Positions 1 to 64,000 of a stretch of 64,000 nucleotides of DNA are shown piece by piece. The number at the start of each line of letters is the position of its first letter. Position 1 is the first letter of the stretch. Source of the stretch: Rhodoferax sp. OV413 (GTDB lineage Bacteria > Pseudomonadota > Gammaproteobacteria > Burkholderiales > Burkholderiaceae_C); NCBI GenBank assembly GCA_945861785.1, contig CAMAWD010000009.1:57641-121640 (forward strand), given 5' to 3'. The position numbers were made by a program, and so were the translations under genes. Below the pieces are notes generated by a model that saw only the letters and a program-made list of their open reading frames with translations, was not told where the DNA came from and searched no databases.

Positions 1-975
1 GAAGGCCGCCACCTTTGGGCCATGGTCTACCTGCTGCACAAGCATTTCGGGCGCGACGGTCGCGAGGAGGGCGAGGCACTGCTGCAGCGGCGCAGCGGCC
101 AGCAGGACAACCCGCGCATCCTGCAGGCTTTCAACGAAGAAACACCCGACTGGTTGTCGTTCTTCATGTTCACCTATTTCACCGACCGCGACGGCAAGTT
201 CCAGCTCTGCGCGCTGGCCGAATCCAGCTTCGACCCGCTGGCGCGCACCACCAAGTTCATGCTGACCGAGGAGGCGCACCACATGTTCGTTGGCGAGAGC
301 GGCATCTCGCGCGTGATCCAGCGCACCTGTGCGGCGATGAACGAGCTCAAGACCGATGATGCAGCCAAACTGCGCGCCGCCGGCGTGATCGACCTGCCCA
401 CGCTGCAGCGTTACCTGAACTTCCACTTCAGCGTCACCATCGACCTGTTCGGCGCCGACGAGTCGAGCAACGCTGCCACCTTCTACTCGACCGGCATCAA
501 GGGGCGTTTTGATGAAGGCAAACGCAACGACGACCACATCCTCAAGGGCCAGACCTACAAGGTGCTGGCGGTGCAGGGCGACCAGTTGGTGGAGCGCGAG
601 GTGCCGATGCTCAACGCGCTCAACGAAGTGCTGCGCGACGACTACATCAAGGACTCGATCGGCGGCGTGGGCCGTTGGAACAAGGTGATCGAAAAGGCCG
701 GCATTCCGTTCCGGCTGCAGACGCCGCACAAGGCCTTCCACCGCAACATCGGTGCGCTGGCCGGCGCCAAGGTGTCGCCGGACGGGCGCGTGGTGAGCCA
801 GGCCGAATGGGCCGCCAAGGTCGGCGACTGGTTGCCAACCGCGACCGACCGCGCCTTCGTGGCCAGCCTGATGGGTCGCGTGGTCGAGCCCGGCAAGTTC
901 GCCAACTGGATCGCGCCGCCTGTCATGGGCATCAACCGCCAGCCGGTGGATTTCGAATACGTGCGTTTCAACTGA
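1..975 (+). CDS. boxB: Benzoyl-CoA 2,3-epoxidase, diiron subunit BoxB (5' partial)
   Basis: The catalytic diiron subunit of benzoyl-CoA epoxidase inserts oxygen into benzoyl-CoA in the aerobic CoA-dependent (box) pathway in the cytoplasm. The frame is open to the first base of the window and reads [12 protein letters not shown] before the first internal ATG at 22, so the N-terminal third lies upstream; about 324 of roughly 475 residues are present. The motif [11 protein letters not shown] fits a ferritin-like EExxH metal-binding helix. BoxA, its electron-transfer partner, starts 5 nt after the stop. The family assignment is confident from the long run of BoxB-typical residues. Confidence 0.95.
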
Positions 976-980
976 TTGCC

Positions 981-2261
981 ATGGACATGGCAGATACGGC
1001 TGTCATCCGGCAGCACCTGATCGACCCCGAGATCTGCATCCGGTGCAACACCTGCGAGGCGACCTGCCCGGTGGGGGCCATCACGCACGACGACCGCAAC
1101 TACGTGGTGGAGGCCGACAAGTGCAATCTGTGCATGGCCTGTATTGCGCCTTGCCCGACCGGTTCCATCGACAACTGGCGCACCATGCTGCGGGTGAAGG
1201 CCTATCCGGTGGCGGAGCAACTGGTGTGGGACGAGTTGCCTGAAGAGGTGCCGCCGGACCAGCTTGCCGAAGGGGGTGATGCCGCGCCCGATGGGCTGCC
1301 GGTGCAGTCGCCATCTGCGCAGGAGGCGGTGGTGGCTGTTGGCACGCACGTGCACGCCAACCAGCAGGTTGGTGCGACGCTGCCACCGTGGTCGGCCGCG
1401 CATGCTTACACCAACCTGTATGGGCCCAAAGCCGCATCCGTATCGGTGAGCGCAACGGTGTCGGGCAATGTCAGGGTGACTGCGGTGGGACGCGACTACG
1501 ACACCCACCATGTCGTGCTCGATTTCGGCGCCATGCCGTTCCCGGTGCTCGAAGGCCAGTCGATCGGCATCCTCCCGCCTGGCCAGGACGCGGCGGGGCG
1601 GCCGCACCATGCACGCCAGTATTCGATCGCCAGCCCGCGCAACGGCGAGCGCCCGGGCTACAACAACCTGTCATTGACGGTGAAGCGGGTGTTGCAGGAC
1701 CACCAGGGCGCACCGGTGCGTGGCGTCGCGTCGAACTACCTGTGTGACCTGCAGGTGGGCGACAAGGTGCAGGTGATCGGGCCTTTCGGTGCCAGTTTCC
1801 TGATGCCCAACCATCCGCGTTCCAGCATTGTCATGATCTGCACCGGCACCGGCAGTGCGCCCATGCGTGCCATGACCGAATGGCGGCGGCGGCTGCGCGC
1901 ATCCGGCAAGTTCGAAGGCGGAAAGCTGATGTTGTTCTTCGGTGCCCGCACGCAGGAAGAACTGCCGTATTTCGGCCCGTTGCAAAACCTGCCCAGGGAT
2001 TTCATCGACAGCAACTTTGCGTTTTCGCGAACACCGGGGCAACCCAAGCGCTATGTGCAGGACGTGATGCACGAGCGCGCGCCCGATCTGGTGGCGCTGC
2101 TGCAGGACCCCGACAGCTACTTCTACGTGTGCGGCCTCAAGAGCATGGAAGAGGGCGTGGTGCTCGCCTTGCGCGATGTGGCGCAGTCGGCAGGGCTGGA
2201 CTGGGATGTGATCGGCACGGCGCTCAAGTTGCAGGGGCGACTGCATCTGGAGACCTATTGA
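981..2261 (+). CDS. boxA: Benzoyl-CoA 2,3-epoxidase reductase subunit BoxA
   Basis: BoxA passes electrons from NADPH to the diiron subunit BoxB. Of 426 residues, the N-terminus holds two [4Fe-4S] ferredoxin motifs (C19, C22, C25, C29 and C48, C51, C54, C58). A linker rich in Ala, Gln and Val follows, then a ferredoxin-NADP reductase module with the FAD motif RQYSIAS and the nucleotide-binding motif [11 protein letters not shown], ending in an aromatic residue pair LETY as in FNR-type proteins. The ATG at 981 is chosen; a second ATG at 987 is also possible, and neither has a clear ribosome binding site, so translation may be coupled to boxB 5 nt upstream. Confidence 0.95.
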
Positions 2262-2446
2262 GGGTGTCTCATGGCGTGGAGCGTCGGCCCGGGTCGCCAA
2301 TCGGCTGGATCGGGAAATTCGGCTGGGTTGACGGTGCTTGGGGAGCGGCGAACACAGTTTTGAGTGGTACGTGGGCTACCGTATGGTGTTGGAATCGGCG
2401 TCTTGAGCCCTGACTTGTTCATGAACCGTTTGAAGGAGAAAAAATC

Positions 2447-2683
2447 ATGAGTGCACTCAGTGTCCGGTTGCCCGAGTCCCTGCACAAGTACGCCAGAGAA
2501 TACGCGGCTCAGGAGGGCATCTCCGTCAATCAACTTATCAGCACGGCGCTGGCCGAGAAGTTATCTGCCCTTGCCACGGAGGACTTTCTGGAACTGCGGG
2601 CCAAGCGCGGTACCCGCAAAAAGTTTGACGCGGTGCTCGCCAAGGTGCCAGACGAGGCAGCCGATATGCGGGACCGAAAGTAG
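2447..2683 (+). CDS. Ribbon-helix-helix (HicB-type) antitoxin-like protein, orphan
   Basis: A 78-residue protein that starts with the ribbon-helix-helix signature LSVRLPESLHKYAREYAAQEGISVNQLI, as in the C-terminal DNA-binding domain of HicB-family antitoxins and related small RHH repressors. A good ribbon of purines (AAGGAGAA at about 2431) precedes the ATG. The second half is charged and would be the partner-binding tail. No toxin gene follows: the next 180 bases carry only a broken frame. It may therefore be an orphan antitoxin or a stand-alone autoregulator; DNA binding is inferred from the fold only. Confidence 0.7.
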   Translation: MSALSVRLPESLHKYAREYAAQEGISVNQLISTALAEKLSALATEDFLELRAKRGTRKKFDAVLAKVPDEAADMRDRK

Positions 2684-2990
2684 GGCAACGCCAGATTTTC
2701 GCCAAGTCGTGGATGTCGCGGGCTGTCCTGGAGCCGGCATGCGCCGAAATATTTCTCCATGGCTGTGCAGCAGAGCAAAGGCTGTTTACCCTGTGGGGAT
2801 GTGACCATGAAGGCTGGCTGCCCATTGACGCCATCGCCACCGTGGCTTGAAGGACACCACCATGCAACCGCTCAAGGGCATCACCGTCGTTACGCTGGAA
2901 CACGCGATTGCCGCGCCATTTGCCACACGCCTATGGGCCGTTCAAGGCCGCAGACCGAAACACGGCGGCGCGCGGTGTCGCTTGGTGAGC
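2684..2990. other. Intergenic stretch with gene remnants
   Basis: Between the RHH gene and the zinc-ribbon gene there is no intact gene. One frame runs open without an ATG up to a TGA at 2848 and ends in DHEGWLPIDAIATVA, which looks like the tail of a lost gene but is not recognised. A clear CoA-transferase start follows at 2862. The stretch looks like a deletion or insertion scar. Confidence 0.5.
2862..2930 (+). pseudogene. 5' remnant of a CaiB/BaiF family III CoA-transferase
   Basis: The first 23 codons read MQPLKGITVVTLEHAIAAPF followed by ATR, the hallmark N-terminus of family III (CaiB/BaiF) CoA-transferases, which normally run on for about 400 residues with a QLADLGA-type sequence. Here the similarity stops abruptly after ATR and the frame continues into unrelated residues. 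An AAGGA ribosome binding site is preserved about 8 nt before the ATG, so this is the genuine front end of a gene whose body has been lost. Confidence 0.7.
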
Positions 2991-3269
2991 TCAGTCAAAT
3001 ATCTCGTTGAGCCACGACTTCTTGCGGCTGCGCTGGTAGTGCTGGCCATCGCGGTAGCCGGAGTCCACAAAGTCCGGTGGCTGGCGACTGCGCGCCGGTG
3101 GCACCGGCGCTGCCGCAGCAGGCGCGACTGCGCTGGCCGCACGGTCCAGCAACTTGTCGAGTTCACCGCGGTCCAGCCAGATACCTCGGCAAGCTGGGCA
3201 GTAGTCGATTTCAACTCCCTGCCGATCGGTCATCACCAGGGTTGTGTCGGGGCAGGCTGGGCATTTCAT
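2991..3269 (-). CDS. TFIIB-type zinc-ribbon protein
   Basis: A 92-residue protein with an N-terminal zinc ribbon: CPAC at residues 3-6 and CPAC near residue 24, followed by RGIWLDRGELDKLL, the standard signature of the bacterial zf-TFIIB family. A flexible Ala/Pro stretch and a basic C-terminus (RSRKKSWLNEIFD) complete it. The cellular role of this family is unknown; metal binding is predicted from the four cysteines. It starts inside the stop codon of the HPF-like gene (ATGA, 4 nt), so the two are translationally coupled and probably co-regulated. Confidence 0.85.
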   Translation of the reverse strand: MKCPACPDTTLVMTDRQGVEIDYCPACRGIWLDRGELDKLLDRAASAVAPAAAAPVPPARSRQPPDFVDSGYRDGQHYQRSRKKSWLNEIFD

Positions 3270-3616
3270 GGAGATCTTTCCTTGTGTTCGAAGGGGGCGG
3301 GCGGGGAGCCTGATTTCTTTTGATTGCGCTGCAAGCTGCGCGTCAGTACCTGGGTGGCGCGGCGCAGAGATCGGTCCAACGCGGTGCGCCAGTTGCGTGC
3401 GAGCGAGGCGATGACAACCGTGCCGGCAGCCTGGGTCTTGAGCTCCAGTTGGCAGCGTTTGTCCACGCCACCACGCGGGCCGTTCACGTCAGAGAACTGC
3501 ACCTTGGCGCGCGGCACCTGGGTGCTCAGGCGGCGCAGCGCAAAACGCACGCGCTCGACGGAGAGGTCCCGCAGGTTGGCGCCATCGGCATCGCGGGATT
3601 CAAAAACTATTTGCAT
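3266..3616 (-). CDS. HPF/RaiA-family ribosome-associated protein
   Basis: A 116-residue protein resembling the N-terminal domain of hibernation promoting factor/YfiA (sigma-54 modulation family): MQIVFESRDADGANLRDLSVERVRFALRRL forms the first strand-helix unit and the basic region around VIASLARNWRTALDRSLRRA the second. Such proteins bind the 30S decoding site and silence or protect ribosomes under stress. It lacks the C-terminal dimerisation domain of long HPF. It is the first gene of a two-gene minus-strand unit with the zinc-ribbon gene, and faces the NhaR-like regulator across a 100-nt gap carrying a perfect palindrome. Confidence 0.75.
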   Translation of the reverse strand: MQIVFESRDADGANLRDLSVERVRFALRRLSTQVPRAKVQFSDVNGPRGGVDKRCQLELKTQAAGTVVIASLARNWRTALDRSLRRATQVLTRSLQRNQKKSGSPPAPFEHKERSP

Positions 3617-3660
3617 TGAGTTGCCTCCAGTGGGTGAAAGAAGACCCCACGATAGGACTC

Positions 3661-3673
3661 CACTAGACTAGTG
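3661..3673. promoter_or_regulatory. Palindrome between divergent HPF-like and NhaR-like genes
   Basis: CACTAG-A-CTAGTG is a perfect 6-bp dyad around one central base. It lies 44 nt before the LysR-type gene and 45 nt before the HPF-like gene, a normal operator position for autoregulation. Which protein binds it is not known. Confidence 0.4.
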
Positions 3674-3716
3674 AAAAGCAGCAAATTCCCTATCCAGATT
3701 CCCGAAAATACTGACC

Positions 3717-4601
3717 ATGAGCACTCCCTTCAATTACAAGCATCTGTATTACTTCTGGGTGGTGGCAAAAGAGGGCGGCATCTCGCGGGCTGCCGACAAG
3801 CTGGACATGGCGGTGCAAACAGTCAGCGCCCAGGTGCGTGAACTGGAGCGGTCGCTTGGTTTTGCCCTGCTCAAGCCTGCCGGGCGCGGCTTGGTGCTGA
3901 CGGATGCGGGCGTGGCCGCCATGCACCAGGCCGACCAGATTTTTCAGTTGGGCGACAATCTGCCAGCATTGGTGCGTGATGCTGTGAGCACACCGACCGT
4001 GCGCCTGGCAGTGGGTATTTCAGATGGCCTGCCCAAACTCGTGGTGCGCCGCCTTTTGCAGCCGGTGATCTCCGAGCCCAACTTGCGCTTGCTGTGCAAT
4101 GAGGGTGAGTTTGACGAACTGCTCGGTGATCTCGCGTTGCACCGCTTGGACCTGGTGCTGTCAGACCGCATTGCCCCGGGCAACCCCAACATCAAGCTGT
4201 ACAGCCATCGAATGGGGTCGTCCGCCATCGCCTGGTACGGCACGGCGAAGTTGGTCGAGCAAGCAAGCAGGGATTTCCCGCGAAGTCTGGGCGAAGTGCC
4301 CGTGCTGATGCCCACCGCGCATGCCGCGGTACGTGCCCGCCTGGACCACTGGTTTGAGCAGCATGCGATTCGGCCGCGCATTGTGGGCGAGTTCGAAGAC
4401 AGTGCCCTGCTAAAGACGTTTGGCGCCAGCGGCATGGGGATTTTTCCCGCCGCCGAATGGGTGCATGAAGATCTGCTGGCCCATTACGCCGTGCAGCGCC
4501 TGGGCCCCTGCGAAGGGGTGACCGAGCATTTTTTTGCGATTGGCACCGAAAAGAAGGTGCAGCACCCGCTGGTGCAGCGGGTGCTGCAACCCGCACTTTG
4601 A
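3717..4601 (+). CDS. nhaR: LysR-family transcriptional regulator, NhaR-like
   Basis: A 294-residue LysR-type regulator. The N-terminus (NYKHLYYFWVVAKEGGISRAADKLDMAVQTVSAQVRELE) is the winged helix-turn-helix and has the YKHLYYFW start typical of NhaR, the Na+-responsive activator of nhaA and other genes in E. coli. Residues from about 90 on form the effector-binding domain. The neighbour on the opposite strand is TerC rather than an antiporter, so its target here is unknown. It converges with terC with only 13 nt between stop codons. The gene symbol rests on sequence style only. Confidence 0.75.
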   Translation: MSTPFNYKHLYYFWVVAKEGGISRAADKLDMAVQTVSAQVRELERSLGFALLKPAGRGLVLTDAGVAAMHQADQIFQLGDNLPALVRDAVSTPTVRLAVGISDGLPKLVVRRLLQPVISEPNLRLLCNEGEFDELLGDLALHRLDLVLSDRIAPGNPNIKLYSHRMGSSAIAWYGTAKLVEQASRDFPRSLGEVPVLMPTAHAAVRARLDHWFEQHAIRPRIVGEFEDSALLKTFGASGMGIFPAAEWVHEDLLAHYAVQRLGPCEGVTEHFFAIGTEKKVQHPLVQRVLQPAL

Positions 4602-4614
4602 GTCTGTGCAGTTT

Positions 4615-5580
4615 TCAATGCGCCTTCTTGGGTTGCGCCGTGGCTGTGCGCACGCTCAGCACCATGGTTAACACCAGGATGCCCACAACAACCCCCAGCG
4701 AGAACAGCACCGGAATCTTGTAGATGTCGATCAGACACATCTTCGTCCCGATGAACACCAAAATCACCGCCAGGCCATAGTTGAGCAAGTGGAATTTGTT
4801 GGCCACTGCGGCCAGCAAAAAGTACATCGCCCGCAGGCCCAATATGGCGAACACATTGCTGGTCAGCACGATGAACGGGTCGCTGGTGATGGCAAAAATT
4901 GCGGGGATCGAATCGACGGCGAAGATGACATCGGTCAGCGCAATCAGGCAGATCACCATGAACAGCGGCGTCGCGATCTTCTTGCCGTTTTCCACAGTCC
5001 AGAAGTTCTCGCCATCGAAGTTCCTGCTCACAGGCAACAGTTTGCGCAGCAGTCTGAGCGCCGGGTTGGCGTCGAGGTCGGGCTCCTTGCCGGCGGCCCA
5101 CCACATCTTCACGCCGGTGAGAATGAGGAACGCACCGAAGACGTACAAGATCCAGTGGAACTCGGCCAGCAACCAACCGCCCACCAGGATCATGATGGTG
5201 CGCAGCACGATCGCTCCGATGATGCCGATCATCAATACCCGCTTCTGAAACTGCGTGGGCACTGCGAAATAGGTGAAGATCAACAGGAATACGAAGATGT
5301 TGTCCACTGCCAGCGACTTTTCAATCAAGTAGCCGGTGAGGAATTCGAGCGACTTGGTATTGGCAATTTCCGTTGAGCCTGTGGCGTCTCTGACCGCCCA
5401 CCAGAACAAGCCATTGAACAAAAAGCTGAGTGCGATCCAGACCAGCGACCAGTTCAGTGCTTCTTTGACGCCAATGTCGTGCGAGCCCTGTTTTTTTAGC
5501 ACCACGAAGTCAATGAACAGCGACACCAGCACGATGCCACCAAAGGTGGCCCACAACCAGAGTGGAGCAATCGTCTGCAT
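4615..5580 (-). CDS. TerC/Alx-family integral membrane protein
   Basis: A 321-residue inner-membrane protein with about nine hydrophobic segments. The signatures ...FLTGYLIEKSLAVDNIFVFLLIF and ALTDVIFAVDSIPAIFAITSDPFIVLTSN are diagnostic of the TerC family; the acidic residues in these motifs sit inside the membrane and bind or conduct metal ions. E. coli Alx exports Mn2+, and TerC proteins have also been linked to tellurite resistance and to metal supply for secreted enzymes. Length and topology match Alx. A 265-nt divergent region separates it from the dienelactone hydrolase gene; I find no Mn2+ riboswitch signature in its leader, only a short CCCC/GGGG hairpin at 5610-5621. Confidence 0.9.
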   Translation of the reverse strand: MQTIAPLWLWATFGGIVLVSLFIDFVVLKKQGSHDIGVKEALNWSLVWIALSFLFNGLFWWAVRDATGSTEIANTKSLEFLTGYLIEKSLAVDNIFVFLLIFTYFAVPTQFQKRVLMIGIIGAIVLRTIMILVGGWLLAEFHWILYVFGAFLILTGVKMWWAAGKEPDLDANPALRLLRKLLPVSRNFDGENFWTVENGKKIATPLFMVICLIALTDVIFAVDSIPAIFAITSDPFIVLTSNVFAILGLRAMYFLLAAVANKFHLLNYGLAVILVFIGTKMCLIDIYKIPVLFSLGVVVGILVLTMVLSVRTATAQPKKAH

Positions 5581-5845
5581 AAATACCTTGTAAGTTGGAG
5601 AAAGGCCACCCCCGCAAGGGGCTTTGCATGCGCGGTATGTGAAAACGCCAGCACATGAATGAGAGGCGAGTCTAACGAGATAATCACTTGTTTATCGTGA
5701 CTTTTAAGGCGTAAAAGTTCGGAAAAAAAGGAGTGTTTGGGCGAGTTTTCCTGTGGTTGAGCTGGTTGGTCCGGTCGCCCCCCGCAGGCGTACCGTGCTA
5801 CGCTGCGCCAACAGACAATCGCAGACGACAACAGGAGACATTGCC

Positions 5846-6586
5846 ATGATCGAGCACCACGTCGATATCGCTACCGCCGACGGCGCCATGAACTGCTTCG
5901 TGGTCCACCCGGAAGAGGGGGGCCCGCACCCGGTGGTGTTGTTCTACATGGACGCACCAGGCAAGCGCGAGGAGCTGCACGACATGGCGCGGCGGATCGC
6001 GGCGGTGGGGTATTTCGTGGTGCTGCCCAACCTTTACTACCGGCGTTCACGCGATTTCTGGCTTACCGAGCGAACCGAGGCCATGATGGCCCACATGTTT
6101 GGCCTGATGGCCACACTAGACACCAGCACCAACCGCTGCGACACACAGGCCATGTTGGACTACGTCGACGGACAGAAGCAGGCGGACGCATCGCGTGTGG
6201 GAGCCGTGGGATATTGCATGAGCGGGCCATTTGTGGTGTGGGCGGCGGCGGGATTTCCGGATCGGCTGCGGTGCATTGCCTCGATTCATGGCGCCAACAT
6301 GGCGACCGCGGCGCCGGATTCGCCGCACCGTGCGGTGGCCGGTGTGCGCTGCGAAAGTTACTTTGCGTGTGCCGAGAACGACAAGTGGGCGCCACCGGCC
6401 GACATCGGCAAGCTCGAATCGGCACTCCAATCGGCCGGCGTGCCACACCGCATCGAGTGGTACCCGGGTGCCGGGCACGGGTTTGTGTTTCCGTTGCGAG
6501 CCGGAATTTACGACAGGGCTGCCGCAGAGCGCCACTGGGAGCGTCTGTTCGCGCTGTTCGGGCGCAACCTGAAGCCCGCGCCCTGA
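5846..6586 (+). CDS. Dienelactone hydrolase family protein
   Basis: A 246-residue alpha/beta hydrolase of the dienelactone hydrolase type. The nucleophile is C124 in GAVGYCMSG, with an acid residue in CAENDKWAP and histidine in GAGHGFVFP, giving the Cys-Asp-His triad of this family. Family members hydrolyse dienelactone in chlorocatechol pathways, but many act on other esters or lactones. The ATG at 5846 is preferred over earlier in-frame starts because ACAGGAGAC sits 6 nt upstream and because the fold begins there. No chlorocatechol genes are next to it, so the substrate is unknown. Confidence 0.88.
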   Translation: MIEHHVDIATADGAMNCFVVHPEEGGPHPVVLFYMDAPGKREELHDMARRIAAVGYFVVLPNLYYRRSRDFWLTERTEAMMAHMFGLMATLDTSTNRCDTQAMLDYVDGQKQADASRVGAVGYCMSGPFVVWAAAGFPDRLRCIASIHGANMATAAPDSPHRAVAGVRCESYFACAENDKWAPPADIGKLESALQSAGVPHRIEWYPGAGHGFVFPLRAGIYDRAAAERHWERLFALFGRNLKPAP

Positions 6587-6954
6587 CGGCGCAGCGATGG
6601 CTGCATTCGGCTATCTGGACCGCGGTTCGCAACGCCCAGGGCGTTGCACGACAACACGCTGTGTTCGTCCTTTTCCAGGTACTGGCTCAAGCGCACACTG
6701 GGCCAGGCGGCTTCAGCCGATTCCTGGTTGCGCCCGAGGTTGACAGACACAAACGCATCGGTCGTGAGCGCCATGACGTCGCCCGAAGTGTCGCCCAGCA
6801 ACTGGAGCAGCTGGTCGAGCCTGTCGTTGCCGTATTCCTGTACGTCGGTTTGCCTGGTTCTATTTTGTGCGAGAAAGCAGTCGATCCGGCGTGCAGGCTA
6901 AACTGCGGCATCTGTTTTTCTGCGAACCCGCATCCCGTGCGCGCCCTGCGCCTG
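6587..6954. other. Non-coding gap with a possible minus-strand remnant
   Basis: This 368-nt gap between two hydrolase genes has no convincing gene. On the minus strand one frame stays open from about 6898 down past 6590 and reads plausible protein (for example DRLDQLLQLLGDTSGDVMAL), but it has no ATG with a ribosome binding site, runs antisense into the hydrolase gene and is not recognised. It may be a decayed gene. Confidence 0.35.
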
Positions 6955-7770
6955 ATGACCCTCACACGCACCGCGCTTTTCGTCACCCTGGTGGGCCTGG
7001 CCCTGTATGCCGGTGCGCTTGCCTGGTTGTGGCTGCGCCAGGAAAAGCTTCTGTTTGCGCCGACCGTGCTGCCAGCCAGCCAGCCATTGGCCCAGGCGCC
7101 TGACATCCATGAGGTGGCAATCGATGTTCCGGGCGCCCGCCTGTCGGCCTTGCACCTGCGATTGCCCCAGCCCAAGGGCGTCGTGTTTTTCCTTCACGGT
7201 AACGGTGGCAGCCTGGCCACCTGGTTTGTCAACCCCGAGTACTACCGCCGGGTCAATTTCGACCTGTTCATGATCGACTACCGGGGTTTCGGCAAGAGCA
7301 CCGGGCAGATCGAAAGCGAAGCCCAGTTGCGTGCTGATGTCAGCGCTGCATGGGCCACGGTTTCCGGGCAGTACGTGGGCCGCAAAATTGTGATTTATGG
7401 CCGCTCGCTGGGTTCCGGCCTGGCCGCTGGCCTGGCGGCCGACCTGTCGGTTGGCAATGTGCCTGACCTGACCGTGCTGGTGTCGCCCTACCGCAGCATG
7501 GCAGCGCTCGCAGTGGAGCACTACGCCTGGGTGCCGCAGGCCGTGTTGCGTTACCCCATGCGCACCGACGCACTGATCGGCAGGATTCGCAGCCCCCTGC
7601 TGCTGGTCCATGGCGAGCGCGACCTGCTGATCGCCCCCAGCCACAGCGAGGCGCTCAAGGCGCTGGCGCCACAAGCCACGTTGTTGCGCGTGCCAGGGGC
7701 TGGGCACAACGACCTGCAGGAGTTCGACGTTTACCTTGGGGCCTTCGCCGGGGCGTTGCTGGCGCTGTAG
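6955..7770 (+). CDS. Membrane-anchored alpha/beta hydrolase
   Basis: A 271-residue protein with one N-terminal membrane segment (residues about 4-24, LFVTLVGLALYAGALAWLWL), followed by an alpha/beta hydrolase domain. The oxyanion motif FFLHGNGG, the nucleophile elbow GRSLGSG, the acid in HGERDLLI and the histidine in GAGHNDL make up a serine hydrolase triad. This is the BEM46/YfhR type of hydrolase, tethered to the inner membrane. Substrate unknown. The ATG at 6955 starts just before the hydrophobic segment; a GTG at 6937 is an alternative. It is followed after 157 nt by fhs. Confidence 0.85.
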   Translation: MTLTRTALFVTLVGLALYAGALAWLWLRQEKLLFAPTVLPASQPLAQAPDIHEVAIDVPGARLSALHLRLPQPKGVVFFLHGNGGSLATWFVNPEYYRRVNFDLFMIDYRGFGKSTGQIESEAQLRADVSAAWATVSGQYVGRKIVIYGRSLGSGLAAGLAADLSVGNVPDLTVLVSPYRSMAALAVEHYAWVPQAVLRYPMRTDALIGRIRSPLLLVHGERDLLIAPSHSEALKALAPQATLLRVPGAGHNDLQEFDVYLGAFAGALLAL

Positions 7771-7927
7771 TGGTCTTGCGCCGTTGCCTGGGCGTTGCCG
7801 ATCCGGGGGCGTCAAAGACCGGGGCGCACGGCGCACGCAGTGGTCAAACGAGTGACACCCGGCGCCCCGCGGTGCCATCGGCAGTGCCACAATTGCCTTC
7901 TCCCACCACCAACAACAAGGAGACACC

Positions 7928-9604
7928 GTGGCCCTTTCGGACATCGACATCGCGCAGGCAGCCAAGCTCAAACCCATTCTGCAAATGGCCCAGGACCGCT
8001 TGAACATACCGCTCGAAGCCCTCGAGCCTTATGGGCACTACAAGGCCAAGATCGACCTGAACTGGCTTGGCCAGCAGACCGGGCCGAATGGCAAACTGGT
8101 GCTGGTCACCGCGATCAGTCCGACCCCGGCCGGGGAAGGCAAGACCACCACCACGGTGGGTCTGGGCGATGCGCTCAACCGCATCGGAAAACGGGCGGTG
8201 ATCGCCCTGCGCGAACCTTCTCTGGGGCCGGTTTTCGGCATGAAGGGCGGTGCGGCGGGTGGTGGTTATGCGCAGGTGGTTCCGATGGAGGACATCAACC
8301 TGCATTTCACCGGTGACTTCAATGCCATTGCATTGGCGCACAACCTGCTCGCCGCGTTGCTGGACAACCATATCCACCATGGCAACGCGCTGGGTTTCGA
8401 TTCGCGTCGGATCGTCTGGCGCCGCGTGATGGACATGAACGACCGGGCCCTGCGCTCCACCGTCGTTTCGCTTGGCGGACCGGGCAATGGCTTCCCGCGG
8501 GAGGACGGCTTTGACATCGTGGTGGCCTCCGAGGTGATGGCCATCTTCTGCCTGGCCACCTCGCGCAAGGACCTCAAGAAGCGTTTGGCCAACATCATCG
8601 TGGGTTACACGCGCGACCAGACTCCGATCCGGGCAAGTGACCTGCAGGCCCAGGGTGCCATGGCGGCGCTGCTCAAGGACGCGATCAAACCCAACTTGGT
8701 GCAGACGCTCGAGAACAACCCGGCCATCATCCATGGCGGGCCATTTGCCAACATCGCCCACGGCTGCAACACGGTCACGGCAACACAGGCGGCGCTCAAG
8801 CTGGGCGAATACGTGGTGACCGAGGCCGGCTTCGGCGCCGACCTGGGGGCCGAAAAATTCATCGACATCAAGTGCCGCAAGTCCGGCTTGCGCCCTGACT
8901 GTGCGGTGGTCGTGGCCACGCTGCGGGCGCTCAAGCACCACGGTGGGGTGGACGCGAAAGACCTCAACACGCCAAACCTGTCTGCGGTCGAAAAGGGTCT
9001 GCCCAACCTGGAGCGGCATGTGAACAACATCCGCAACCACTACGGGCTGCCGTGCGTCGTCTCGATCAACCATTTCACGTCCGACACGCAGGAAGAACTC
9101 GACCTGCTGCGCCGCCACATGGACCGGCTGGGTGTGCCGGTGGTGCTGGCGCGGCACTGGGCCGACGGCTCGGCTGGGGCCGAAGAACTCGCGCACATGG
9201 TCGTGAAACTGGCCGAATCCGGAACGGCCCACATGCGCTTTGTCTACGAGGACAGCGACAGCCTGTGGGACAAGATGAAAGCCATCGCCACCAAGGTCTA
9301 TGGGGCGGCCGACATTTCGGCCGACACCGCTGTGCGGGCCAAGATCGCCAAGCTGCAGCAGGATGGGTATGGCCACTACCCGGTGTGTGTGGCCAAGACC
9401 CAGTATTCGTTCTCGACCGACCCGAAGTTGCGGGCGGCGCCGTCGGGCCACATGGTGAATGTGCGCGAGGTGCGCCTGGCCGCCGGTGCGGAATTCGTGG
9501 TCATGATCTGCGGCGACATCATGACCATGCCCGGTTTGCCCAAGGAGCCGGCGTCGGCACGGATCGACATCGACGACGACGGGAAGATATCCGGGCTGTT
9601 CTGA
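7928..9604 (+). CDS. fhs: Formate--tetrahydrofolate ligase
   Basis: This enzyme joins formate to tetrahydrofolate using ATP, giving 10-formyl-THF for one-carbon metabolism in the cytoplasm. The protein has 558 residues, the usual length. The ATP-binding motif [15 protein letters not shown] lies at about residues 66-80, with the conserved [23 protein letters not shown] segment just after. The start is a GTG at 7928 with a strong AAGGAG ribosome binding site 6 nt upstream. It is a single-gene unit here. In Burkholderiales it lets formate from methylated or aromatic compound breakdown enter folate metabolism. Confidence 0.97.
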
Positions 9605-9781
9605 CATTGCGGTGCGCCTGCGGGCGCGTGGCGATCCGGTATTTGTTGATGCAACGCAAACGAACGACCGCCGGCGGCCTGTCAGCTGCCGGCGTCTTCA
9701 GCCGGCCTTCAGTTTCGCGCACTAACCTTCCTGGGTCACATGTCAGACCCCGTTCATCGTCAACAAGGAAGGAAGCAATTT

Positions 9782-10894
9782 ATGTCCACACGCGCACTCT
9801 CGGCGGTCGCGATCGCCGTCACACTGGTGATAGCCCCCACGGCTGGCTCGTCCGCCGTCATCGGTTTTCTCGGCAACTTCGATGTCATCAATGACACTGG
9901 CAGTACCGCGCACGGGTTCGAAATCGAGCTCGAAGGGCTGCACAGCAGCGACATCACGGATACGTTTGGTGGCGCAGGCAGAGGGTTTCCCAGCGGGCGT
10001 GGTTTCAACCCTGCGGTGGCGGTCCAGCGTTACGGCGCTCCCGCCATCACAGAGTATGTGAATGGAGCGTTTTTTGGCACCAGGGTCACCTACAGTGGCC
10101 TGTACAACGGCTCATGGGACTTCGGAACACCGAGCGGCAGCTTCGTGACGCCGGGCGACAACTGCTGGACTGGCGGCGGGCTCGGGTACAACGCGGCGAC
10201 TCCGTGCGACCACTTCGGTGTCGGCACGACCAAGAGCGCGAGCAAGACCACGTACAGCTGGTTGATCGAGTCGTCTCCGGGCGTATTGAGTGGCGCCAGC
10301 GGCATCGTGAACCTGCCGGCGCCAGCCTATGTGGTTGTGCCAGCCGCCCCGGTTGTCGGGCAACCGCCGGCGCCACCGGTGGTGCAGGCGGTGATACAGG
10401 CGCCTGCGCCTGTGCAACCGCCCGAAAAGCCGGAGGCACAGTGGGGTACGGCAATCTGGGTCAAGGTGTTCACCACGGAACTGGAGGACGCGCCCAAGCT
10501 GGAGGATCTGGTTGGCGGCAACGCGCTGCTGAACAACCTGGAGACCGAAACCGAGTGGCAATTGTTGCAGAAGGATCCGGGCAATCCGCTCTCGGGCGTG
10601 CTCGAAAGCGGTTACGGTGCACCGGTCGGACCGAAGGCCGCGTCGATCCTGCGCCGTTATGAGTTCTACAAGTTCGGCGGTGTGTACGACCCGGAAGACA
10701 ACCATGCCATTTTGGAGGGCAACGATTCAAATCCGGCCGGGCTGGACGTCGGCACCTACCTCGGCGCGCAAAACGGCGCCGTCAACCTCGCCGCCATCGC
10801 GGCCGTGCCAGAGCCCGAAACCTACGCCATGATGCTGGCCGGCGTCGGACTGGTGTTTGGCATCGCACGCCGCCGCCGGCAGCGCCAAGCCTGA
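9782..10894 (+). CDS. PEP-CTERM sorting-domain protein
   Basis: A 370-residue exported protein. It has a signal peptide (residues about 1-24, ending APTAGSSA), an unrecognised extracellular domain, a Pro/Ala/Val-rich linker near residues 195-225, a second acidic domain, and the C-terminal sorting signal VPEPETYAMMLAGVGLVFGIA followed by a basic RRRRQRQ tail. PEP-CTERM proteins are processed by exosortase and often belong to exopolysaccharide or floc matrix. The ATG at 9782 has AAGGAAGG 6-13 nt upstream and is preferred to 9740. No exosortase gene is in the window. Confidence 0.9.
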   Translation: MSTRALSAVAIAVTLVIAPTAGSSAVIGFLGNFDVINDTGSTAHGFEIELEGLHSSDITDTFGGAGRGFPSGRGFNPAVAVQRYGAPAITEYVNGAFFGTRVTYSGLYNGSWDFGTPSGSFVTPGDNCWTGGGLGYNAATPCDHFGVGTTKSASKTTYSWLIESSPGVLSGASGIVNLPAPAYVVVPAAPVVGQPPAPPVVQAVIQAPAPVQPPEKPEAQWGTAIWVKVFTTELEDAPKLEDLVGGNALLNNLETETEWQLLQKDPGNPLSGVLESGYGAPVGPKAASILRRYEFYKFGGVYDPEDNHAILEGNDSNPAGLDVGTYLGAQNGAVNLAAIAAVPEPETYAMMLAGVGLVFGIARRRRQRQA

Positions 10895-10907
10895 AGACGC
10901 AAGGTGG

Positions 10908-11768
10908 TCAGCCCTGCGCGACCGGTCGCGCAGGGTCGCTGCACCACTCGCTCCAACTGCCCGCATACAGGGCCTGGCGGCCCAGGCCAGCAACTTCCAT
11001 CGCAATGATGTTGGGCACGGCACTCACACCGCTGCCGCAGTGGTGCACCACGCTTGCCGGATCGCGCCCGGCCAGAAGAGCCAGAAACTCTTCCTTCAGC
11101 ACAGATGCCGGTTTGAAACGGCCGTCCGGGCCCATGTTGCCGGCGAAGGGACGATTGAGCGCGCCCGGGATATGCCCGGCCACCGGGTCCAGGGGTTCGA
11201 CTTCGCCCCTGAAACGTGGCGCCGCACGCGCGTCGATGATGTTCTGGCCAGGGCGCCCGAGCCGCTCTGCCAACTGCGCTGTCACACACAGCGTGGCGCG
11301 TTCGGGGCCGGGCCTGAAAACCTGTGGTGGATGGTGCGCCCCCGTGCCGCTGGTGACCACACCGCCTGCGGCGTACCAGGCTTCCAGGCCACCGTCGAGC
11401 ACTGCGGCGTGTTCGTGGCCGACCCATTTGAGCATCCACCAAAGCCGCCCGCAGTAGTTGGCCCCCTGCCGGTCATAGACCACAACCTGCATGTCGTGGG
11501 TCAGGCCGACGCTGCCCAGCCACAATGCAAAATTCTCACGGCTGGGCAACGGGTGGCGCCCGCCGCTGGCAGCTGGCGCACCTGGCAGGGCGCTCAGGTG
11601 GCGGTCCAGGTTGGCCCGCACAGACCCCGGGATGTGCGCCTGCGAAAACTGCTGGTCGCCGGCTTCGGGTTTCATCAACTCGAAGCTGCAATCGAACACC
11701 AGCAGCGGTGCACCGTTGCCCATGAGGGTCTGCAACTGCTCAGCGGAAATCAGGGTGGTGTAGTTCAT
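10908..11768 (-). CDS. sseA: 3-mercaptopyruvate/thiosulfate sulfurtransferase
   Basis: A 286-residue two-domain rhodanese. The C-terminal domain carries the active-site loop CGSGVSA with C244; the CGSGVT/SA form is typical of 3-mercaptopyruvate sulfurtransferases rather than thiosulfate rhodaneses (CRxGxx). The N-terminal domain is the inactive rhodanese fold (VFDCSFEL, YDRQGANYCGRLWW). It would transfer sulfur to thiols or cyanide. The start lies inside the stop of the Rieske oxygenase gene (ATGA overlap), so the two form an operon. A 24-bp perfect palindrome covers its last codons. Confidence 0.88.
   Translation of the reverse strand: MNYTTLISAEQLQTLMGNGAPLLVFDCSFELMKPEAGDQQFSQAHIPGSVRANLDRHLSALPGAPAASGGRHPLPSRENFALWLGSVGLTHDMQVVVYDRQGANYCGRLWWMLKWVGHEHAAVLDGGLEAWYAAGGVVTSGTGAHHPPQVFRPGPERATLCVTAQLAERLGRPGQNIIDARAAPRFRGEVEPLDPVAGHIPGALNRPFAGNMGPDGRFKPASVLKEEFLALLAGRDPASVVHHCGSGVSAVPNIIAMEVAGLGRQALYAGSWSEWCSDPARPVAQG
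10912..10935. repeat. 24-bp perfect palindrome at convergent gene ends
   Basis: A 12-bp arm starting CCCTGCGCGACC is followed at once by its exact reverse complement. It lies 17 nt after the stop of the PEP-CTERM gene and inside the last codons of sseA. There is no T-run, so it is not a classical intrinsic terminator; it could still form a strong hairpin in either transcript. Confidence 0.6.
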
Positions 11769-12934
11769 GCGGGGTTTTCCAGGGGTTCGAGCGCATTTGG
11801 GCCCATGGTCTTGCAGTACCACTCGTGGAAGTGCTGCATGCCGTCTTCCATCGGGCTCTGGTAGGGGCCGGTGGCGTTGTCGCCGCGTGCCAGCAGGGCA
11901 CGCCGACCGGCGTCCATGCGCAGGGCGATCTCGTCGTCCTCGACGCAGGTTTCCATGTAGGCGGCCCGCTGGGCTTCGACGAATTCGCGCTCGAAGGCGG
12001 CTATTTCTTCCGGGTAATAGAACTCCACCACGTTGAGCGTTTTTTGCGGCCCCATCGGATGCAGCGTGGAGACCGTCAGCACGTGGGGGTACCACTCGAC
12101 CATGATGTGCGGGTGGTAGGTGAGCCAGATAGCGCCGTATTTGGGCGGCTGGCCGCTGCGGTAGCCCAAAAGCGCCTTTTGCCAGCGCTCGTAGACCGGA
12201 CTGCCGGCGCGGCCCAGCCGGTTCGCCACTCCCACTGTCTGCACCGAATAGTTGTCCTTGAACTCCCAGCGCAGGTCGTCGCACGACACGAAACTGCCCA
12301 GCCCGGGGTGGAACGGCCCGACGTGGTAATCCTCCAGATAGACCTCGATGAAGGTTTTCCAGTTGTAATTGCACTCGTGCAATTCCACGTGGTCGAGCAC
12401 ATGCCCCGAGAAATCCAGGTCGGCCAGCGGCCCCATGCCCTGCAGGTCCGTGGCCACGTCCCTGCCGCCGGCCTCGAACACCAGGCCGTTCCAGTGCTGC
12501 AGGGGGTAGTTGTCCAGGTTCAGGCAGGGGTCCTGGGTGAAATGCGGGGCGCCGAGCAGGGTGCCGGCCCGTACCTGGGCGCCGCCCCCGCTGTAGGTCC
12601 AGCGGTGCAGCGGGCAAACCAGGTTGCCAGAGGCACTGCCCGGTTGCTGGTCTTGCAGCGATCCGCGCCCCTTGAGCATGACCGCCTGGCGGTGCCGGCA
12701 TACGTTGGAGATCAGCTCGACCCCCTGCGGCGTGCGCACCAGCGCTCTGCCACCGCGCTCCTGGGGCAACACGTAGTAGTCTCCGATTTCCGGAACCGCC
12801 AGGGCGTGCCCCACATAACGGGGCCCGGGCTGGAAGATCCGGCCTTGCTCACGCTGGTACAGCGCCTCGTCAAAGTAGCTGGAAACTGGTAGTTGGCTGT
12901 GCGCCTGCTGCAGTCGAAGACTTAAATCAGACAT
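11765..12934 (-). CDS. Rieske-type aromatic ring-hydroxylating oxygenase alpha subunit
   Basis: A 389-residue oxygenase subunit. The Rieske [2Fe-2S] cluster is held by C79, H81, C107 and H110 (CRHR ... CPLH). The mononuclear iron site in the C-terminal domain includes the pair in EDYHVGPFHPG (H204, H209) after NWKTFIEVYLEDYH, as in the larger SRPBCC/RHO-C family that contains choline monooxygenase-like and carnitine-type enzymes. Substrate unknown. No ferredoxin or reductase gene is adjacent. It overlaps sseA by 4 nt, an unusual pairing with a sulfurtransferase. Confidence 0.88.
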   Translation of the reverse strand: MSDLSLRLQQAHSQLPVSSYFDEALYQREQGRIFQPGPRYVGHALAVPEIGDYYVLPQERGGRALVRTPQGVELISNVCRHRQAVMLKGRGSLQDQQPGSASGNLVCPLHRWTYSGGGAQVRAGTLLGAPHFTQDPCLNLDNYPLQHWNGLVFEAGGRDVATDLQGMGPLADLDFSGHVLDHVELHECNYNWKTFIEVYLEDYHVGPFHPGLGSFVSCDDLRWEFKDNYSVQTVGVANRLGRAGSPVYERWQKALLGYRSGQPPKYGAIWLTYHPHIMVEWYPHVLTVSTLHPMGPQKTLNVVEFYYPEEIAAFEREFVEAQRAAYMETCVEDDEIALRMDAGRRALLARGDNATGPYQSPMEDGMQHFHEWYCKTMGPNALEPLENPA

Positions 12935-13132
12935 GGGTGAGCTGACCTAAAGACTCCCCACAGGGAGAAAAAACCCGCGTTCACCGGTGTGATGCGCGGG
13001 CACTGGACGGGCCGGGCAAGCGCCGGCGCTGAATCGTCGGGATTGTACCCGCCGGTCTGTTGCGCAATGCCGCCATGGCAGGCCAGTGCCCGGGCGGTTG
13101 CGGGACCGGGCCGGTGTTCCTTGAAAAACTGG

Positions 13133-13161
13133 CTGACGGACGCTGGCCAAGCCCCTAAAAT
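13133..13161 (+). promoter_or_regulatory. Candidate sigma-70 promoter of xseB-ispA-dxs
   Basis: A -35-like CTGACG (13133-13138) and a -10-like TAAAAT (13156-13161) are separated by exactly 17 nt. Transcription would begin near 13168, which excludes the in-frame ATG at 13160 and supports the xseB start at 13190. Confidence 0.5.
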
Positions 13162-13189
13162 GCCGGTGTACATCCGCCCCACAAGAAAC

Positions 13190-13432
13190 ATGCCCAAGGC
13201 GAGCCCACCACGAACCGACCTGCCCCTGCCGGCCACCTACGAGGCAGCCCTGCAGGAACTGGAGCAACTGGTTGCCCGGCTGGAATCCGGCGACCTGCCC
13301 CTGGAGGAATTGATGGGGGGCTACCAGCGCGGCGCGGCGCTGCTGCAGTTCTGCCGCAGCAAGCTCGAATCGGTCGAAAACCAGATCAAGGTCCTCGAGT
13401 CCGGTTCGCTCAAGAGTTGGGTGCCCGAGTGA
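13190..13432 (+). CDS. xseB: Exodeoxyribonuclease VII small subunit
   Basis: The 80-residue small subunit of exonuclease VII, which binds the large subunit XseA and supports degradation of single-stranded DNA. The core [44 protein letters not shown] is the conserved helical hairpin of the family. The ATG at 13190 follows ACAAGAAAC. The gene overlaps ispA by 4 nt (GTGA), the usual Burkholderiales order xseB-ispA-dxs; xseA is not in the window. Confidence 0.93.
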
Positions 13433-14376
13433 CACCGTGGGACAACCCGGGTGCGGCCGCGCAGTTTGACCTTGCACGCTGGTCCGCCGGGCACCTGGCC
13501 CGGGTGGAAGACGCCTTGTCGCGCTGGGTCACGGCCGATGCGCCGGCCGGCCAGGCGCACGGTGCGCCGGCAGAACTGGTGCGGGCCATGCGGTATGCCG
13601 TGCTCGATGGCGGCAAGCGACTGCGCCCGCTGCTGGTGCTGGCGGCCTGCGAGGCGGTGTCGGGCCACGCCGAGGCCGCTTTGCGCGCCGCCTGTGCAAC
13701 CGAACTGATCCACGCCTATTCCCTGGTGCACGACGACATGCCGTGCATGGACAACGACATCCTGCGCCGCGGCAAGCCAACCGTGCATGTGCAGTTTGGC
13801 GAGGCCAGCGCGCTGCTGGCGGGTGACGCCCTGCAGGCACTTGCGTTCGAGCTCCTGACACCCGACGGCGATGTGGTGCCGGTGCAGATCCAGGCCCGGA
13901 TGTGCCGCCTGCTTGCGCGGGCTGCCGGCAGCTCCGGCATGGCGGGGGGCCAGGCGATCGACCTTGCCAGCGTGGGCAGCGCGCTGTCCGAAGCCCAGTT
14001 GCGCGACATGCACGAGCGCAAGACCGGCGCCCTTCTGCAAGGCAGCGTGCTGATGGGTGCGGCCTGCGGGCAGTCCGGGCCCGGGCCCGGGCAATTGCGG
14101 GCGCTGGCGGCGTATGGGGCTGCCATCGGGCTGGCGTTCCAGGTTGTCGACGACATCCTCGATGTCACCGCCGATTCGGCCACCCTGGGAAAAACCGCAG
14201 GCAAAGACGCGCTGGCCGACAAACCCACCTATGTTTCGGTGCTTGGGCTGGCGCAGTCGCAGGCGTACGCGCAGCAACTGCTTGCCGAAGCCTGCGCCGC
14301 GCTGGACAGCGCCGAATTCGACCATGCGGCGGCCTTGCGCGCCCTGGCGCACATGGTCGTCGACCGGTCGAACTGA
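13429..14376 (+). CDS. ispA: Farnesyl diphosphate synthase (short-chain polyprenyl synthase)
   Basis: A 315-residue prenyltransferase that condenses isopentenyl diphosphate with dimethylallyl and geranyl diphosphate to make farnesyl diphosphate. The two Mg2+-binding aspartate-rich motifs are visible: DDMPCMD (residues 102-108) and DDILD (about 239-243), plus GGKRLRP for diphosphate binding. The start is the GTG that overlaps the xseB stop. It supplies precursor for quinones, undecaprenyl phosphate and other isoprenoids, and sits just before dxs, the entry enzyme of the same pathway. Confidence 0.94.
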
Positions 14377-14396
14377 TCAACCAGAGGTTTTCGCCC

Positions 14397-16298
14397 ATGC
14401 CACAAGCGTCCTACCCGCTGCTCCAGACCATCAACGACCCGTCCGACCTGCGCCGGCTGCCGCGCAGCCAACTCGCTGCCCTGGCTACGGAGTTGCGGGC
14501 CTACCTGCTGGCCAGTGTGTCGAGGACCGGCGGGCACCTGAGCTCGAACCTGGGCACCGTCGAGCTGACGGTGGCGCTTCACTACGTGTTTGATACGCCG
14601 CACGATCGCCTGGTGTGGGATGTGGGCCACCAGACCTACCCGCACAAGATTCTTACCGGCCGGCGCGAGCGTATGGACACCTTGCGCCAACTGGGTGGCC
14701 TGAGCGGTTTTCCGCGGCGCACCGAGAGCGAACACGACGCCTTTGGCACGGCCCATTCCAGCACCTCGATCTCGGCCGCGCTGGGCATGGCCCTGGCCGC
14801 GAAGATCAAGGGGGAGAGCCGGCGCGCCGTTGCCATCATCGGCGACGGCGCCCTGACTGCGGGCATGGCCTTCGAGGCGCTCAACAACGCGGGCGTGGCG
14901 AACTGCAATCTGCTGGTGATCCTGAACGACAACGACATGAGCATCAGCCCGCCGGTGGGCGCGCTGAACCGCTACCTGGCCCAGCTTTTGACCGGGCAGT
15001 TCTACTCGGCGGCCAAGAATGTCGGCAAGTCGGTGCTCAAGGGCGCACCGCCGCTGTTCGAGCTGGCCAAACGGTTCGAGGAACATGCCAAGGGCATGGT
15101 GGTTCCCGCCACGCTGTTCGAGAAGTTCGGTTTCAACTACGCCGGGCCGATTGACGGCCACGACCTCGAGTCGCTGATCCCCACGCTTGAAAACATCAAG
15201 CACCTCAGTGGCCCGCAGTTTTTGCATGTGGTCACCAAAAAGGGGCAGGGTTACCGCCTGGCCGAAGCCGACCCGGTGGCCTACCATGGGCCCGGCAAGT
15301 TCGACCCGGCGGTGGGCCTGCAAAAATCCGGTGTACCGGCCAAACCCAGCTTCACCCAGGTGTTCGGCCAGTGGTTGTGCGACATGGCGGCGCATGACCC
15401 TCGACTGGTCGGCATCACGCCGGCCATGCGCGAAGGCTCGGGCATGGTGGAGTTCGAGAAACGCTTCCCGGGGCGTTATTTCGATGTCGGCATTGCCGAA
15501 CAACACGCCGTGACCTTCGCCGCTGGCCTGGCCTGCGAAGGTCTCAAGCCGGTGGTGGCGATCTACTCCACCTTCCTGCAGCGCGCCTATGACCAATTGG
15601 TCCACGACGTGGCGTTGCAGAACCTGCCGGTGGTGTTCGCGCTCGACCGGGCCGGCCTGGTGGGCGCCGACGGCGCCACCCATGCGGGTGCCTACGACAT
15701 CCCGTTCCTGCGCTGCGTGCCCAACGTCAGCATCGCCTGCCCGGCGGACGAGAGCGAATGCCGCCAGCTGCTCAGCAGCGCTTTCGCGCAGAACCACCCG
15801 GTGGCGGTGCGGTATCCGCGTGGTGCTGGCGTCGGCGCCGTGCCACGCGCCGATCTGCAGGCGCTGGCGTTTGGCAAGGGCGAGGTGCGCCGGCGCGGCC
15901 GGGGCGTCGCGGTGCTGGCCTTTGGCACCCTGCTTTACCCGGCATTGGAACTGGCCGAACAGATCAACGCCACAGTTGTCAACATGCGGTGGGCCAAACC
16001 GCTTGACACGGAGTTGCTGCTGGAGATCGCACGGCAGTACGAAGCGCTCGTGACTGTGGAGGACGGCGCGCTGATGGGTGGCGCCGGAAGCGCAGTCGGC
16101 GAGGCGCTGCAGGCCGCCGGCCTGGTCAGGCCGTTGTTGCACCTGGGCCTGCCGGATGTCTTTATCGAACATGGCGACCCGGCCAGATTGATGGCGATGC
16201 AGGGCCTGGACGCACCCGGCATGTTGGCCTCGATCCAGGCGCGTTTTGCGGCCGTGATCGAGGAGGCTGCGCGCCCGCCACTCAAGATCGTGGCCTGA
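14397..16298 (+). CDS. dxs: 1-deoxy-D-xylulose-5-phosphate synthase
   Basis: Dxs condenses pyruvate and glyceraldehyde 3-phosphate in a thiamine-diphosphate-dependent reaction, the first step of the MEP isoprenoid pathway. The protein has 633 residues, full length. The ThDP motif begins GDGALTAG at residues 149-156 and ends [10 protein letters not shown]; the transketolase-like pyrimidine domain has [17 protein letters not shown], and the substrate motif GHQTYPHK is near residue 77. The start lies 20 nt after ispA with a purine-rich AGAGG upstream, so the three genes are one transcription unit. Confidence 0.97.
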
Positions 16299-16459
16299 TC
16301 GGCTGGATTGGGTTGCCCGGCGTACTTGCCGCAGCAACTGGAATTTGAATTGCAAAGGGCAGTAGTTTCCCTAGATCAAGTACGTAGCTTTACCCTGTTT
16401 TGGATGCGCCAGAACGGTTACCCTTGGCTGGTTCGAAAACTGCAACGCCCGGAGACCGC

Positions 16460-17074
16460 ATGCCCGCTCTTCTATCCTTGTCCAGGCTGATCGATTCCAT
16501 CAGCATGGGCCTTGGCAAACTCGTGATGTGGCTGATCCTGGCCGCCACCGCGATCAGCGCCGGCAATGCCCTGATGCGCAAGGCCTTCAGCATCGGCTCC
16601 AACGCCTACCTCGAGATCCAGTGGTACCTGTTTGCCGCCGTGTTCATGCTCGGCGCGGGTTACGTCTTCCTGAAAAACGCGCATGTGCGCATCGACTTCA
16701 TCTCGTCGCTCCTGTCCAAGCGCACCAATGCCATCATCGACGCCCTGGGCATTGTGGTGTTCACGATTCCGCTGGCGGTGATCATGATCAACCTGGGCTG
16801 GCCGGTGTTCTACCGCGCGTTTGTGTCGGGTGAAATGAGCCAGAACGCAGGCGGCCTGATCCGCTGGCCGGTAATCATGCTGATCCCGCTGGGTTTCTCT
16901 CTTTTGATCATGCAGTCGGTCTCGGAATTGATCAAACGCATCGGCTTCCTGACTGGCCACCTGGCCGAGCCTTTCACCGTCGAGCATGAAAAATCTGCGG
17001 AGGAACTGCTGGTCGAGGAACTCGCCAAGGAGGCAGAGATTCGCCTGTCCGCCAAGCCAGCCGGGAGCGCCTGA
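16460..17074 (+). CDS. dctQ: TRAP transporter small permease (DctQ family)
   Basis: The 204-residue small membrane subunit of a tripartite ATP-independent periplasmic transporter. Four hydrophobic segments are visible (about residues 16-36, 50-72, 88-110 and 130-152), with the DctQ-typical EIQWYLFAAVFMLGAGY in the second. A charged C-terminal tail follows. The ATG at 16460 has GGAGA just upstream; an earlier in-frame start at 16400 is less likely. It is coupled to the large permease one nucleotide downstream. The binding protein is encoded convergently beyond the large permease. Confidence 0.9.
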   Translation: MPALLSLSRLIDSISMGLGKLVMWLILAATAISAGNALMRKAFSIGSNAYLEIQWYLFAAVFMLGAGYVFLKNAHVRIDFISSLLSKRTNAIIDALGIVVFTIPLAVIMINLGWPVFYRAFVSGEMSQNAGGLIRWPVIMLIPLGFSLLIMQSVSELIKRIGFLTGHLAEPFTVEHEKSAEELLVEELAKEAEIRLSAKPAGSA

Positions 17075-17075
17075 C

Positions 17076-18911
17076 ATGACTGCTTTCATTGCACAGAACT
17101 TCGTCCCGCTGATGTTTGCGGGCCTGTTTTTCTTTTTGCTGACCGGCATTCCGGTCGCCTTTGGCCTGGCCGCCACCGGTTTGTTGTTTGGTTTCATTGG
17201 CATGGAGGCGGGGTTGTTCCCGACCAACCTGTTCCAGGCGTTGCCGCTGCGGGTCATGGGCATCATGGCCAACGACACCTTGCTGGCAATCCCGTTCTTC
17301 ACCTTCATGGGCATCATTTTGGAGCGCTCCCGGATGGCCGAGGACCTGCTGGAAACCGTGGGGCAGGTGTTCGGCCCGGTGCGTGGTGGCCTGGCTATCG
17401 CCGTGATCCTGGTCGGCGCCTTGCTTGCGGCTACCACTGGCGTGGTGGCAGCCGCCGTGATCTCGATGGGCCTGATCTCGCTGCCCATCATGCTGCGTTA
17501 CGGCTACAACCGCACCATCGCCACCGGCACCATCACTGCCTCGGGCACCCTGGCGCAGGCGATCCCGCCTTCGCTGGTGCTGATCGTGCTGGCCGACCAG
17601 CTGGGCCGCTCGGTCGGCGACATGTACGCCGGCGCGCTGATCCCGGGGCTGCTGCTGGTGGGGCTCTACCTCGCATTCATCCTGGTTGTCGCAGTGGTCA
17701 AGCCGGCGTGGGTGCCGGCATTGCCACAGGAAGCACGCATCTACCGTGAAGACAACGGTGCCAGCGGGCACGTATCTCTCATCGTGCTGCTTCTGGCCTG
17801 CGCGGCCGCCGGCTGGGCCTGGTCCACGCAACATGACCAGACCATGCGGTCCCTGCTGGAGCGCACCACTGCGGCGCCTGGCGACGAGGTACTGATCCTG
17901 TCGATGACCATTGGCTCATTGCTGGCGTTGGCGCTGGCAATCGGCAACAAGGTTTTGCGCCTGGGCCTGTTGTCCAAACTTGCCGAGCAGGTGACGTTTG
18001 TGTTGATCCCGCCGCTGGTGCTGATTTTCCTGGTGCTGGGAACCATCTTTCTGGGCGTTGCCACACCGACCGAGGGTGGTGCAATGGGTGCGATGGGTGC
18101 GCTCATCATGGCGGTATCGCGCAGGCGGCTGAATTTCACACTGCTGACGCAGGCGCTCGATGGCACGGCCAAACTCGCCACGTTTGTGCTGTTCATCCTG
18201 ATTGGGTCGACAGTTTTCAGCTTCACCTTCAACGCTGCGGACGGCCATATCTGGGTCGAACACTTGTTCAAGGACATGCCCGGTGGAGCCCTGGGCTTCC
18301 TGATCGTTGTCAATGTGCTGGTTTTCATCCTGGGCTGTTTCATCGACTTCTTCGAGATCGCCTTCATCGTGATCCCGATCCTGGCACCGGTGGCCGAGAA
18401 GATCCTGCCGTCCTTGATGCCGGGCGTCCCGGTTGACGCGGTGATGATCTGGTTCGGTGTGATCATCGCCATGAACCTGCAGACGTCCTTCCTGACGCCG
18501 CCGTTCGGTTTTGCGCTGTTTTACCTGCGCAGTGTGGCCGCCAAGAGCGACTACAAAGACCGGGTCACTGGCGCCACGATCCCTGCCGTCACCACCGCGC
18601 AGATCTACAAGGGGTCGATCGCGTTCATCGTGCTGCAGTTGGTGATGGTGGCGGCGGTTATTGTGTTCCCGGGCCTGGTAACCGGCGGCATCGAAAAGGG
18701 CGAAACAGTGGACGCCGACAAGATCCTGCAGCAGATGCAGGACACCCAGCAAAAGGACGAGGCCGCAGCCAGCGCGACACCCGCCGCGGGTGCTTCGCAG
18801 CCCGAGGCCGCGTCCAGTGAAGCTGCTGGCGACAACGAGCCGCCATTGGCCGATGATGATCCGATGAAGGCGCTGCAGGACGCCATGAAGGCCGATGCCA
18901 AGAAGAAGTAG
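17076..18911 (+). CDS. dctM: TRAP transporter large permease (DctM family), long form
   Basis: The large permease subunit that drives solute import with the sodium gradient. At 611 residues it is much longer than the usual ~430: there is an extra central membrane region (around residues 225-300) and an Ala/Glu/Asp-rich, non-membrane C-terminal tail from about 545 on. Motifs such as GTITASGTLAQAIPPSLVLIVL and ATPTEGGAMGAMGALIMA mark the DctM scaffold. Long DctM proteins of this kind accompany TakP-type binding proteins for 2-oxo acids and related compounds. It ends before a bidirectional terminator facing dctP. Confidence 0.92.
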   Translation: MTAFIAQNFVPLMFAGLFFFLLTGIPVAFGLAATGLLFGFIGMEAGLFPTNLFQALPLRVMGIMANDTLLAIPFFTFMGIILERSRMAEDLLETVGQVFGPVRGGLAIAVILVGALLAATTGVVAAAVISMGLISLPIMLRYGYNRTIATGTITASGTLAQAIPPSLVLIVLADQLGRSVGDMYAGALIPGLLLVGLYLAFILVVAVVKPAWVPALPQEARIYREDNGASGHVSLIVLLLACAAAGWAWSTQHDQTMRSLLERTTAAPGDEVLILSMTIGSLLALALAIGNKVLRLGLLSKLAEQVTFVLIPPLVLIFLVLGTIFLGVATPTEGGAMGAMGALIMAVSRRRLNFTLLTQALDGTAKLATFVLFILIGSTVFSFTFNAADGHIWVEHLFKDMPGGALGFLIVVNVLVFILGCFIDFFEIAFIVIPILAPVAEKILPSLMPGVPVDAVMIWFGVIIAMNLQTSFLTPPFGFALFYLRSVAAKSDYKDRVTGATIPAVTTAQIYKGSIAFIVLQLVMVAAVIVFPGLVTGGIEKGETVDADKILQQMQDTQQKDEAAASATPAAGASQPEAASSEAAGDNEPPLADDDPMKALQDAMKADAKKK

Positions 18912-18985
18912 GGCGCGCGGTGCCGCCCCGGCCGAAGGCCGGCGAACCGGTGCCTGCGACCCGACGGGCAGGTTATTGTTCAGAC

Positions 18986-19015
18986 AAAAAAGGCCTCGCT
19001 GTGCGAGGCCTTTTT
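18986..19015. terminator. Bidirectional intrinsic terminator between dctM and dctP
   Basis: An 8-bp stem GGCCTCGC (18992-18999) / GCGAGGCC (19003-19010) with a 3-nt loop is followed by T5 (19011-19015) and preceded by A6 (18986-18991). It can stop transcripts of dctQM from the left and dctP from the right. Confidence 0.9.
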
Positions 19016-19057
19016 GCTTGCGGACCAGCCGCTTGTGCTGGTCGTATCCGTGTGCGC

Positions 19058-20140
19058 TTACAGCTTCTGGGATTGCATGAAGCTGTCGAAACGCGCTTCA
19101 GTGAAGCGGAACCACAGGTTCGATTCGCGGCGGAAGTCCGAGTAGTCGTCGTAGATCTTCTTGAAGGCGGGGTTGGAAGCCCGCAACTCGCTGTACAGGC
19201 TCATGGCTGCCTTGAAGGATGCGTCCAGCACCGACTTCGGGAACGGCACGAGCTTGACCTTGTTGGCGACCAACTGCTTCAGTGCACCAGGATTGCGGGC
19301 GTCGTACTTGGCCTGCATTTCGGTGTGTGCAAAAGCGGCTGCCGACTCGATGATCGCCTTGTACTCCGGGGTCAAGGTGTCGAACGCCTTCTGGTTGACG
19401 AACAGGTCGAGCTGAGGGCCGCCTTCCCACCAGCCGGGGTAGTGGTAAATCGGCGCGACCTTGAAGAAGCCGAGCTTCTGGTCGTCGTACGGGCCGACCC
19501 ATTCGGCTGCATCGATGGTGCCTTTTTCCAGCGCCTGGTAAATTTCGCCCCCAGGGATGTTTTGCGACACGGTGCCCAGGCGCGCCGTGACCTTGCCGGC
19601 AAAACCGCCGACACGGAACTTCAGGCCCTTCATGTCGGCGACGGTCTTGATCTCCTTGCGGTACCAGCCGCCCATCTGCGCGCCGGTGTTGCCCATGGGG
19701 AAGCTGGTGAAGCCGTAACCCGCATAAAACTCGCGCATCAGCTTCAGGCCGTTGCCGTCGTACTGCCAGGCAGTCATCTGGCGGCTGTTCAGGCCAAACG
19801 GGATGGCGCAGCCAAGCGCGAAGGCGTCGTTCTTGCCAAAATAGTAATACGGCGCAGTGTGGCCCATTTCGACCGTGCCGTTCTGCACGGCGTCAACCAG
19901 GCCGGGCATCGGCACCAGTTCGCCCGCCGCATGTACGGAGATCTCGAACTTGCCACCGGTCATGTCCTTGACCTTCTTGGAGAAGCTCTCCGCCGCGCCG
20001 TAAATCGTGTCAAGCGCCTTCGGGAAGCCGGAGGTCAGGCGCCAACGGATGTTGGCCTGCGCATGCACGACGGCTGGCGCAATACCAGCAGCCAGTACGC
20101 CGGCCAAGCCGGCATTTTTGATGATCGAACGACGATCCAT
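19058..20140 (-). CDS. dctP: TRAP transporter substrate-binding protein (TakP-like DctP)
   Basis: A 360-residue periplasmic solute-binding protein. The N-terminus MDRRSIIKNAGLAGVLAAGI has a twin-arginine (Tat) motif and signal peptide ending VHA. The mature domain resembles TakP, the 2-oxo acid-binding TRAP receptor: GWYRKEIKTVADMKGLKFRVGG and YHYPGWWEGGPQLDLFVNQKAF are typical. The ATG at 20140 has GGGAG 8 nt upstream. It is transcribed toward dctQM and shares their terminator, an unusual arrangement since the three are normally one operon. The exact ligand cannot be read from sequence. Confidence 0.9.
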   Translation of the reverse strand: MDRRSIIKNAGLAGVLAAGIAPAVVHAQANIRWRLTSGFPKALDTIYGAAESFSKKVKDMTGGKFEISVHAAGELVPMPGLVDAVQNGTVEMGHTAPYYYFGKNDAFALGCAIPFGLNSRQMTAWQYDGNGLKLMREFYAGYGFTSFPMGNTGAQMGGWYRKEIKTVADMKGLKFRVGGFAGKVTARLGTVSQNIPGGEIYQALEKGTIDAAEWVGPYDDQKLGFFKVAPIYHYPGWWEGGPQLDLFVNQKAFDTLTPEYKAIIESAAAFAHTEMQAKYDARNPGALKQLVANKVKLVPFPKSVLDASFKAAMSLYSELRASNPAFKKIYDDYSDFRRESNLWFRFTEARFDSFMQSQKL

Positions 20141-20340
20141 TGAGTTGCTCCCGAAAGATGATGAAATTGCCCAGGTGCCTGGGCCAGGGGGTTGCTGCAT
20201 TGCGAAACGCAGGACTTGGTGGTCAGGCAGGATTTTAAGGAATGTTTCAGATATATGTATGAAATTGCAGCCCCAAAGGCGGGGGATTTCCCTTAGGTAA
20301 TGACCGCAGTGGCACCGCCCTGGGGCAGGGGCCGGATAAG

Positions 20341-21594
20341 ATGACAGGCATGCAAGACAGCTTGGTTCAAGGCATCGATTCACCCGACATGCGCCGCGCC
20401 GGGCGGGAGTTGTTGTCGGTGGCGCTGATGGACGCGCGCAACCACAGCCTGCACCTGGTGGGCCAGATGTCCGGGTTGCTGGAAAAATCGGGCGCAGCCG
20501 TACCCGAACTGCCGGAACTCAATCCCCTGTTGTGGGAGCTGGGGCACATCGGCTGGTTCCAGGAATGGTGGATCGCGCGCAACATGCAGCGCCAGCGCGG
20601 CAGGTTGGCCGACCCGCAGGCCACGCGTCTGGCGTCGATCGAGACGGGTGCCGACACCTGGTGGAGCGACACCCAGGTGCTGCCTGCGCAGCGCTGGGCG
20701 CTGGACCTGCCGGACTCCGAATCCACCAAGGCCTACCTGCTCGGAACGCTGGAAACCACCCTTGAATTGCTCGAAAAGGCGGCCGAGACCGACGACGCGC
20801 TCTATTTTTTCCGCCTGGCGCTGTTCCACGAAGACCTGCACGGCGAAGCCCTGGTGACGATGGCCCAGACCCTCGGCCTGGCCCTGAACATCGCAGTTCC
20901 GGGGGCGATGTCGGTGCGCCCGCCGCTGCTGGTGCCTGCGGCCCGCTGGGCGCTGGGAAACCTGCCGGGGCCGGGCTTCAGTTTTGACAACGAACGACCG
21001 CCATTCGAAGTCGCCGTGCCGGAATTCGAGATCGACGCGCAACCGGTCACCTGGGCCCAGCTTGTCGAGTTCGTCGACGATGGTGGTTACGACCGGGCCG
21101 AGTGCTGGCACGCCGACGGCTGGAAGTGGCTGCAGGCGCAGACTGGCATGCACGGTGGCAGGGCGCCCCGGTATGTCGACCAGATCGGCGTGGCCAGCGG
21201 CGCCGTCATGCAGACGCGTTTCGGCACCGCCCGCCGCATGCTGGGCACCCAGCCCGCCATGCATGTGAGTTGGTGGGAGGCCGACGCCTGGTGCCGCTGG
21301 GCCGGGCGCCGCCTGCCGGCCGAAGTGGAGTGGGAATTGGCCGCCCACACTGCCGCGCGGCGCGGCTTTCGCTGGGGCACGGTGTGGGAGTGGACCGGCA
21401 GCACTGCGCGCCCGTACCCGGGTTTTGCGCCTGACCCCTGGCGCGACTATTCGGAACCCTGCTTTGGCAGCCACAGAGTTCTGCGGGGTGCGTCATTTGC
21501 CACCCGCGAACGCATGAAGAACCCCAAATTCAGGTTTTTCCTGCCACCGGATTGCGACCATGTGTTTGCGGGGTTCCGGTCCTGCGCGGCTTGA
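20341..21594 (+). CDS. SenA/EgtB-family iron-dependent sulfoxide or selenoneine synthase
   Basis: A 417-residue protein with an N-terminal DinB-like helical domain and a C-terminal FGE-sulfatase (C-type lectin-like) domain, the layout of EgtB (C-S bond formation in ergothioneine synthesis) and SenA (selenoneine synthesis). The three-histidine iron site is visible as GHIGWFQE near residue 65 and FHEDLHGE near residue 165. The C-terminal domain has VSWWEADAWCRWAGRRLPAEVEWE and FRSCA. SenA is common in this order, but senB and senC are not next to it, nor is egtD, so the choice between the two cannot be made here. The start may be 20341 or 20350. It overlaps the next gene on the opposite strand by 65 nt. 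Confidence 0.78.
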   Translation: MTGMQDSLVQGIDSPDMRRAGRELLSVALMDARNHSLHLVGQMSGLLEKSGAAVPELPELNPLLWELGHIGWFQEWWIARNMQRQRGRLADPQATRLASIETGADTWWSDTQVLPAQRWALDLPDSESTKAYLLGTLETTLELLEKAAETDDALYFFRLALFHEDLHGEALVTMAQTLGLALNIAVPGAMSVRPPLLVPAARWALGNLPGPGFSFDNERPPFEVAVPEFEIDAQPVTWAQLVEFVDDGGYDRAECWHADGWKWLQAQTGMHGGRAPRYVDQIGVASGAVMQTRFGTARRMLGTQPAMHVSWWEADAWCRWAGRRLPAEVEWELAAHTAARRGFRWGTVWEWTGSTARPYPGFAPDPWRDYSEPCFGSHRVLRGASFATRERMKNPKFRFFLPPDCDHVFAGFRSCAA

Positions 21595-22702
21595 ACTCCC
21601 ACCACGGCAAGACCTCCCGCAAGGACAGTATCTCGCCGCTGCGGCTGCTGCGGTAACCTGTCATTGCGTCGAGCTGGGCCCGCCAGGCAGCGCTGCGCAG
21701 CAGGGTCAGCAGGGCCTGGGTCGCCGGGTGCCCCAATGCCGACTTCAGGCACACCAGATGGTAGTTTTCATCGACCAGCGGCACGAACTCCAGCCCCTGG
21801 CTGCGGGCCGCCACCTCGATGCCCAGGCCCACGTCGGCCGTGCCGGCGGCGATCGCCAGGGCCACCGCCGCGTGGGAGGGTTCACTCGTTGCATAACCCG
21901 GCAGATCTGCGCCTTGCAGATTGGCCTGTGCCAGCAACTCGTCGAGCACCACGCGGGTGCCGGTCCCGTGGGCCCGGTTCACAAACCGTGCCTGGAGCCG
22001 TCGCACATCCTCCAGCGACTGCAGCGCCAGCGGGTTCCCCCGCGCCACCATCAGGCCTTGGCTGCGCTGGGCGAAACCGATGATCTTGTGCCAGCCGGGG
22101 CGCAGCAGGGGTTTGTAGATGCGTTCTGCCAGTGATCCGGGCGCCGGATGCTGCAGCGTGTGGAACCCCGCCATTTCACACCGTCCCTCGTTGAGCGCGC
22201 GGATCGCGTCCAGGCTGCCGCAGAAACGGATGTCCAGGTGCAGCGGCCCCGGTGTGTCGCGCCGAACGTCGCTGTCCGGCCCGGTGGCCAGGGCAAACTC
22301 GCGCAGCGCGGCCAGGGCGTCGTCGTGGCTGGCGTACAAGGTGGCGACATGCGCCTGGTCGTCGAAGGCCACAGCAAACGCGCGCTCCAGTTCACCGCGC
22401 AAGGCCTCGATCTGGGGTGCCAACCGGGTCTGGGCCTGGCGCTCGGCCCACATCAGTTTGCTGCCGAATTCGGTCAAGCGGGCCGACTGGCCTTTTTCCC
22501 AGACCACCAGGCCATGGCCGAGTTCGTCTTCCCAGCGCTTGAGTTCCCCCCACACATGCCGGTAGGACAACCCCATAAAGCGCGCGGCCGCAGAAATGGA
22601 GCCGTGCGCCGACACGGCCTGCAGCAGGTCGATCAGGGGGTTGCGGACCAGCGCAGGGCTGCTGTCGCGCCCCAGCGTGTAGTGGAACTGGAGCCTATGC
22701 AC
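21530..22702 (-). CDS. ModE-like winged-helix regulator with periplasmic-binding-protein effector domain
   Basis: A 390-residue regulator. The first ~110 residues form a ModE/LysR-type winged helix (ISAAARFMGLSYRHVWGELKRWEDELGHGLV). Instead of the two Mop molybdate domains of ModE, the rest is a PBP-like ligand-binding domain (about residues 145-350, with FVNRAHGTGTRVVLDELL). This form is found beside tungstate or molybdate transporters. It lies divergent from tupB with only about 25-60 nt between starts, so it most likely controls tupBCA in response to oxyanion or cofactor. Its 3' end overlaps the SenA/EgtB gene by 65 nt. Confidence 0.8.
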   Translation of the reverse strand: MHRLQFHYTLGRDSSPALVRNPLIDLLQAVSAHGSISAAARFMGLSYRHVWGELKRWEDELGHGLVVWEKGQSARLTEFGSKLMWAERQAQTRLAPQIEALRGELERAFAVAFDDQAHVATLYASHDDALAALREFALATGPDSDVRRDTPGPLHLDIRFCGSLDAIRALNEGRCEMAGFHTLQHPAPGSLAERIYKPLLRPGWHKIIGFAQRSQGLMVARGNPLALQSLEDVRRLQARFVNRAHGTGTRVVLDELLAQANLQGADLPGYATSEPSHAAVALAIAAGTADVGLGIEVAARSQGLEFVPLVDENYHLVCLKSALGHPATQALLTLLRSAAWRAQLDAMTGYRSSRSGEILSLREVLPWWEFKPRRTGTPQTHGRNPVAGKT

Positions 22703-22727
22703 GGTGTTTCATATCGCGGGTTTTTGC

Positions 22728-23504
22728 ATGAGCACCTACGATACCGCAGCTTTACCGACTCACCCCATGTCTTCCTTTGCGCAAAGCGCGGCAACAGCGC
22801 TGCAGCTCGTCATCACCCCCGACCCCGGTCTGTGGACCATCGTCGCTCGCTCGCTGGCAGTGAGTGGTGTCGCCTGCCTGCTTGCCTGCGGCGTCGGTCT
22901 GGTTGCCGGCGCCTGGCTGGGTGTGTCCCGTTTCGCTGGGCGCGGCTTCTTGCTGACGCTGCTCAACACCCTGCTTGCGGTGCCTTCGGTCGTGGTGGGC
23001 CTGGTGGTGTACCTGCTGCTGTCGCGCTCCGGGCCTCTGGGCCATCTCGGCTGGTTGTTCAGTTTCAAGGCGATGGTGGTGGCCCAGTGCCTGCTGGTGT
23101 TGCCTGTGGCCGCCGCCCTGACGCGCCAGGTGGTGGAGGACGCCGAGCGCGCCCATGGGGAGCAGCTGCAATCTTTGGGTGCATCTTCCCTGCTGCGCAG
23201 TTTGCTGCTGGCCTGGGACGAGCGGTATGCCCTGCTCACCGTCTTGATCGCGTCTTTTGGCCGTGCCGTTTCGGAGGTCGGGGCGGTGATGGTGGTGGGT
23301 GGCAATATCGACGGATTCACCCGCGTGATGACCACGGCCATCGCACTGGAGACCAGCAAGGGCGACCTGCCACTCGCGCTTGCCTTGGGGCTGGTCTTGT
23401 TGGCGGTGGTGCTGGTGCTCAACAGCTTGATTGCAGTGGTCCGACGCTGGCGCGAGCGTGTCGAGGGCGGCGCCGGTGCGGTGCTGGCCGGGGTTGGCGC
23501 TTGA
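22728..23504 (+). CDS. tupB: Tungstate ABC transporter permease
   Basis: A 258-residue ABC permease of the molybdate/tungstate type with six hydrophobic segments. The inner-membrane binding-protein-dependent loop GRAVSEVGAVMVVGGNIDGFTRVMTTAI matches the EAA motif of TupB permeases. The ATG at 22728 is listed; an ATG at 22767 (MSSFAQSAATALQ) is also possible, and neither has a strong ribosome binding site. It is the first gene of tupBCA and overlaps tupC by 4 nt. Confidence 0.88.
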   Translation: MSTYDTAALPTHPMSSFAQSAATALQLVITPDPGLWTIVARSLAVSGVACLLACGVGLVAGAWLGVSRFAGRGFLLTLLNTLLAVPSVVVGLVVYLLLSRSGPLGHLGWLFSFKAMVVAQCLLVLPVAAALTRQVVEDAERAHGEQLQSLGASSLLRSLLLAWDERYALLTVLIASFGRAVSEVGAVMVVGGNIDGFTRVMTTAIALETSKGDLPLALALGLVLLAVVLVLNSLIAVVRRWRERVEGGAGAVLAGVGA

Positions 23505-24214
23505 CGCCGGTGCTGTCGCTCACGGCCGCGTCGGTGCAGTTTCGGGCGTTGACTGCACTGCAAGACATCCACCTGCAGGTGATGCCGGGCGAATGTGTGG
23601 CGCTGGTCGGCAGCAACGGCAGCGGCAAGAGCACCCTGCTTCGCCTGCTCCATGGGTTGCAGCGGCCCACCTCGGGCGAATTGTGGCGCAACCCGCTGGT
23701 GCGCCAGGCGATGGTTTTCCAACGCCCCTTCATGTTGCGGACCTCCGTCCGCAACAACGTGGCACTGGGGCTGTGGTTGGCGGGCACACGCTGGAGCGCG
23801 GCGCGACAACTGGCTCTGGACGGGCTGGACCGGGTCGGGCTGGCCGAACTCGCCGGGCGCAATGCCCGCACCCTGTCCGGTGGCCAGCAACAACGCGTGG
23901 CCCTGGCCCGGGCCTGGGTGCACCAGCCCGGCCTGTTGTTGCTCGACGAGCCCACGGCCAGCCTGGATCCGCATGCCAAGCGCGAGGTGGAGGCCCTGAT
24001 GGCAGGGTTCGCCACCGGTCTCGATGGCCGTTCGATGACGATGGTCTTCGCCAGCCACAACCTCGGCCAGGTCAAGCGTCTGGCGACCCGGGTGGTCTAT
24101 CTGGAGCAGGGCCACATCGCCGCCGACCTGCCGGTGGGGGAGTTTTTCAACACGCAGCGGCTGCAACAGGTGTCCACCGCTGCCCATCTTTTTGTAAAGG
24201 GAGAACTCGTATGA
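23501..24214 (+). CDS. tupC: Tungstate ABC transporter ATP-binding protein
   Basis: A 237-residue ABC ATPase. Walker A GSNGSGKST is at residues 37-45, the signature LSGGQQQ near 125 and Walker B LLLLDEPTA near 147. It would power tungstate import with TupB. The start is read as the TTG overlapping the tupB stop (TTGA); a GTG at 23510 is an alternative, as no ATG exists before the Walker A motif. It overlaps the next gene by 4 nt (ATGA-type). Confidence 0.9.
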   Translation: MTPVLSLTAASVQFRALTALQDIHLQVMPGECVALVGSNGSGKSTLLRLLHGLQRPTSGELWRNPLVRQAMVFQRPFMLRTSVRNNVALGLWLAGTRWSAARQLALDGLDRVGLAELAGRNARTLSGGQQQRVALARAWVHQPGLLLLDEPTASLDPHAKREVEALMAGFATGLDGRSMTMVFASHNLGQVKRLATRVVYLEQGHIAADLPVGEFFNTQRLQQVSTAAHLFVKGELV

Positions 24215-25053
24215 AGACAAGGACGACTTTCATGTCACCCGTGGGGCGCAGGCGGCTTTTGCTGGTGATCGGCTGCACCGCGCTGATGCACGCGGTGCCG
24301 GTTCAGGCGCAGGCGCAGTCCATCGTCATGGCGTCCACAACCTCGACCGAGCAGTCCGGGCTTTTCGCGCACCTGCTGCCGGAATTCAAGAAGGCGAGCG
24401 GCATCGACGTGAAGGTGGTTGCACTTGGCACGGGCCAGGCGATCGACATGGGACGCCGGGGCGACGCCGACGTGTTGTTCGTGCATGACCAGGCGGCCGA
24501 AGAAAAGGTGGTCGCCGAAGGGTTCGCCGTCAAGCGCTTCCCGGTGATGGTCAACGACTTCGTATTGGTGGGCCCGGCGGCGGACCCGGCCCGGGCGCGC
24601 GGGCGCGACATCGTGCAGGCGCTCAGCAAGCTGGCATCGGCCAACGGCAACTTCATCTCGCGCGGCGACAAGAGCGGCACCCATGCGGCGGAACTGCGTT
24701 TTTGGTCCGTGGCCGGCCTCACCGACAAGAAGGGCAGTGGTTACAAGGAGTGCGGCTGCGGCATGGGCCCGGCACTGAACATCGCGTCGAGCAGCGGCGC
24801 CTATGTGCTGACCGACCGGGGCACCTGGCTGAGCTTCAAGAACCGGGGCGATCTGACCGTGCTGGTGGAGGGCGACACCAGGCTGTTCAACCAGTACGGC
24901 GTGATGGTGGTGAACCCGGCCCGGCATCCCCACTTGAAAGCCGCCGAGGCACAGAAATTTGTCGACTGGGTGATTTCAGCGAACGGGCAAGCGGTGATAG
25001 CGTCCTACAAGATCGGCGGGGAGCAGTTGTTCTTCCCGAACGCCGGGCGTTGA
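24211..25053 (+). CDS. tupA: Tungstate-binding periplasmic protein
   Basis: A 280-residue binding protein with a signal peptide ending VQAQAQS. The mature protein opens with IVMASTTSTEQSGLF and has YKECGCGMGPALN, both hallmarks of TupA, which binds tungstate far more tightly than molybdate; the Thr/Ser cluster near the N-terminus contacts the oxyanion. AAAGGGAG precedes the ATG by 6 nt. Together with tupBC it would feed tungsten to the aldehyde oxidoreductase encoded 10 kb away. Confidence 0.92.
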   Translation: MKTRTTFMSPVGRRRLLLVIGCTALMHAVPVQAQAQSIVMASTTSTEQSGLFAHLLPEFKKASGIDVKVVALGTGQAIDMGRRGDADVLFVHDQAAEEKVVAEGFAVKRFPVMVNDFVLVGPAADPARARGRDIVQALSKLASANGNFISRGDKSGTHAAELRFWSVAGLTDKKGSGYKECGCGMGPALNIASSSGAYVLTDRGTWLSFKNRGDLTVLVEGDTRLFNQYGVMVVNPARHPHLKAAEAQKFVDWVISANGQAVIASYKIGGEQLFFPNAGR

Positions 25054-25060
25054 AGGGACT

Positions 25061-26221
25061 TCAGCCGCGCTTGATTCCCAGTTTGCGGTAGACCGTCGCC
25101 CGGCTCACGCCAAGTTGCTGGGCGGCCAGCGCCACATTGCCACGTGCGTCCTCCACAGCTTTGCGGATCAGCGCGGTTTCGATGTCCCTCAGCCGCCGCG
25201 GATCCCGGGCCGGTGGCACTGCGCCCACCATCGTGTTCCAGGCTGCCGGCCCTTCGCGGGGCCCGCCTGCCGGAGCCACCAGGGCTTGCAGGCGCAGGCC
25301 GGACCACAGCGGCAGGTCCAGCATGGCCGCGGGGCCTTGCACGGCATCGAACAGCAGGCTGACCGGCACAGCGAACAGCTCGCTGGCGTGGGTGCGGTGG
25401 CTGTTGCTGCCGGGCGCAAGCCCCAGTTGCGGCAGCAACTGGCGGGCCGCACTGTTGCAGGTTGTGACGAAGCCGTCGTCGTCCAGGCCCACCAGGCCAT
25501 CGTTGTTCTCACCGAGCCGGCAACCCGGCCAGTTCAGGCGCAGCAGCAGGGCATGGCTCTGGCGCAGTGCCAGGCTGTTCTCGATGTTGCGCGCCGATTG
25601 CACCACCAAGTGGGTCAGTTCAGGGCGTTCCGGGGCATCCACGCCGGTCAGGTCCAGCATGCCTACACAGACACCGTCGGGGCCGAACAGTGGTGCGCCA
25701 GCGCAACTGTAGCCCGACGTGTCGTTGAAAAAATGTTCGCCCCGGTGCAGCCAGACCGGCTGCAGTTCGGTGAGCGCGGCGCCGATGGCTGTTGTGCCGA
25801 CACAGCTTTCGGACAGGTCGACTCCGATGCGTGTGATCAGGTCGGCCCGGCGGTCGCTGCGGTCGATCGGGCCGTTCACGTCGACGACGACGCCCTGGGC
25901 GTTGGTCAGGATGGCGAAATAGCGGGTGTCGGCCAGTGCGCGGCCAAGGTCCTGCAGGGCCGGTCGCGCAGCGTCCGTCAGTGCGCGGTTGGAGTTCATC
26001 ACGCGTTTCGCCTGTGCCGCCCCCAAGGGATCGAAACCGACCGTCTGCCCGGGGGCGTGCCCTATGGCCAGGCAACGCTGCCAGGAGCGTTCGATCCATG
26101 GCGCAACAAGGCCATTGCTTGCCGGTGCGCGCTCATGCAGGACGATCTGGCGTGCCTGCGCGATGGAATCGAGCCGCGCCGGTCGTGCGGTCTGGGGAGG
26201 GCGCATTGCCGATGGCTGCAT
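25061..26221 (-). CDS. GAF-domain, Fis-type HTH regulator lacking the AAA+ domain
   Basis: A 386-residue regulator shaped like AcoR-type activators but without their central sigma-54-interacting ATPase. Residues about 25-200 hold the AcoR-like input region with a GAF domain (ESCVGTTAIGAALTELQPVWLHRGEHFF), then a PAS-like stretch (GLVGLDDDGFVTTCNSAARQL), and the end is a Fis-type helix-turn-helix (NVALAAQQLGVSRATVYRKLGI). It must therefore act without sigma-54 ATPase activity. The ATG at 26221 is chosen because earlier starts would overlap the divergent promoter. It faces the catabolic operon starting at 26271 and is its likely regulator. Its end lies 7 nt from tupA. Confidence 0.85.
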   Translation of the reverse strand: MQPSAMRPPQTARPARLDSIAQARQIVLHERAPASNGLVAPWIERSWQRCLAIGHAPGQTVGFDPLGAAQAKRVMNSNRALTDAARPALQDLGRALADTRYFAILTNAQGVVVDVNGPIDRSDRRADLITRIGVDLSESCVGTTAIGAALTELQPVWLHRGEHFFNDTSGYSCAGAPLFGPDGVCVGMLDLTGVDAPERPELTHLVVQSARNIENSLALRQSHALLLRLNWPGCRLGENNDGLVGLDDDGFVTTCNSAARQLLPQLGLAPGSNSHRTHASELFAVPVSLLFDAVQGPAAMLDLPLWSGLRLQALVAPAGGPREGPAAWNTMVGAVPPARDPRRLRDIETALIRKAVEDARGNVALAAQQLGVSRATVYRKLGIKRG

Positions 26222-26270
26222 GGTTCGGGCATTGTGCCCGATACGCGGTGCGCTGCGGTAGGATGTCTGG

Positions 26271-27200
26271 ATGAACAACGAGGCACACACACAAGAAGTT
26301 CAGGTCGGCCTGATAGGGCTCGGCGCCATGGGCCAGGGCATGGCGTCATCGTTGCGCCGCGCCGGATACGCGTTGCGGGTGTACGACATCCGGGCTGCAG
26401 TTGCCGAGGATTTTGCCCAGGGCGGCGGCCTGGCCTGTGCAACCCCGGCGGAAGTGGCGTGCCACAGCGACGTGCTGGTGTCGGTGGTGGTGAATGCGGC
26501 CCAGACCGAAGAGGTTCTGTTCGGCGCCGGTGGCTGCGCCGCCGCGCTGCGCCCCGGCAGCGTGTTCGTGATGTGCAGCACGGTCGCCCCGAACTGGTCT
26601 GCCGACCTGGAGACGCGCCTCGCAGCGCTTGGCATCCTGTACCTGGATGCCCCGATTTCCGGAGGCGCAGCCAAGGCGGCCAGCGCGCAGATGACGATGA
26701 TGACGTCCGGCACGCCGGCGGCGTATGCCCGTTGCGGCCCGGTGCTCGACGCCATGGCGGCCAAGGTCTACCGGCTGGGTGACCAGGCCGGCGCCGGCAG
26801 CAAGGTCAAGATCATCAACCAGTTGCTGGCCGGCGTGCATATCGCGGCTGCGGCCGAGGCGATGGCTCTGGGGCTGCGCGAGGGCGTCGACCCGGCGGCC
26901 CTGTACGAGGTGATCACGCACAGCGCCGGTAACAGCTGGATGTTCGAGAACCGCATGGCCCATGTGCTCGCCGGCGACTACACGCCACTGTCGGCGGTGG
27001 ACATCTTCGTCAAGGATCTGGGCCTGGTGCTCGACACTGCACGTGCCAGCAAGTTCCCCTTGCCGCTGTCGGCCACCGCACACCAGATGTTCATGCAGGC
27101 CTCAAGCGCCGGTTTCGGGCGCGAGGACGACAGCGCGGTGATCAAGGTGTTCCCGGGAATCGTCTTGCCGGGCAAGATATCCCGGCATGAAATCCCATGA
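26271..27200 (+). CDS. NAD-dependent 3-hydroxyisobutyrate/L-threonate dehydrogenase family
   Basis: A 309-residue beta-hydroxyacid dehydrogenase. It has the Rossmann motif GLIGLGAMGQGMA, the substrate motif DAPISGGAAKA and the catalytic lysine in GAGSKVKIINQLL. The overall style matches LtnD, L-threonate dehydrogenase. LtnD oxidises L-threonate in tetronate catabolism, but the partner kinase and isomerase are absent here. As the first gene of a run of seven overlapping genes, it probably oxidises a hydroxyacid released in this pathway. It ends inside the start of the ABC ATPase gene (ATGA). Confidence 0.82.
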   Translation: MNNEAHTQEVQVGLIGLGAMGQGMASSLRRAGYALRVYDIRAAVAEDFAQGGGLACATPAEVACHSDVLVSVVVNAAQTEEVLFGAGGCAAALRPGSVFVMCSTVAPNWSADLETRLAALGILYLDAPISGGAAKAASAQMTMMTSGTPAAYARCGPVLDAMAAKVYRLGDQAGAGSKVKIINQLLAGVHIAAAAEAMALGLREGVDPAALYEVITHSAGNSWMFENRMAHVLAGDYTPLSAVDIFVKDLGLVLDTARASKFPLPLSATAHQMFMQASSAGFGREDDSAVIKVFPGIVLPGKISRHEIP

Positions 27201-27958
27201 CAAGCCTGCTTGAACTCCGCAACATCCACAAGCGTTACGACAGCGGCACCGTGGCGCTGAAGGACATGTCGCTGGTGGTCGGGGAACATGAATTCGTCAG
27301 CCTGCTGGGCCCCTCGGGTTGTGGCAAGAGCACGGCGCTCAAGATGATCGCCGGGTTGTCGTCGATCACCAGCGGTTCCATCGCATGGAGTGGCGGTGGT
27401 GCAGACCACGCCCATGACATGAGTTTCGTGTTCCAGGAGCCCACGTTGATGCCCTGGGCCACGGTGTTCGACAACGTCTGGTTGCCGTTGCGCCTGGCAG
27501 GCAAGTCGCGCGAGCAGGTGAGGGCGCAGGTGGAGTCGGCCCTGCAGACTGTCGGTTTGGCGCAGTTTGCCCGGGCCTATCCGCGCGAGTTGTCCGGTGG
27601 CATGATGATGCGCGTGTCCATCGCCCGGGCCATGGTGACGCAACCGCGCCTGCTGCTGATGGACGAGCCGTTTGCAGCACTCGACGAGATGACCCGCTTC
27701 AAGCTCAACAACGACACGCTGTCGCTGTGGCACAGTGCGCGCTTCACGGTGCTGTTCGTCACGCACAGCGTCTACGAGGCGGTGTACCTGAGCCGGCGCA
27801 TCGTGATCATGGCGGCGCGCCCGGGCCGGGTGGTCACGGTGATCGACGTGGACGAGCCGTACCCGCGTTCCGACGCGTTTCGCGCCACGCCGCGTTACAA
27901 CGAACTGTGTGTGCGGGTCTCGAAGGCCCTGGTTGCGGCGGGAGAGCAAAGTGAATGA
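27197..27958 (+). CDS. ABC transporter ATP-binding protein (NitT/TauT type)
   Basis: A 253-residue ATPase with Walker A GPSGCGKST near residue 38, signature LSGGMMMR and Walker B LLLMDEPFAALDE. The sequence is of the nitrate/sulfonate/bicarbonate/pyrimidine-precursor type (SsuB, TauB). Paired with the permease just downstream. No substrate-binding protein is encoded in this operon, so the system is incomplete here. Confidence 0.88.
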   Translation: MTSLLELRNIHKRYDSGTVALKDMSLVVGEHEFVSLLGPSGCGKSTALKMIAGLSSITSGSIAWSGGGADHAHDMSFVFQEPTLMPWATVFDNVWLPLRLAGKSREQVRAQVESALQTVGLAQFARAYPRELSGGMMMRVSIARAMVTQPRLLLMDEPFAALDEMTRFKLNNDTLSLWHSARFTVLFVTHSVYEAVYLSRRIVIMAARPGRVVTVIDVDEPYPRSDAFRATPRYNELCVRVSKALVAAGEQSE

Positions 27959-28778
27959 ACGGGTGATGACCAGCGACGGCGCCTTGCCCCTGGCGCAGCG
28001 GCGCTGGGTGCGCACCGTGTTGCCGATCGCCATCCTCCTGCTGGCACTGGTGGCGTGGGAGGTGGTGGTGCGCGTCAACAAGATCCCGCACTACATCCTG
28101 CCCGGTCCGCTGCTGATCGCGCAGACGCTGTGGGACAACCTCGGTTCGTTGATGCTGAGTTGGTGGTTCACGGTCAAGATCACCTTTGGCGCGCTGATTC
28201 TGGCGGTTCTGGGTGGGGTGCTGCTCGCCACTCTGTTCGCGATGTCGCGCTGGGTCGAACTGAGCCTGTTTCCGTTTGCCATCGTGCTGCAGGTCACGCC
28301 GATCATTGCGATCGCGCCGCTCATCATCATCTACATCCCGAGCACCACCGCGGCGCTGCTGCTGTGCGCCTGGATCGTCGCCTTCTTCCCGATTCTGTCC
28401 AACACGGCGATCGGCCTGCGCAGCGCCGACCTGAACCTGCGCGACCTGTTCGCGCTCTACCGCGCCAGCCGCTGGCAGACGCTGCGTTACCTGCTGGCGC
28501 CCGCGGCCATGCCGTATTTCATCGCCGGCCTCAAGGTGGCCGGGGGCCTGAGCCTGATTGGCGCAGTGGTGGCGGAGTTCACGGCAGGTGCCGCCGGGCG
28601 CGAAACCGGGCTTGCGTCGCGTATCCTGGAGGCGAGTTTTCGCACCGAAATACCGAAGATGTTCGCCGCGCTGGTACTGGTGTCACTGACTGGCATTGCG
28701 ATCTTCCTGATTTTCAACCTGCTCTCCAAACTGGTGCTTGGCAAGTGGCACGAAAGCGAAATCAAGACCCGCCGATGA
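27951..28778 (+). CDS. ABC transporter permease (NitT/TauT type)
   Basis: A 275-residue permease with about six membrane segments and the EAA-like cytoplasmic loop YRASRWQTLRYLLAPAAMPYFIAGLKVAGG typical of SsuC/TauC. The GTG start at 27951 follows GGGAGAG and overlaps the ATPase gene by 8 nt. Downstream the amidohydrolase begins inside its stop codon. Its partner binding protein may be the orphan NMT1-type protein encoded at 53785, but that link is only inferred. Confidence 0.88.
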   Translation: MNERVMTSDGALPLAQRRWVRTVLPIAILLLALVAWEVVVRVNKIPHYILPGPLLIAQTLWDNLGSLMLSWWFTVKITFGALILAVLGGVLLATLFAMSRWVELSLFPFAIVLQVTPIIAIAPLIIIYIPSTTAALLLCAWIVAFFPILSNTAIGLRSADLNLRDLFALYRASRWQTLRYLLAPAAMPYFIAGLKVAGGLSLIGAVVAEFTAGAAGRETGLASRILEASFRTEIPKMFAALVLVSLTGIAIFLIFNLLSKLVLGKWHESEIKTRR

Positions 28779-29971
28779 GATTGCAGTCCATGCTCATTCC
28801 GCCCTGTGTACGCGGTGCGTACCAGGAGTTGCCCCGCGCGCAGACCTTCGACCTCTGGATCGAGGCTGGTGACGTGATCAGCATCGCCCCGAGTGCCGAG
28901 GCACCGCGCGGCACCCTGGTGAGTGCGTTTGCCGATCTGCATGTGCACCTGGACAAAACCTACACCGAAGATTCCGTCGGGGCGGCCAATGGCGACCTGG
29001 CGACGGCCATCGCACGGGCGGCAGAAGGCCGGGCGCGCTGGACCGCACCCGACCTGCGCTTGCGCATGTCGCGCGCGCTCGAAGACGCCTGGGCCTGCGG
29101 GACACGCGCCATGCGCACCCACCTGGACTGGGTGGGCGACGACATGCCCGTCGCGTTGCGGGTGTTCGAGCAGCTGCGCGAGCAGTGGCGGGGCCGTATC
29201 GACCTGCAAATGGTGGCGCTGGTGCCTCTGGACCTGTGGGCCGACGCCGCGGCGGCGGACCGTATTGCGGCACAGGTGGCGGTGACCGCCGCCGGGGGCA
29301 CCGCCGCGCTGGGCGCTTTTGTCTACCGCAACGACGACCTGCTCGAAAGGCTGGCGCGTGTCTTCGACGTGGCCCAGCGGCACAACCTGCCGCTGGATTT
29401 TCATGTGGACGAAGGGCTCGCCCCGGACGCCCGTGGTCTGCGCGCCATTGCCGATCTCGCGCTGTCGCGCGGTTTCGCCAGGTCGATCGTCTGCGGCCAC
29501 GCCTGCTCCCTGTCGGTGCAGCCACCGGATGAGGTTCTTCAGACATTGCGCGCGTGTGCCCAGGCCGGCATCCACCTGGTGGCGCTGCCCACCACCAACC
29601 TGTATCTGCAAGGCAGCTGGGATGGCACCCCGGTGGAGCGCGGCATCACGCGGCTGCGAGAGGCCGACGCGCTGGGCATGCAGCCCAGTATCGCCAGCGA
29701 CAACGTCGCCGATCCGTTCTATCCCTATGGCAGTTACGACCTGTTCGAGACCTTCGGCCTTGCCGTGCAGGTCGCCCACCTGGCGCCGGCGCAAGACTGG
29801 CTGGGGAGCATCACTGTCCATCCGGCAGCCGCCATGGGCCTGGCCTGGGACGGCCGTATCACCGAGGGCAGCCCTGCGGACCTGGTCTGCCTGAACGCCT
29901 GCAGCGACCACCAGCTCCTGACGCCCGCCGGTCGGCGGCGCAGCGTCATCCGCAAGGGGAAATTCCTGTGA
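28775..29971 (+). CDS. Cytosine-deaminase-like amidohydrolase
   Basis: A 398-residue metal-dependent hydrolase of the CodA/AtzC-like branch of the amidohydrolase superfamily. Metal ligands are visible: HVHLDKT (HxH), FHVDEGL (His plus the catalytic Glu), CGHACSL (His) and SDNVADPFYPYG (Asp). Members deaminate or open N-heterocycles such as cytosine, isocytosine, creatinine or s-triazines. Its place after an ABC importer and before two flavin-type oxidoreductases suggests ring hydrolysis of an imported N-compound. Start and stop overlap both neighbours by 4 nt. Confidence 0.83.
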   Translation: MRLQSMLIPPCVRGAYQELPRAQTFDLWIEAGDVISIAPSAEAPRGTLVSAFADLHVHLDKTYTEDSVGAANGDLATAIARAAEGRARWTAPDLRLRMSRALEDAWACGTRAMRTHLDWVGDDMPVALRVFEQLREQWRGRIDLQMVALVPLDLWADAAAADRIAAQVAVTAAGGTAALGAFVYRNDDLLERLARVFDVAQRHNLPLDFHVDEGLAPDARGLRAIADLALSRGFARSIVCGHACSLSVQPPDEVLQTLRACAQAGIHLVALPTTNLYLQGSWDGTPVERGITRLREADALGMQPSIASDNVADPFYPYGSYDLFETFGLAVQVAHLAPAQDWLGSITVHPAAAMGLAWDGRITEGSPADLVCLNACSDHQLLTPAGRRRSVIRKGKFL

Positions 29972-31356
29972 GGGCCGAGGGCGCACCGACGAACGCGCTC
30001 GACCGCCTGCGCCAGGACCTCGCCGGAATCGAGGCCCACGACGACCCGGCGCTGCTGCGCAGCAAGTCGGTCGATTTCCATTGGTACAGCCCGATCCTCA
30101 GTGAGATGTTGCGCGACAAGACCGCCGACCTGCTTGTGGTTCCGCGCGACATCGGCGAGTTGCGAAGGATCGCTGCGGCCTGCGCCCGGCACCGGGTGCC
30201 GCTGACGCTGCGGGGTGGCGGCACCGGCAACTACGGCCAGTGCACACCCCTGGAGCGCGGGGTTATCGTCGAGACCCTGGCGCTCAACAACGTGCAGGTC
30301 CACGACGGGTTTGCCACGGTGCAGACCGGTTGCATCATTGCCGCGCTGGAAGACGCCGCCCGCGCCAGCGGGCAGGAGATTCTGATGTTTCCGTCCACGC
30401 TGAGCGACGCCACCATTGGCGGTTTTGTTGCCGGTGGATTCGGCGGGGTGGGTTCGATCCGCCACGGCATCCTGAAGGACCCAGGCAACATCTTGCGCGT
30501 CCAGGTGCTGACGCTGGAACATGCGCCCCGCCTGATCGAACTGATCGGCTCCGACATCCAGAAGGTGCACCACGCCTACGGCACCAACGGCATCATCACC
30601 GAGATGGATGTGCGCCTGGCGCCGGCCGAGGACTGGCGCCACATGATCGCCTTGTTCGACAGTTACGAGGCGGCGCTGCGTTTCGGCATGGCGGCCTGCC
30701 GACCCGACCTGCCGCTGCGCCTGCTGAGCACGGTCGAGCGCCGCTTTGCGCCGTATTACACCCAGTACCAGGGGCGATTCGACGTCACGCACGATGCGGT
30801 GTTCGCGTTGTGCGCTGCGCAAGGACTGCCGGATTTCGAGGCGCTGGTGCAGCGGTGTGGGGGGCGTGTGTCGATGGCGATGACCGATGCCGAAGTCCGC
30901 GCGGCGGGCCTGTTGCCGGCCTACGAGTGCGCCTACAACCACACCACGCTGATGGCGCTCAAGATGGACCGCAGTTGGACCTACATCCAGCTGTCCTATC
31001 CACAACCGTTCGACCTCCCGCTCGCTCTCACCCTGATCGACGAGTTCGGCGCCGAGATCCTGTGGCACCACGAGTTCTCGATGGCTGGCGGCGGTTATGG
31101 CGTGTTTGCGATTCCGTTGGTGAGCTACTTCGACGCCGAACGCATGGAGGAGATCCGGCTCGCGATCGAGGCGCGCGGCATCACCGTATTCGATGCGCAT
31201 GTGGTCACCATCGAAGATGGCGGCATGAAAACCATCGACGACAGCCAGATCGATTTCAAAAAAGTAGCCGATCCGCACGGCCTGATGAATCCCGGCAAGA
31301 CCCGGGGCTGGCGGCCCGAGTATGCGACGGCGGCAAATAACCGGGCCACAGGATGA
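29968..31356 (+). CDS. FAD-binding oxidoreductase (PCMH/VAO family)
   Basis: A 462-residue flavoprotein. The FAD-binding PCMH domain is clear: LVVPRDIGELRRIAAACARH, the diphosphate loop LRGGGTGNYGQ, and GGFVAGGFGGVGSIRHG. It resembles glycolate oxidase GlcD and related 2-hydroxyacid dehydrogenases; the C-terminal part ends in the usual DPHGLMNPGK. It would oxidise an alcohol or hydroxyacid made in the pathway. The start is the GTG overlapping the amidohydrolase stop (GTGA). No iron-sulfur GlcF partner is present. Confidence 0.85.
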   Translation: MRAEGAPTNALDRLRQDLAGIEAHDDPALLRSKSVDFHWYSPILSEMLRDKTADLLVVPRDIGELRRIAAACARHRVPLTLRGGGTGNYGQCTPLERGVIVETLALNNVQVHDGFATVQTGCIIAALEDAARASGQEILMFPSTLSDATIGGFVAGGFGGVGSIRHGILKDPGNILRVQVLTLEHAPRLIELIGSDIQKVHHAYGTNGIITEMDVRLAPAEDWRHMIALFDSYEAALRFGMAACRPDLPLRLLSTVERRFAPYYTQYQGRFDVTHDAVFALCAAQGLPDFEALVQRCGGRVSMAMTDAEVRAAGLLPAYECAYNHTTLMALKMDRSWTYIQLSYPQPFDLPLALTLIDEFGAEILWHHEFSMAGGGYGVFAIPLVSYFDAERMEEIRLAIEARGITVFDAHVVTIEDGGMKTIDDSQIDFKKVADPHGLMNPGKTRGWRPEYATAANNRATG

Positions 31357-31949
31357 AGACCCTGATCGTCCACTGCCACCCGGATCCGAAGAGTTTCAAC
31401 CGCGCGTTGTACGACACGTCCTGCGCGGCCTTGCGGCAGGCGGGCAACGAGTTGCGCACCATCGACCTGTATTCAGAAGGCTTCGATCCGGTCATGAAGC
31501 GGGACGAACGCGAGTGTTACAACCTCGACCCTGCCCTGATCGAGGTCCGTGTGCAGGCCCATGTGGATGCGCTGCGCTGGGCCGAGCACCTGGTGTTCGT
31601 CTACCCGGTCTGGTTCTATGGCCCGCCGGCAATGCTCAAGGGCTGGCTGGAGCGCGTTTTCCTGCCCGGTGTGGCCTTTCTGGTGCCCTCGAAAAAGGGC
31701 GAGAAGCCCCGACCCGGCCTGCAGCATATACACCGCCTAACCATCGTCACCAGCGGTGGGTCGCCGCTGTGGTGGTTGTGGGTGGTCGGCGACCCGAACC
31801 GCCGCTTGTTTGGCCGTGCCATTCGCGCCCTGTGCGCCAAATCGTGCAAACTCACCTGGCTGCAACTGCACAACATGAACAACGTCACTCAGGACGACCG
31901 TGCCGGTTTTCTCGCACGCGTGACCCGCAAGTTGGAGGCCTTGGCATGA
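31353..31949 (+). CDS. NAD(P)H-dependent flavodoxin-fold oxidoreductase
   Basis: A 198-residue protein of the NQO/MdaB type (flavodoxin_2). MKTLIVHCHPDPKSFNRAL is the nucleotide-binding start, and FVYPVWFYGPPAMLKGWLERVFLPGVAF is the family signature around the flavin. Such enzymes reduce quinones or other acceptors with two electrons using NAD(P)H. It overlaps both neighbours by 4 nt within the catabolic operon, so it may reduce a quinone-like or nitro/azo intermediate or reoxidise a cofactor; that role is inferred. Confidence 0.87.
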   Translation: MKTLIVHCHPDPKSFNRALYDTSCAALRQAGNELRTIDLYSEGFDPVMKRDERECYNLDPALIEVRVQAHVDALRWAEHLVFVYPVWFYGPPAMLKGWLERVFLPGVAFLVPSKKGEKPRPGLQHIHRLTIVTSGGSPLWWLWVVGDPNRRLFGRAIRALCAKSCKLTWLQLHNMNNVTQDDRAGFLARVTRKLEALA

Positions 31950-32413
31950 GCAACTCACCGGCAGTCGGTGCGCCACTGGCCAACTACGCCGCCTGGCGAC
32001 GCGCCGGAGATTTCGTGTTCGCCAGCGGCGTGATTGCGGTTGACCCGGGCAGCCGGCGCGTGGTCGACACCTATGACGCGCTGGATGTGCAAGCCCGCTC
32101 GGAGCTTCGCACGCTCGGCCTGGATACTGGCCAGATGTCGGTCGATGTGTTCGAGGCTCCGATAGCTGCACAGAGCTGGTTTGTGCTGAACCGGGTTCGC
32201 GACATGGCGCGGGAATGCGGTGGTGACATGCGCGATGTGGTACGCCTGGTGCAGTACTTTCGCGACCTGCGGCACTATCCGGTCTACAACCGGGTGCGCG
32301 GCTTGTTCTTTGGCGAGCCGGTGGTCAGCACCGTGGTCGAGGTCAGCCGGATGTTGCCCGGCGACCAGGTGCTGGTGGAGGTCGAAGCCACGCTGTTCCT
32401 CCCGCAACGCTGA
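31946..32413 (+). CDS. Rid (YjgF/YER057c/UK114) family protein
   Basis: A 155-residue Rid-fold protein: FASGVIAVDPGS at the front and STVVEVSRMLPGDQVLVEVEATLFLP at the end are the family frame. RidA proteins hydrolyse reactive enamine/imine intermediates. In archetypal RidA a conserved arginine sits just before the SCVEV strand; here that place reads PVVSTVVEV, so the arginine is replaced by valine. It is therefore likely a non-archetypal Rid with another activity. It is the last gene of the operon and overlaps the previous gene by 4 nt. Confidence 0.85.
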   Translation: MSNSPAVGAPLANYAAWRRAGDFVFASGVIAVDPGSRRVVDTYDALDVQARSELRTLGLDTGQMSVDVFEAPIAAQSWFVLNRVRDMARECGGDMRDVVRLVQYFRDLRHYPVYNRVRGLFFGEPVVSTVVEVSRMLPGDQVLVEVEATLFLPQR

Positions 32414-32557
32414 ACTGCCGCTGGCGGAGTTGGAAAACCGGTGCCGACGCACATGCATCGTTTCTCCGTCGTCTTCGGTATATTTGCTATGCATCCACTT
32501 CGAGGGAAGCACGGTGCCCGCCAACATGACCAACCAGAACCCGGTTGCAAAGTGGTG

Positions 32558-32651
32558 GATCAGGCCGGCGGCGCATTCGGCTCCGCGGCTGTCCCCCGCC
32601 CTGCGGGCTCCTCCTTTATGCCGCTGCGCCGAACGCACCGCCGACCTGATC
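32558..32651 (-). repeat. Stem-arm element 1 with shared purine-rich core
   Basis: Two 24-nt arms (32558-32581 and 32628-32651) are inverted copies with 3 mismatches in DNA; in a minus-strand RNA all three become G-U pairs, so the stem would be fully paired. The space between holds a 28-nt core (32591-32618, read on the minus strand) beginning TAAAGGAGGAG. The same core recurs in element 2, 41 nt away, in the opposite orientation and with unrelated arms. Confidence 0.75.
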
Positions 32652-32692
32652 TAGCGGCTTGCTGGGAGCGTGGCACACCGAAGACGCCCGCT

Positions 32693-32784
32693 GCCGAGAG
32701 GACTGACCAGTTGTCGCGGCGAGGTAAAGGAGGAGACCGCAGGGCGGGGGACACGAGCGGCGGCAACTGGTCAGTCCTCTCGGC
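32693..32784 (+). repeat. Stem-arm element 2 with shared purine-rich core
   Basis: Two perfect 21-nt inverted arms (32693-32713, starting GCCGAGAGGACTGACC, and 32764-32784) enclose a 50-nt loop holding the 28-nt core at 32725-32752, which matches element 1 at 27 of 28 positions. Arms differ completely from those of element 1, but the design and length (92 vs 94 nt) are the same. It lies in a 469-nt gap (32414-32882) that has no gene. Confidence 0.8.
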
Positions 32785-32882
32785 TCGCCAAAAATCGGCA
32801 CCCGGTCCCTGATTTGTGTTCCCAGGCAGAGCCCCCAAACCGAACCTGCCATTGTTTTCGCAATGCCCGATAGGAGATACAC

Positions 32883-33365
32883 ATGTCGCCCGCACCAACA
32901 CCACCCGACACCGGCCAGCGCGAACTGGTCTTGACGCGCCTGATCGACGCACCGCGCGACAAGGTTTTTCGGTGCTGGACCGAACCCGCGTTGATCCTGC
33001 GCTGGTTCACGCCACCGCCCTGGCGCACAGTCCGTGCCGAGATCGACGCACGTACCGGTGGCACCAGTTGCATCGTGATGCAGGGCCCGGATGGCACTGA
33101 AATACCCAACCGCGGCGTCTACCTGGAGTTGGTCCGGAACGAACGCATCGTTTTTACCGACGCCTACACCACGCCCTGGCAGCCGTCGGCCAAACCATTC
33201 TTCACCTGCGTGTTGACGTTCGAGGACGAAGATGGCAAGACGCGTTACACCGCCCGTGCCCGCCACTGGACCGTCGAAGACTGCGTCGCACACGAGAACA
33301 TGGGTTTCCACATGGGCTGGGGCATTGCCACCGACCAGCTCGCGGAACTTGCCTCGACGTTGTGA
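32883..33365 (+). CDS. SRPBCC (AHSA1-type) domain protein
   Basis: A 160-residue protein of the START-like SRPBCC superfamily, AHSA1/CalC branch: LTRLIDAPRDKVFRCWTEPALILRWFTP is the standard start and HWTVEDCVAHENMGFHMGWGIATDQLAEL the C-terminal helix. These domains bind hydrophobic ligands; most members of this branch have no assigned reaction. GATAGGAGA lies 6 nt before the ATG. It is followed by a truncated VOC-family gene, a common partner of such proteins in Burkholderiales. Confidence 0.87.
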   Translation: MSPAPTPPDTGQRELVLTRLIDAPRDKVFRCWTEPALILRWFTPPPWRTVRAEIDARTGGTSCIVMQGPDGTEIPNRGVYLELVRNERIVFTDAYTTPWQPSAKPFFTCVLTFEDEDGKTRYTARARHWTVEDCVAHENMGFHMGWGIATDQLAELASTL

Positions 33366-33408
33366 GCCGCGTGCCCATCCATCTGCCCACCCACCAGGAG
33401 AAACCGTG

Positions 33409-33486
33409 ATGAATCCTGTTGTTCACTTCGAGATGCCTTTTGACGACCGCGCCCGCATGGCCCGGTTCTATGAGGCGGCGCCATAA
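33409..33486 (+). pseudogene. 5' remnant of a VOC (glyoxalase-fold) protein
   Basis: The first codons read MNPVVHFEMPFDDRARMARFYE, the typical start of a small VOC-family protein (about 130 residues), but the frame ends in AAP and a TAA after 26 codons. A good CAGGAG ribosome binding site precedes the ATG. The remaining ~100 codons are absent; the epimerase gene on the opposite strand begins its 3' end 42 nt later. Confidence 0.6.
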
Positions 33487-33528
33487 GGCAGGTCGCCGGC
33501 ACGGGGCCACGTGCCCTATCACCGCTGG

Positions 33529-34476
33529 TCAAAGCCGGATGCCCCAGCCAAACGGATCGTCGTCCTCGATCAGCAAGGTGGCCTCGGCACACATGTGTGC
33601 GCGCCCGCGCAGCGTGGGGATGATTGCGTCCGGGCGGTGCGCGTCATTGCCGGCTTCGTAACTGGCCTCGAACTGGCTCCCGATCACGCTGGCCTGGCGC
33701 CACAACACACCAGGCGCGAGTTTGCCGTCGGCCGCCAGGCAGGCGAGTTTGGCGCTGGTGCCGGTGCCGCAGGGCGAGCGGTCGTAGGCGCCGCCCGGGC
33801 ACAACACGAAGTTGCGGCTGTCGGCGCTGTCGTCGTCGGCAAACAGTTCAATGTGGTCGACCTCCGCGCCGCCTGCGCCGGTGACGCCGTGCACCGGCAG
33901 GGCCTTCTGCAAGGAGGTCGCGAATGCACTGAGTTGTGCCAGGTTGGCGCTGTCGACGCGCTGGCCGTGGTCACTCACCAGAAAGAACCAGTTCCCGCCC
34001 CAGGCGACGTCGCCATGCACCACGCCATGGCCGGGCAGGTCGATGGCCACCTGGTGCAGGTGCCGCCATGCTGGCACATTGCGCACACTCACCGAGCCAT
34101 CTCCATGCAAGGTCGCCTGCACCGTGCCCACGGGCGTCTCGATCAGGTGGCTGCCGGCCTGGATGCGGCCCATGTGGGCAAGGGTGGCCATCAGGCCGAT
34201 GGTGCCGTGGCCGCACATGCCGAGGTAACCGGTGTTGTTGAAGAAGATCACACCGGCGCTGGCGGCTGGCGACACCGGTTGACACAGCAGCGCACCGACG
34301 ATCACGTCGTTGCCACGCGGCTCCAGCACCGTCGCGGCGCGCCATGCATCGTGGTGTTCGGCCAGCAGGGCGCGTCGCTCGGCCATGCTGCCAGTGCCCA
34401 GGTCGGGGAAACCTGCGATGACCAGGCGGGTGGGTTCGCCGCCGGTGTGGGAGTCGATGATCTGGATGCGCTTCAT
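33529..34476 (-). CDS. 4-hydroxyproline 2-epimerase (proline racemase family)
   Basis: A 315-residue enzyme of the proline racemase family, which interconverts trans-4-hydroxy-L-proline and cis-4-hydroxy-D-proline. Both active-site cysteines are present: C88 in [12 protein letters not shown] and C236 in [11 protein letters not shown], so it is an epimerase/racemase and not the C-to-T dehydratase variant. [28 protein letters not shown] is close to known 4-hydroxyproline epimerases. No other hydroxyproline catabolic gene is next to it. It is divergent from the aor operon. Confidence 0.87.
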
Positions 34477-34531
34477 TTGGGGCCGTCGCTTGTTGGTGGA
34501 GGGTGGGGCAATATAGCAAGGCTGGGTGTTG

Positions 34532-34544
34532 TCTCAATTTGAGA
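34532..34544. promoter_or_regulatory. Palindrome in the epimerase-aor divergent region
   Basis: TCTCAA-T-TTGAGA is a perfect 6-bp dyad with a single central base, 56 nt upstream of the epimerase start and 135 nt upstream of aorA. It is a plausible repressor site; the binding protein is unknown. Confidence 0.4.
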
Positions 34545-34569
34545 ATTTCGGCGGCCGCCCCATTTTTCA

Positions 34570-34585
34570 CTAGGGTTATCCCTAG
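34570..34585. promoter_or_regulatory. Dyad CTAGGG-TTAT-CCCTAG upstream of aorA
   Basis: A perfect 6-bp dyad with a 4-nt spacer, extended outward by TTCA/TGAA and CCCAT/ATGGG after small gaps. It lies about 94 nt before aorA and is a good candidate operator for the tungsten enzyme operon. Confidence 0.5.
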
Positions 34586-34678
34586 GATGAAATGGGCTGG
34601 CTCCTCCAACAATGCTTATGTAGTTTTGTTCATAGGCACGGCACTGCACAGGTGCCACAACTCCCAGGAGAGAGACAC

Positions 34679-35155
34679 ATGCAAAAGGTGTTGCACATCA
34701 ACCCGGACAAATGCACTGGCTGTCTGCAGTGCGAAATGGCCTGTTCCTTCGAGAACTACGGCACATTTGCCACCGCCAAGTCGCGCATCAAGGTGTTCGA
34801 TTTCCACCATACCGGCAAGAAGGTCCCCTACACCTGCACCCAGTGCGACGAAGCCTGGTGCCTGCATGCCTGCCCGGTCGAGGCCATCACCCTGAACAAG
34901 GCCACCGGCGCCATGGAGGTCAACGAGTCGACCTGCGTCGGCTGCAAGGTCTGCACCATTGCCTGCCCGTTTGGCACCATCAACTACGTCGAATCGACTG
35001 GCAAGGTCCAAAAATGCGACCTCTGCGGCGGTGAGCCGGCCTGCGCCGACGCGTGCCCCACCGGCGCGATCACCTTCATCGATGCCAACTGGACCGGCCT
35101 GGGCAAGATGGCCCAGTGGGCCGACAAGCTTGGCAACCAACCTTCTGCTGTGTAA
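34679..35155 (+). CDS. aorA: Aldehyde oxidoreductase polyferredoxin subunit AorA
   Basis: A 158-residue ferredoxin with 16 cysteines in four CxxCxxC-type groups (C12, C15, C18, C22 first), enough for four [4Fe-4S] clusters. It matches AorA of the Aromatoleum-type tungsten aldehyde oxidoreductase, which wires many catalytic subunits to one FAD subunit. CAGGAGAGAG lies just upstream of the ATG. It is the first gene of the operon, 10 nt before aorB. The HycB/DmsB-like ferredoxin fold makes a soluble, cytoplasmic electron-transfer role likely. Confidence 0.88.
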   Translation: MQKVLHINPDKCTGCLQCEMACSFENYGTFATAKSRIKVFDFHHTGKKVPYTCTQCDEAWCLHACPVEAITLNKATGAMEVNESTCVGCKVCTIACPFGTINYVESTGKVQKCDLCGGEPACADACPTGAITFIDANWTGLGKMAQWADKLGNQPSAV

Positions 35156-35165
35156 GGAGAACACT

Positions 35166-37013
35166 ATGTCTTGGGCTGGAAAAATTCTGCGCGTCAACCT
35201 GACCACGGGCACGGTCAAATCCGAGCCGCTGAACATGGAGTGGGCCCAGGCCTACATCGGTTCCCGCGGGCTGGGCACCAAGTACCTCGTCGAAGAGGTG
35301 GCTGCCACGGTCGACCCGCTGGGCGACGACAACAAGATCATCTGGGCCACCGGCCCGCTGACCGGCACCATGGCCAGCACCGGCGGCCGTTACACCGTCA
35401 TCACCAAAAGCCCGCTCACGGGTGCCGTGGCCTGCTCCAATTCGGGCGGTTACTGGGGTGCCGAGTTCAAGATGGCCGGCTGGGACATGCTGATCTTCGA
35501 AGGCAAGAGCGCGAAGCCGGTGTACATGTACATCCATGACGACGTCGCCGAGTTGCGCGATGCCGCCCACCTGTGGGGCAAGAGCGTCTGGGAAACCGAA
35601 GAGATGCTCAAGAAGAGCCTGCAAGATCCATTGACCCGTGTTTCGAGCATCGGCAAGGCCGGTGAAAACGGCGTGTTGTATGCCAGCGTCGTGAACGACC
35701 TGCACCGTGCCGCCGGCCGCTCCGGTGTGGGCACCGTGATGGGCAGCAAGAACCTCAAGGCGATTGCCGTGCGCGGCACCAAGGGTGTGGGCAATATCCG
35801 CGACCCGAAAGCCTTCATGAAGGCCGTGGCGGCCGGCAAGAAAGTACTGGCCGAAAACGGCGTCACCGGCCAGGGCCTGCCAGCGTATGGCACCCAGGTG
35901 CTGATGAACGTGATCAACGAAGTCGGCGCTTTGCCCACCCGCAACCACCAGGACAGCCAGTTCGAAGGCGCCAAGGACATCTCCGCCGAAGCCATGGCCA
36001 CGCCGCGCAAGAGCGACGGCAAGAAACACCTGGTCACGAATCAGGCCTGTTTTGGCTGCACCATTGCCTGCGGGCGCATCAGCAAGATGGACGAAAACCA
36101 CTTCACCATCGTCAACAAGCCACAGTACCGTGGCGCCAATGGCGGCCTGGAGTACGAAGCCGCCTGGGCGCTCGGTGCTGCCAATGGCGTGAGCGACCTC
36201 GAAGCGCTGCAATACGCCAACATGCTGTGCAACGAGGAGGGCATCGACCCGATCAGTTTTGGCACCACCGTGGGCGCGGTGATGGAACTGTACGAAATGG
36301 GTGTGCTCACCAAGGAGCAGATCGGCATCGACGCCAAGTTCGGCTCAGCGCACGCGTTGGCCTTCCTGACCGAAGAAACCATCTATGGCCGTGGTTTTGG
36401 CAAGGAAATCGGCCAGGGCTCGAAGCGCCTGACTGCCAAATACGGCCACCCCGACCTGAGCATGAGTTCCAAGGGCCAGGAGTTCCCGGCCTACGACGGC
36501 CGTGCGATCCAGGGCATCGGCCTGGCGTACGCCACCAGCAACCGCGGTGGTTGCCACCTGCGCGGCTACACCATTGCGTCCGAAGTGCTGGGCATCCCGA
36601 TCAAGACCGATCCGCTGGAACACGAAGGCAAACCCGACCTGGTGAAGGCATTCCAGGATGCGACAGCCGCTTTCGACTCCTCCGGCCTGTGCATCTTCAC
36701 CACCTTCGCCTGGGGCCTGCAGGATCTGGCTCCGCAAATGGCGGCCGCTTGCGGCGAGCAGTACACCACCGAAGAACTGGCCCTGATCGGCGAGCGCATC
36801 TGGAACATGGAGCGCGAGTTCAACAACCGCGCCGGTTTCACCGCCAAGGACGACAGCCTGCCCAAGCGCCTGCTCACCGAAGCCGTCAAGACCGGCCCTG
36901 CCAAGGGCAAGGTCAACATGCTGGCCGAGATGATGCCCAAGTACTATGCGGCACGTGGCTGGGATTCGGAAGGCCGCCCAACCGCTGCCACCAAGGAACG
37001 CCTGGGGCTTTGA
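35166..37013 (+). CDS. aorB: Tungsten aldehyde:ferredoxin oxidoreductase catalytic subunit AorB
   Basis: The 615-residue AOR-family catalytic subunit oxidises aldehydes to acids (and can run in reverse) with a tungsten bis-pyranopterin and one [4Fe-4S] cluster. The N-terminal domain has the family start GKILRVNLTTG and YIGSRGLGTKYLVEE; the cluster is held by CFGCTIAC near residues 294-301 and a distant cysteine in SSGLC near 505. SNRGGCHLRGYT is the pterin-site signature. It resembles the mesophilic Aromatoleum/Azoarcus AOR subfamily rather than archaeal AOR. It is followed by an intrinsic terminator before aorC. Confidence 0.93.
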   Translation: MSWAGKILRVNLTTGTVKSEPLNMEWAQAYIGSRGLGTKYLVEEVAATVDPLGDDNKIIWATGPLTGTMASTGGRYTVITKSPLTGAVACSNSGGYWGAEFKMAGWDMLIFEGKSAKPVYMYIHDDVAELRDAAHLWGKSVWETEEMLKKSLQDPLTRVSSIGKAGENGVLYASVVNDLHRAAGRSGVGTVMGSKNLKAIAVRGTKGVGNIRDPKAFMKAVAAGKKVLAENGVTGQGLPAYGTQVLMNVINEVGALPTRNHQDSQFEGAKDISAEAMATPRKSDGKKHLVTNQACFGCTIACGRISKMDENHFTIVNKPQYRGANGGLEYEAAWALGAANGVSDLEALQYANMLCNEEGIDPISFGTTVGAVMELYEMGVLTKEQIGIDAKFGSAHALAFLTEETIYGRGFGKEIGQGSKRLTAKYGHPDLSMSSKGQEFPAYDGRAIQGIGLAYATSNRGGCHLRGYTIASEVLGIPIKTDPLEHEGKPDLVKAFQDATAAFDSSGLCIFTTFAWGLQDLAPQMAAACGEQYTTEELALIGERIWNMEREFNNRAGFTAKDDSLPKRLLTEAVKTGPAKGKVNMLAEMMPKYYAARGWDSEGRPTAATKERLGL

Positions 37014-37038
37014 GCTTTTCCCGCAGGCGCGACACAAG

Positions 37039-37064
37039 AGCGGCTCGCGAGGGCCGCTTTTTTT
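37039..37064 (+). terminator. Intrinsic terminator between aorB and aorC
   Basis: AGCGGC (37039-37044) and GCCGCT (37053-37058) form a 6-bp stem with an 8-nt loop (TCGCGAGG), followed by a run of seven T (37058-37064). It lies 26 nt after the aorB stop and 18 nt before aorC, inside the operon. Confidence 0.8.
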
Positions 37065-37081
37065 AATTTTGGAGATCCGAC

Positions 37082-38365
37082 ATGCACCACGTGATTCTTG
37101 GCGCCGGCCCGGCCGGTGTGATTGCTGCTGAAACCATTCGCAAACATGCGCCCCTCGACACCATCACCATGGTGGGCGACGAACAGGAGCCACCGTATTC
37201 GCGCATGGCCATCCCCTACCTGCTGATGGGCAACGTGGGCGAACGTGGCACCTACCTGCGCAAAAGCCTCACGCACTTCGACGATCTGAAAATCCGCATG
37301 GTGCATGCCAAGGCGACTGCCGTCGACAGTGCGGCGCGCACGGTTGCGCTGGACAACGGCAGTTCGCTGGTATTTGACCGCCTGCTGATCGCCACTGGCT
37401 CACACCCCATGCGTCCGCCCATCCCCGGCATGGACCTGCCCGGCATCCACCCGTGCTGGACCATGGAAGACGCACGCGCCATCATGAAACTCGCGACCAA
37501 GGGTGCGCGTGTGTTGCAGATGGGTGCGGGTTTCATCGGCTGCATCATCATGGAGTCGCTGGCTGCGCGCGGCGTCAAACTCAGCGTGGTCGAAATGGGA
37601 GACCGCATGGTGCCACGCATGATGGGCCCCACCGCCGGCGGCATGATCAAGGACTGGTGCACCGCCAAGGGGGTGCAGGTGTTCACCGGCACCAAGGTCG
37701 AGGGCATCGAGAAGGGTGACAACGGCGCGGCGCTCAAGGTCAGGCTGTCCAATGGCCAGGCGCTCGATGTCGATCTGGTGATCAGCGCCACCGGCGTGCG
37801 GCCTGCCATCGGATTCCTGGAAAAATCGGGCATCCAATGCCTGTTGGGCGTGTTGACTGACGAGCACCTGCAAACCAATGTACCCGGTGTCTATGCCGCC
37901 GGTGATTGCGCCGAGGCTTTCGACAAGGTCAGCAACAAGACCATCGTGAGCGCCATCCAGCCCAACGCGGCCGAGCAGGCGCGCGTGGCTGCGCTCAACA
38001 TGGTGGGCCAACGTCCGTCGCTCAAGGGTGTGACCCAGATCAACGTGCTCGACACGCTGGGCCTGATCTCCAGCAGTTTCGGGGAATGGCAGGGCGTTGC
38101 GGGCGGCGAACACGTCGAACTGACCGACACCGCAGCAGGTCGCCACCTGAGCCTGCAGTTCAAGGACGACGTGCTGGTTGGCTGCAACAGCGTGGGCTGG
38201 ACCGACCATGTCGGCGTGACGCGTGGCCTGGTCGAGGGGCAGATCCACCTTGGCCGCTGGAAGGATGTTCTCAAGGCGGACCCAACCAAGCTGATGGATG
38301 CCTACCTGGCCAGCGCCCAGGGGCAGGGCGACTGGAGTGGCGCAATGGACGAGCGGCGGCGCTGA
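37082..38365 (+). CDS. aorC: FAD/NAD-binding subunit AorC
   Basis: A 427-residue pyridine nucleotide-disulfide-type flavoprotein. FAD is bound by VILGAGPAGVIAAETI at the N-terminus and by the ATG/GD motifs (IATGSHPMRP; VYAAGDCAEAF), NAD by VLQMGAGFIGCIIMESLA. In the Aromatoleum-type AOR complex this subunit takes electrons from the AorA ferredoxin and reduces NAD+. It follows aorB after an intrinsic terminator and is 16 nt from the MoaD-like gene. It lacks a disulfide CxxxxC. Confidence 0.9.
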   Translation: MHHVILGAGPAGVIAAETIRKHAPLDTITMVGDEQEPPYSRMAIPYLLMGNVGERGTYLRKSLTHFDDLKIRMVHAKATAVDSAARTVALDNGSSLVFDRLLIATGSHPMRPPIPGMDLPGIHPCWTMEDARAIMKLATKGARVLQMGAGFIGCIIMESLAARGVKLSVVEMGDRMVPRMMGPTAGGMIKDWCTAKGVQVFTGTKVEGIEKGDNGAALKVRLSNGQALDVDLVISATGVRPAIGFLEKSGIQCLLGVLTDEHLQTNVPGVYAAGDCAEAFDKVSNKTIVSAIQPNAAEQARVAALNMVGQRPSLKGVTQINVLDTLGLISSSFGEWQGVAGGEHVELTDTAAGRHLSLQFKDDVLVGCNSVGWTDHVGVTRGLVEGQIHLGRWKDVLKADPTKLMDAYLASAQGQGDWSGAMDERRR

Positions 38366-38381
38366 TCCAGCACGGCACACA

Positions 38382-38636
38382 ATGAAGATCACGCTCAAGC
38401 TGTTCGCGTCGTTGACCGACTACCTGCCCACGGAGCTCAAATACACCAACATGATGGCCATGGACATCGCGCCCGATGCCAGCATCATGCAGGTGATCGC
38501 CCCGCTGGCGCTGCCCGAGAAGATGGTGCACCTGGTGCTGGTCAACGGCAAGTATGTGGCACCGGCAGACCGGCACAGCCAGACGCTTTCAGAAGGCGAT
38601 GTGCTTGCCATCTGGCCGCCGATCGCTGGCGGGTGA
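38382..38636 (+). CDS. MoaD/ThiS-like sulfur carrier in the aor operon
   Basis: An 84-residue ubiquitin-fold protein ending in GG (IWPPIAGG), the thiocarboxylate-forming tail of MoaD/ThiS sulfur carriers. MKITLKLFASLTDYLP is the standard start. Its position directly after aorC suggests a dedicated sulfur donor for the metal-binding pterin of the tungsten cofactor, separate from the housekeeping MoaD. Such a gene (AorD-like) is part of the aor operon in related bacteria. The function is inferred from fold and place. Confidence 0.85.
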   Translation: MKITLKLFASLTDYLPTELKYTNMMAMDIAPDASIMQVIAPLALPEKMVHLVLVNGKYVAPADRHSQTLSEGDVLAIWPPIAGG

Positions 38637-38655
38637 GCCCGTGATTTAGTGCGCC

Positions 38656-38955
38656 ATGCAAGCCTTTTATGCCGAGAACTTCGACCGTGAGATGGGCTGC
38701 ACCGAGAAGGAGTGGCTGGGTTACCTGCCCAAGGCCATCGGCCCCCACCCCTACCAGCAAATCGCCCAGGCGCTCATTGCGCGTATTGGCGAAGGGCAAC
38801 TGGCATTGTCCTGGCGGGTCGCCGAACCGCGGGCCATCGGCCTGGCACGTATCCCCCGCCTGATGGTGAGTTTTCGGTTCACTGCGCTCGACGAGGCGCA
38901 GCGTTACCTGTTCATGAAGCGGTTCGATCTGTACATGCAGCGTGGGGGTGGGTGA
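38656..38955 (+). CDS. Small conserved protein of unknown function in the aor operon
   Basis: A 99-residue soluble protein, 19 nt after the MoaD-like gene and most likely co-transcribed with it. It has an N-terminal FYAENFDREMGCTEKEWLGYLP, a helical middle and the strand-like RLMVSFRFTALDEAQRYLFMKRFDLYMQR. I do not recognise a domain. Its position suggests a role in maturation or assembly of the aldehyde oxidoreductase, but nothing in the sequence proves it. It converges with the sorbosone-dehydrogenase-like gene, 11 nt apart. Confidence 0.65.
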   Translation: MQAFYAENFDREMGCTEKEWLGYLPKAIGPHPYQQIAQALIARIGEGQLALSWRVAEPRAIGLARIPRLMVSFRFTALDEAQRYLFMKRFDLYMQRGGG

Positions 38956-38966
38956 AGCCGGGCTGC

Positions 38967-40079
38967 TCACCCACGGTAACTGATCCGGTAGATCGCCCCG
39001 GCAGAATCATCCGACACCAGCAGCGACCCGTCTGGCAGCACCAGCACATCCACCGGACGCCCCCAGGCCGACTCGCCCTGCAACCAGCCGGTGGCGAAGG
39101 GTTCGTACGACACCGCCTTGCCGCCTTGCAGGCGTACCAGCGACACCTGGTAACCGATCTTCTTCGACCGGTTCCAGGAGCCGTGTTCGGCGATGAAGAC
39201 CTGGTTGCGGTAGGCGGGCGGGAACATGGCGCCGGTGTAGAAACGCATGCCCAGCGAGGCGACATGGGGCCCGAGTTTCTGTGCTGGCGCGGTGAAGTCC
39301 GCGCAGCCACGTTTGGCGCCGAACTCGGGGTCTGGCAGGTCGCCGCCGTGGCAATAGGGGTAACCAAAATGCATGCCGGCCCGGGGTGCATGGTTGAGTT
39401 CGTCCGGTGGCAGTCCGTCGCCCAGCATGTCACGCCCGTTGTCGGTGAACCAGAGTTCGCCGCTGTGGGGCTGCCAGTCGAAACCGACCGTGTTGCGCAC
39501 GCCGCGCGCGAAGGTCTCGACATTGCTGCCGTCCGGATTCATGCGCAGGATGTTGGCGTAACGCTGCGGGTCGGGTTCACAGATGTTGCACGGCGCACCC
39601 ACCGGCACGTACAGCTTGCCGTCGGGGCCGAAGGCGATGAACTTCCAGCCGTGGTGGGTTTCGGTGGGCAGGCGGTCGGTCACCACCACCGGGGCAGGTG
39701 GCTGGTCCAGGCGCTGCTCGATAATGTCGTAACGCAGGATGCGGTTGACGGCCGAGACGTACAAGGCGCCGTCCCTGTCCCTGTAAGCCACACCGACAGG
39801 CAACTGCAAACCGCTGGCGACGGTGGTGACAGCGCTTGCCTTGTACGCGGCATCGAACCGCACCGCATGCACCTTGCCCGCGCGCATCGAGCCGACAAAC
39901 ACAATGCCACCATTGGCGTCCGAGCGGCCCAGTGCCATCTGGCGCGCGTTGTCCACCCGCGCGAACAACTCGATCGAAAAGCCTGGAGGCAACTTGATGC
40001 GGTCAAGCTGCACCTGCGCTGCAGTCCCCATCGAGAACAGGGCAGCGGCCAAAAAAGCAACAACAAACCTGGCATGCAT
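38967..40079 (-). CDS. Exported PQQ-dependent sugar (sorbosone) dehydrogenase family protein
   Basis: A 370-residue secreted beta-propeller protein. The signal peptide is MHARFVVAFLAAALFSMGTAAQ. Repeated strands such as VGVAYRDRDGALYVSAVNRILRY, FIAFGPDGKLYVPVGAPCNICEP and GFDWQPHSGELWFTDNGRD are those of the L-sorbosone/glucose dehydrogenase (GDH) family, including the NGRD and AEHGSWNRS segments near the PQQ and Ca2+ sites. It may oxidise a periplasmic sugar or aldehyde. The ATG at 40079 has GAGG 8 nt upstream and starts the signal peptide; 40097 is less likely. Divergent from prkA. Confidence 0.85.
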   Translation of the reverse strand: MHARFVVAFLAAALFSMGTAAQVQLDRIKLPPGFSIELFARVDNARQMALGRSDANGGIVFVGSMRAGKVHAVRFDAAYKASAVTTVASGLQLPVGVAYRDRDGALYVSAVNRILRYDIIEQRLDQPPAPVVVTDRLPTETHHGWKFIAFGPDGKLYVPVGAPCNICEPDPQRYANILRMNPDGSNVETFARGVRNTVGFDWQPHSGELWFTDNGRDMLGDGLPPDELNHAPRAGMHFGYPYCHGGDLPDPEFGAKRGCADFTAPAQKLGPHVASLGMRFYTGAMFPPAYRNQVFIAEHGSWNRSKKIGYQVSLVRLQGGKAVSYEPFATGWLQGESAWGRPVDVLVLPDGSLLVSDDSAGAIYRISYRG

Positions 40080-40267
40080 CGTGTAACCTCGTTTCATGCA
40101 ACTTATTCACTTTGTCACGGTCTGAACAGTTTAGTGGTGCTTTTGGTCAATTGTCTTGTCCGCGCGGTCAACGGCGGTTAACCTGATGGCGTTGTGCAGC
40201 CGAGGGGTAAAGCGTGTAAGGTGATTCGCAGACGGTTTTCTCTTTTCGTTTGAAACAGGGGGGCTCG

Positions 40268-42190
40268 ATGGACGCAATCGGCAATTTCGTGGCGCGGTAT
40301 GCGCGCACCAAGGAAGAAGAACTCTCGATCGACGACTACCTGATCGAGTGCAAACGCAATCCGCTGGCCTATGCCACCGCAGCAGAGCGCATGTTGCGGG
40401 CCATTGGCGAGCCCGAACTGGTCGACACCCGCAACGAACCGAGGCTCTCGCGCCTGTTCGCCAACAAAGTCATCAAGCGTTACCCCGCGTTCGCCGAGTT
40501 CTACGGCATGGAAGACGCCATCGAGCAGGTGGTGAGTTATTTCCGGCATGCGGCGCAGGGCCTGGAAGAACGCAAGCAGATCCTGTACCTGCTGGGGCCT
40601 GTGGGTGGCGGCAAGAGTTCGATCGCCGAGCGGCTCAAGCAGTTGATGCAGCAAGTGCCGTTTTACGCGCTCAAGGGTTCACCCGTCAACGAGACCCCGC
40701 TGGGCCTGTTCGACCCGCTCGAAGATGGCCCGATATTGCAGGAGAACTTCGGCATCTCCAGCCGCTACCTGCACCGCATCCTTTCGCCCTGGGCGGTGAA
40801 ACGCCTGGACGAGTTCGGCGGCGACATCCGGCAGTTCCGCGTGGTCAAGCGTTACCCCAGCATCCTTAAGCAGACCGGCGTGGCCAAGACCGAACCGGGC
40901 GACGAGAACAACCAGGACATCAGCTCGCTGGTGGGCAAGGTGGACATCCGCAAACTCGAGAGTTTTGCGCAGGACGATACCGACGCCTACAGCTACTCCG
41001 GTGGCCTGTGCCTGGCCAACCAGGGCCTGCTGGAATTCGTCGAGATGTTCAAGGCCCCGATCAAGGTGCTGCACCCCCTGCTGACCGCCACGCAGGAGGG
41101 CAACTACAAAGGCACCGAAGGTTTTGGCGCGATCCCGTTCGACGGTGTGGTGCTGGCCCACAGCAACGAAAGCGAGTGGAAAGCCTTTCGCAACAACAAG
41201 AACAACGAGGCCTTTCTCGACCGCATCTACATTGTCAAGGTGCCCTACAGTCTGCGTGTGAGCGAAGAGGCGCGTATCTACGAAAAACTCATCCGCGACT
41301 CGTCTCTCGGGCAGGCCAAGTGTGCACCCGGCACCCTCAAGATGATGGCGCAGTTCTCGGTGCTGACGCGCCTCAAGGAGCCCGAGAACTCCAGCCTTTT
41401 CAGCAAGATGCAGGTCTACGATGGCGAGAGCCTGAAAGACACCGACCCGCGCGCCAAGAATTTCCAGGAGTACCGCGACTACGCCGGGGTGGACGAAGGC
41501 ATGAGCGGCGTGTCGACACGTTTCGCGTTCAAGATCCTGTCCAAGGTGTTCAACTTCGACAGCGCCGAGGTGGCTGCCAACCCGGTGCACCTGATGTACG
41601 TGCTGGAGCAGCAGATCGGCCGCGAGCAGTTTCCGGCGGAGCTGGAGACCCGTTACATCGGGTTCATCAAGGAGCACCTTGCACCGCGTTACGCGGAATT
41701 CATCGGCAAGGAAATCCAGACCGCCTACCTGGAGAGTTACAGCGAATACGGCCAGAACATATTTGACCGGTATGTCACCTACGCAGACTACTGGATCCAG
41801 GACAACGAGTACCGCGACACCGACACCGGCGAAGTGTTCGACCGCTCGTCCCTGAATGCGGAGCTCGAAAAGATCGAGAAACCCGCAGGCATCGCGAACC
41901 CGAAGGATTTCCGCAACGAGATCGTCAACTTCGTGCTGCGTGCCCGGGCCAACAACCAGGGCAAGAATCCGGCCTGGACGAGTTACGAAAAATTGCGTCT
42001 GGTGATCGAAAAGAAGATGTTCTCCAACACCGAGGAACTGTTGCCGGTGATCAGCTTCAACGCCAAGGCGAGTGCTGACGAGGCCAAGAAACACGAGGAC
42101 TTCGTGACCCGCATGGTGGCCAAGGGTTACACCGCACGGCAGGTGCGCCTGTTGTGCGAGTGGTACCTGCGCGTTCGCAAGAGCTCCTGA
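40268..42190 (+). CDS. prkA: PrkA-type AAA+ serine protein kinase
   Basis: A 640-residue member of the PrkA/YeaG family. The N-terminal AAA+ domain has the Walker A motif LLGPVGGGKSS at about residues 105-115 and the C-terminal half the PrkA kinase-like domain. In E. coli YeaG forms a stress-response pair with YeaH and in Bacillus PrkA affects sporulation. The ATG at 40268 with CAGGGGGG upstream is preferred over the earlier TTG. It begins the prkA-yeaH-spoVR operon, 13 nt before yeaH. Confidence 0.93.
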   Translation: MDAIGNFVARYARTKEEELSIDDYLIECKRNPLAYATAAERMLRAIGEPELVDTRNEPRLSRLFANKVIKRYPAFAEFYGMEDAIEQVVSYFRHAAQGLEERKQILYLLGPVGGGKSSIAERLKQLMQQVPFYALKGSPVNETPLGLFDPLEDGPILQENFGISSRYLHRILSPWAVKRLDEFGGDIRQFRVVKRYPSILKQTGVAKTEPGDENNQDISSLVGKVDIRKLESFAQDDTDAYSYSGGLCLANQGLLEFVEMFKAPIKVLHPLLTATQEGNYKGTEGFGAIPFDGVVLAHSNESEWKAFRNNKNNEAFLDRIYIVKVPYSLRVSEEARIYEKLIRDSSLGQAKCAPGTLKMMAQFSVLTRLKEPENSSLFSKMQVYDGESLKDTDPRAKNFQEYRDYAGVDEGMSGVSTRFAFKILSKVFNFDSAEVAANPVHLMYVLEQQIGREQFPAELETRYIGFIKEHLAPRYAEFIGKEIQTAYLESYSEYGQNIFDRYVTYADYWIQDNEYRDTDTGEVFDRSSLNAELEKIEKPAGIANPKDFRNEIVNFVLRARANNQGKNPAWTSYEKLRLVIEKKMFSNTEELLPVISFNAKASADEAKKHEDFVTRMVAKGYTARQVRLLCEWYLRVRKSS

Positions 42191-42203
42191 ACGGCGGGCT
42201 TCC

Positions 42204-43472
42204 ATGGCGCTGCAGATTATCGACCGGCGACTGTCTGGCAAGAACAAGTCGGTCGGTAACCGCGAGCGTTTCCTGAGGCGTTACAAGACGCAGGTGCAGG
42301 ACGCCGTGCGGCGTGCAGTGAACGACCGCGGCATCCGCGATATCGAGAACGCCGAGAACATCACGATTCCGAAAAAGGACATCAGCGAGCCCCTGTTCCA
42401 GCATGGGCAGGGGGGTGTGCGCGACACCGTGCACCCTGGCAACACCGAGTATTTGCGGGGGGACAGGATTGCCCGTCCGCCTGGCGGCGCCGGTGGCAGA
42501 GGCGGGCAGGCCAGCGATTCCGGCGACGGAGAGGACGACTTCACGTTCACCCTGAGCAAGGAGGAGTTCCTGCAGCTTTTCTTCGAGGACCTCGCGTTGC
42601 CACACCTGTTGCGTACGCAGATCGGCGACAACCCGGAATGGAAGTCGCACCGCGCTGGCTTTACCCATGACGGCACGCCCAACAACCTGTCCATCGTGCG
42701 CTCGATGCGCGGCGCACTCGGCCGGCGCATCGCAGTGGGACACGCGCCACGCCGCGAGCTGGCTGAGAAGCGCCAGGAAATGTCCGTGTTGGAGCGCGCC
42801 GCAAGCCGTGACGATGCGGCGATCACGGCCCTGGCGGCAGAAATCGAGGCGCTGGAACGGCGGCTCGGACGTATTCCGTACCTCGATCCGATCGATCTGC
42901 GCTTTCGCAACCGCGTGCGGGTGCCGGTTCCCTCCAGCAAGGCCGTGATGTTCTGCGTGATGGATGTGTCGGGCTCCATGGACCAGGCGCGCAAGGACCT
43001 GGCCAAACGCTTCTTCATCCTGCTCTATCTTTTCCTGACGCGGCACTACGACAAGATCGACATTGTGTTCATCCGCCACCACACCCAGGCACAGGAGGTC
43101 GACGAAGACGGTTTTTTCCACTCGACCGAGACCGGCGGCACGGTGGTCAGCAGCGCGCTGGTGCTGATGCACCAGATCATCGTGGCGCGGTACCCCACTG
43201 CGGAGTGGAATATCTATGGCGCGCAGGCCAGCGATGGCGACAACTACAACAGCGACAGCACCCGCTGCCGCGAGTTGCTGGCCGACAACGTTCTGCCGCT
43301 GGTGCGGTATTTCGCTTACGTGCAGGTGGTCGAAGAAGAGCAGACCCTGTGGACCGAGTACCTGCGGCTGGAAGAGGGGCACGCCAACTTCGCCATGCGC
43401 AAGGCCACCGCGACCGACCAGATCTACCCGGTGTTCCGCAATCTCTTCAGGAAACAGGGAGCACCCGCATGA
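42204..43472 (+). CDS. YeaH/YhbH (DUF444) family protein with vWA fold
   Basis: A 422-residue protein of the YeaH family. A Gly-rich low-complexity stretch lies near residues 92-110. The C-terminal half has a von Willebrand A-type domain with the metal-binding motif DVSGSMDQARK near residue 254. YeaH acts with PrkA/YeaG in starvation and nitrogen stress; the exact mechanism is not established. It overlaps spoVR by 4 nt (ATGA), so all three are made together. Confidence 0.93.
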   Translation: MALQIIDRRLSGKNKSVGNRERFLRRYKTQVQDAVRRAVNDRGIRDIENAENITIPKKDISEPLFQHGQGGVRDTVHPGNTEYLRGDRIARPPGGAGGRGGQASDSGDGEDDFTFTLSKEEFLQLFFEDLALPHLLRTQIGDNPEWKSHRAGFTHDGTPNNLSIVRSMRGALGRRIAVGHAPRRELAEKRQEMSVLERAASRDDAAITALAAEIEALERRLGRIPYLDPIDLRFRNRVRVPVPSSKAVMFCVMDVSGSMDQARKDLAKRFFILLYLFLTRHYDKIDIVFIRHHTQAQEVDEDGFFHSTETGGTVVSSALVLMHQIIVARYPTAEWNIYGAQASDGDNYNSDSTRCRELLADNVLPLVRYFAYVQVVEEEQTLWTEYLRLEEGHANFAMRKATATDQIYPVFRNLFRKQGAPA

Positions 43473-45091
43473 ACCCGAAACACCCGCCGGTGCTGGAGCG
43501 GCGCAAGACCGAGAACCTCTACCGTGTGCCGTCCACCGGCGACCGGCGTCCCCGCATCGCGCTACAGGCGCCGCGCCCATCGGTGGCGCGTGCGGCGCGG
43601 CCGCTGCCGGACCAGAGCGACTGGACGTTCGAGCTGATCGACAGCTACCACGAAGTGATCCGCGACGCCGCCGAGCGTTATGGCCTCGACACCTACCCGA
43701 ACCAGCTCGAGATCATCTCGGCCGAGCAGATGATGGATGCGTATGCATCGGTCGGCATGCCGGTGAATTACCGCCACTGGAGCTACGGCAAGGAGTTCAT
43801 CGCGACTGAAAAGCGCTATCGGCGCGGGCACATGGGGCTGGCCTACGAGATCGTCATCAACTCCAACCCCTGCATCAGTTACCTGATGGAGGAGAACACC
43901 ACCGTCATGCAGGCGCTGGTAATCGCCCATGCGGCCTATGGCCACAACAGTTTTTTCAAGGGCAACTACCTGTTTCGCATGTGGACCGACGCCTCGTCCA
44001 TCATCGATTACCTGGTGTACGCCCGCAACTATGTCAGCGAATGCGAACAGCGCCACGGCCTGGAGGCAGTCGAGACCCTGCTGGACTCCTGCCATGCTTT
44101 GGCCAACTTTGGCGTCGACCGCTACCGGCGACCGAGCCGGCGCACCCTGGCGCAGGAGATGGCCGAGCGCCAGGCGCGCGAGGCGCACGCACAACAGCAG
44201 GTGAACGAACTGTGGCGCACCGTGCCGGTGCGCGAGGAAAAGGCGGAGGTCGCCCGTGCCACCCAGCGATTTCCGGCCGAGCCGCAGGAAAACCTGCTGT
44301 ATTTCTTCGAGAAAAGCGCGCCGCTGCTGGAGCCGTGGCAACGCGAGATCGTGCGTATCGTGCGCAAGGTGGCGCAGTATTTCTACCCGCAGCGGCAGAC
44401 CCAGGTGATGAACGAGGGCTGGGCGACGTTTTGGCACCACCGCCTGCTCAACACCCTGTACGACGATGGCCATCTGAGCGACGGCGCCATGCTGGAGTGG
44501 CTGACCTCGCACACCAACGTGATTTACCAGCCACCGGTGGGCCACCGCGCCTACAGCGGCATCAACCCCTACGCACTTGGTTTTGCGATGTACACCGACA
44601 TCCGGCGTATCTGCGAGCACCCGAGCGAAGAAGACCGTGCCTGGTTCCCGGGCATTGCCGGCGCGCCATGGTTGCCCACGCTGGACCACGCCATGCGCAA
44701 CTACAAGGACGAGAGTTTCATCGGCCAGTTCCTCAGCCCGCAACTGATGCGTGGGCTGCGCCTGTTCGCCATCCACGATGACGAGAAGCAAGACGCGCTC
44801 GAGGTGTCGGCGATCCACGACACGGCTGGTTACCAGCGGCTGCGCCAGAACCTCTCGCAGCAGTACGACCTGGGTACACGCGAGCCCAACATCCAGGTCT
44901 GGAACGTGAACCTGCGCGGTGACCGCACCCTGACGCTGCGCCACAGCCAGTACCAGGATCGCCCGCTGGCCGATTCGACATTGGAAGTGCTGAAACACGC
45001 CGCACGTCTGTGGGGTTTTTGCGTGAACCTGGAAAGCGTGAACGCCGCGGGCAATGTGACGCGCAACTGGGCGGTGGGGGCGCCAGTCTGA
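43469..45091 (+). CDS. SpoVR family protein
   Basis: A 540-residue protein of the SpoVR/YcgB family: the core has YGLDTYPNQLEIISAEQMMDAYASVGMP and MNEGWATFWHHRLLNTLYDDG, the latter with a conserved His/Glu cluster that looks metal-binding. SpoVR is needed for the spore cortex in Bacillus; in non-spore-formers it always travels with the PrkA and YeaH genes and its activity is unknown. A 60-residue N-terminal extension rich in Arg/Pro precedes the conserved part. Confidence 0.93.
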   Translation: MNPKHPPVLERRKTENLYRVPSTGDRRPRIALQAPRPSVARAARPLPDQSDWTFELIDSYHEVIRDAAERYGLDTYPNQLEIISAEQMMDAYASVGMPVNYRHWSYGKEFIATEKRYRRGHMGLAYEIVINSNPCISYLMEENTTVMQALVIAHAAYGHNSFFKGNYLFRMWTDASSIIDYLVYARNYVSECEQRHGLEAVETLLDSCHALANFGVDRYRRPSRRTLAQEMAERQAREAHAQQQVNELWRTVPVREEKAEVARATQRFPAEPQENLLYFFEKSAPLLEPWQREIVRIVRKVAQYFYPQRQTQVMNEGWATFWHHRLLNTLYDDGHLSDGAMLEWLTSHTNVIYQPPVGHRAYSGINPYALGFAMYTDIRRICEHPSEEDRAWFPGIAGAPWLPTLDHAMRNYKDESFIGQFLSPQLMRGLRLFAIHDDEKQDALEVSAIHDTAGYQRLRQNLSQQYDLGTREPNIQVWNVNLRGDRTLTLRHSQYQDRPLADSTLEVLKHAARLWGFCVNLESVNAAGNVTRNWAVGAPV

Positions 45092-45101
45092 TGCCGGGTG
45101 C

Positions 45102-45117
45102 TGGCATATTGCTTGCA
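45102..45117 (+). promoter_or_regulatory. Candidate sigma-54 promoter
   Basis: TGGCATATTGCTTGCA fits the sigma-54 consensus TGGCAC-N5-TTGCA, with GG and GC exactly 10 nt apart. Transcription would start near 45130, about 85 nt before the binding-protein gene at 45213. Confidence 0.55.
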
Positions 45118-45212
45118 TAGACATGTTTCTGCCGGATGCGTGTTTCTTGCATATACTGCGCCGTGACAGAGTGCAATTTGTTTTTCAATCAACCAGAATC
45201 CAGGAAATCGCC

Positions 45213-46010
45213 ATGAAAAAATTGACGACCATGCTGCTGGGCCTTGTGGCCGCAGTGGCCTTGTTGGCCCCCACCAGTTCGATCGCCCAGAACAAGTCCA
45301 AGCTCAACCAGGTACTGGAGCGCGGAACGCTGCGGGTCGGCACCACGGGCGATTTCAACCCGATGTCGATCAAGGACACAGCCACCAACACGCTGACCGG
45401 TTTCGATGTCGAGGCCATGACCCAACTCGCCGCCGATATGGGCGTCAAGGTCGAGTTCGTGCCAGCTGAATGGGCCACCCTGGTCAACGGCATTGTGTCG
45501 GACCGGTTCGACATCTTCTCGGGCGCGTCCCTGAGCATGGCACGCGCCAAGACTGTCGCGTTTTCGCACCCCTACCTGTATGCGGGCACGGTGCCGCTGG
45601 TCAACAAGAAGGCGCCGGGCAAGTTCACCACCTGGGAGAGTATCAACAGCCCCAATGTGACGGTGGCTGTGTTGCTGGGCACGGTGTTCGAGCAGCAGGC
45701 GCGGGCGCATTTCCCCAAGGCCAAGATCCGTGCGGTCGAGAAGCCCGCCACCGGTTACCAGGAAGTGCTCGCCGGGCGCGCCCAGGTCACGATCACCAGC
45801 AACGTGGAAGCCGCCACCCTGATGAAGACCTACCCGGACCTGCAGGTCGTGGGTTCTGGTTCCGACATGCGCAACAAGCGTCCTTTCGCCTATCCGATGC
45901 CACAGGGTGACGAGGTCTGGCTGACCTTTGTGAACAACTGGATCTCCCTGAAACAGGCCGAGGGCTACTTCGACACGCTCGAGGCCAAGTGGCTGTCCGC
46001 CAAAAAATAG
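45213..46010 (+). CDS. Amino-acid-type ABC transporter substrate-binding protein
   Basis: A 265-residue periplasmic binding protein of the family 3 type. The signal peptide ends SSIAQ; the mature part has VLERGTLRVGTTGDFNPMS, FDVEAMTQLAADMGVKVEFV and the ...RFDIFSGASLSMARAKTVAFS hinge. Cyclohexadienyl dehydratase PheC shares this fold, but the adjacent permease argues for transport. CAGGAAA lies before the ATG. It overlaps the permease gene by 22 nt. No ATPase follows, so the transporter must use one encoded elsewhere. Confidence 0.87.
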   Translation: MKKLTTMLLGLVAAVALLAPTSSIAQNKSKLNQVLERGTLRVGTTGDFNPMSIKDTATNTLTGFDVEAMTQLAADMGVKVEFVPAEWATLVNGIVSDRFDIFSGASLSMARAKTVAFSHPYLYAGTVPLVNKKAPGKFTTWESINSPNVTVAVLLGTVFEQQARAHFPKAKIRAVEKPATGYQEVLAGRAQVTITSNVEAATLMKTYPDLQVVGSGSDMRNKRPFAYPMPQGDEVWLTFVNNWISLKQAEGYFDTLEAKWLSAKK

Positions 46011-46759
46011 GCCTCGGGTTTGCCCTGCTGGCCGTCGGCCTGTTGGCAGGGTGTGGCGGTGCTTCCAATGGCTCCAGCTACACCTGGGGCTGGTACATCC
46101 TCAATCCCTGGCAGGCCAAGGGCCTGTCCAACCTCCAGTTCCTGATCGGTGGGCTGGGGGCAACGCTGGCGGTTTCGCTGTGCGCGATCTTCCTGTCGGT
46201 GATTCTCGGGGCGTTTGTGGCGGTGGCTGGGCTGTCCAAGCTGAAGCTCCTGCACCGCGCGAGTCGTGTGTACGTAGAACTGTTTCGCTCGGTTCCGTTG
46301 CTGGTGTTGTTGTTGTGGGTGTTTTATGGCTTGCCGGTGATCGTCGGGCTGCAACTCGGTGTGTTCGCAACCGGCGTGTTGTCGCTGGCACTGAGCGACA
46401 GCGCGTTCGAGGCCGAGGTGTTCCGCGCCGGCATCCAGTCCGTACCCAAAGGCCAGCTCGAGGCCGCCAAGTCGATCGGCCTGTCGTGGTCGCAGCAGAT
46501 GCGGCTGGTGGTGATGCCGCAGGCCATCAAGGTGATATTGCCCGCGCTGGGCAACCAGTTCGTGTATGTCATGAAGATGTCTTCGCTGGTGTCCGTCATT
46601 GGCCTGGAGGAACTGACGCGGCGCGCCAACGAACTCAACGTCAACGAGTACCGTCCGCTGGAGATCTACACCCTGCTGGTGTTCGAGTACCTCGCACTGA
46701 TTGTTTTTGTTTCCTGGCTGGTGCGCCGGCTCGAACGCAAGATGTCCAAAGCCCACTGA
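45989..46759 (+). CDS. Amino-acid ABC transporter permease with lipobox-like N-terminus
   Basis: A 256-residue permease of the His/Glu/Gln type: the ELFRSVPLLVLLLWVFYGLP and EVFRAGIQSVPKGQLEAAKSIGLS motifs (the EAA loop) are clear. The start is a GTG at 45989, inside the previous gene. Unusually, the first 25 residues (VGLGFALLAVGLLAGCGGASN in part) look like a lipoprotein signal with the lipobox LLAGC, followed by a short exposed stretch before the first membrane segments. Normal permeases lack this. The creatininase-type gene starts 7 nt after its stop. Confidence 0.85.
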   Translation: MAVRQKIGLGFALLAVGLLAGCGGASNGSSYTWGWYILNPWQAKGLSNLQFLIGGLGATLAVSLCAIFLSVILGAFVAVAGLSKLKLLHRASRVYVELFRSVPLLVLLLWVFYGLPVIVGLQLGVFATGVLSLALSDSAFEAEVFRAGIQSVPKGQLEAAKSIGLSWSQQMRLVVMPQAIKVILPALGNQFVYVMKMSSLVSVIGLEELTRRANELNVNEYRPLEIYTLLVFEYLALIVFVSWLVRRLERKMSKAH

Positions 46760-46766
46760 GGTACGC

Positions 46767-47543
46767 ATGGTCCTGCAACACGCCACCTGGCCCGAGGTCG
46801 AGGCCTATCTGCAGCGCTCCCGGGGGGTGGTGATCCCCCTGGGCTCGACCGAGCAGCACGGGCCGACGGGTCTGATCGGCACCGACAGCATCACCGCCGA
46901 AACCGTGGCGCGTGCCATGGGCGAACTGGCCGGCGCCCTGGTCGGGCCGACGCTCTCCATGGGACCGGCGCAGTTCAACCTGGCATTTCCCGGCACCGTG
47001 AGCCTGCGGCCGACCACACTGATCCAGGTGATCATCGATTACGTGCAGTCGCTGGCGCGCAGCGGTTTCACGCATTTCTACTTCATGAACGGGCATGGTG
47101 GCAATGTCGCCCCGACATGGTGCGCAATCCAGGAGCTGCATGCCGACCGCAGCCTGGGGCGCGAAGCTGCCACACCGCTGCAGTTCCGGTTGCGCAGCTG
47201 GTGGGATCTGGCAGAGGTGAATGACATCCGACAGCGGCTCTACGGCGCCGGTGAAGGCATGCACGCAACGCCGTCCGAGATCGCGATCACCCAGCATGTG
47301 TTGCCCGATTCGCGCCGGCCCGACAAACTGCCGGCGCCGGCGTTGCTGTCACCCGGGTTCATCAAGTTCCACGCCGGTGACAACCACCTGGACGCGCAGG
47401 CGCACCGGGCGCAATTTCCCGATGGGCGCGTCGGTTCGAACTCCGGCCTGGCGCGGCCAGAGCACGGTGAGGCGCTGCTCGCGGCCGCCGCCACCGCCGC
47501 TGCGCGCGACTACGCGGCATTTCTCGCTGGAGAGCCAGCATGA
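46767..47543 (+). CDS. Creatininase-family amidohydrolase (first copy)
   Basis: A 258-residue metal-dependent hydrolase of the creatininase family. Metal ligands are E29 and H31 in LGSTEQHGP, D40 and H110 in NGHGGN. Family members open cyclic amides such as creatinine or work on other amides and lactam-like rings. It is coupled to an ABC permease and a GST, so it may cut the imported compound. A second, distinct family member is encoded at 52925. Confidence 0.85.
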   Translation: MVLQHATWPEVEAYLQRSRGVVIPLGSTEQHGPTGLIGTDSITAETVARAMGELAGALVGPTLSMGPAQFNLAFPGTVSLRPTTLIQVIIDYVQSLARSGFTHFYFMNGHGGNVAPTWCAIQELHADRSLGREAATPLQFRLRSWWDLAEVNDIRQRLYGAGEGMHATPSEIAITQHVLPDSRRPDKLPAPALLSPGFIKFHAGDNHLDAQAHRAQFPDGRVGSNSGLARPEHGEALLAAAATAAARDYAAFLAGEPA

Positions 47544-48175
47544 TTTTTTATGCGACGCCTCTGTCCAGTTACAGCGCCAAGGTACGGATCGCCTTGTGTG
47601 TCAAAGGGGTCGACTTTGAAGAACGTCTGCCCCCCAACGGTTACCGCTCGGTGGAGTACCGCGCATTGGTGCCCATGGGCACGCTGCCAGCGATCGAGGT
47701 CGATGGATGGGTGCTTTCCGAATCCGAGGTTATCAACGAATACCTCGAGCAGTGTTATCCGGCGCCGGCAATGTTGCCGCTGGATCCTGCCTTGCGCGCG
47801 CGCGTGCGTTTTTTGAGCCGTTTTCACGACCTGTACCTGGAGCCCCGGGTGCGCGCCCTGTTCCCGCTGGTCAAGGCCCCACAGCGCGCTCAGGAGCAGG
47901 TGGCGGCATTGCGTGGCGACATCCTGTCCCGTTTGCAGCAGCTCGATGAATGGGCGCAGCCCCAGCCCTACCTTCTGACAACCGACATCAGCCTGGCCGA
48001 TTGCGGGCCGCTGGTGACCCTGCCGCTGGCCTTGTCGGTGCTTGCTGCATGCGGCCAGCCGATCGAACTGCCCTGCGGGCTGCAGGCCTGGCAGGACAAC
48101 GCCTCGCGCCACCCCGGCGTGCAGCGGGCCTTGTCGGGCTGGCGCACTGCCACCCAGGCCTGGCTGCAAACCTGA
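47540..48175 (+). CDS. Glutathione S-transferase family protein
   Basis: A 211-residue protein with the thioredoxin-like N-domain MIFYATPLSSYSAKVRIALCVKGVDFEER, VPMGTLPAIEVDGWVLSESEVINEYLE (the cis-Pro and ES residues that bind glutathione), and an all-helical C-domain. Start of the active-site Ser is near residue 9-12. It overlaps the creatininase gene by 4 nt and may process the product of that enzyme; zeta- or sigma-like class cannot be set. Confidence 0.87.
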   Translation: MIFYATPLSSYSAKVRIALCVKGVDFEERLPPNGYRSVEYRALVPMGTLPAIEVDGWVLSESEVINEYLEQCYPAPAMLPLDPALRARVRFLSRFHDLYLEPRVRALFPLVKAPQRAQEQVAALRGDILSRLQQLDEWAQPQPYLLTTDISLADCGPLVTLPLALSVLAACGQPIELPCGLQAWQDNASRHPGVQRALSGWRTATQAWLQT

Positions 48176-48241
48176 CCCCCCAGCTGCCGAACTCCGAACC
48201 CGAACTCCGAACTCCCAGGCACACCTGCTTGTACCGCGACC

Positions 48242-48874
48242 ATGCCCCAACGCTCCACCTACACCCCGCTGGCCGATCCGCTTTGGCAGTATGTCGAGAA
48301 GGTCTCACTCGAGGAATTCTCCCGCGCCGATTGGGCGCAACTCAACGCGCAGCGTGCAGCCTATGCGGGCCTGCAGCAGGCCAGCCAGGCGCTGCGCCTG
48401 CTCAGTGCCAGCGAACACGACCCGAGTTTTGGTTACATGGTCAACAACTACCGGCACTCCCTGCAATCGGCCACGATGGTGCTGCGCGATGGCCGCTCCG
48501 AGGAAGACGTGGTGGTGGCCTTGCTGCACGATGTCGGGTTCATCACCTGCCCACTGATGCATGGTGACTTTGCAGCGGCACTGATGGGCGCCTATGTGTC
48601 GGAGCGCAACCACTGGATGCTGCGCCACCATGGCGTGTTCCAGAACCTGCACTCGCCCAACCTGCCGGGCGTCGACCCGCACGAGCGGGAGCGTTGGCGT
48701 GGCAATGCGCACTTCGACTGGACCGCCGAGTTCGTGGACCGTTACGACCAGGCGGCGTCCGACCCGGGTTACCCCTGCGAGCCGCTCGAGACTTTCGTGC
48801 CCATGGTGCACCGCATTTTTTCACGCCCGCCGTTGGACCGGCGGTCGCTCAACATCCACAAGGAGACCCCGTGA
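48242..48874 (+). CDS. HD-domain protein, PhnZ/MIOX-like
   Basis: A 210-residue HD-superfamily protein. The residues H72, H96-D97 (LLHDVGF) and the paired histidines H129-H130 in MLRHHGVFQ match the metal-binding set. The HHGVFQ form is seen in HD-fold diiron oxygenases such as PhnZ and TmpB as well as in simple phosphohydrolases, so it may be an oxygenase. The AhpD-like gene starts inside its stop codon, linking the two. Function unknown. A short run of CCGAACT repeats lies upstream. Confidence 0.75.
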   Translation: MPQRSTYTPLADPLWQYVEKVSLEEFSRADWAQLNAQRAAYAGLQQASQALRLLSASEHDPSFGYMVNNYRHSLQSATMVLRDGRSEEDVVVALLHDVGFITCPLMHGDFAAALMGAYVSERNHWMLRHHGVFQNLHSPNLPGVDPHERERWRGNAHFDWTAEFVDRYDQAASDPGYPCEPLETFVPMVHRIFSRPPLDRRSLNIHKETP

Positions 48875-49509
48875 ACAACCCACTGCCGACCGTCGCCGCA
48901 CAGAGCCAAGACACACCGCCAGGCCCGGCCTGGATCAGGATGATCCCGCTGGAGGAAGCCACCGGCAAACTCAAGGAAATGTACCAGCTCGCCCTCACGC
49001 CGAGCGGCACCGTCGACAACGTGATGCGGGCCCACAGCCTGCGCCCGCACAGCATGCAGGGGCACCTGGTGCTGTACCGCAGCGTGCTGCACAACCCCGA
49101 CAACACCTTGCCGTTCTGGTTTCTGGAGGTGGTGGCCTCGTATGTCAGCATGACCAACCGCTGCGCCTACAGCCTCACACACCATTTCGCCAATGCGCGG
49201 CGCCTGATGAACGACCCGGCCCGCGCGCAGTTGGTGTGGGACGCATTGCAAGGCGCGCAGCCGGAACTCGCGTTTGCCGGCAAGGAACTCGCATTCCTCA
49301 ACTACGCCCGCAAGCTGACCGCGCAGGTGGGCGACATGAACAAGGCAGACTGGGATGCGCTGCGCGCGGCCGGCTGCGAGGACGGCGAGATCCTGGAGGT
49401 CAACCAGGTCTGCGCCTATTTCAACTACTCGAACCGCCTGCTCAACGGGCTCGGCGTGACCACCGTTGGCGACGTCGTGGGTTACTACAAGGAGCCCGAA
49501 GCCACCTGA
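48871..49509 (+). CDS. AhpD/carboxymuconolactone decarboxylase-like protein
   Basis: A 212-residue all-helical protein of the CMD/AhpD superfamily. The catalytic CxxC of AhpD is changed to CAYS (MTNRCAYSLTHHFANA), leaving one cysteine, so classical peroxiredoxin reductase activity is unlikely. The start is the GTG overlapping the HD gene (GTGA), with AAGGAG 6 nt upstream. Its end overlaps the Rieske gene on the other strand by 25 nt. Confidence 0.8.
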   Translation: MNNPLPTVAAQSQDTPPGPAWIRMIPLEEATGKLKEMYQLALTPSGTVDNVMRAHSLRPHSMQGHLVLYRSVLHNPDNTLPFWFLEVVASYVSMTNRCAYSLTHHFANARRLMNDPARAQLVWDALQGAQPELAFAGKELAFLNYARKLTAQVGDMNKADWDALRAAGCEDGEILEVNQVCAYFNYSNRLLNGLGVTTVGDVVGYYKEPEAT

Positions 49510-50537
49510 ACCGCAGCCTGCTCTGCGGCGATGCGCTCCGCCAGGCCCTTGCGAAAGCGGCTGGCTGCGGCGTCGAGCAGCAGGCCGGTGGTCTGCGTGC
49601 TGCTGTTCTTCATGCCCTGATGAACTGCCTCCAGGATGAGCCGGTCTTCCTCGAACGCCGTCTTGGCGCCGGCGGCGACCCGCTGTGTGATGGTTGCGTC
49701 GTGCGGGTCGGTGTTGCGGTGCTGCAACCAGAAGTAATGGGTATGGTCCTCGTCGACCGGCGTGATGAAATGGTATGAAATCATCCGGTAGGTGTCTGGG
49801 CCGTCAACCATGGCCGGGCCGCCGCTGCCCGCCGGTGTGTAGATCCCCATGTTGACGCCGACCGCGGGATACTGCATTTCATAGTGTTGCAGTCGGTCCG
49901 CGTTTCCGGTGAACTTGACCAAGGGCGCATAAAACGGCGGCGGCGGCTGGTTCAGGATCCAGCGGCTGCTGATCACCCCGCTGTCGAGCGTGCGCACATC
50001 CAGGGGTGTGGCATCGGTGCCGGCGCCTGCGAAGGAGCCGCGATGCACCCACGCCACGTGCGAGGGGTCGAGCAGGTTGTCCACCAGCCACAGATAGTTG
50101 CTGGTGCAACGCATGTTGTCGCCGCCCGTCACGTGCCAGCCCGGGTCGCCATAGGTCGGGATGGACAGGATCTTGCCGGTATCTGCCCGGTCGGCGTCAC
50201 CCATCCAGACCCACAGCAGCCCGTAACGGTCACAGGTCGGGTAGCTGCGCACCCTGGCAAAAGGCGGAATGCGTGCCTGGGTGGCGGCATCGATGCATTT
50301 GCCGGAGCAGTCGAAGGTCAGGCCGTGGTAGCCGCATTCGACCGCGTCGCCCTTGATGCGGCCCATGGACAAGGGCAGCTTGCGGTGCGGGCAGGCGTCT
50401 TCGAGCGCCACTGCGGCGCCATCCTGCGTGCGGTACAACACGATGGCCTCGCCCAGCATCCTGACGGCTTGCAATGTGCGCCCGATCGACGGGGAGAGCG
50501 CGGCGACGTACCAGGCATTTCTCAGGAAGTTCGACAT
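49485..50537 (-). CDS. Rieske-type aromatic oxygenase (vanillate demethylase-like)
   Basis: A 350-residue oxygenase in the VanA/phthalate dioxygenase style. The Rieske site is C49, H51, C68, H71 (CPHR and CGYH); the iron site includes NLLDPSHVAWVH (H160, H165). Family members demethylate or dealkylate aromatic ethers or hydroxylate aromatic rings. It starts 45 nt upstream of the end of the deacylase gene on the same strand, and its 3' end overlaps the AhpD-like gene. No reductase is adjacent. Confidence 0.88.
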   Translation of the reverse strand: MSNFLRNAWYVAALSPSIGRTLQAVRMLGEAIVLYRTQDGAAVALEDACPHRKLPLSMGRIKGDAVECGYHGLTFDCSGKCIDAATQARIPPFARVRSYPTCDRYGLLWVWMGDADRADTGKILSIPTYGDPGWHVTGGDNMRCTSNYLWLVDNLLDPSHVAWVHRGSFAGAGTDATPLDVRTLDSGVISSRWILNQPPPPFYAPLVKFTGNADRLQHYEMQYPAVGVNMGIYTPAGSGGPAMVDGPDTYRMISYHFITPVDEDHTHYFWLQHRNTDPHDATITQRVAAGAKTAFEEDRLILEAVHQGMKNSSTQTTGLLLDAAASRFRKGLAERIAAEQAAVQVASGSL

Positions 50538-50582
50538 GGCGTGGACCTCGATTCAGTCAATATGGTTGGCTCCCTGCGCATC

Positions 50583-51626
50583 TCACGGGACGGCCAGGTC
50601 GGTGGCGAGCTGGAACAGGCAGTCGCCGCGTTCGCAGGGGGCGGGGCCGCGTTTGCACAGCACCAGGCCATCGCGCTCGAAATGCAGCACAAGTGGTTCT
50701 CGCCATGGCGTTGCGTGGCTGTGGATGCGCGCCGCAGGCTGGCCTGCGCGCACCTGGGCGCCCAGGTCGACCAGCGGTTCGAACAGGCCGCTGTCGGTGG
50801 CGTAGACGTGGTAGTCGTCGCCGCCGACTTCGGTCAGGCGTGTGGCTGGAGCGGGTGCGGGGGCGGACCCCTGCAGCAGGCCCACGTGTGCCAGCAGGCG
50901 GCGCATGCCGTCTTCCATGGTCGCCATGGAGGACGGCGTGACGTAGCCGCCACCACCCACCTCGGTGGCGATGGACATGACACCCTGGCGGACGGACGCG
51001 GCGGTGAACGAGCGGCCGCCGCTTTGTGGCGCCGTCACGATGTAACCCACAGGTGCGCCAAATGCGCGCACCAGACCGAGCACCGTGCCCATGCGCTCGG
51101 CATCCGGGTCCCGGTAGGCGAGCGTGCTGGGCAGGTAGACCAGCGAATTGCCGCCGGAGTGGAAGTCGAAGCTGTAGTCGAAACCTGGCAGCAGCAGGTG
51201 TTCGATCCACCAGGCGATCTGCGCTGTCGGGCCACCGAGCGGATCGCCCGGGAAGCTCCGGTTCAGGTTGCCGTCGTCGATAGGTGAGGTCCGCAACCCG
51301 GCCATCGCGGCTGGGAAATTGGCCGATGGCAGGATCACCAGCTGGCCGCGAATGTGTTCGGGCTCAATCGAGCGGACCAGCTTGCCCAAAGCGATCTGGC
51401 CTTCCCATTCGTCGCCGTGGTTGCCAGCCACCATCAGCACCCTGGGGCCAGGGCCGTTGGTGATGCGCACGATGGGAATCGGGATCCACCCATAGGCCGA
51501 ACGGTGCACGGAGTGGGGCAGGCGCACAAAGCCCGTTGCCTTGCCCTGGGCTTGCAGATCGATGTCGCAACGCAACAGGCTGCGGCGCTGCAAATCAGAC
51601 AGCCCGGATGTGTCGCTAACAGCCAT
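50583..51626 (-). CDS. Succinylglutamate desuccinylase/aspartoacylase (AstE/DoeB-like) family deacylase
   Basis: A 347-residue zinc-dependent deacylase of the M14-like AstE/AspA family. The metal ligands are H70 and E73 in GNHGDEWEG and H156 in FDFHSGG; DDGNLNRSFPG is the substrate-binding loop. DoeB, the N-acetyl-diaminobutyrate deacetylase of ectoine breakdown, has the same build, and a C-terminal beta-barrel domain is present. The other ectoine genes are not here. The ATG at 51626 opens with MAVSDTSG; a frame upstream of it is not favoured. Confidence 0.83.
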   Translation of the reverse strand: MAVSDTSGLSDLQRRSLLRCDIDLQAQGKATGFVRLPHSVHRSAYGWIPIPIVRITNGPGPRVLMVAGNHGDEWEGQIALGKLVRSIEPEHIRGQLVILPSANFPAAMAGLRTSPIDDGNLNRSFPGDPLGGPTAQIAWWIEHLLLPGFDYSFDFHSGGNSLVYLPSTLAYRDPDAERMGTVLGLVRAFGAPVGYIVTAPQSGGRSFTAASVRQGVMSIATEVGGGGYVTPSSMATMEDGMRRLLAHVGLLQGSAPAPAPATRLTEVGGDDYHVYATDSGLFEPLVDLGAQVRAGQPAARIHSHATPWREPLVLHFERDGLVLCKRGPAPCERGDCLFQLATDLAVP

Positions 51627-51805
51627 GGTGTTCCGGACTCCTTGTTTGCAGGCAGACAGTGCCACAGCGCCGCTTAGTGTAGCCTGCGCAATTGTCGATT
51701 GTCTAGACAAGTTTGGCGCGAATCGGGCAAAATCGCCGGTCGGTGCTTCCGGTGCGCTGCCAATCCGGGCAGAGCGTGCGTGCAGCACAGCCGGGGGCAC
51801 GGTTC

Positions 51806-52765
51806 ATGGCAAAAGACGCGCAGGCGCGGGTGGCAAAGGCGGACCTGGTTCGAACGCTGCTTGCGCCCGCACAGATCGACGCGCTGATGGCGCGTTCCAA
51901 CGGCCCGGCCGCTTGGCATCTTCTGGGGCACGCGCTGGCGGTGGCCCTGTCGGGGGCCCTGGTGGCCCTGGCTGTCGGCAGCTGGCTTGTGGTTGCGGCC
52001 ATGTTCGTACTGGGTGTGGTGCTGACCCACCTTTTTGCACCACAACACGAATGTGCCCACTTCTCGGCATTCCGGTCGCGCCGCGCCAACGAATGGGTGG
52101 CCTGGTTCTGCGGCGCGGTCATCATGGTGCCGCAGGTCCATTTTCGCTACGAGCACCACCACCACCACAGTTTCACCAACCTGCACGGGCAGGACCCGGA
52201 GCTGATACCAATGCCCGCCTCGGCATGGGGCTACCTCTGGTACCTCAGCGCGGTTCCCTATTGGTGGGGCAGCTGGAGCGGGATCGCAAGGCGCAGCCTG
52301 GGCCACTTGTCCGAGGAGGAACAAGGCTTCCTCCCATTGCGTGAACGGTCACGGGTAGCCTGGGAGTCACGCGTGCTGGCGCTTGCCTATGGACTGCTTG
52401 CCGGGGTTGTCCTGTCCGGCTGGACGGCGCCGCTGACCTATTGGTTTTTCCCGCTGATGCTCGGCCAGCCGGTGATGCGTTTTATCCGCATGACCGAACA
52501 CGTGGGTTGCCCGAATGTGCCTGACCTGCTGCAGAACACGCGAACCACCCGGGTCGCCGCACCCTGGCGCCTGCTGGCATGGAACATGAACTTCCATGCC
52601 GAACACCATCTTCTGCCTGCCGCCCCCTACCACGCGTTGCCCGGGTTCCACGCTTTGATCTCGGGACGCATCCCCGAGCGGCAGGGCTACTGGCAAGGGC
52701 ATCGCGAAATTCTGCAGCGCCTGTTTGGCCGGAAATTGCCGCAGGCTGGCGGTTCGGATTCCTGA
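51806..52765 (+). CDS. Membrane fatty acid desaturase-type protein
   Basis: A 319-residue diiron membrane protein with several hydrophobic segments. All three histidine boxes are present: HECAH (81-85), EHHHHH (116-121) and HAEHH (about 263-267). This set is found in fatty acid desaturases, alkane hydroxylases and related hydroxylases; which lipid or compound is used is unknown. The ATG at 51806 is chosen over an upstream TTG. It lies between a deacylase and a creatininase-type enzyme in the catabolic region. Confidence 0.85.
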   Translation: MAKDAQARVAKADLVRTLLAPAQIDALMARSNGPAAWHLLGHALAVALSGALVALAVGSWLVVAAMFVLGVVLTHLFAPQHECAHFSAFRSRRANEWVAWFCGAVIMVPQVHFRYEHHHHHSFTNLHGQDPELIPMPASAWGYLWYLSAVPYWWGSWSGIARRSLGHLSEEEQGFLPLRERSRVAWESRVLALAYGLLAGVVLSGWTAPLTYWFFPLMLGQPVMRFIRMTEHVGCPNVPDLLQNTRTTRVAAPWRLLAWNMNFHAEHHLLPAAPYHALPGFHALISGRIPERQGYWQGHREILQRLFGRKLPQAGGSDS

Positions 52766-52924
52766 GCGAGCCATCCGGCGATTTGCTTGCGCCTCTTGCA
52801 CTTCAGGCGCAGACAAGCTGCCGCCGTCTTCCTGCGATGGGCGCCAGCAAGCTGACCGTGCGTGACAAACCGGCCTTGGTCGCGGCCTGAAGCGGATCGG
52901 CGAAGGCGCGGTTAAGATGCGCCG

Positions 52925-53761
52925 ATGCAACTTCCTTCGCGCTACTGGGCCGACCTCACCACCCGCCATTTCACGCAGCTGGCCGCCAGCGCAGTGATCG
53001 AGCAGGCGGTGGCGGTGTTGCCAGTGGCGGCCATAGAGCAACACGGCCCGCACCTGCCGGTCAGTGTGGACACCACCCTGGTCGACAGCGTGGTCGCCGC
53101 TTCACTGCCGCATCTGCCTGCGGCGCTGCCGGTGCTCTTCCTGCCGACGCAGCAAATTGGCAAGAGCAACGAGCACATCCGTTTTCCGGGTACGCTGACG
53201 CTGTCGGCGCAGACCCTGATCGCCGTCTGGATGGAACTCGGCGCATGTGTGGCGCGCGCCGGCTTTCGCAAGCTGGTGCTGTTCAACAGCCATGGCGGGC
53301 AGATCAGCGTGATGGACATCGTCGCGCGCGACCTGCGTACCGCGCACGACCTGATCGTCTACTCCACCAACTGGTTCACCTTGCCGCTGGGCGAGACCGT
53401 CATGGGCCTGTTCCCGAGCGATGAACACCGCTTCGGCATCCATGGCGGCGACATGGAAACCTCGATGATGCTGGCCACGCGCGCGCAGCACGTCGACATG
53501 GCCCAGGCGCGGCATTTCCGCACCAGTGCCGAGGAACGGGCCGTGCGGTACCCGATTCTTGGCAATGGCAGCTCGGCCAAGCTGGGCTGGCAGGTTCAGG
53601 ACTACAACCCGTTTGGCGCCGCCGGCAACGCGGCCGCGGCAACGGCCGACAAGGGCCACGCCGTGATAGACGCCGCCGGCCTGCAGTTGGCGCGCCTCTT
53701 GCTGGAGGTGAGCAGCCTGCCGATGTCCACGCTGAATCCGCACCCCGCCACACCAGACTGA
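52925..53761 (+). CDS. Creatininase-family amidohydrolase (second copy)
   Basis: A 278-residue member of the creatininase family, with E38 and H40 (IEQHGPH), D49 and H123 (NSHGGQ) as metal ligands. It is clearly diverged from the copy at 46767 (E29/H31/D40/H110). It is followed after 23 nt by an NMT1-type binding protein with which it is probably co-transcribed, so it may hydrolyse the imported amide. Substrate unknown. Confidence 0.85.
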   Translation: MQLPSRYWADLTTRHFTQLAASAVIEQAVAVLPVAAIEQHGPHLPVSVDTTLVDSVVAASLPHLPAALPVLFLPTQQIGKSNEHIRFPGTLTLSAQTLIAVWMELGACVARAGFRKLVLFNSHGGQISVMDIVARDLRTAHDLIVYSTNWFTLPLGETVMGLFPSDEHRFGIHGGDMETSMMLATRAQHVDMAQARHFRTSAEERAVRYPILGNGSSAKLGWQVQDYNPFGAAGNAAAATADKGHAVIDAAGLQLARLLLEVSSLPMSTLNPHPATPD

Positions 53762-53784
53762 AACCCGACCCACGGAGCTCCCCC

Positions 53785-54807
53785 ATGAACAACCGATTCG
53801 TTGTGCATTTCCTCGCGTACGCCGGCATGTTTGCCTGTGCCAGTGGCAGTTTCGCCCAGGACAAGGTGGTGTTTGCCACCAACTGGAAGGCGCAGGCCGG
53901 CCACGGCGGCTTCTACCAGGCGCTCGCCGATGGCACCTACAAACGCATGGGGCTGGACGTCGAAATCCAGCAGGGCGGGCCCCAGGTCAACAACCGGCCG
54001 CAACTGCCAACCGGCAAGATCGACTTCCTGATGGCTGGCAACCTGCTGCTGAGTTTTGACAATGTGAAGAACGGCGTCCCGACGGTCGTGGTCGCGGCGA
54101 TCTTCCAGAAAGACCCGCAGGCGATCTTTGCCCATCCAGGCCAGGGCTACGACAAGTTCAGCGACCTCACAAAGGCGTCACCCGCCTTCATCAGCAAGGA
54201 CGGCCAGTTCAGCTTCTGGCAATGGATGAAGGCCGAACACGGCTTCAAGGACGAACAACTCAAGCCCTACGTGTTCAACGTCGGCCCTTTCCTGGCCGAC
54301 AAGAAATCGGTGCAGCAGGGCTACAGCATCAGCGAGCCGGTCAGCATCAAGGCGCAGGCCGGTTTCGACCCGGTGGTGCACCTGCTGGCCGACAACGGCT
54401 TCAGCACCTACAGCACCACCATCGAGACACGCGCCGATCTGGTGCGCGACAAACCCGCGTTGGTGCAGAAGTTCGTCGATGCTTCGCTGATCGGCTGGTA
54501 CAACTACCTGTATGGCGACAACAAGGCCGCCAACGAAATGATCAAGAAAGCAAATCCCGAGTCGACCGATGCCAACATCGCCGGCAGCATCGAACTGATG
54601 AAAAAACTCGGCATCGTGGACAGCGGTGACGCGCTCCAGAATGGCATCGGCGCCATGACCACTGCCCGCGTGAAGGATTTCTACGACAAGATGGTCAGGG
54701 CCGGCCTGTACAAGCCGGGCGATGTGGACCTGTCCAAGGTGCTTACCACCCAGTTCGTGAACAAGAAAGTCGGTCTGGACGTCAAGCAGAAACTTGGGGT
54801 CAAGTGA
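53785..54807 (+). CDS. NMT1/THI5-type ABC transporter substrate-binding protein (orphan)
   Basis: A 340-residue periplasmic protein with a signal peptide (MNNRFVVHFLAYAGMFACASGSFAQ) and an NMT1/THI5-like domain: VFATNWKAQAGHGGFYQALADGTYKRMGLDVEI is typical of the nitrate/sulfonate/pyrimidine-precursor family. A 4-amino-5-hydroxymethylpyrimidine, taurine or nitrile-like ligand is possible. There is no permease or ATPase next to it. The same-family ABC transporter at 27197-28778 lacks a binding protein, so the two may belong together; this is inference. Confidence 0.85.
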   Translation: MNNRFVVHFLAYAGMFACASGSFAQDKVVFATNWKAQAGHGGFYQALADGTYKRMGLDVEIQQGGPQVNNRPQLPTGKIDFLMAGNLLLSFDNVKNGVPTVVVAAIFQKDPQAIFAHPGQGYDKFSDLTKASPAFISKDGQFSFWQWMKAEHGFKDEQLKPYVFNVGPFLADKKSVQQGYSISEPVSIKAQAGFDPVVHLLADNGFSTYSTTIETRADLVRDKPALVQKFVDASLIGWYNYLYGDNKAANEMIKKANPESTDANIAGSIELMKKLGIVDSGDALQNGIGAMTTARVKDFYDKMVRAGLYKPGDVDLSKVLTTQFVNKKVGLDVKQKLGVK

Positions 54808-54855
54808 GTCCGGCAGTGGCCGGCCCGACCCATGCGGCGCCGGGATGCGGGCCAT

Positions 54856-56181
54856 TCAGCGTTGCGGCATGTCCTTGGCGGAATAACCCACACTGACGCT
54901 TGCATCCTCGGGAATCGGCGGCATGGTGGCGTTCCAGGCCTCCCACGCCTCGCGCAAGGTCTCCAGCATGTCCGGTTCGCGCGCGGCATGGTTGGCGCGT
55001 TCGCGTTCGTCGGCAGCAATGTTGAACAGGTAGTCGTGGCCGTCCACGCGCAGGTATTTCCAGTCGGCCATGCGCAAGGCCCGTTGCCCCCGGTGGTTCA
55101 TGCGCCAGTACAAGGGGCGATCGAAACTGTGGCTGACGTCGTTGAGCACACTGCGCAGCGACACACCGTCCAGCGGGTAGGCCGGGTCTGGTGTGGCACC
55201 CGCCAGGTCCAGCATGGTGGCGGACCAGTCCATGGTCATGCACTGCTGGGTGCTTACGCCGCCCGGTGCGATGGTGGCCGGCCAGTGGGCGATCCAGGGC
55301 ACCCGGATGCCGCCTTCGGTGAGGTCCATCTTGCCGCCGACCAAAGGCCAGTTGTCAGAATAACGTTCGCCGCCGTTGTCGCTGGTGAAGACGATCAGGG
55401 TGTTGTCCAGCAGGCCTTGTGCGCGCAGGCGGGCAACCACCTGGCCGATGCCCTCGTCCATGTGGTGGACCATGCGCTGGTAGGTGTGGATGTTGCCTCC
55501 GTGCAGGTGGACAATGTTGCCGCGTATTTCTTCTGCCAGGGCGCGGTCGTCGCGGGTTTCCCAGGGCCAGTGTGGCGCGGTGTAGTGCATGCTCAGGAAG
55601 AACGGCGTGCCGTCGCGGGCCTCGGCCGCCCGGCGGTCGATGTAGTCGATCGCGCGCTGCGTGATCATGTCGGTCAGGTAGCCCTCTTCTATGTGCTCTT
55701 CCTCACCCTGCCACAGGTCGTGCGCGCCCGTGGATGCGCAATGCGTGAAGTAATCCACTCCGCCGGCCATGGGCCCGAAGAACTCTTCGTAGCCCGAACG
55801 CGTGGGCCCGAACGCCGGTGGATACCCCAGGTGCCACTTGCCGACAAGCGCGGTGCGGTACCCTTGCGCGCGCAAAAGTGATGGCAAGGTAGGGATTTCC
55901 GGCGGCAGCCCCAGGGTGGTGCTGCCGCGGCTGCGGCTGTTGATCGGCTCCTCGGCGGCGCCACGCAGCCGGTACTGGTAACGCGCTGTCATCAGGGCGA
56001 AGCGGGTCGGTGAACAGACCGGCGAGTTGGCGTAACCCTGGGTGAATTTCAGGCCCTTGGCAGCCAGTTGGTCCAGCACCGGGGAGACCGGGCCAAAGCG
56101 GGCATCCCGGCCACCGTAACAGCCGAGGTCGGCGAAACCGAGATCGTCGGCGACGATGAAGATGATGTTGGGGTGGTTCAT
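54856..56181 (-). CDS. Type I (formylglycine) sulfatase
   Basis: A 441-residue sulfatase. The Cys-type formylglycine motif C-x-P-x-R is CSPTR at residues 56-60, and NIIFIVADDLGFADLGCYGG holds the conserved metal-binding DD pair; GKWHLGYP, SMHYTAPHWPW and TSDNGGERYS fit the rest of the active site. It cleaves sulfate esters or related phosphonates once a formylglycine-generating enzyme has modified C56. The start overlaps crcB by 4 nt. It has no visible signal peptide, so it is probably cytoplasmic. Confidence 0.93.
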   Translation of the reverse strand: MNHPNIIFIVADDLGFADLGCYGGRDARFGPVSPVLDQLAAKGLKFTQGYANSPVCSPTRFALMTARYQYRLRGAAEEPINSRSRGSTTLGLPPEIPTLPSLLRAQGYRTALVGKWHLGYPPAFGPTRSGYEEFFGPMAGGVDYFTHCASTGAHDLWQGEEEHIEEGYLTDMITQRAIDYIDRRAAEARDGTPFFLSMHYTAPHWPWETRDDRALAEEIRGNIVHLHGGNIHTYQRMVHHMDEGIGQVVARLRAQGLLDNTLIVFTSDNGGERYSDNWPLVGGKMDLTEGGIRVPWIAHWPATIAPGGVSTQQCMTMDWSATMLDLAGATPDPAYPLDGVSLRSVLNDVSHSFDRPLYWRMNHRGQRALRMADWKYLRVDGHDYLFNIAADERERANHAAREPDMLETLREAWEAWNATMPPIPEDASVSVGYSAKDMPQR

Positions 56182-56567
56182 TTTTCGAGCAGAAAGTAGC
56201 TTGCGGTCCGGATGCCGGCTGCGGTCAGGATGAGCGAGCCGAACAGATGCAATGCGGCGGTGCCCAAAGCCAGCGTGTAACGCTGTTGCCCCAGCATGCC
56301 CACCACCTCGGCGGAGAAGCTGGAGAAGGTGGTCAGTGCCCCGAGGAAGCCGGTGACCAGTGCCAGGCGCCACACCGGGTCAATGTGGGGCAGGGCCTGG
56401 AACACCGCGACACAGACGCCGACCAGGTAGCCCCCGACAAGATTGGCCACGAGCGTGCCGTATGGAATCACGGCGCCGGGGTTGAGCCACAGCCCCAGGC
56501 CCCAGCGGGCCAGCGCGCCCAAGCTGGCCCCGATACAAATGGCGATGACAGTCAGCATCGGAGTCAT
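56178..56567 (-). CDS. crcB: Fluoride efflux channel CrcB/Fluc
   Basis: A 129-residue membrane protein with four hydrophobic segments. GGYLVGVCVAVFQ and the conserved GALTTFSSFS (canonical GGLTTFSTF) identify the Fluc channel, which lets fluoride out and works as an antiparallel dimer of identical subunits. It starts in the stop of the PIN gene and ends in the start of the sulfatase. No fluoride riboswitch is visible, because the upstream gene is coupled. Confidence 0.93.
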   Translation of the reverse strand: MTPMLTVIAICIGASLGALARWGLGLWLNPGAVIPYGTLVANLVGGYLVGVCVAVFQALPHIDPVWRLALVTGFLGALTTFSSFSAEVVGMLGQQRYTLALGTAALHLFGSLILTAAGIRTASYFLLEK

Positions 56568-57028
56568 GTGGTCGGCGCGTCGTTCGCGGACTGCAGGAAC
56601 GGGTTGACTATGTGCAAGCTGCCGCGTACCCACTGGTTGTGTTGCAGGTCTTCGGTATAGACGGTGTCGGCACCTGCTTCCAGGGCGGCCGACAACATCA
56701 GGCTGTCGTAAAAGCTGTAGCGGGTTTCTTCTTGCAGAGCCAGTGCGCTGTCGAGCAGCGCGGGGCTGGAACCAACGCGGTTCAACGGCTGCATGGCTGC
56801 ATCAATGAATTGCTTGCACGCGGCCGCGCCCATGCGTGATGCGAATTTGCGCAACGCGACGTTGGCAAATTCCTGGATCACCTGGTAGCTGATGCACCCC
56901 TGGCGACTGGCAAGCGCCTGTTCCAGCAATTGCAGCGCGCGCTGTTTTTTGAGTGGCTCGGTGGCCAGCAAGGCATAGACAAAGATATTGGTGTCTAGAA
57001 AAAACAGGCTGCCATGCGGGCGCAGCAT
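56564..57028 (-). CDS. PIN-domain toxin (VapC-like)
   Basis: A 154-residue PIN-domain ribonuclease. The acidic residues of the active site are in FLDTNIFVYAL (D11), YQVIQEFANVALR and YSFYDSLMLSAALEAGADTVYTEDL. Such toxins cut tRNA or rRNA until bound by their antitoxin. It follows the RHH antitoxin by 3 nt, and its last codon overlaps crcB, which is unusual for a toxin-antitoxin pair. Confidence 0.88.
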   Translation of the reverse strand: MLRPHGSLFFLDTNIFVYALLATEPLKKQRALQLLEQALASRQGCISYQVIQEFANVALRKFASRMGAAACKQFIDAAMQPLNRVGSSPALLDSALALQEETRYSFYDSLMLSAALEAGADTVYTEDLQHNQWVRGSLHIVNPFLQSANDAPTT

Positions 57029-57031
57029 CGC

Positions 57032-57259
57032 TCAGCGCTCGTTCATCTCGTCGCGCGTGAAGCTCCGGCCGGCGTCAACCTTGGACAGATCCTGCATGAC
57101 CTGGCGAAACCGCGTCACGGCCGCATCATCCCGGGACGATGCGTATTGGTCCAGCCACTTGCGAAACTCCACGTTGAGCGAGGTTTGTTCGGAGAGCGCC
57201 TTGTCACGTGCCCGTGCTATCAAGGCCTCGTCTGCAGACAGGGTGATATTGCGCAACAT
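57032..57259 (-). CDS. VapB-type antitoxin (ribbon-helix-helix)
   Basis: A 75-residue antitoxin: MLRNITLSADEALIARARDKALSEQTSLNVEFRKWL is a ribbon-helix-helix DNA-binding start and the charged C-terminal tail would bind the PIN toxin. It heads a four-gene unit (antitoxin, PIN toxin, crcB, sulfatase) on the minus strand. It lies 67 nt after the end of the TRAP large permease gene on the same strand. Confidence 0.85.
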   Translation of the reverse strand: MLRNITLSADEALIARARDKALSEQTSLNVEFRKWLDQYASSRDDAAVTRFRQVMQDLSKVDAGRSFTRDEMNER

Positions 57260-57326
57260 GGGTTTTCAGTGTGCACTAGAAGCCGGCAGTGTACACGATT
57301 GTGGTCGCAGGATGCGAGTTTTTGCG

Positions 57327-58628
57327 TTATTTGGCCATCTGCTGCGGCAGCCAGGTCACGATGTCCGGGAACACATAGATCAGCGACACCGCCACACACA
57401 TCAGGAAGAACATCGGCATCGTCACGCGGGCAATCCAGGTCAGCTGCCTGCCGGTCATGCCCTGCAGAACGAACAGGTTGAAACCGACAGGCGGCGTGAT
57501 CTGTGCCATCTCGACCACCAGCACGATGAAGATGCCGAACCAGATCGGGTCGATCCCGGCAGCGTTCACGGTAGGCATCAAGACGCCCATGGTCAGAACG
57601 ACCATCGAGATTCCGTCCAGGAAGCAACCCAGCACGACGTAGAAAAGGGTCAGCGCAACGATGAGTTGGGCCTTGCTCAGGCCGAGGCTTGCGATCCATT
57701 CGGCAAGGTGGCGTGGCAAGCCGATATAGCCCATCGACAGTGTCAGGAATGCGGCCCCGGCCAGGATCAGCGCAATCATGCAATACAGCCGCGTGGCACC
57801 CATCAGCGCGTCGCGAAAATTCGCCCACCCCATCGACCCTTGCAGGGTGGAAATCAGCAAGGACCCGACCACCCCGACGGCGGCGGCTTCGGTGGCGGTG
57901 GCGATGCCGGCATAGATCGACCCCAGCACGGCCAGGATCAGCGACACCACCGGGATCAGGCTGCGCGACGCCGATAGCTTTTCGGCCAGCGTGAAGCTGC
58001 GCTCCGCCGGCGGCACCTCGGACGGATGGCGCAAGGCCCAGAAGATGATGTAGCCGGAGAACAGGCACGCCAGCATGATTCCCGGCAACACACCGGCGAT
58101 GAAGAGCCGCGAGATGGAGACTTCGGCAGCCACGCCGTAGACGATCATGATGATCGACGGTGGGATCAGCAGGCCCAGCGTGCTGGCGCCAGCCAGAGTC
58201 CCGACGACCATGTGTTCGGGGTAACCGCGCCGGCCGAGTTCCGGCAGCGTCATCTTGCCGATCGTGGCGCAGGTGGCTGCGCTGGACCCCGACACCGCAG
58301 CGAAGATGGTGCAACCGATCACGTTCGTGTGCAGCAGGCGGCCTGGCAGGCCCTGCACCCACGGCGCAAGACCCTTGAACATGTCCTGGCTGAGGCGCGT
58401 GCGAAACAGGATCTCGCCCATCCAGACGAAAAGCGGCAGCGCGGTGAGGGTCCAGCTCGATGACGACCCCCACACCGTGACCGCCATGGCGTCGCCCGCG
58501 GGCCGTGTGGAGAACAGGGTGACGGCCATCCATGCCACCCCGGTAAGGGTGAGGCCGACCCACACGCCGCTGCCCAGGATCAGCAGCAGCGACACCAGTA
58601 ACAAGGCGGTGATGGTAAGGTCATTCAT
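57327..58628 (-). CDS. dctM: TRAP transporter large permease (DctM family), second system
   Basis: A 433-residue large TRAP permease of ordinary length. Signatures include GCTIFAAVSGSSAATCATIGKM and GLLIPPSIIMIVYGVAAEVSI, and the family end GFNLFVLQGMTGRQL. It shares its unit with the small permease (8-nt overlap) and DctP just upstream. The substrate class cannot be read; the binding protein suggests an organic acid. Confidence 0.94.
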   Translation of the reverse strand: MNDLTITALLLVSLLLILGSGVWVGLTLTGVAWMAVTLFSTRPAGDAMAVTVWGSSSSWTLTALPLFVWMGEILFRTRLSQDMFKGLAPWVQGLPGRLLHTNVIGCTIFAAVSGSSAATCATIGKMTLPELGRRGYPEHMVVGTLAGASTLGLLIPPSIIMIVYGVAAEVSISRLFIAGVLPGIMLACLFSGYIIFWALRHPSEVPPAERSFTLAEKLSASRSLIPVVSLILAVLGSIYAGIATATEAAAVGVVGSLLISTLQGSMGWANFRDALMGATRLYCMIALILAGAAFLTLSMGYIGLPRHLAEWIASLGLSKAQLIVALTLFYVVLGCFLDGISMVVLTMGVLMPTVNAAGIDPIWFGIFIVLVVEMAQITPPVGFNLFVLQGMTGRQLTWIARVTMPMFFLMCVAVSLIYVFPDIVTWLPQQMAK

Positions 58629-59133
58629 TGCGCAAGGCCTCGTCGCTCACCTTCTGCACGCGCTGGCCGCGCAGTTCCAGCACCAGCTCGTCCAGAAAGG
58701 CAATTGCCAGGATGACGGCCCCTGCTGCCATGCCGATCTGTGGAATCCACAACGGCGTCGCGTCGCTGGCGGTGGAGATGTCGCGGAAAGTGTTCGACTG
58801 CCAAGCCAGTTTGCAGCTGTAAAACGCGAACATGCCCGAAAGCAGGCTCGCAAAACCCAGAGCCCACAGTTCCAACGCCTTTTTCCAGCCGCCGGACAAC
58901 GCCCCCAGCAACAGAGTGACGCGGATGTGTTCTCCGCGTTTGAGGGTGTGCGCCAGTGCCAGAAAGCCACTGCCGGCCATCAGGTAGCCGGCATATGCGT
59001 CGGTGCCTGGCACGTGGAAATTGAACTGCCGACCAAGTATCGACAACAGCACCATCACCAAAACCCCCACCAACAGGACTGCCGCCAGCACGGCCGCCCC
59101 GTCAAACAGACCGTCGAGCGTTCGCCGCATCAT
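58621..59133 (-). CDS. dctQ: TRAP transporter small permease (DctQ family), second system
   Basis: A 170-residue small permease with four membrane segments; VLLVGVLVMVLLSILGRQFNFHVPGTDAYAGYLMAGSGFLALAHTLKRGEHIRV is the typical DctQ core. It lies 18 nt after DctP and overlaps dctM by 8 nt. Confidence 0.9.
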   Translation of the reverse strand: MMRRTLDGLFDGAAVLAAVLLVGVLVMVLLSILGRQFNFHVPGTDAYAGYLMAGSGFLALAHTLKRGEHIRVTLLLGALSGGWKKALELWALGFASLLSGMFAFYSCKLAWQSNTFRDISTASDATPLWIPQIGMAAGAVILAIAFLDELVLELRGQRVQKVSDEALRNE

Positions 59134-59151
59134 CTGGCGCCGGCGCTGCGG

Positions 59152-60135
59152 TCAGGGCTTGCGGAAGGCGTCGACCATGCCCTTGCCCTCGGCGCCCGCC
59201 TTGTCGAGCCATTCGGTCAGCATGGTGTCGCCGACCTTTTTCATGTCGGCCTTGAGTTGTGCGGAGGGCGGGACGATGTTCATGCCGTTGGCCTTGAGCT
59301 TGTCGAGCGACTCGGTGTTGGCACGTTTGGATGCCGCCAGCCCGCGCACTTCGGCATCTGCGGCTGCCTTGAGCACCGCAGCCCGCGTTGGCCCGTCCAG
59401 CGCGTCCATGGCAGCCTTGTTCACGATCACCAGGTTCTTGGGCAGCCAGGCCTGGGTGTCGTACCAGTATTTGATGTGTTCGTAGGTTTTGGTGTCGAAC
59501 CCGGTGGAACCCGAGGACATGTAGGACTCGACCACACCGGTGGCCATGGCCTGCGACAACTCGGCGGCCTGGATGGTCACCGGCTGGGCGCCAACGAGTT
59601 CGGCGATGCGCGAGGTCTGCGGGTTGTAGGCGCGCCACTTGACGCCCTTGAGGTCGGCTGCTGAGTTGATCGGCTTCTTCACGTAGATGCCCTGCGGTGG
59701 CCACGGCACTGCGTACAGGGGCACCATGCCCTGTTCAGCGAGTTTCTTCTCGAAGAACGGCTTCTGGATGCGCCACAGCTTGACCGCCTCGTCGTAGCTG
59801 TCGGCCAGGAACGGCAGGGCGTCGGCGCCGAACGGCAGCCACTCGTTGCTGAAATTGGACACCAGGATCTCGCCGATCTGCGCCTGGCCACCCTGCACCG
59901 CACGTTTGATCTCGGGCGCCTTGAACAGTGCGCCATTGGCGTGCACGGTGATCTTGAGTTTGCCGCCAGTGGCCTTGTCGACGTCGTTGGCGAATTCGGT
60001 CAGGTTCACCGAGTGGAAGTTGGTGGCGGGGTAGCCAGCTGGCAGATCCCATTTGGTCTGGGCGATCGCGTCCGTGGCAAATGGGCTCAATGCAATTGCG
60101 AGTGTCGTCGCGATGCTACGCAGTGGCTGCTTCAT
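59152..60135 (-). CDS. dctP: TRAP transporter substrate-binding protein DctP, second system
   Basis: A 327-residue periplasmic binding protein with a Sec signal peptide (MKQPLRSIATTLAIALSPFATDAIAQ). LKGVKWRAYNPQTSRIAELVGAQPVTIQAAELSQAM is the DctP hinge with the ligand-anchoring arginine in the KWRAYN segment. The ATG at 60135 has CAGGAG 8 nt upstream. Unlike the first system, all three TRAP genes are in one operon. The ligand is unknown. Confidence 0.92.
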   Translation of the reverse strand: MKQPLRSIATTLAIALSPFATDAIAQTKWDLPAGYPATNFHSVNLTEFANDVDKATGGKLKITVHANGALFKAPEIKRAVQGGQAQIGEILVSNFSNEWLPFGADALPFLADSYDEAVKLWRIQKPFFEKKLAEQGMVPLYAVPWPPQGIYVKKPINSAADLKGVKWRAYNPQTSRIAELVGAQPVTIQAAELSQAMATGVVESYMSSGSTGFDTKTYEHIKYWYDTQAWLPKNLVIVNKAAMDALDGPTRAAVLKAAADAEVRGLAASKRANTESLDKLKANGMNIVPPSAQLKADMKKVGDTMLTEWLDKAGAEGKGMVDAFRKP

Positions 60136-60247
60136 GGATGACTCCTGGTCTGGAAAAAGATGGGGGATGAAACCCTGCAAGCATATGCTGTGCCCAGGAA
60201 AAAATCAGTATTCATCTACTTGGTGTTTTCCCGCAATCGCCGCGGCC

Positions 60248-61465
60248 TCAGCTCGTTTCGCAGATGTCCAGAATGCACAAAATGTAGATCCGGATCATGT
60301 CCAGGTAGTCCACGATGTCGACGCGTTCATCCGGCATCGTGTTGTAGCGTCCGCCGGGTCCGCAGACGATGCCCTCCAAGCCGAGCGCGTCGTAGAAGTG
60401 GCCGGCATCGGTGCCGAAGAAGCCGGGCGGGGCGATGGCCCCGGTGGGCTGGATGTGCCCACGGACAGCGGCATAGGCCGCGTTCACGGTCTTCACGATA
60501 CGCGCTTCCCTGGCCACTTCGAATGCGGGCATCACACCCTGGCCGGCCCTTCGTTCGGTGTGGATGCTTGCTTTGAGGCCCGGGAAGCGAGCCTCCAGCG
60601 CATCGAGTTCGCGCCGCATGTCGGAGATCGCACCTTGCTCGGTCTGGCCCGGCGCGTAACGTCCCGAGCCCTTGATGCGGGCAAAGTCGGCCACCTGTGG
60701 CGGACGCCATTCGAGCAGTTCCGTACCCAGCGCGCCGTGCATGACACCGACGTGGACCCGGTTGATCGATCGGTGTTCGTCGCTGCGGGCACCGGAAAAT
60801 GTCATGGCGTTGAGGCGCGGGATCAGGTCGCAGGCGGCAACGATCGCGTCAACCGCCTCCTCGCGCTTGGAGAGATGGCGCGTGTTGCCAGTCAGCTCGA
60901 TGACAAAGGTGAATGCGCAGGCATGCATCGTGATGGCCTGCAGATCGGTCGGCTCGGAGTTGATGAAATAGTCGGCGGTGATCCCCTGCCTGATGGCCGC
61001 AACCGTGCCGACACCTCCCTGGAGTTCACCGACCACGTAGGTCAGCACGATGTCGCCCTTGAGTCGGATGCCCGCGTCCAGCAGTGTCTTCACGGCACAA
61101 AAGTAGGCGGCGTCGCCGGCCTTCATGTTGGACACGCCGATGCCGTAGATGAACCGGTCGTCGACCAGGCCGCCCCAGGGGTCGACGGTCCAGCCTTCGG
61201 TCGCGGGGTTGGTATCGAGGTGCCCGTTGAACAGCAGGCTCTTGCCGCCTCCGGTGCCCCGGAGGCGGCCTATGGCATTGACGCGCTTGCCCACAACCGG
61301 CTGCAGATCAGCCTCCAGGCCGAGCGCGCGCATCTTGTCCACCATGAACGCGGCCAGGACCTGTTCGCCCTCGGTTTCCGAGTAGCTCTTGTGCTGAACC
61401 ATCTGGCTGAGCAGTGCCAGCGCGGCCTTTTCGTCGAGGTGCGCCAGTATCGAGGTGCGGTCCAT
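60248..61465 (-). CDS. M20-like (ArgE/DapE/CPG2) hydrolase with altered metal ligands
   Basis: A 405-residue protein with the M20 fold. The HLD motif (FNGHLDTNP) and catalytic Glu (GELQGG) remain, but the other ligands differ: DMKGG is SNMKAG, the second Glu of DEExGG is Leu, and the C-terminal HxxDE is NTMPDE. The partner genes are the dipeptide-type ABC transporter upstream (17 nt after its ATPase gene). It may be inactive, single-metal or a separate subgroup. The ATG at 61465 follows CAGGAG. Confidence 0.75.
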   Translation of the reverse strand: MDRTSILAHLDEKAALALLSQMVQHKSYSETEGEQVLAAFMVDKMRALGLEADLQPVVGKRVNAIGRLRGTGGGKSLLFNGHLDTNPATEGWTVDPWGGLVDDRFIYGIGVSNMKAGDAAYFCAVKTLLDAGIRLKGDIVLTYVVGELQGGVGTVAAIRQGITADYFINSEPTDLQAITMHACAFTFVIELTGNTRHLSKREEAVDAIVAACDLIPRLNAMTFSGARSDEHRSINRVHVGVMHGALGTELLEWRPPQVADFARIKGSGRYAPGQTEQGAISDMRRELDALEARFPGLKASIHTERRAGQGVMPAFEVAREARIVKTVNAAYAAVRGHIQPTGAIAPPGFFGTDAGHFYDALGLEGIVCGPGGRYNTMPDERVDIVDYLDMIRIYILCILDICETS

Positions 61466-61482
61466 TGTCAACTCCTGGTATG

Positions 61483-63102
61483 TCAATTGCGGTTGGTCAC
61501 GGGCACCGGAACGGCACCCATGAGAGAGCGGGTATAGGCGTGCCGGGCGCCGGCGGCAAGGTCATCGACGGTGATCAGTTCAACCAGTTCGCCCTGGTAC
61601 ATGACCGCGATCCGATGTGCCACCTGGCGCACAAGGTTGAGGTCGTGCGTGATGAACAGGTAGCCGGTTCCGCGCGCCTGTTGAAGTTCCACCAGCAATT
61701 TGATGATCGCGGCCTGGATCGAGACATCCAGTGACGACGTGATCTCGTCGCAGATGACCAGCCTGGGTTTCGAAGCGAAGGCGCGGGCAATCGCAACGCG
61801 CTGTTTCTCCCCGCCCGACAACTGGTGGGGGAAACGCTGGGCATAGGCCGCCGGCAACCGAACCTCTTCCAGTAAACGCGCAACCGCCAACGTGTCCGGA
61901 CCGCGGCCAGGACCGCCGTAGAGATCCAGCGGGCGCGACAGGATCTCGCCGATGCGCTGGCGCGGATTGAGCGACGAATCCGGGTTCTGGAAGACGATCT
62001 GCACATCGCGCCGGTAGGCGCGGTCCATGTCGGCCAGGGTGCCGATCGGCCGGCCGTCAAAACGGATCTGCCCTTCAAAGCGGTTGAGACCGGTCAAGGC
62101 CTTGGCGAGCGTGGATTTCCCCGATCCGGATTCACCCACGATTCCCATGATCTCGCCGGGTTGCAGTGTCAGGCTGATGGCACGGTTTCCGGTGAACTGG
62201 GTGTTCCGGCGCCGGAGCAGCCTGGACAGGAAGGGCTTGCGGCCGTAGTGGACGCTGAGCTTGTCGACCTCGATCAAGGGACGCGCCAGCGCGTCAGGTG
62301 TCGAGCTGACAAGACGGTGCTCCGGCCTGGGCACGGCCGCGAGAAGCATGCGCGTGTAGTCGTCCTGGGGCGTGGCGAAAACGTCCCTGATCGAGCCCTG
62401 CTCGACCACTCGGCCGCGATGGATCACGGCGACGCGGTGGCAGATGTTGGACACCAGCGCGAGGTCATGCGAGATATACAGGGAGGCCACGCCGGTCTCT
62501 TGCTGCAATTCCGCGAACAGGTCGAGGATCTGGCGCGCCGTGATCACGTCCAATGCGGTGGTTGGCTCATCGAAAAGGATGCACTCCGGCTGGCAGGCGA
62601 ATGCAGTGGCGATGACCACCCGCTGCTTCTCGCCGCCCGAGGCCTCGTGGGGGTAACGCCGCATCATGGCGGCGGGCATCTTCAGGCCGACCCGCGCCAG
62701 CATCGCTTCGCCCTCCGCCCATGCCTGCCGGCGCGTCAGCCCGCGGTGGCGGACAAGCACCTCCGCCAACTGCTCTCCCAGCGGCAGCGTGGGATTCAGC
62801 GAGGTGTTCGGGTCCTGGAACACCATGCCGATGCGCCGGCCGCGGATGGAGTCGATGTCGGTGCTGCTGGCGCTGATCAGATCTTTGGTCTTCAGGTGGA
62901 TTTGTCCGCTCTCTTGCGCACCTGCCGGCAGGTGGCGCATGATGGCCCAGGCCAGTGAGGTTTTGCCCGAGCCAGACTCACCCACCAGACCCAGCACCTC
63001 GCCAGCCGCGATGCGCAGGGAGACCTGGTCCAGCGCGCGGACAGCCCCGCCTGGCGTGGCATAGTCGAGCGAATAGGCAGCGACGTCCAGGATGGCGGTC
63101 AT
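61483..63102 (-). CDS. Dipeptide/oligopeptide ABC transporter, fused DppD-DppF ATPase
   Basis: A 539-residue protein with two ABC ATPase domains. Each has Walker A (GESGSGKTS and GESGSGKST), signature (ASGGEKQR and LSGGEKQR) and Walker B (ILFDEPTT and VICDEITS). A linker near residues 265-290 joins them. Fused DppDF proteins serve peptide, nickel or glutathione-type importers. It follows the DppC gene by 7 nt. No peptide-binding protein is inside the window. Confidence 0.93.
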   Translation of the reverse strand: MTAILDVAAYSLDYATPGGAVRALDQVSLRIAAGEVLGLVGESGSGKTSLAWAIMRHLPAGAQESGQIHLKTKDLISASSTDIDSIRGRRIGMVFQDPNTSLNPTLPLGEQLAEVLVRHRGLTRRQAWAEGEAMLARVGLKMPAAMMRRYPHEASGGEKQRVVIATAFACQPECILFDEPTTALDVITARQILDLFAELQQETGVASLYISHDLALVSNICHRVAVIHRGRVVEQGSIRDVFATPQDDYTRMLLAAVPRPEHRLVSSTPDALARPLIEVDKLSVHYGRKPFLSRLLRRRNTQFTGNRAISLTLQPGEIMGIVGESGSGKSTLAKALTGLNRFEGQIRFDGRPIGTLADMDRAYRRDVQIVFQNPDSSLNPRQRIGEILSRPLDLYGGPGRGPDTLAVARLLEEVRLPAAYAQRFPHQLSGGEKQRVAIARAFASKPRLVICDEITSSLDVSIQAAIIKLLVELQQARGTGYLFITHDLNLVRQVAHRIAVMYQGELVELITVDDLAAGARHAYTRSLMGAVPVPVTNRN

Positions 63103-63109
63103 GGGAGCG

Positions 63110-63934
63110 TCAGGTCCGCGGGTTCAGCGCATCGCGCAGACCGTCGCCGAGCAGGTTGAAGCCGATCGCGACCACGGCGACGGAGAGGCTCGGCCACAGG
63201 ATCATCCAGGGGCTCAGATGCATGAAGCGCCGCGACTCGGCCACCATCAATCCCCACTCGGATGCCGGCGGTTGCGCCCCAAGCCCGAGAAAACTCAGGG
63301 TGGCGAAAAGCATCACCGCGAAAGCGACACGCACGGTCAGTTCCACGATGATGGGCGAGATGACGTTAGGCAGCATCTCGCGCCAGACGATGAAGCCGGC
63401 GTTTTCGCCCCGCGCAATGGCCGCGTTGACGTAGTCCTGCTTGCGTACCGTAAGTGCCACCGAGCGCGTGACCCGCGCCATGCCCGGCGTGAAGGCCATC
63501 GCGATCGCCAGCAGGGCGTTCAGGCTGCTCTTGCCCAGGATCGTGACGATCAACAGGGCCATCAGCAGACTGGGGATCGACATCACCGCGTCGATCGTGC
63601 GCATGATGAATTCGTCGCTGCGTCCACCGAGGTAGGCCGATGTGGTGCCGATCAGCGCACCTGCCAGCGTACCCAGGGCCGTGGCCATGACCGCCAGCAA
63701 CACGGTGGCACGCGCGCCGAACAGCAGGCGACTCAGGATGTCCCGGCCATATTGGTCTGTCCCCAGCAGGAATTCCGCGCTGGGCGCCTTGTAGCGCTGC
63801 AGCGGAGCGAAGGTCTCCGGGTTGTAGGGTGCAATCAGTGGCCCGGCGACGACCACCAGCAGGACGAGCCCGACCAGCAGCAGGCCCAATGCGCCTTGTG
63901 GTGAACGCAGCATGCGGCGCATCAGTTCAGTCAT
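63110..63934 (-). CDS. Dipeptide-type ABC transporter permease DppC
   Basis: A 274-residue permease with six hydrophobic segments. LLGTDQYGRDILSRLLFGARATVL and the EAA-type loop NAAIARGENAGFIVWREMLPNVISPIIVEL are DppC signatures. The ATG at 63934 overlaps the stop of DppB by 8 nt. It pairs with DppB to form the membrane channel. Confidence 0.93.
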   Translation of the reverse strand: MTELMRRMLRSPQGALGLLLVGLVLLVVVAGPLIAPYNPETFAPLQRYKAPSAEFLLGTDQYGRDILSRLLFGARATVLLAVMATALGTLAGALIGTTSAYLGGRSDEFIMRTIDAVMSIPSLLMALLIVTILGKSSLNALLAIAMAFTPGMARVTRSVALTVRKQDYVNAAIARGENAGFIVWREMLPNVISPIIVELTVRVAFAVMLFATLSFLGLGAQPPASEWGLMVAESRRFMHLSPWMILWPSLSVAVVAIGFNLLGDGLRDALNPRT

Positions 63935-64000
63935 ACTGGATCCGCTTGTCGAGCCAGGCATAGGCCATGTCGGCCAGGAAGTTGGCCACGGCATAGGTGC
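63927..64000 (-). CDS. Dipeptide-type ABC transporter permease DppB (3' partial)
   Basis: The last 24 codons read TYAVANFLADMAYAWLDKRI followed by QYD and a stop, the standard DppB end (NFLxDLxYxxLDPRIRY). The rest of the gene lies outside the window. It overlaps dppC by 8 nt, so the unit starts beyond the right edge. Confidence 0.85.
   Translation of the reverse strand, partial: TYAVANFLADMAYAWLDKRIQYD

What the first reader, a model, noticed from the sequence alone, without database searches (positions are those of the whole stretch)
32558..32784. Twin 92-94 nt stem-arm elements with unrelated arms but an identical core
Element 1 (32558-32651) and element 2 (32693-32784) share a 28-nt core (27/28 identical, inverted orientation) starting TAAAGGAGGAG. 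Their flanking arms are unrelated between elements but are complementary within each: perfect 21 bp in element 2, and in element 1 three mismatches that all become G-U pairs in the RNA that carries the core in the sense direction. Pairing kept while sequence differs, with a constant Shine-Dalgarno-like loop, suggests a structured RNA or folded single-strand DNA element (REP-, attC- or MITE-like) that moves and re-arms itself.
Basis: seen in the sequence. Interest (0 to 1): 0.75.

Follow-up and report, generated by a model that had tools for sequence, protein, structure and literature searches.

The report
Twin-hairpin mobile element, mismatched arms
The two hairpins are the halves of one small repeated DNA element, whose hairpins occur 72 times in this bacterium and 172 times in a Variovorax genome; the two halves share one fixed core but had different stems in every pair examined, and the element likely spreads as folded single-stranded DNA with the help of an enzyme that is still unknown.

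Summary
Elements 1 and 2 are the halves (A on minus, B on plus) of one 232-bp head-to-head unit. A covariance model finds 72 halves in the host genome, 150 (a scoring cap) in one Variovorax genome, and copies in two further families, one of another order. In 57 aligned halves, 29 of 34 base pairs change on both sides (covariation 0.752; slid controls at most 0.136). The near-invariant core is T-AAAGGRGGAG-(hairpin, GNA-type loop)-CGGRGGACA. The G-rich strand is the one kept folded (G·T 311, A·C 105), equally in halves sense and antisense to the host operon. Arms of a pair never matched: 0 of 106 pairs, against 47% of random Variovorax arms. Orthologous sites are occupied or empty, so the unit inserts. 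It resembles REPINs, but no copy lies near 32 Y1/RAYT transposase loci, and Y1 was undetected in genomes with 108 and 21 copies. Most likely it is a non-autonomous mobile element acting as folded single-stranded DNA, moved by an unidentified recombinase; an RNA role is not excluded. No Rfam match at threshold, and no description found in the searches made.

The parts
32556..32652 (-). Half A (element 1): hairpin with its G-rich core on the minus strand
   Evidence: Covariance model match 104.5 bits; arm family A of the host genome
32591..32617 (-). Core of half A: AAAGGAGGAG, inner hairpin, CGGGGGAC
   Evidence: Pattern match without mismatch
32653..32690 (.). Linker between the outer stems of the two halves
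   Evidence: Interval between the two model matches; distance between cores is 108-115 bp in the 8 host-genome doublets listed
32691..32787 (+). Half B (element 2): hairpin with its G-rich core on the plus strand
   Evidence: Covariance model match 90.1 bits; arm family B of the host genome
32726..32752 (+). Core of half B, one base different from the core of half A
   Evidence: Pattern match without mismatch
31946..32413 (+). Upstream gene, Rid family (Pfam Ribonuc_L-PSP), ends 142 bp before the unit; context only
   Evidence: Pfam PF01042, E 2.9e-11; ORF
32883..33365 (+). Downstream gene, AHSA1 family, starts 95 bp after the unit; context only
   Evidence: Pfam PF08327, E 7.5e-30; ORF

Best explanation
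The two elements are the halves of one 232-bp head-to-head unit of two hairpins that share a core but not their arms, and this unit is likely a non-autonomous mobile element that works as folded single-stranded DNA and would be moved in trans by a recombinase that is still unidentified and is probably not a Y1/RAYT transposase. Shown: the repeat family, presence or absence at orthologous sites, the covarying fold, the strand bias, and that each of 106 doublets joined two unlike halves. Inferred: when a strand becomes single (lagging strand or transcription bubble), the half whose G-rich strand is exposed folds; its purine core GGRGGA-hairpin-GGRGGAC is the recognition site; the unlike arms keep the two halves from annealing into one long snap-back hairpin, so each stays a separate, recognisable hairpin.
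For: Covariation: 29 of 34 pairs change on both sides in 57 halves, score 0.752 against at most 0.136 for slid partners and 0.210 for shuffles. Strand: G·T 311 to A·C 105, 98 halves richer in G·T and 10 richer in A·C; core strand predicted more stable in 126 of 127 with RNA and with DNA parameters. The bias is the same in halves antisense (118:26, n=48) and sense (92:17, n=36) to co-directional flanking genes, so it does not belong to the host message. Hetero-pairing: 0 of 106 doublets with similar arms. Orientation: 57 head-to-head doublets to 1 tail-to-tail. Insertion: orthologous site occupied or empty in Variovorax and between pccB and pccA; dispersed copies share ends over about 255 bp. 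DNA rather than RNA: 76 of the 100 listed copies in one Variovorax genome have a 2-bp inner stem with a GNA loop, 75 of them GCGAAGC, which as DNA melts at 78 C (passage of PMC4686876).
Against: No mover was found, and no intact autonomous copy. No target duplication was seen (0 of 33), but the ends are fuzzy. Three inner loops are UUCG, GAGA and CUUG, stable tetraloops of RNA as well (stability recalled). Units sit close to stop codons (68 of 80 within 100 bp) and one is kept at pccB-pccA in 12 genomes, which would also fit a host function. Y1 transposases do occur in most loaded genomes (12 of 13; 7 of 9), so action at a distance is possible there.
Confidence: 0.55

Rival explanations
1. A structured RNA: each half is transcribed on its G-rich strand and the folded RNA acts in trans or at the ends of messages, with spread as a by-product.
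For: Covarying stems; G-U and G·A pairs on one strand; UUCG, GAGA and CUUG inner loops in three halves.
Against: The strand bias is the same whether the half is sense or antisense to flanking genes, so host read-through cannot be the cause; divergent promoters in the linker were not tested for; 2-bp inner stems in one genome would be weak as RNA (recalled). No Rfam family at threshold.
Confidence: 0.22
2. An ordinary REPIN population moved by a Y1/RAYT transposase, with unusually long palindromes.
For: Inverted doublets of palindromes, high copy number, extragenic sites; Y1_Tnp in 12 of 13 and 7 of 9 element-bearing genomes searched.
Against: No model match within about 1.5 kb of 32 Y1 loci; Y1_Tnp not detected in G026 (21 copies) or G407 (108 copies); genomes without pattern matches also carry single Y1 genes. 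One host Y1 gene is flanked by a different repeat.
Confidence: 0.12
3. A host device at gene ends, such as a two-way transcription terminator or message stabiliser, spread by recombination.
For: 68 of 80 intergenic clusters lie within 100 bp of a stop codon and only 5 of 80 between divergent genes; kept at pccB-pccA in 12 genomes with compensatory changes.
Against: The pccB-pccA gap is 12-33 bp, without the unit, in 15 of 30 relatives; copy number runs from 0 to over 150 between related genomes; a two-way device does not need one strand only to fold.
Confidence: 0.1

Closest known systems
REPINs / BIMEs (inverted doublets of REP palindromes) with RAYT transposases
   Same: Inverted doublet as the unit, many extragenic copies, compensatory changes, proposed folding of single-stranded DNA into two separate hairpins (passages of PMC3116915)
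   Different: Each half is about 97 nt with an elaborate conserved core instead of a 20-40-bp palindrome; the two halves have unlike arms; no Y1 gene near 32 loci and none detected in two loaded genomes
MITEs and palindrome-bearing derivatives of IS200/IS605 (recalled)
   Same: Short non-coding unit with inverted ends and hairpins, dispersed and inserting
   Different: No related transposase gene with the same ends found; no target duplication seen; in IS200/IS605 both end hairpins lie on one strand (recalled), here they lie on opposite strands
Intrastrand triplex repeats (TM, PMC4666352)
   Same: Abundant G-rich structured repeats in bacteria (abstract and two sections read)
   Different: The triplex motif needs three consecutive matching blocks; the core here has two GGRGGA blocks around a separate hairpin, inside a covarying duplex stem
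d(GCGAAGC)-type GNA mini-hairpins
   Same: The inner hairpin has a GNA loop in 117 of 127 halves and is GCGAAGC in 75 of 100 listed copies of one genome
   Different: Known from oligonucleotides and aptamers (passages of PMC4686876); here one part of a larger natural fold

Membership tests
REP / REPIN | Many copies in extragenic space | tested here: met
   72 halves in the host genome; 80 clusters intergenic, 11 inside a (crudely) predicted gene, 19 at locus edges
REP / REPIN | Palindromes of 20-40 bp | tested here: not met
   Each half spans 97 model positions with 34 pairs; the 20-40 bp figure is from the abstract of PMC3733652
REP / REPIN | Inverted doublets | tested here: met
   57 head-to-head, 1 tail-to-tail, 1 triple, 51 singles in 115 loci
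REP / REPIN | Constant GTAG-type tetranucleotide at the foot of the palindrome | tested here: not met
   Invariant and nearly invariant columns of A2 lie in the core and inner stem, none at the stem foot; flanks beyond the 97 positions were only looked at
REP / REPIN | RAYT (Y1) gene close to copies | tested here: not met
   0 model matches in 32 Y1 loci of up to about 1.5 kb on each side
REP / REPIN | RAYT (Y1) gene in genomes with the repeats | tested here: not met
   Y1_Tnp found in 12 of 13 and 7 of 9 genomes, but not in G026 (21 copies) and G407 (108 copies)
MITE | Terminal inverted repeats | tested here: met
   GTTCRGGGCG...CGCCCYGAAC with up to 1 substitution at both ends in 33 of 40 Variovorax loci, followed by degenerate tails
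MITE | Target-site duplication | tested here: inconclusive
   0 of 33 at the recognised ends, but similarity runs on beyond them
MITE | Transposase gene between the same ends elsewhere | tested here: inconclusive
   No transposase-like recurrent neighbour recognised in 115 loci; genome-wide search for distant half pairs not done
Rfam families | Score at or above the gathering threshold | tested here: not met
   0 matches in 8 loci at gathering; only sub-threshold matches with E-value limits
Integron attC | Conserved core sites at the ends and cassette arrays | not tested
   No search made

The most novel reading that the evidence does not exclude
A class of bacterial mobile DNA, separate from REP/RAYT and IS200/IS605, in which two hairpins with one near-universal purine core (GGRGGA-mini-hairpin-GGRGGAC, possibly a (GGA)4-type quadruplex pinned by a d(GCGAAGC)-like mini-hairpin) but obligatorily different arms form the unit of transposition, recognised by an undiscovered single-strand DNA recombinase shared across orders of Gammaproteobacteria (GTDB sense).
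Probability: 0.35. Interest if true: 0.85.

Novelty: new variant of a known kind. Interest (0 to 1): 0.62.

Why it matters
If right, much repeated intergenic DNA in Variovorax, Rhodoferax and relatives belongs to one element class with a strict design rule: same core, different arms, opposite strands. The rule would solve a difficulty of inverted doublets, which can fold on themselves as one long hairpin instead of two recognisable ones, the two folds that the REPIN authors discuss. It also says what to look for: an enzyme that binds a folded purine core, in loaded genomes that appear to have no Y1 transposase.

Tried and rejected
RAYT as mover: weakened as a general answer by non-detection in two loaded genomes and lack of adjacency (an earlier looser pattern scan is). 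Host-message element: disfavoured because the strand bias does not follow gene direction. An early count that singles lie antisense to genes (29:6:13) was dropped: many singles were doublets whose second core has a longer or shorter inner stem; the redone count is 10:4. Shine-Dalgarno role: weakened by the A/G swaps. Quadruplex: an idea from the motif only; ViennaRNA with its quadruplex option predicted none for the four typed cores, a result against it within that model. Recurrent neighbours in 115 loci: apart from ORFs overlapping the hairpins themselves, pccB/pccA orthologues; two further families near in 6 loci each were not identified. Phages: no match for one Variovorax doublet; one viral contig matched the pattern without model support. 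Variovorax megaplasmid records carry copies, but their gene tables are empty there. Pattern hits in three other families of the order were set aside as chance: the arms of two (L329, L330) were looked at and do not pair, the third (G069) was not inspected. Dropped rows: 1 of 56 halves fell to a pairing filter before alignment A2, and the short-stem class and halves with other core lengths were left out; 4 of 127 halves were left out of the strand count for weak stems; one locus (L263) had masked bases and two loose hits (L266, L269) were not checked; seven of 19 target genomes could not be placed in the alignment by their anchors (three of them, NBRC 15149, DS1452 and OV700, look empty by BLAST coordinates) and CF313 has masked bases.

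Full report
Both elements are at the stated place and their cores differ at one position. A covariance model scores them 104.5 and 90.1 bits, against 10.3 for the next match in the window (both halves are members of the alignment behind the model). They lie between a Rid-family gene and an AHSA1-family gene that point the same way.

One unit, two arm families. In the host genome the core has 62 places with up to 3 mismatches and none for the reversed control; the model finds 72 halves. The fetched copies fall into two arm families, A and B, with arms conserved within a family. Doublets are A and B head to head with 108-115 bp between cores (8 listed); single halves also occur, many of the A singles inside a larger composite repeat. 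In 115 loci from public genomes I counted 57 head-to-head doublets, 1 tail-to-tail, 1 triple and 51 singles (core plus arm-pairing filter; some singles lie at locus edges). In 40 Variovorax, 8 own and 58 public doublets none had arms with similarity 12 or more, while random arms drawn from the same sets reached it in 47%, 35% and 13% of 400 draws (copies are related, so the p-values there are not strict). The doublet therefore looks like a hetero-pair by rule.

Structure. In 57 halves (A2, nearly ungapped; 1 of 56 candidates dropped by a pairing filter, the two window halves added; short-stem class left out) 34 pairs are formed in 93.6% of cells. 29 pairs change on both sides, and the covariation score is 0.752 against at most 0.136 for slid partners and 0.210 for shuffles. 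From outside to inside: a variable 24-bp stem; an internal loop GCA/GGA (in 39 of 57 rows G·A, C-G, A·G); a 5-bp inner stem in which a tandem G·A replaces two standard pairs in 23 rows; a bulged purine; an invariant T-A pair; the purine strands AAAGGRGGA and GGRGGAC; and a terminal hairpin. The terminal stem is interchangeable (GCC/GGC 69, CCC/GGG 43, GGC/GCC 3, CGC/GCG 2, TCC/GGA 2, ACC/GGT 1; 7 imperfect) and its loop is GNA in 117 and ANA in 10 of 127 non-redundant halves. It varies from 2 bp (76 of the 100 listed of 172 copies in G244, my hand count) to 9 bp. The two R positions depend on each other: A/G 100, G/A 15, A/A 7, C/G 4, G/G 1 (Fisher p 2e-13), so the two purine strands probably touch. 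A quadruplex of the (GGA)4 type would fit the motif, but ViennaRNA predicted none.

Which strand. On the core strand the arms of 123 of 127 halves hold 311 G·T and 105 A·C mispairs; 98 halves are richer in G·T, 10 in A·C (scored symmetrically). In A2 it is 151 to 13, and G·A 83 to C·T 8. The core strand is predicted more stable in 126 of 127 with RNA and with DNA parameters. The bias is the same in halves antisense (118:26, n=48) and sense (92:17, n=36) to co-directional flanking genes (crude gene calls). The fold therefore belongs to the element, not to the host message. DNA is favoured by the 2-bp GNA mini-hairpin, which as DNA melts at 78 C (passage of PMC4686876). Single UUCG, GAGA and CUUG loops keep RNA open.

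Mobility. A Variovorax doublet with its flanks as a DNA query matched 13 to 54 times in each of 20 genomes; the dispersed matches listed mostly share ends over about 255 bp. At its own site SG517 and EL159 carry a unit, Root411, E3 and CF313 partial ones; OK212, J22G73, 110B, Root318D1 and DXTD-1 are empty; three others hold a different repeat; seven could not be aligned. Between pccB and pccA, of 30 loci chosen by PccA similarity only, 15 have a gap of 12-33 bp without the element, 2 have the doublet and 1 has one half; 11 further loci with two or three halves there had been fetched because they hold the element, one of them the same genome as one of the two, so 12 genomes in all. Arms there differ between species by compensatory changes. 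Unit ends in Variovorax are GTTCRGGGCG...CGCCCYGAAC followed by degenerate tails; no target duplication was seen (0 of 33 of 40 loci).

Distribution. Matches, host genome included: 11 of 100 relatives; 12 of 399 of the order, of which 7 in the own family, 2 in another family f21 and 3 set aside as chance; 5 of 369 of the class. Of those five, G623 and G883 belong to a family of another order, again with head-to-head pairs and the core AAAGGAGGAG...CGGGGGACA. G665 (family f105) has three weaker relatives with a changed core. All six f21 loci put to the model hold a minus-plus pair. Model counts: own 72, G407 108, G466 25, G026 21, G033 26, G245 91, G250 52, G244 150 (scoring cap), G003 0; an exact pattern gives 172 in G244. 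The distribution is patchy.

Mover. Y1_Tnp occurs in most of these genomes (12 of 13; 7 of 9) but was not detected in G026 or G407, and no model match lies in 32 Y1 loci of up to about 1.5 kb on each side. No transposase-like recurrent neighbour was recognised. The mover is unknown.

Known relatives. REPINs share the inverted doublet and the idea that two separate hairpins, rather than one long one, are what the enzyme sees (passages of PMC3116915); here the different arms would enforce that form. The element fails REP membership for size, tag, adjacency and constant presence of RAYT, so it works like a REPIN but is not filed as one. No description was found in eight library searches on repeats and hosts (listings and abstract starts seen), in passages of PMC2817692 and PMC8266576, in a word search of PMC3733652 or in two sections of PMC4666352. 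The library lacks most subscription papers.

Shown: family, fold, strand bias, hetero-pairing, presence and absence at sites, distribution. Inferred: single-stranded DNA as the acting form, the core as recognition site, the purpose of unlike arms, a non-Y1 recombinase.

Noticed in passing
L009-L049 (host genome, many contig ends): Many single A halves sit in a larger composite repeat between GGGGTCAGGTCTTG/AAGACCTGACCCC repeats and an AACGTCCGCAATGGGCCGAAAGC repeat; the first motif also flanks a host Y1_Tnp gene (L272).
   Followed up: partly
L099, L103, L108 (contig ends of two MAGs): Three halves have the same foreign sequence in place of the left arm, with three different right arms; assembly artefact or an insertion at the core edge.
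   Followed up: no
L152:6999-7096, L153 near 6219: About 19 extra nucleotides inside the left arm of two halves.
   Followed up: no
L297, L298, L303: The site that is empty or holds the doublet in other Variovorax holds a different repeat of roughly 120 bp in three genomes, suggesting a hot spot after the stop codon.
   Followed up: no
L367, L368, L369 (G665, family f105): Three hairpins in a 1.5-Mb genome with a related but changed core AAAGCGCAGGAG-GCCGAAGGC-CGACGAGC.
   Followed up: partly
L254, L255 (pccB-pccA gap): The start of pccA seems repeated around an inserted stretch of about 120 bp unrelated to this element.
   Followed up: no
L369:259-305: Acido-Lenti-1 RNA match just under its gathering score (35.5 against 37 bits).
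   Followed up: no
L114 (pccB-pccA gap): Three hairpins instead of two, the two minus-strand ones nearly alike: a recent duplication of one half.
   Followed up: no
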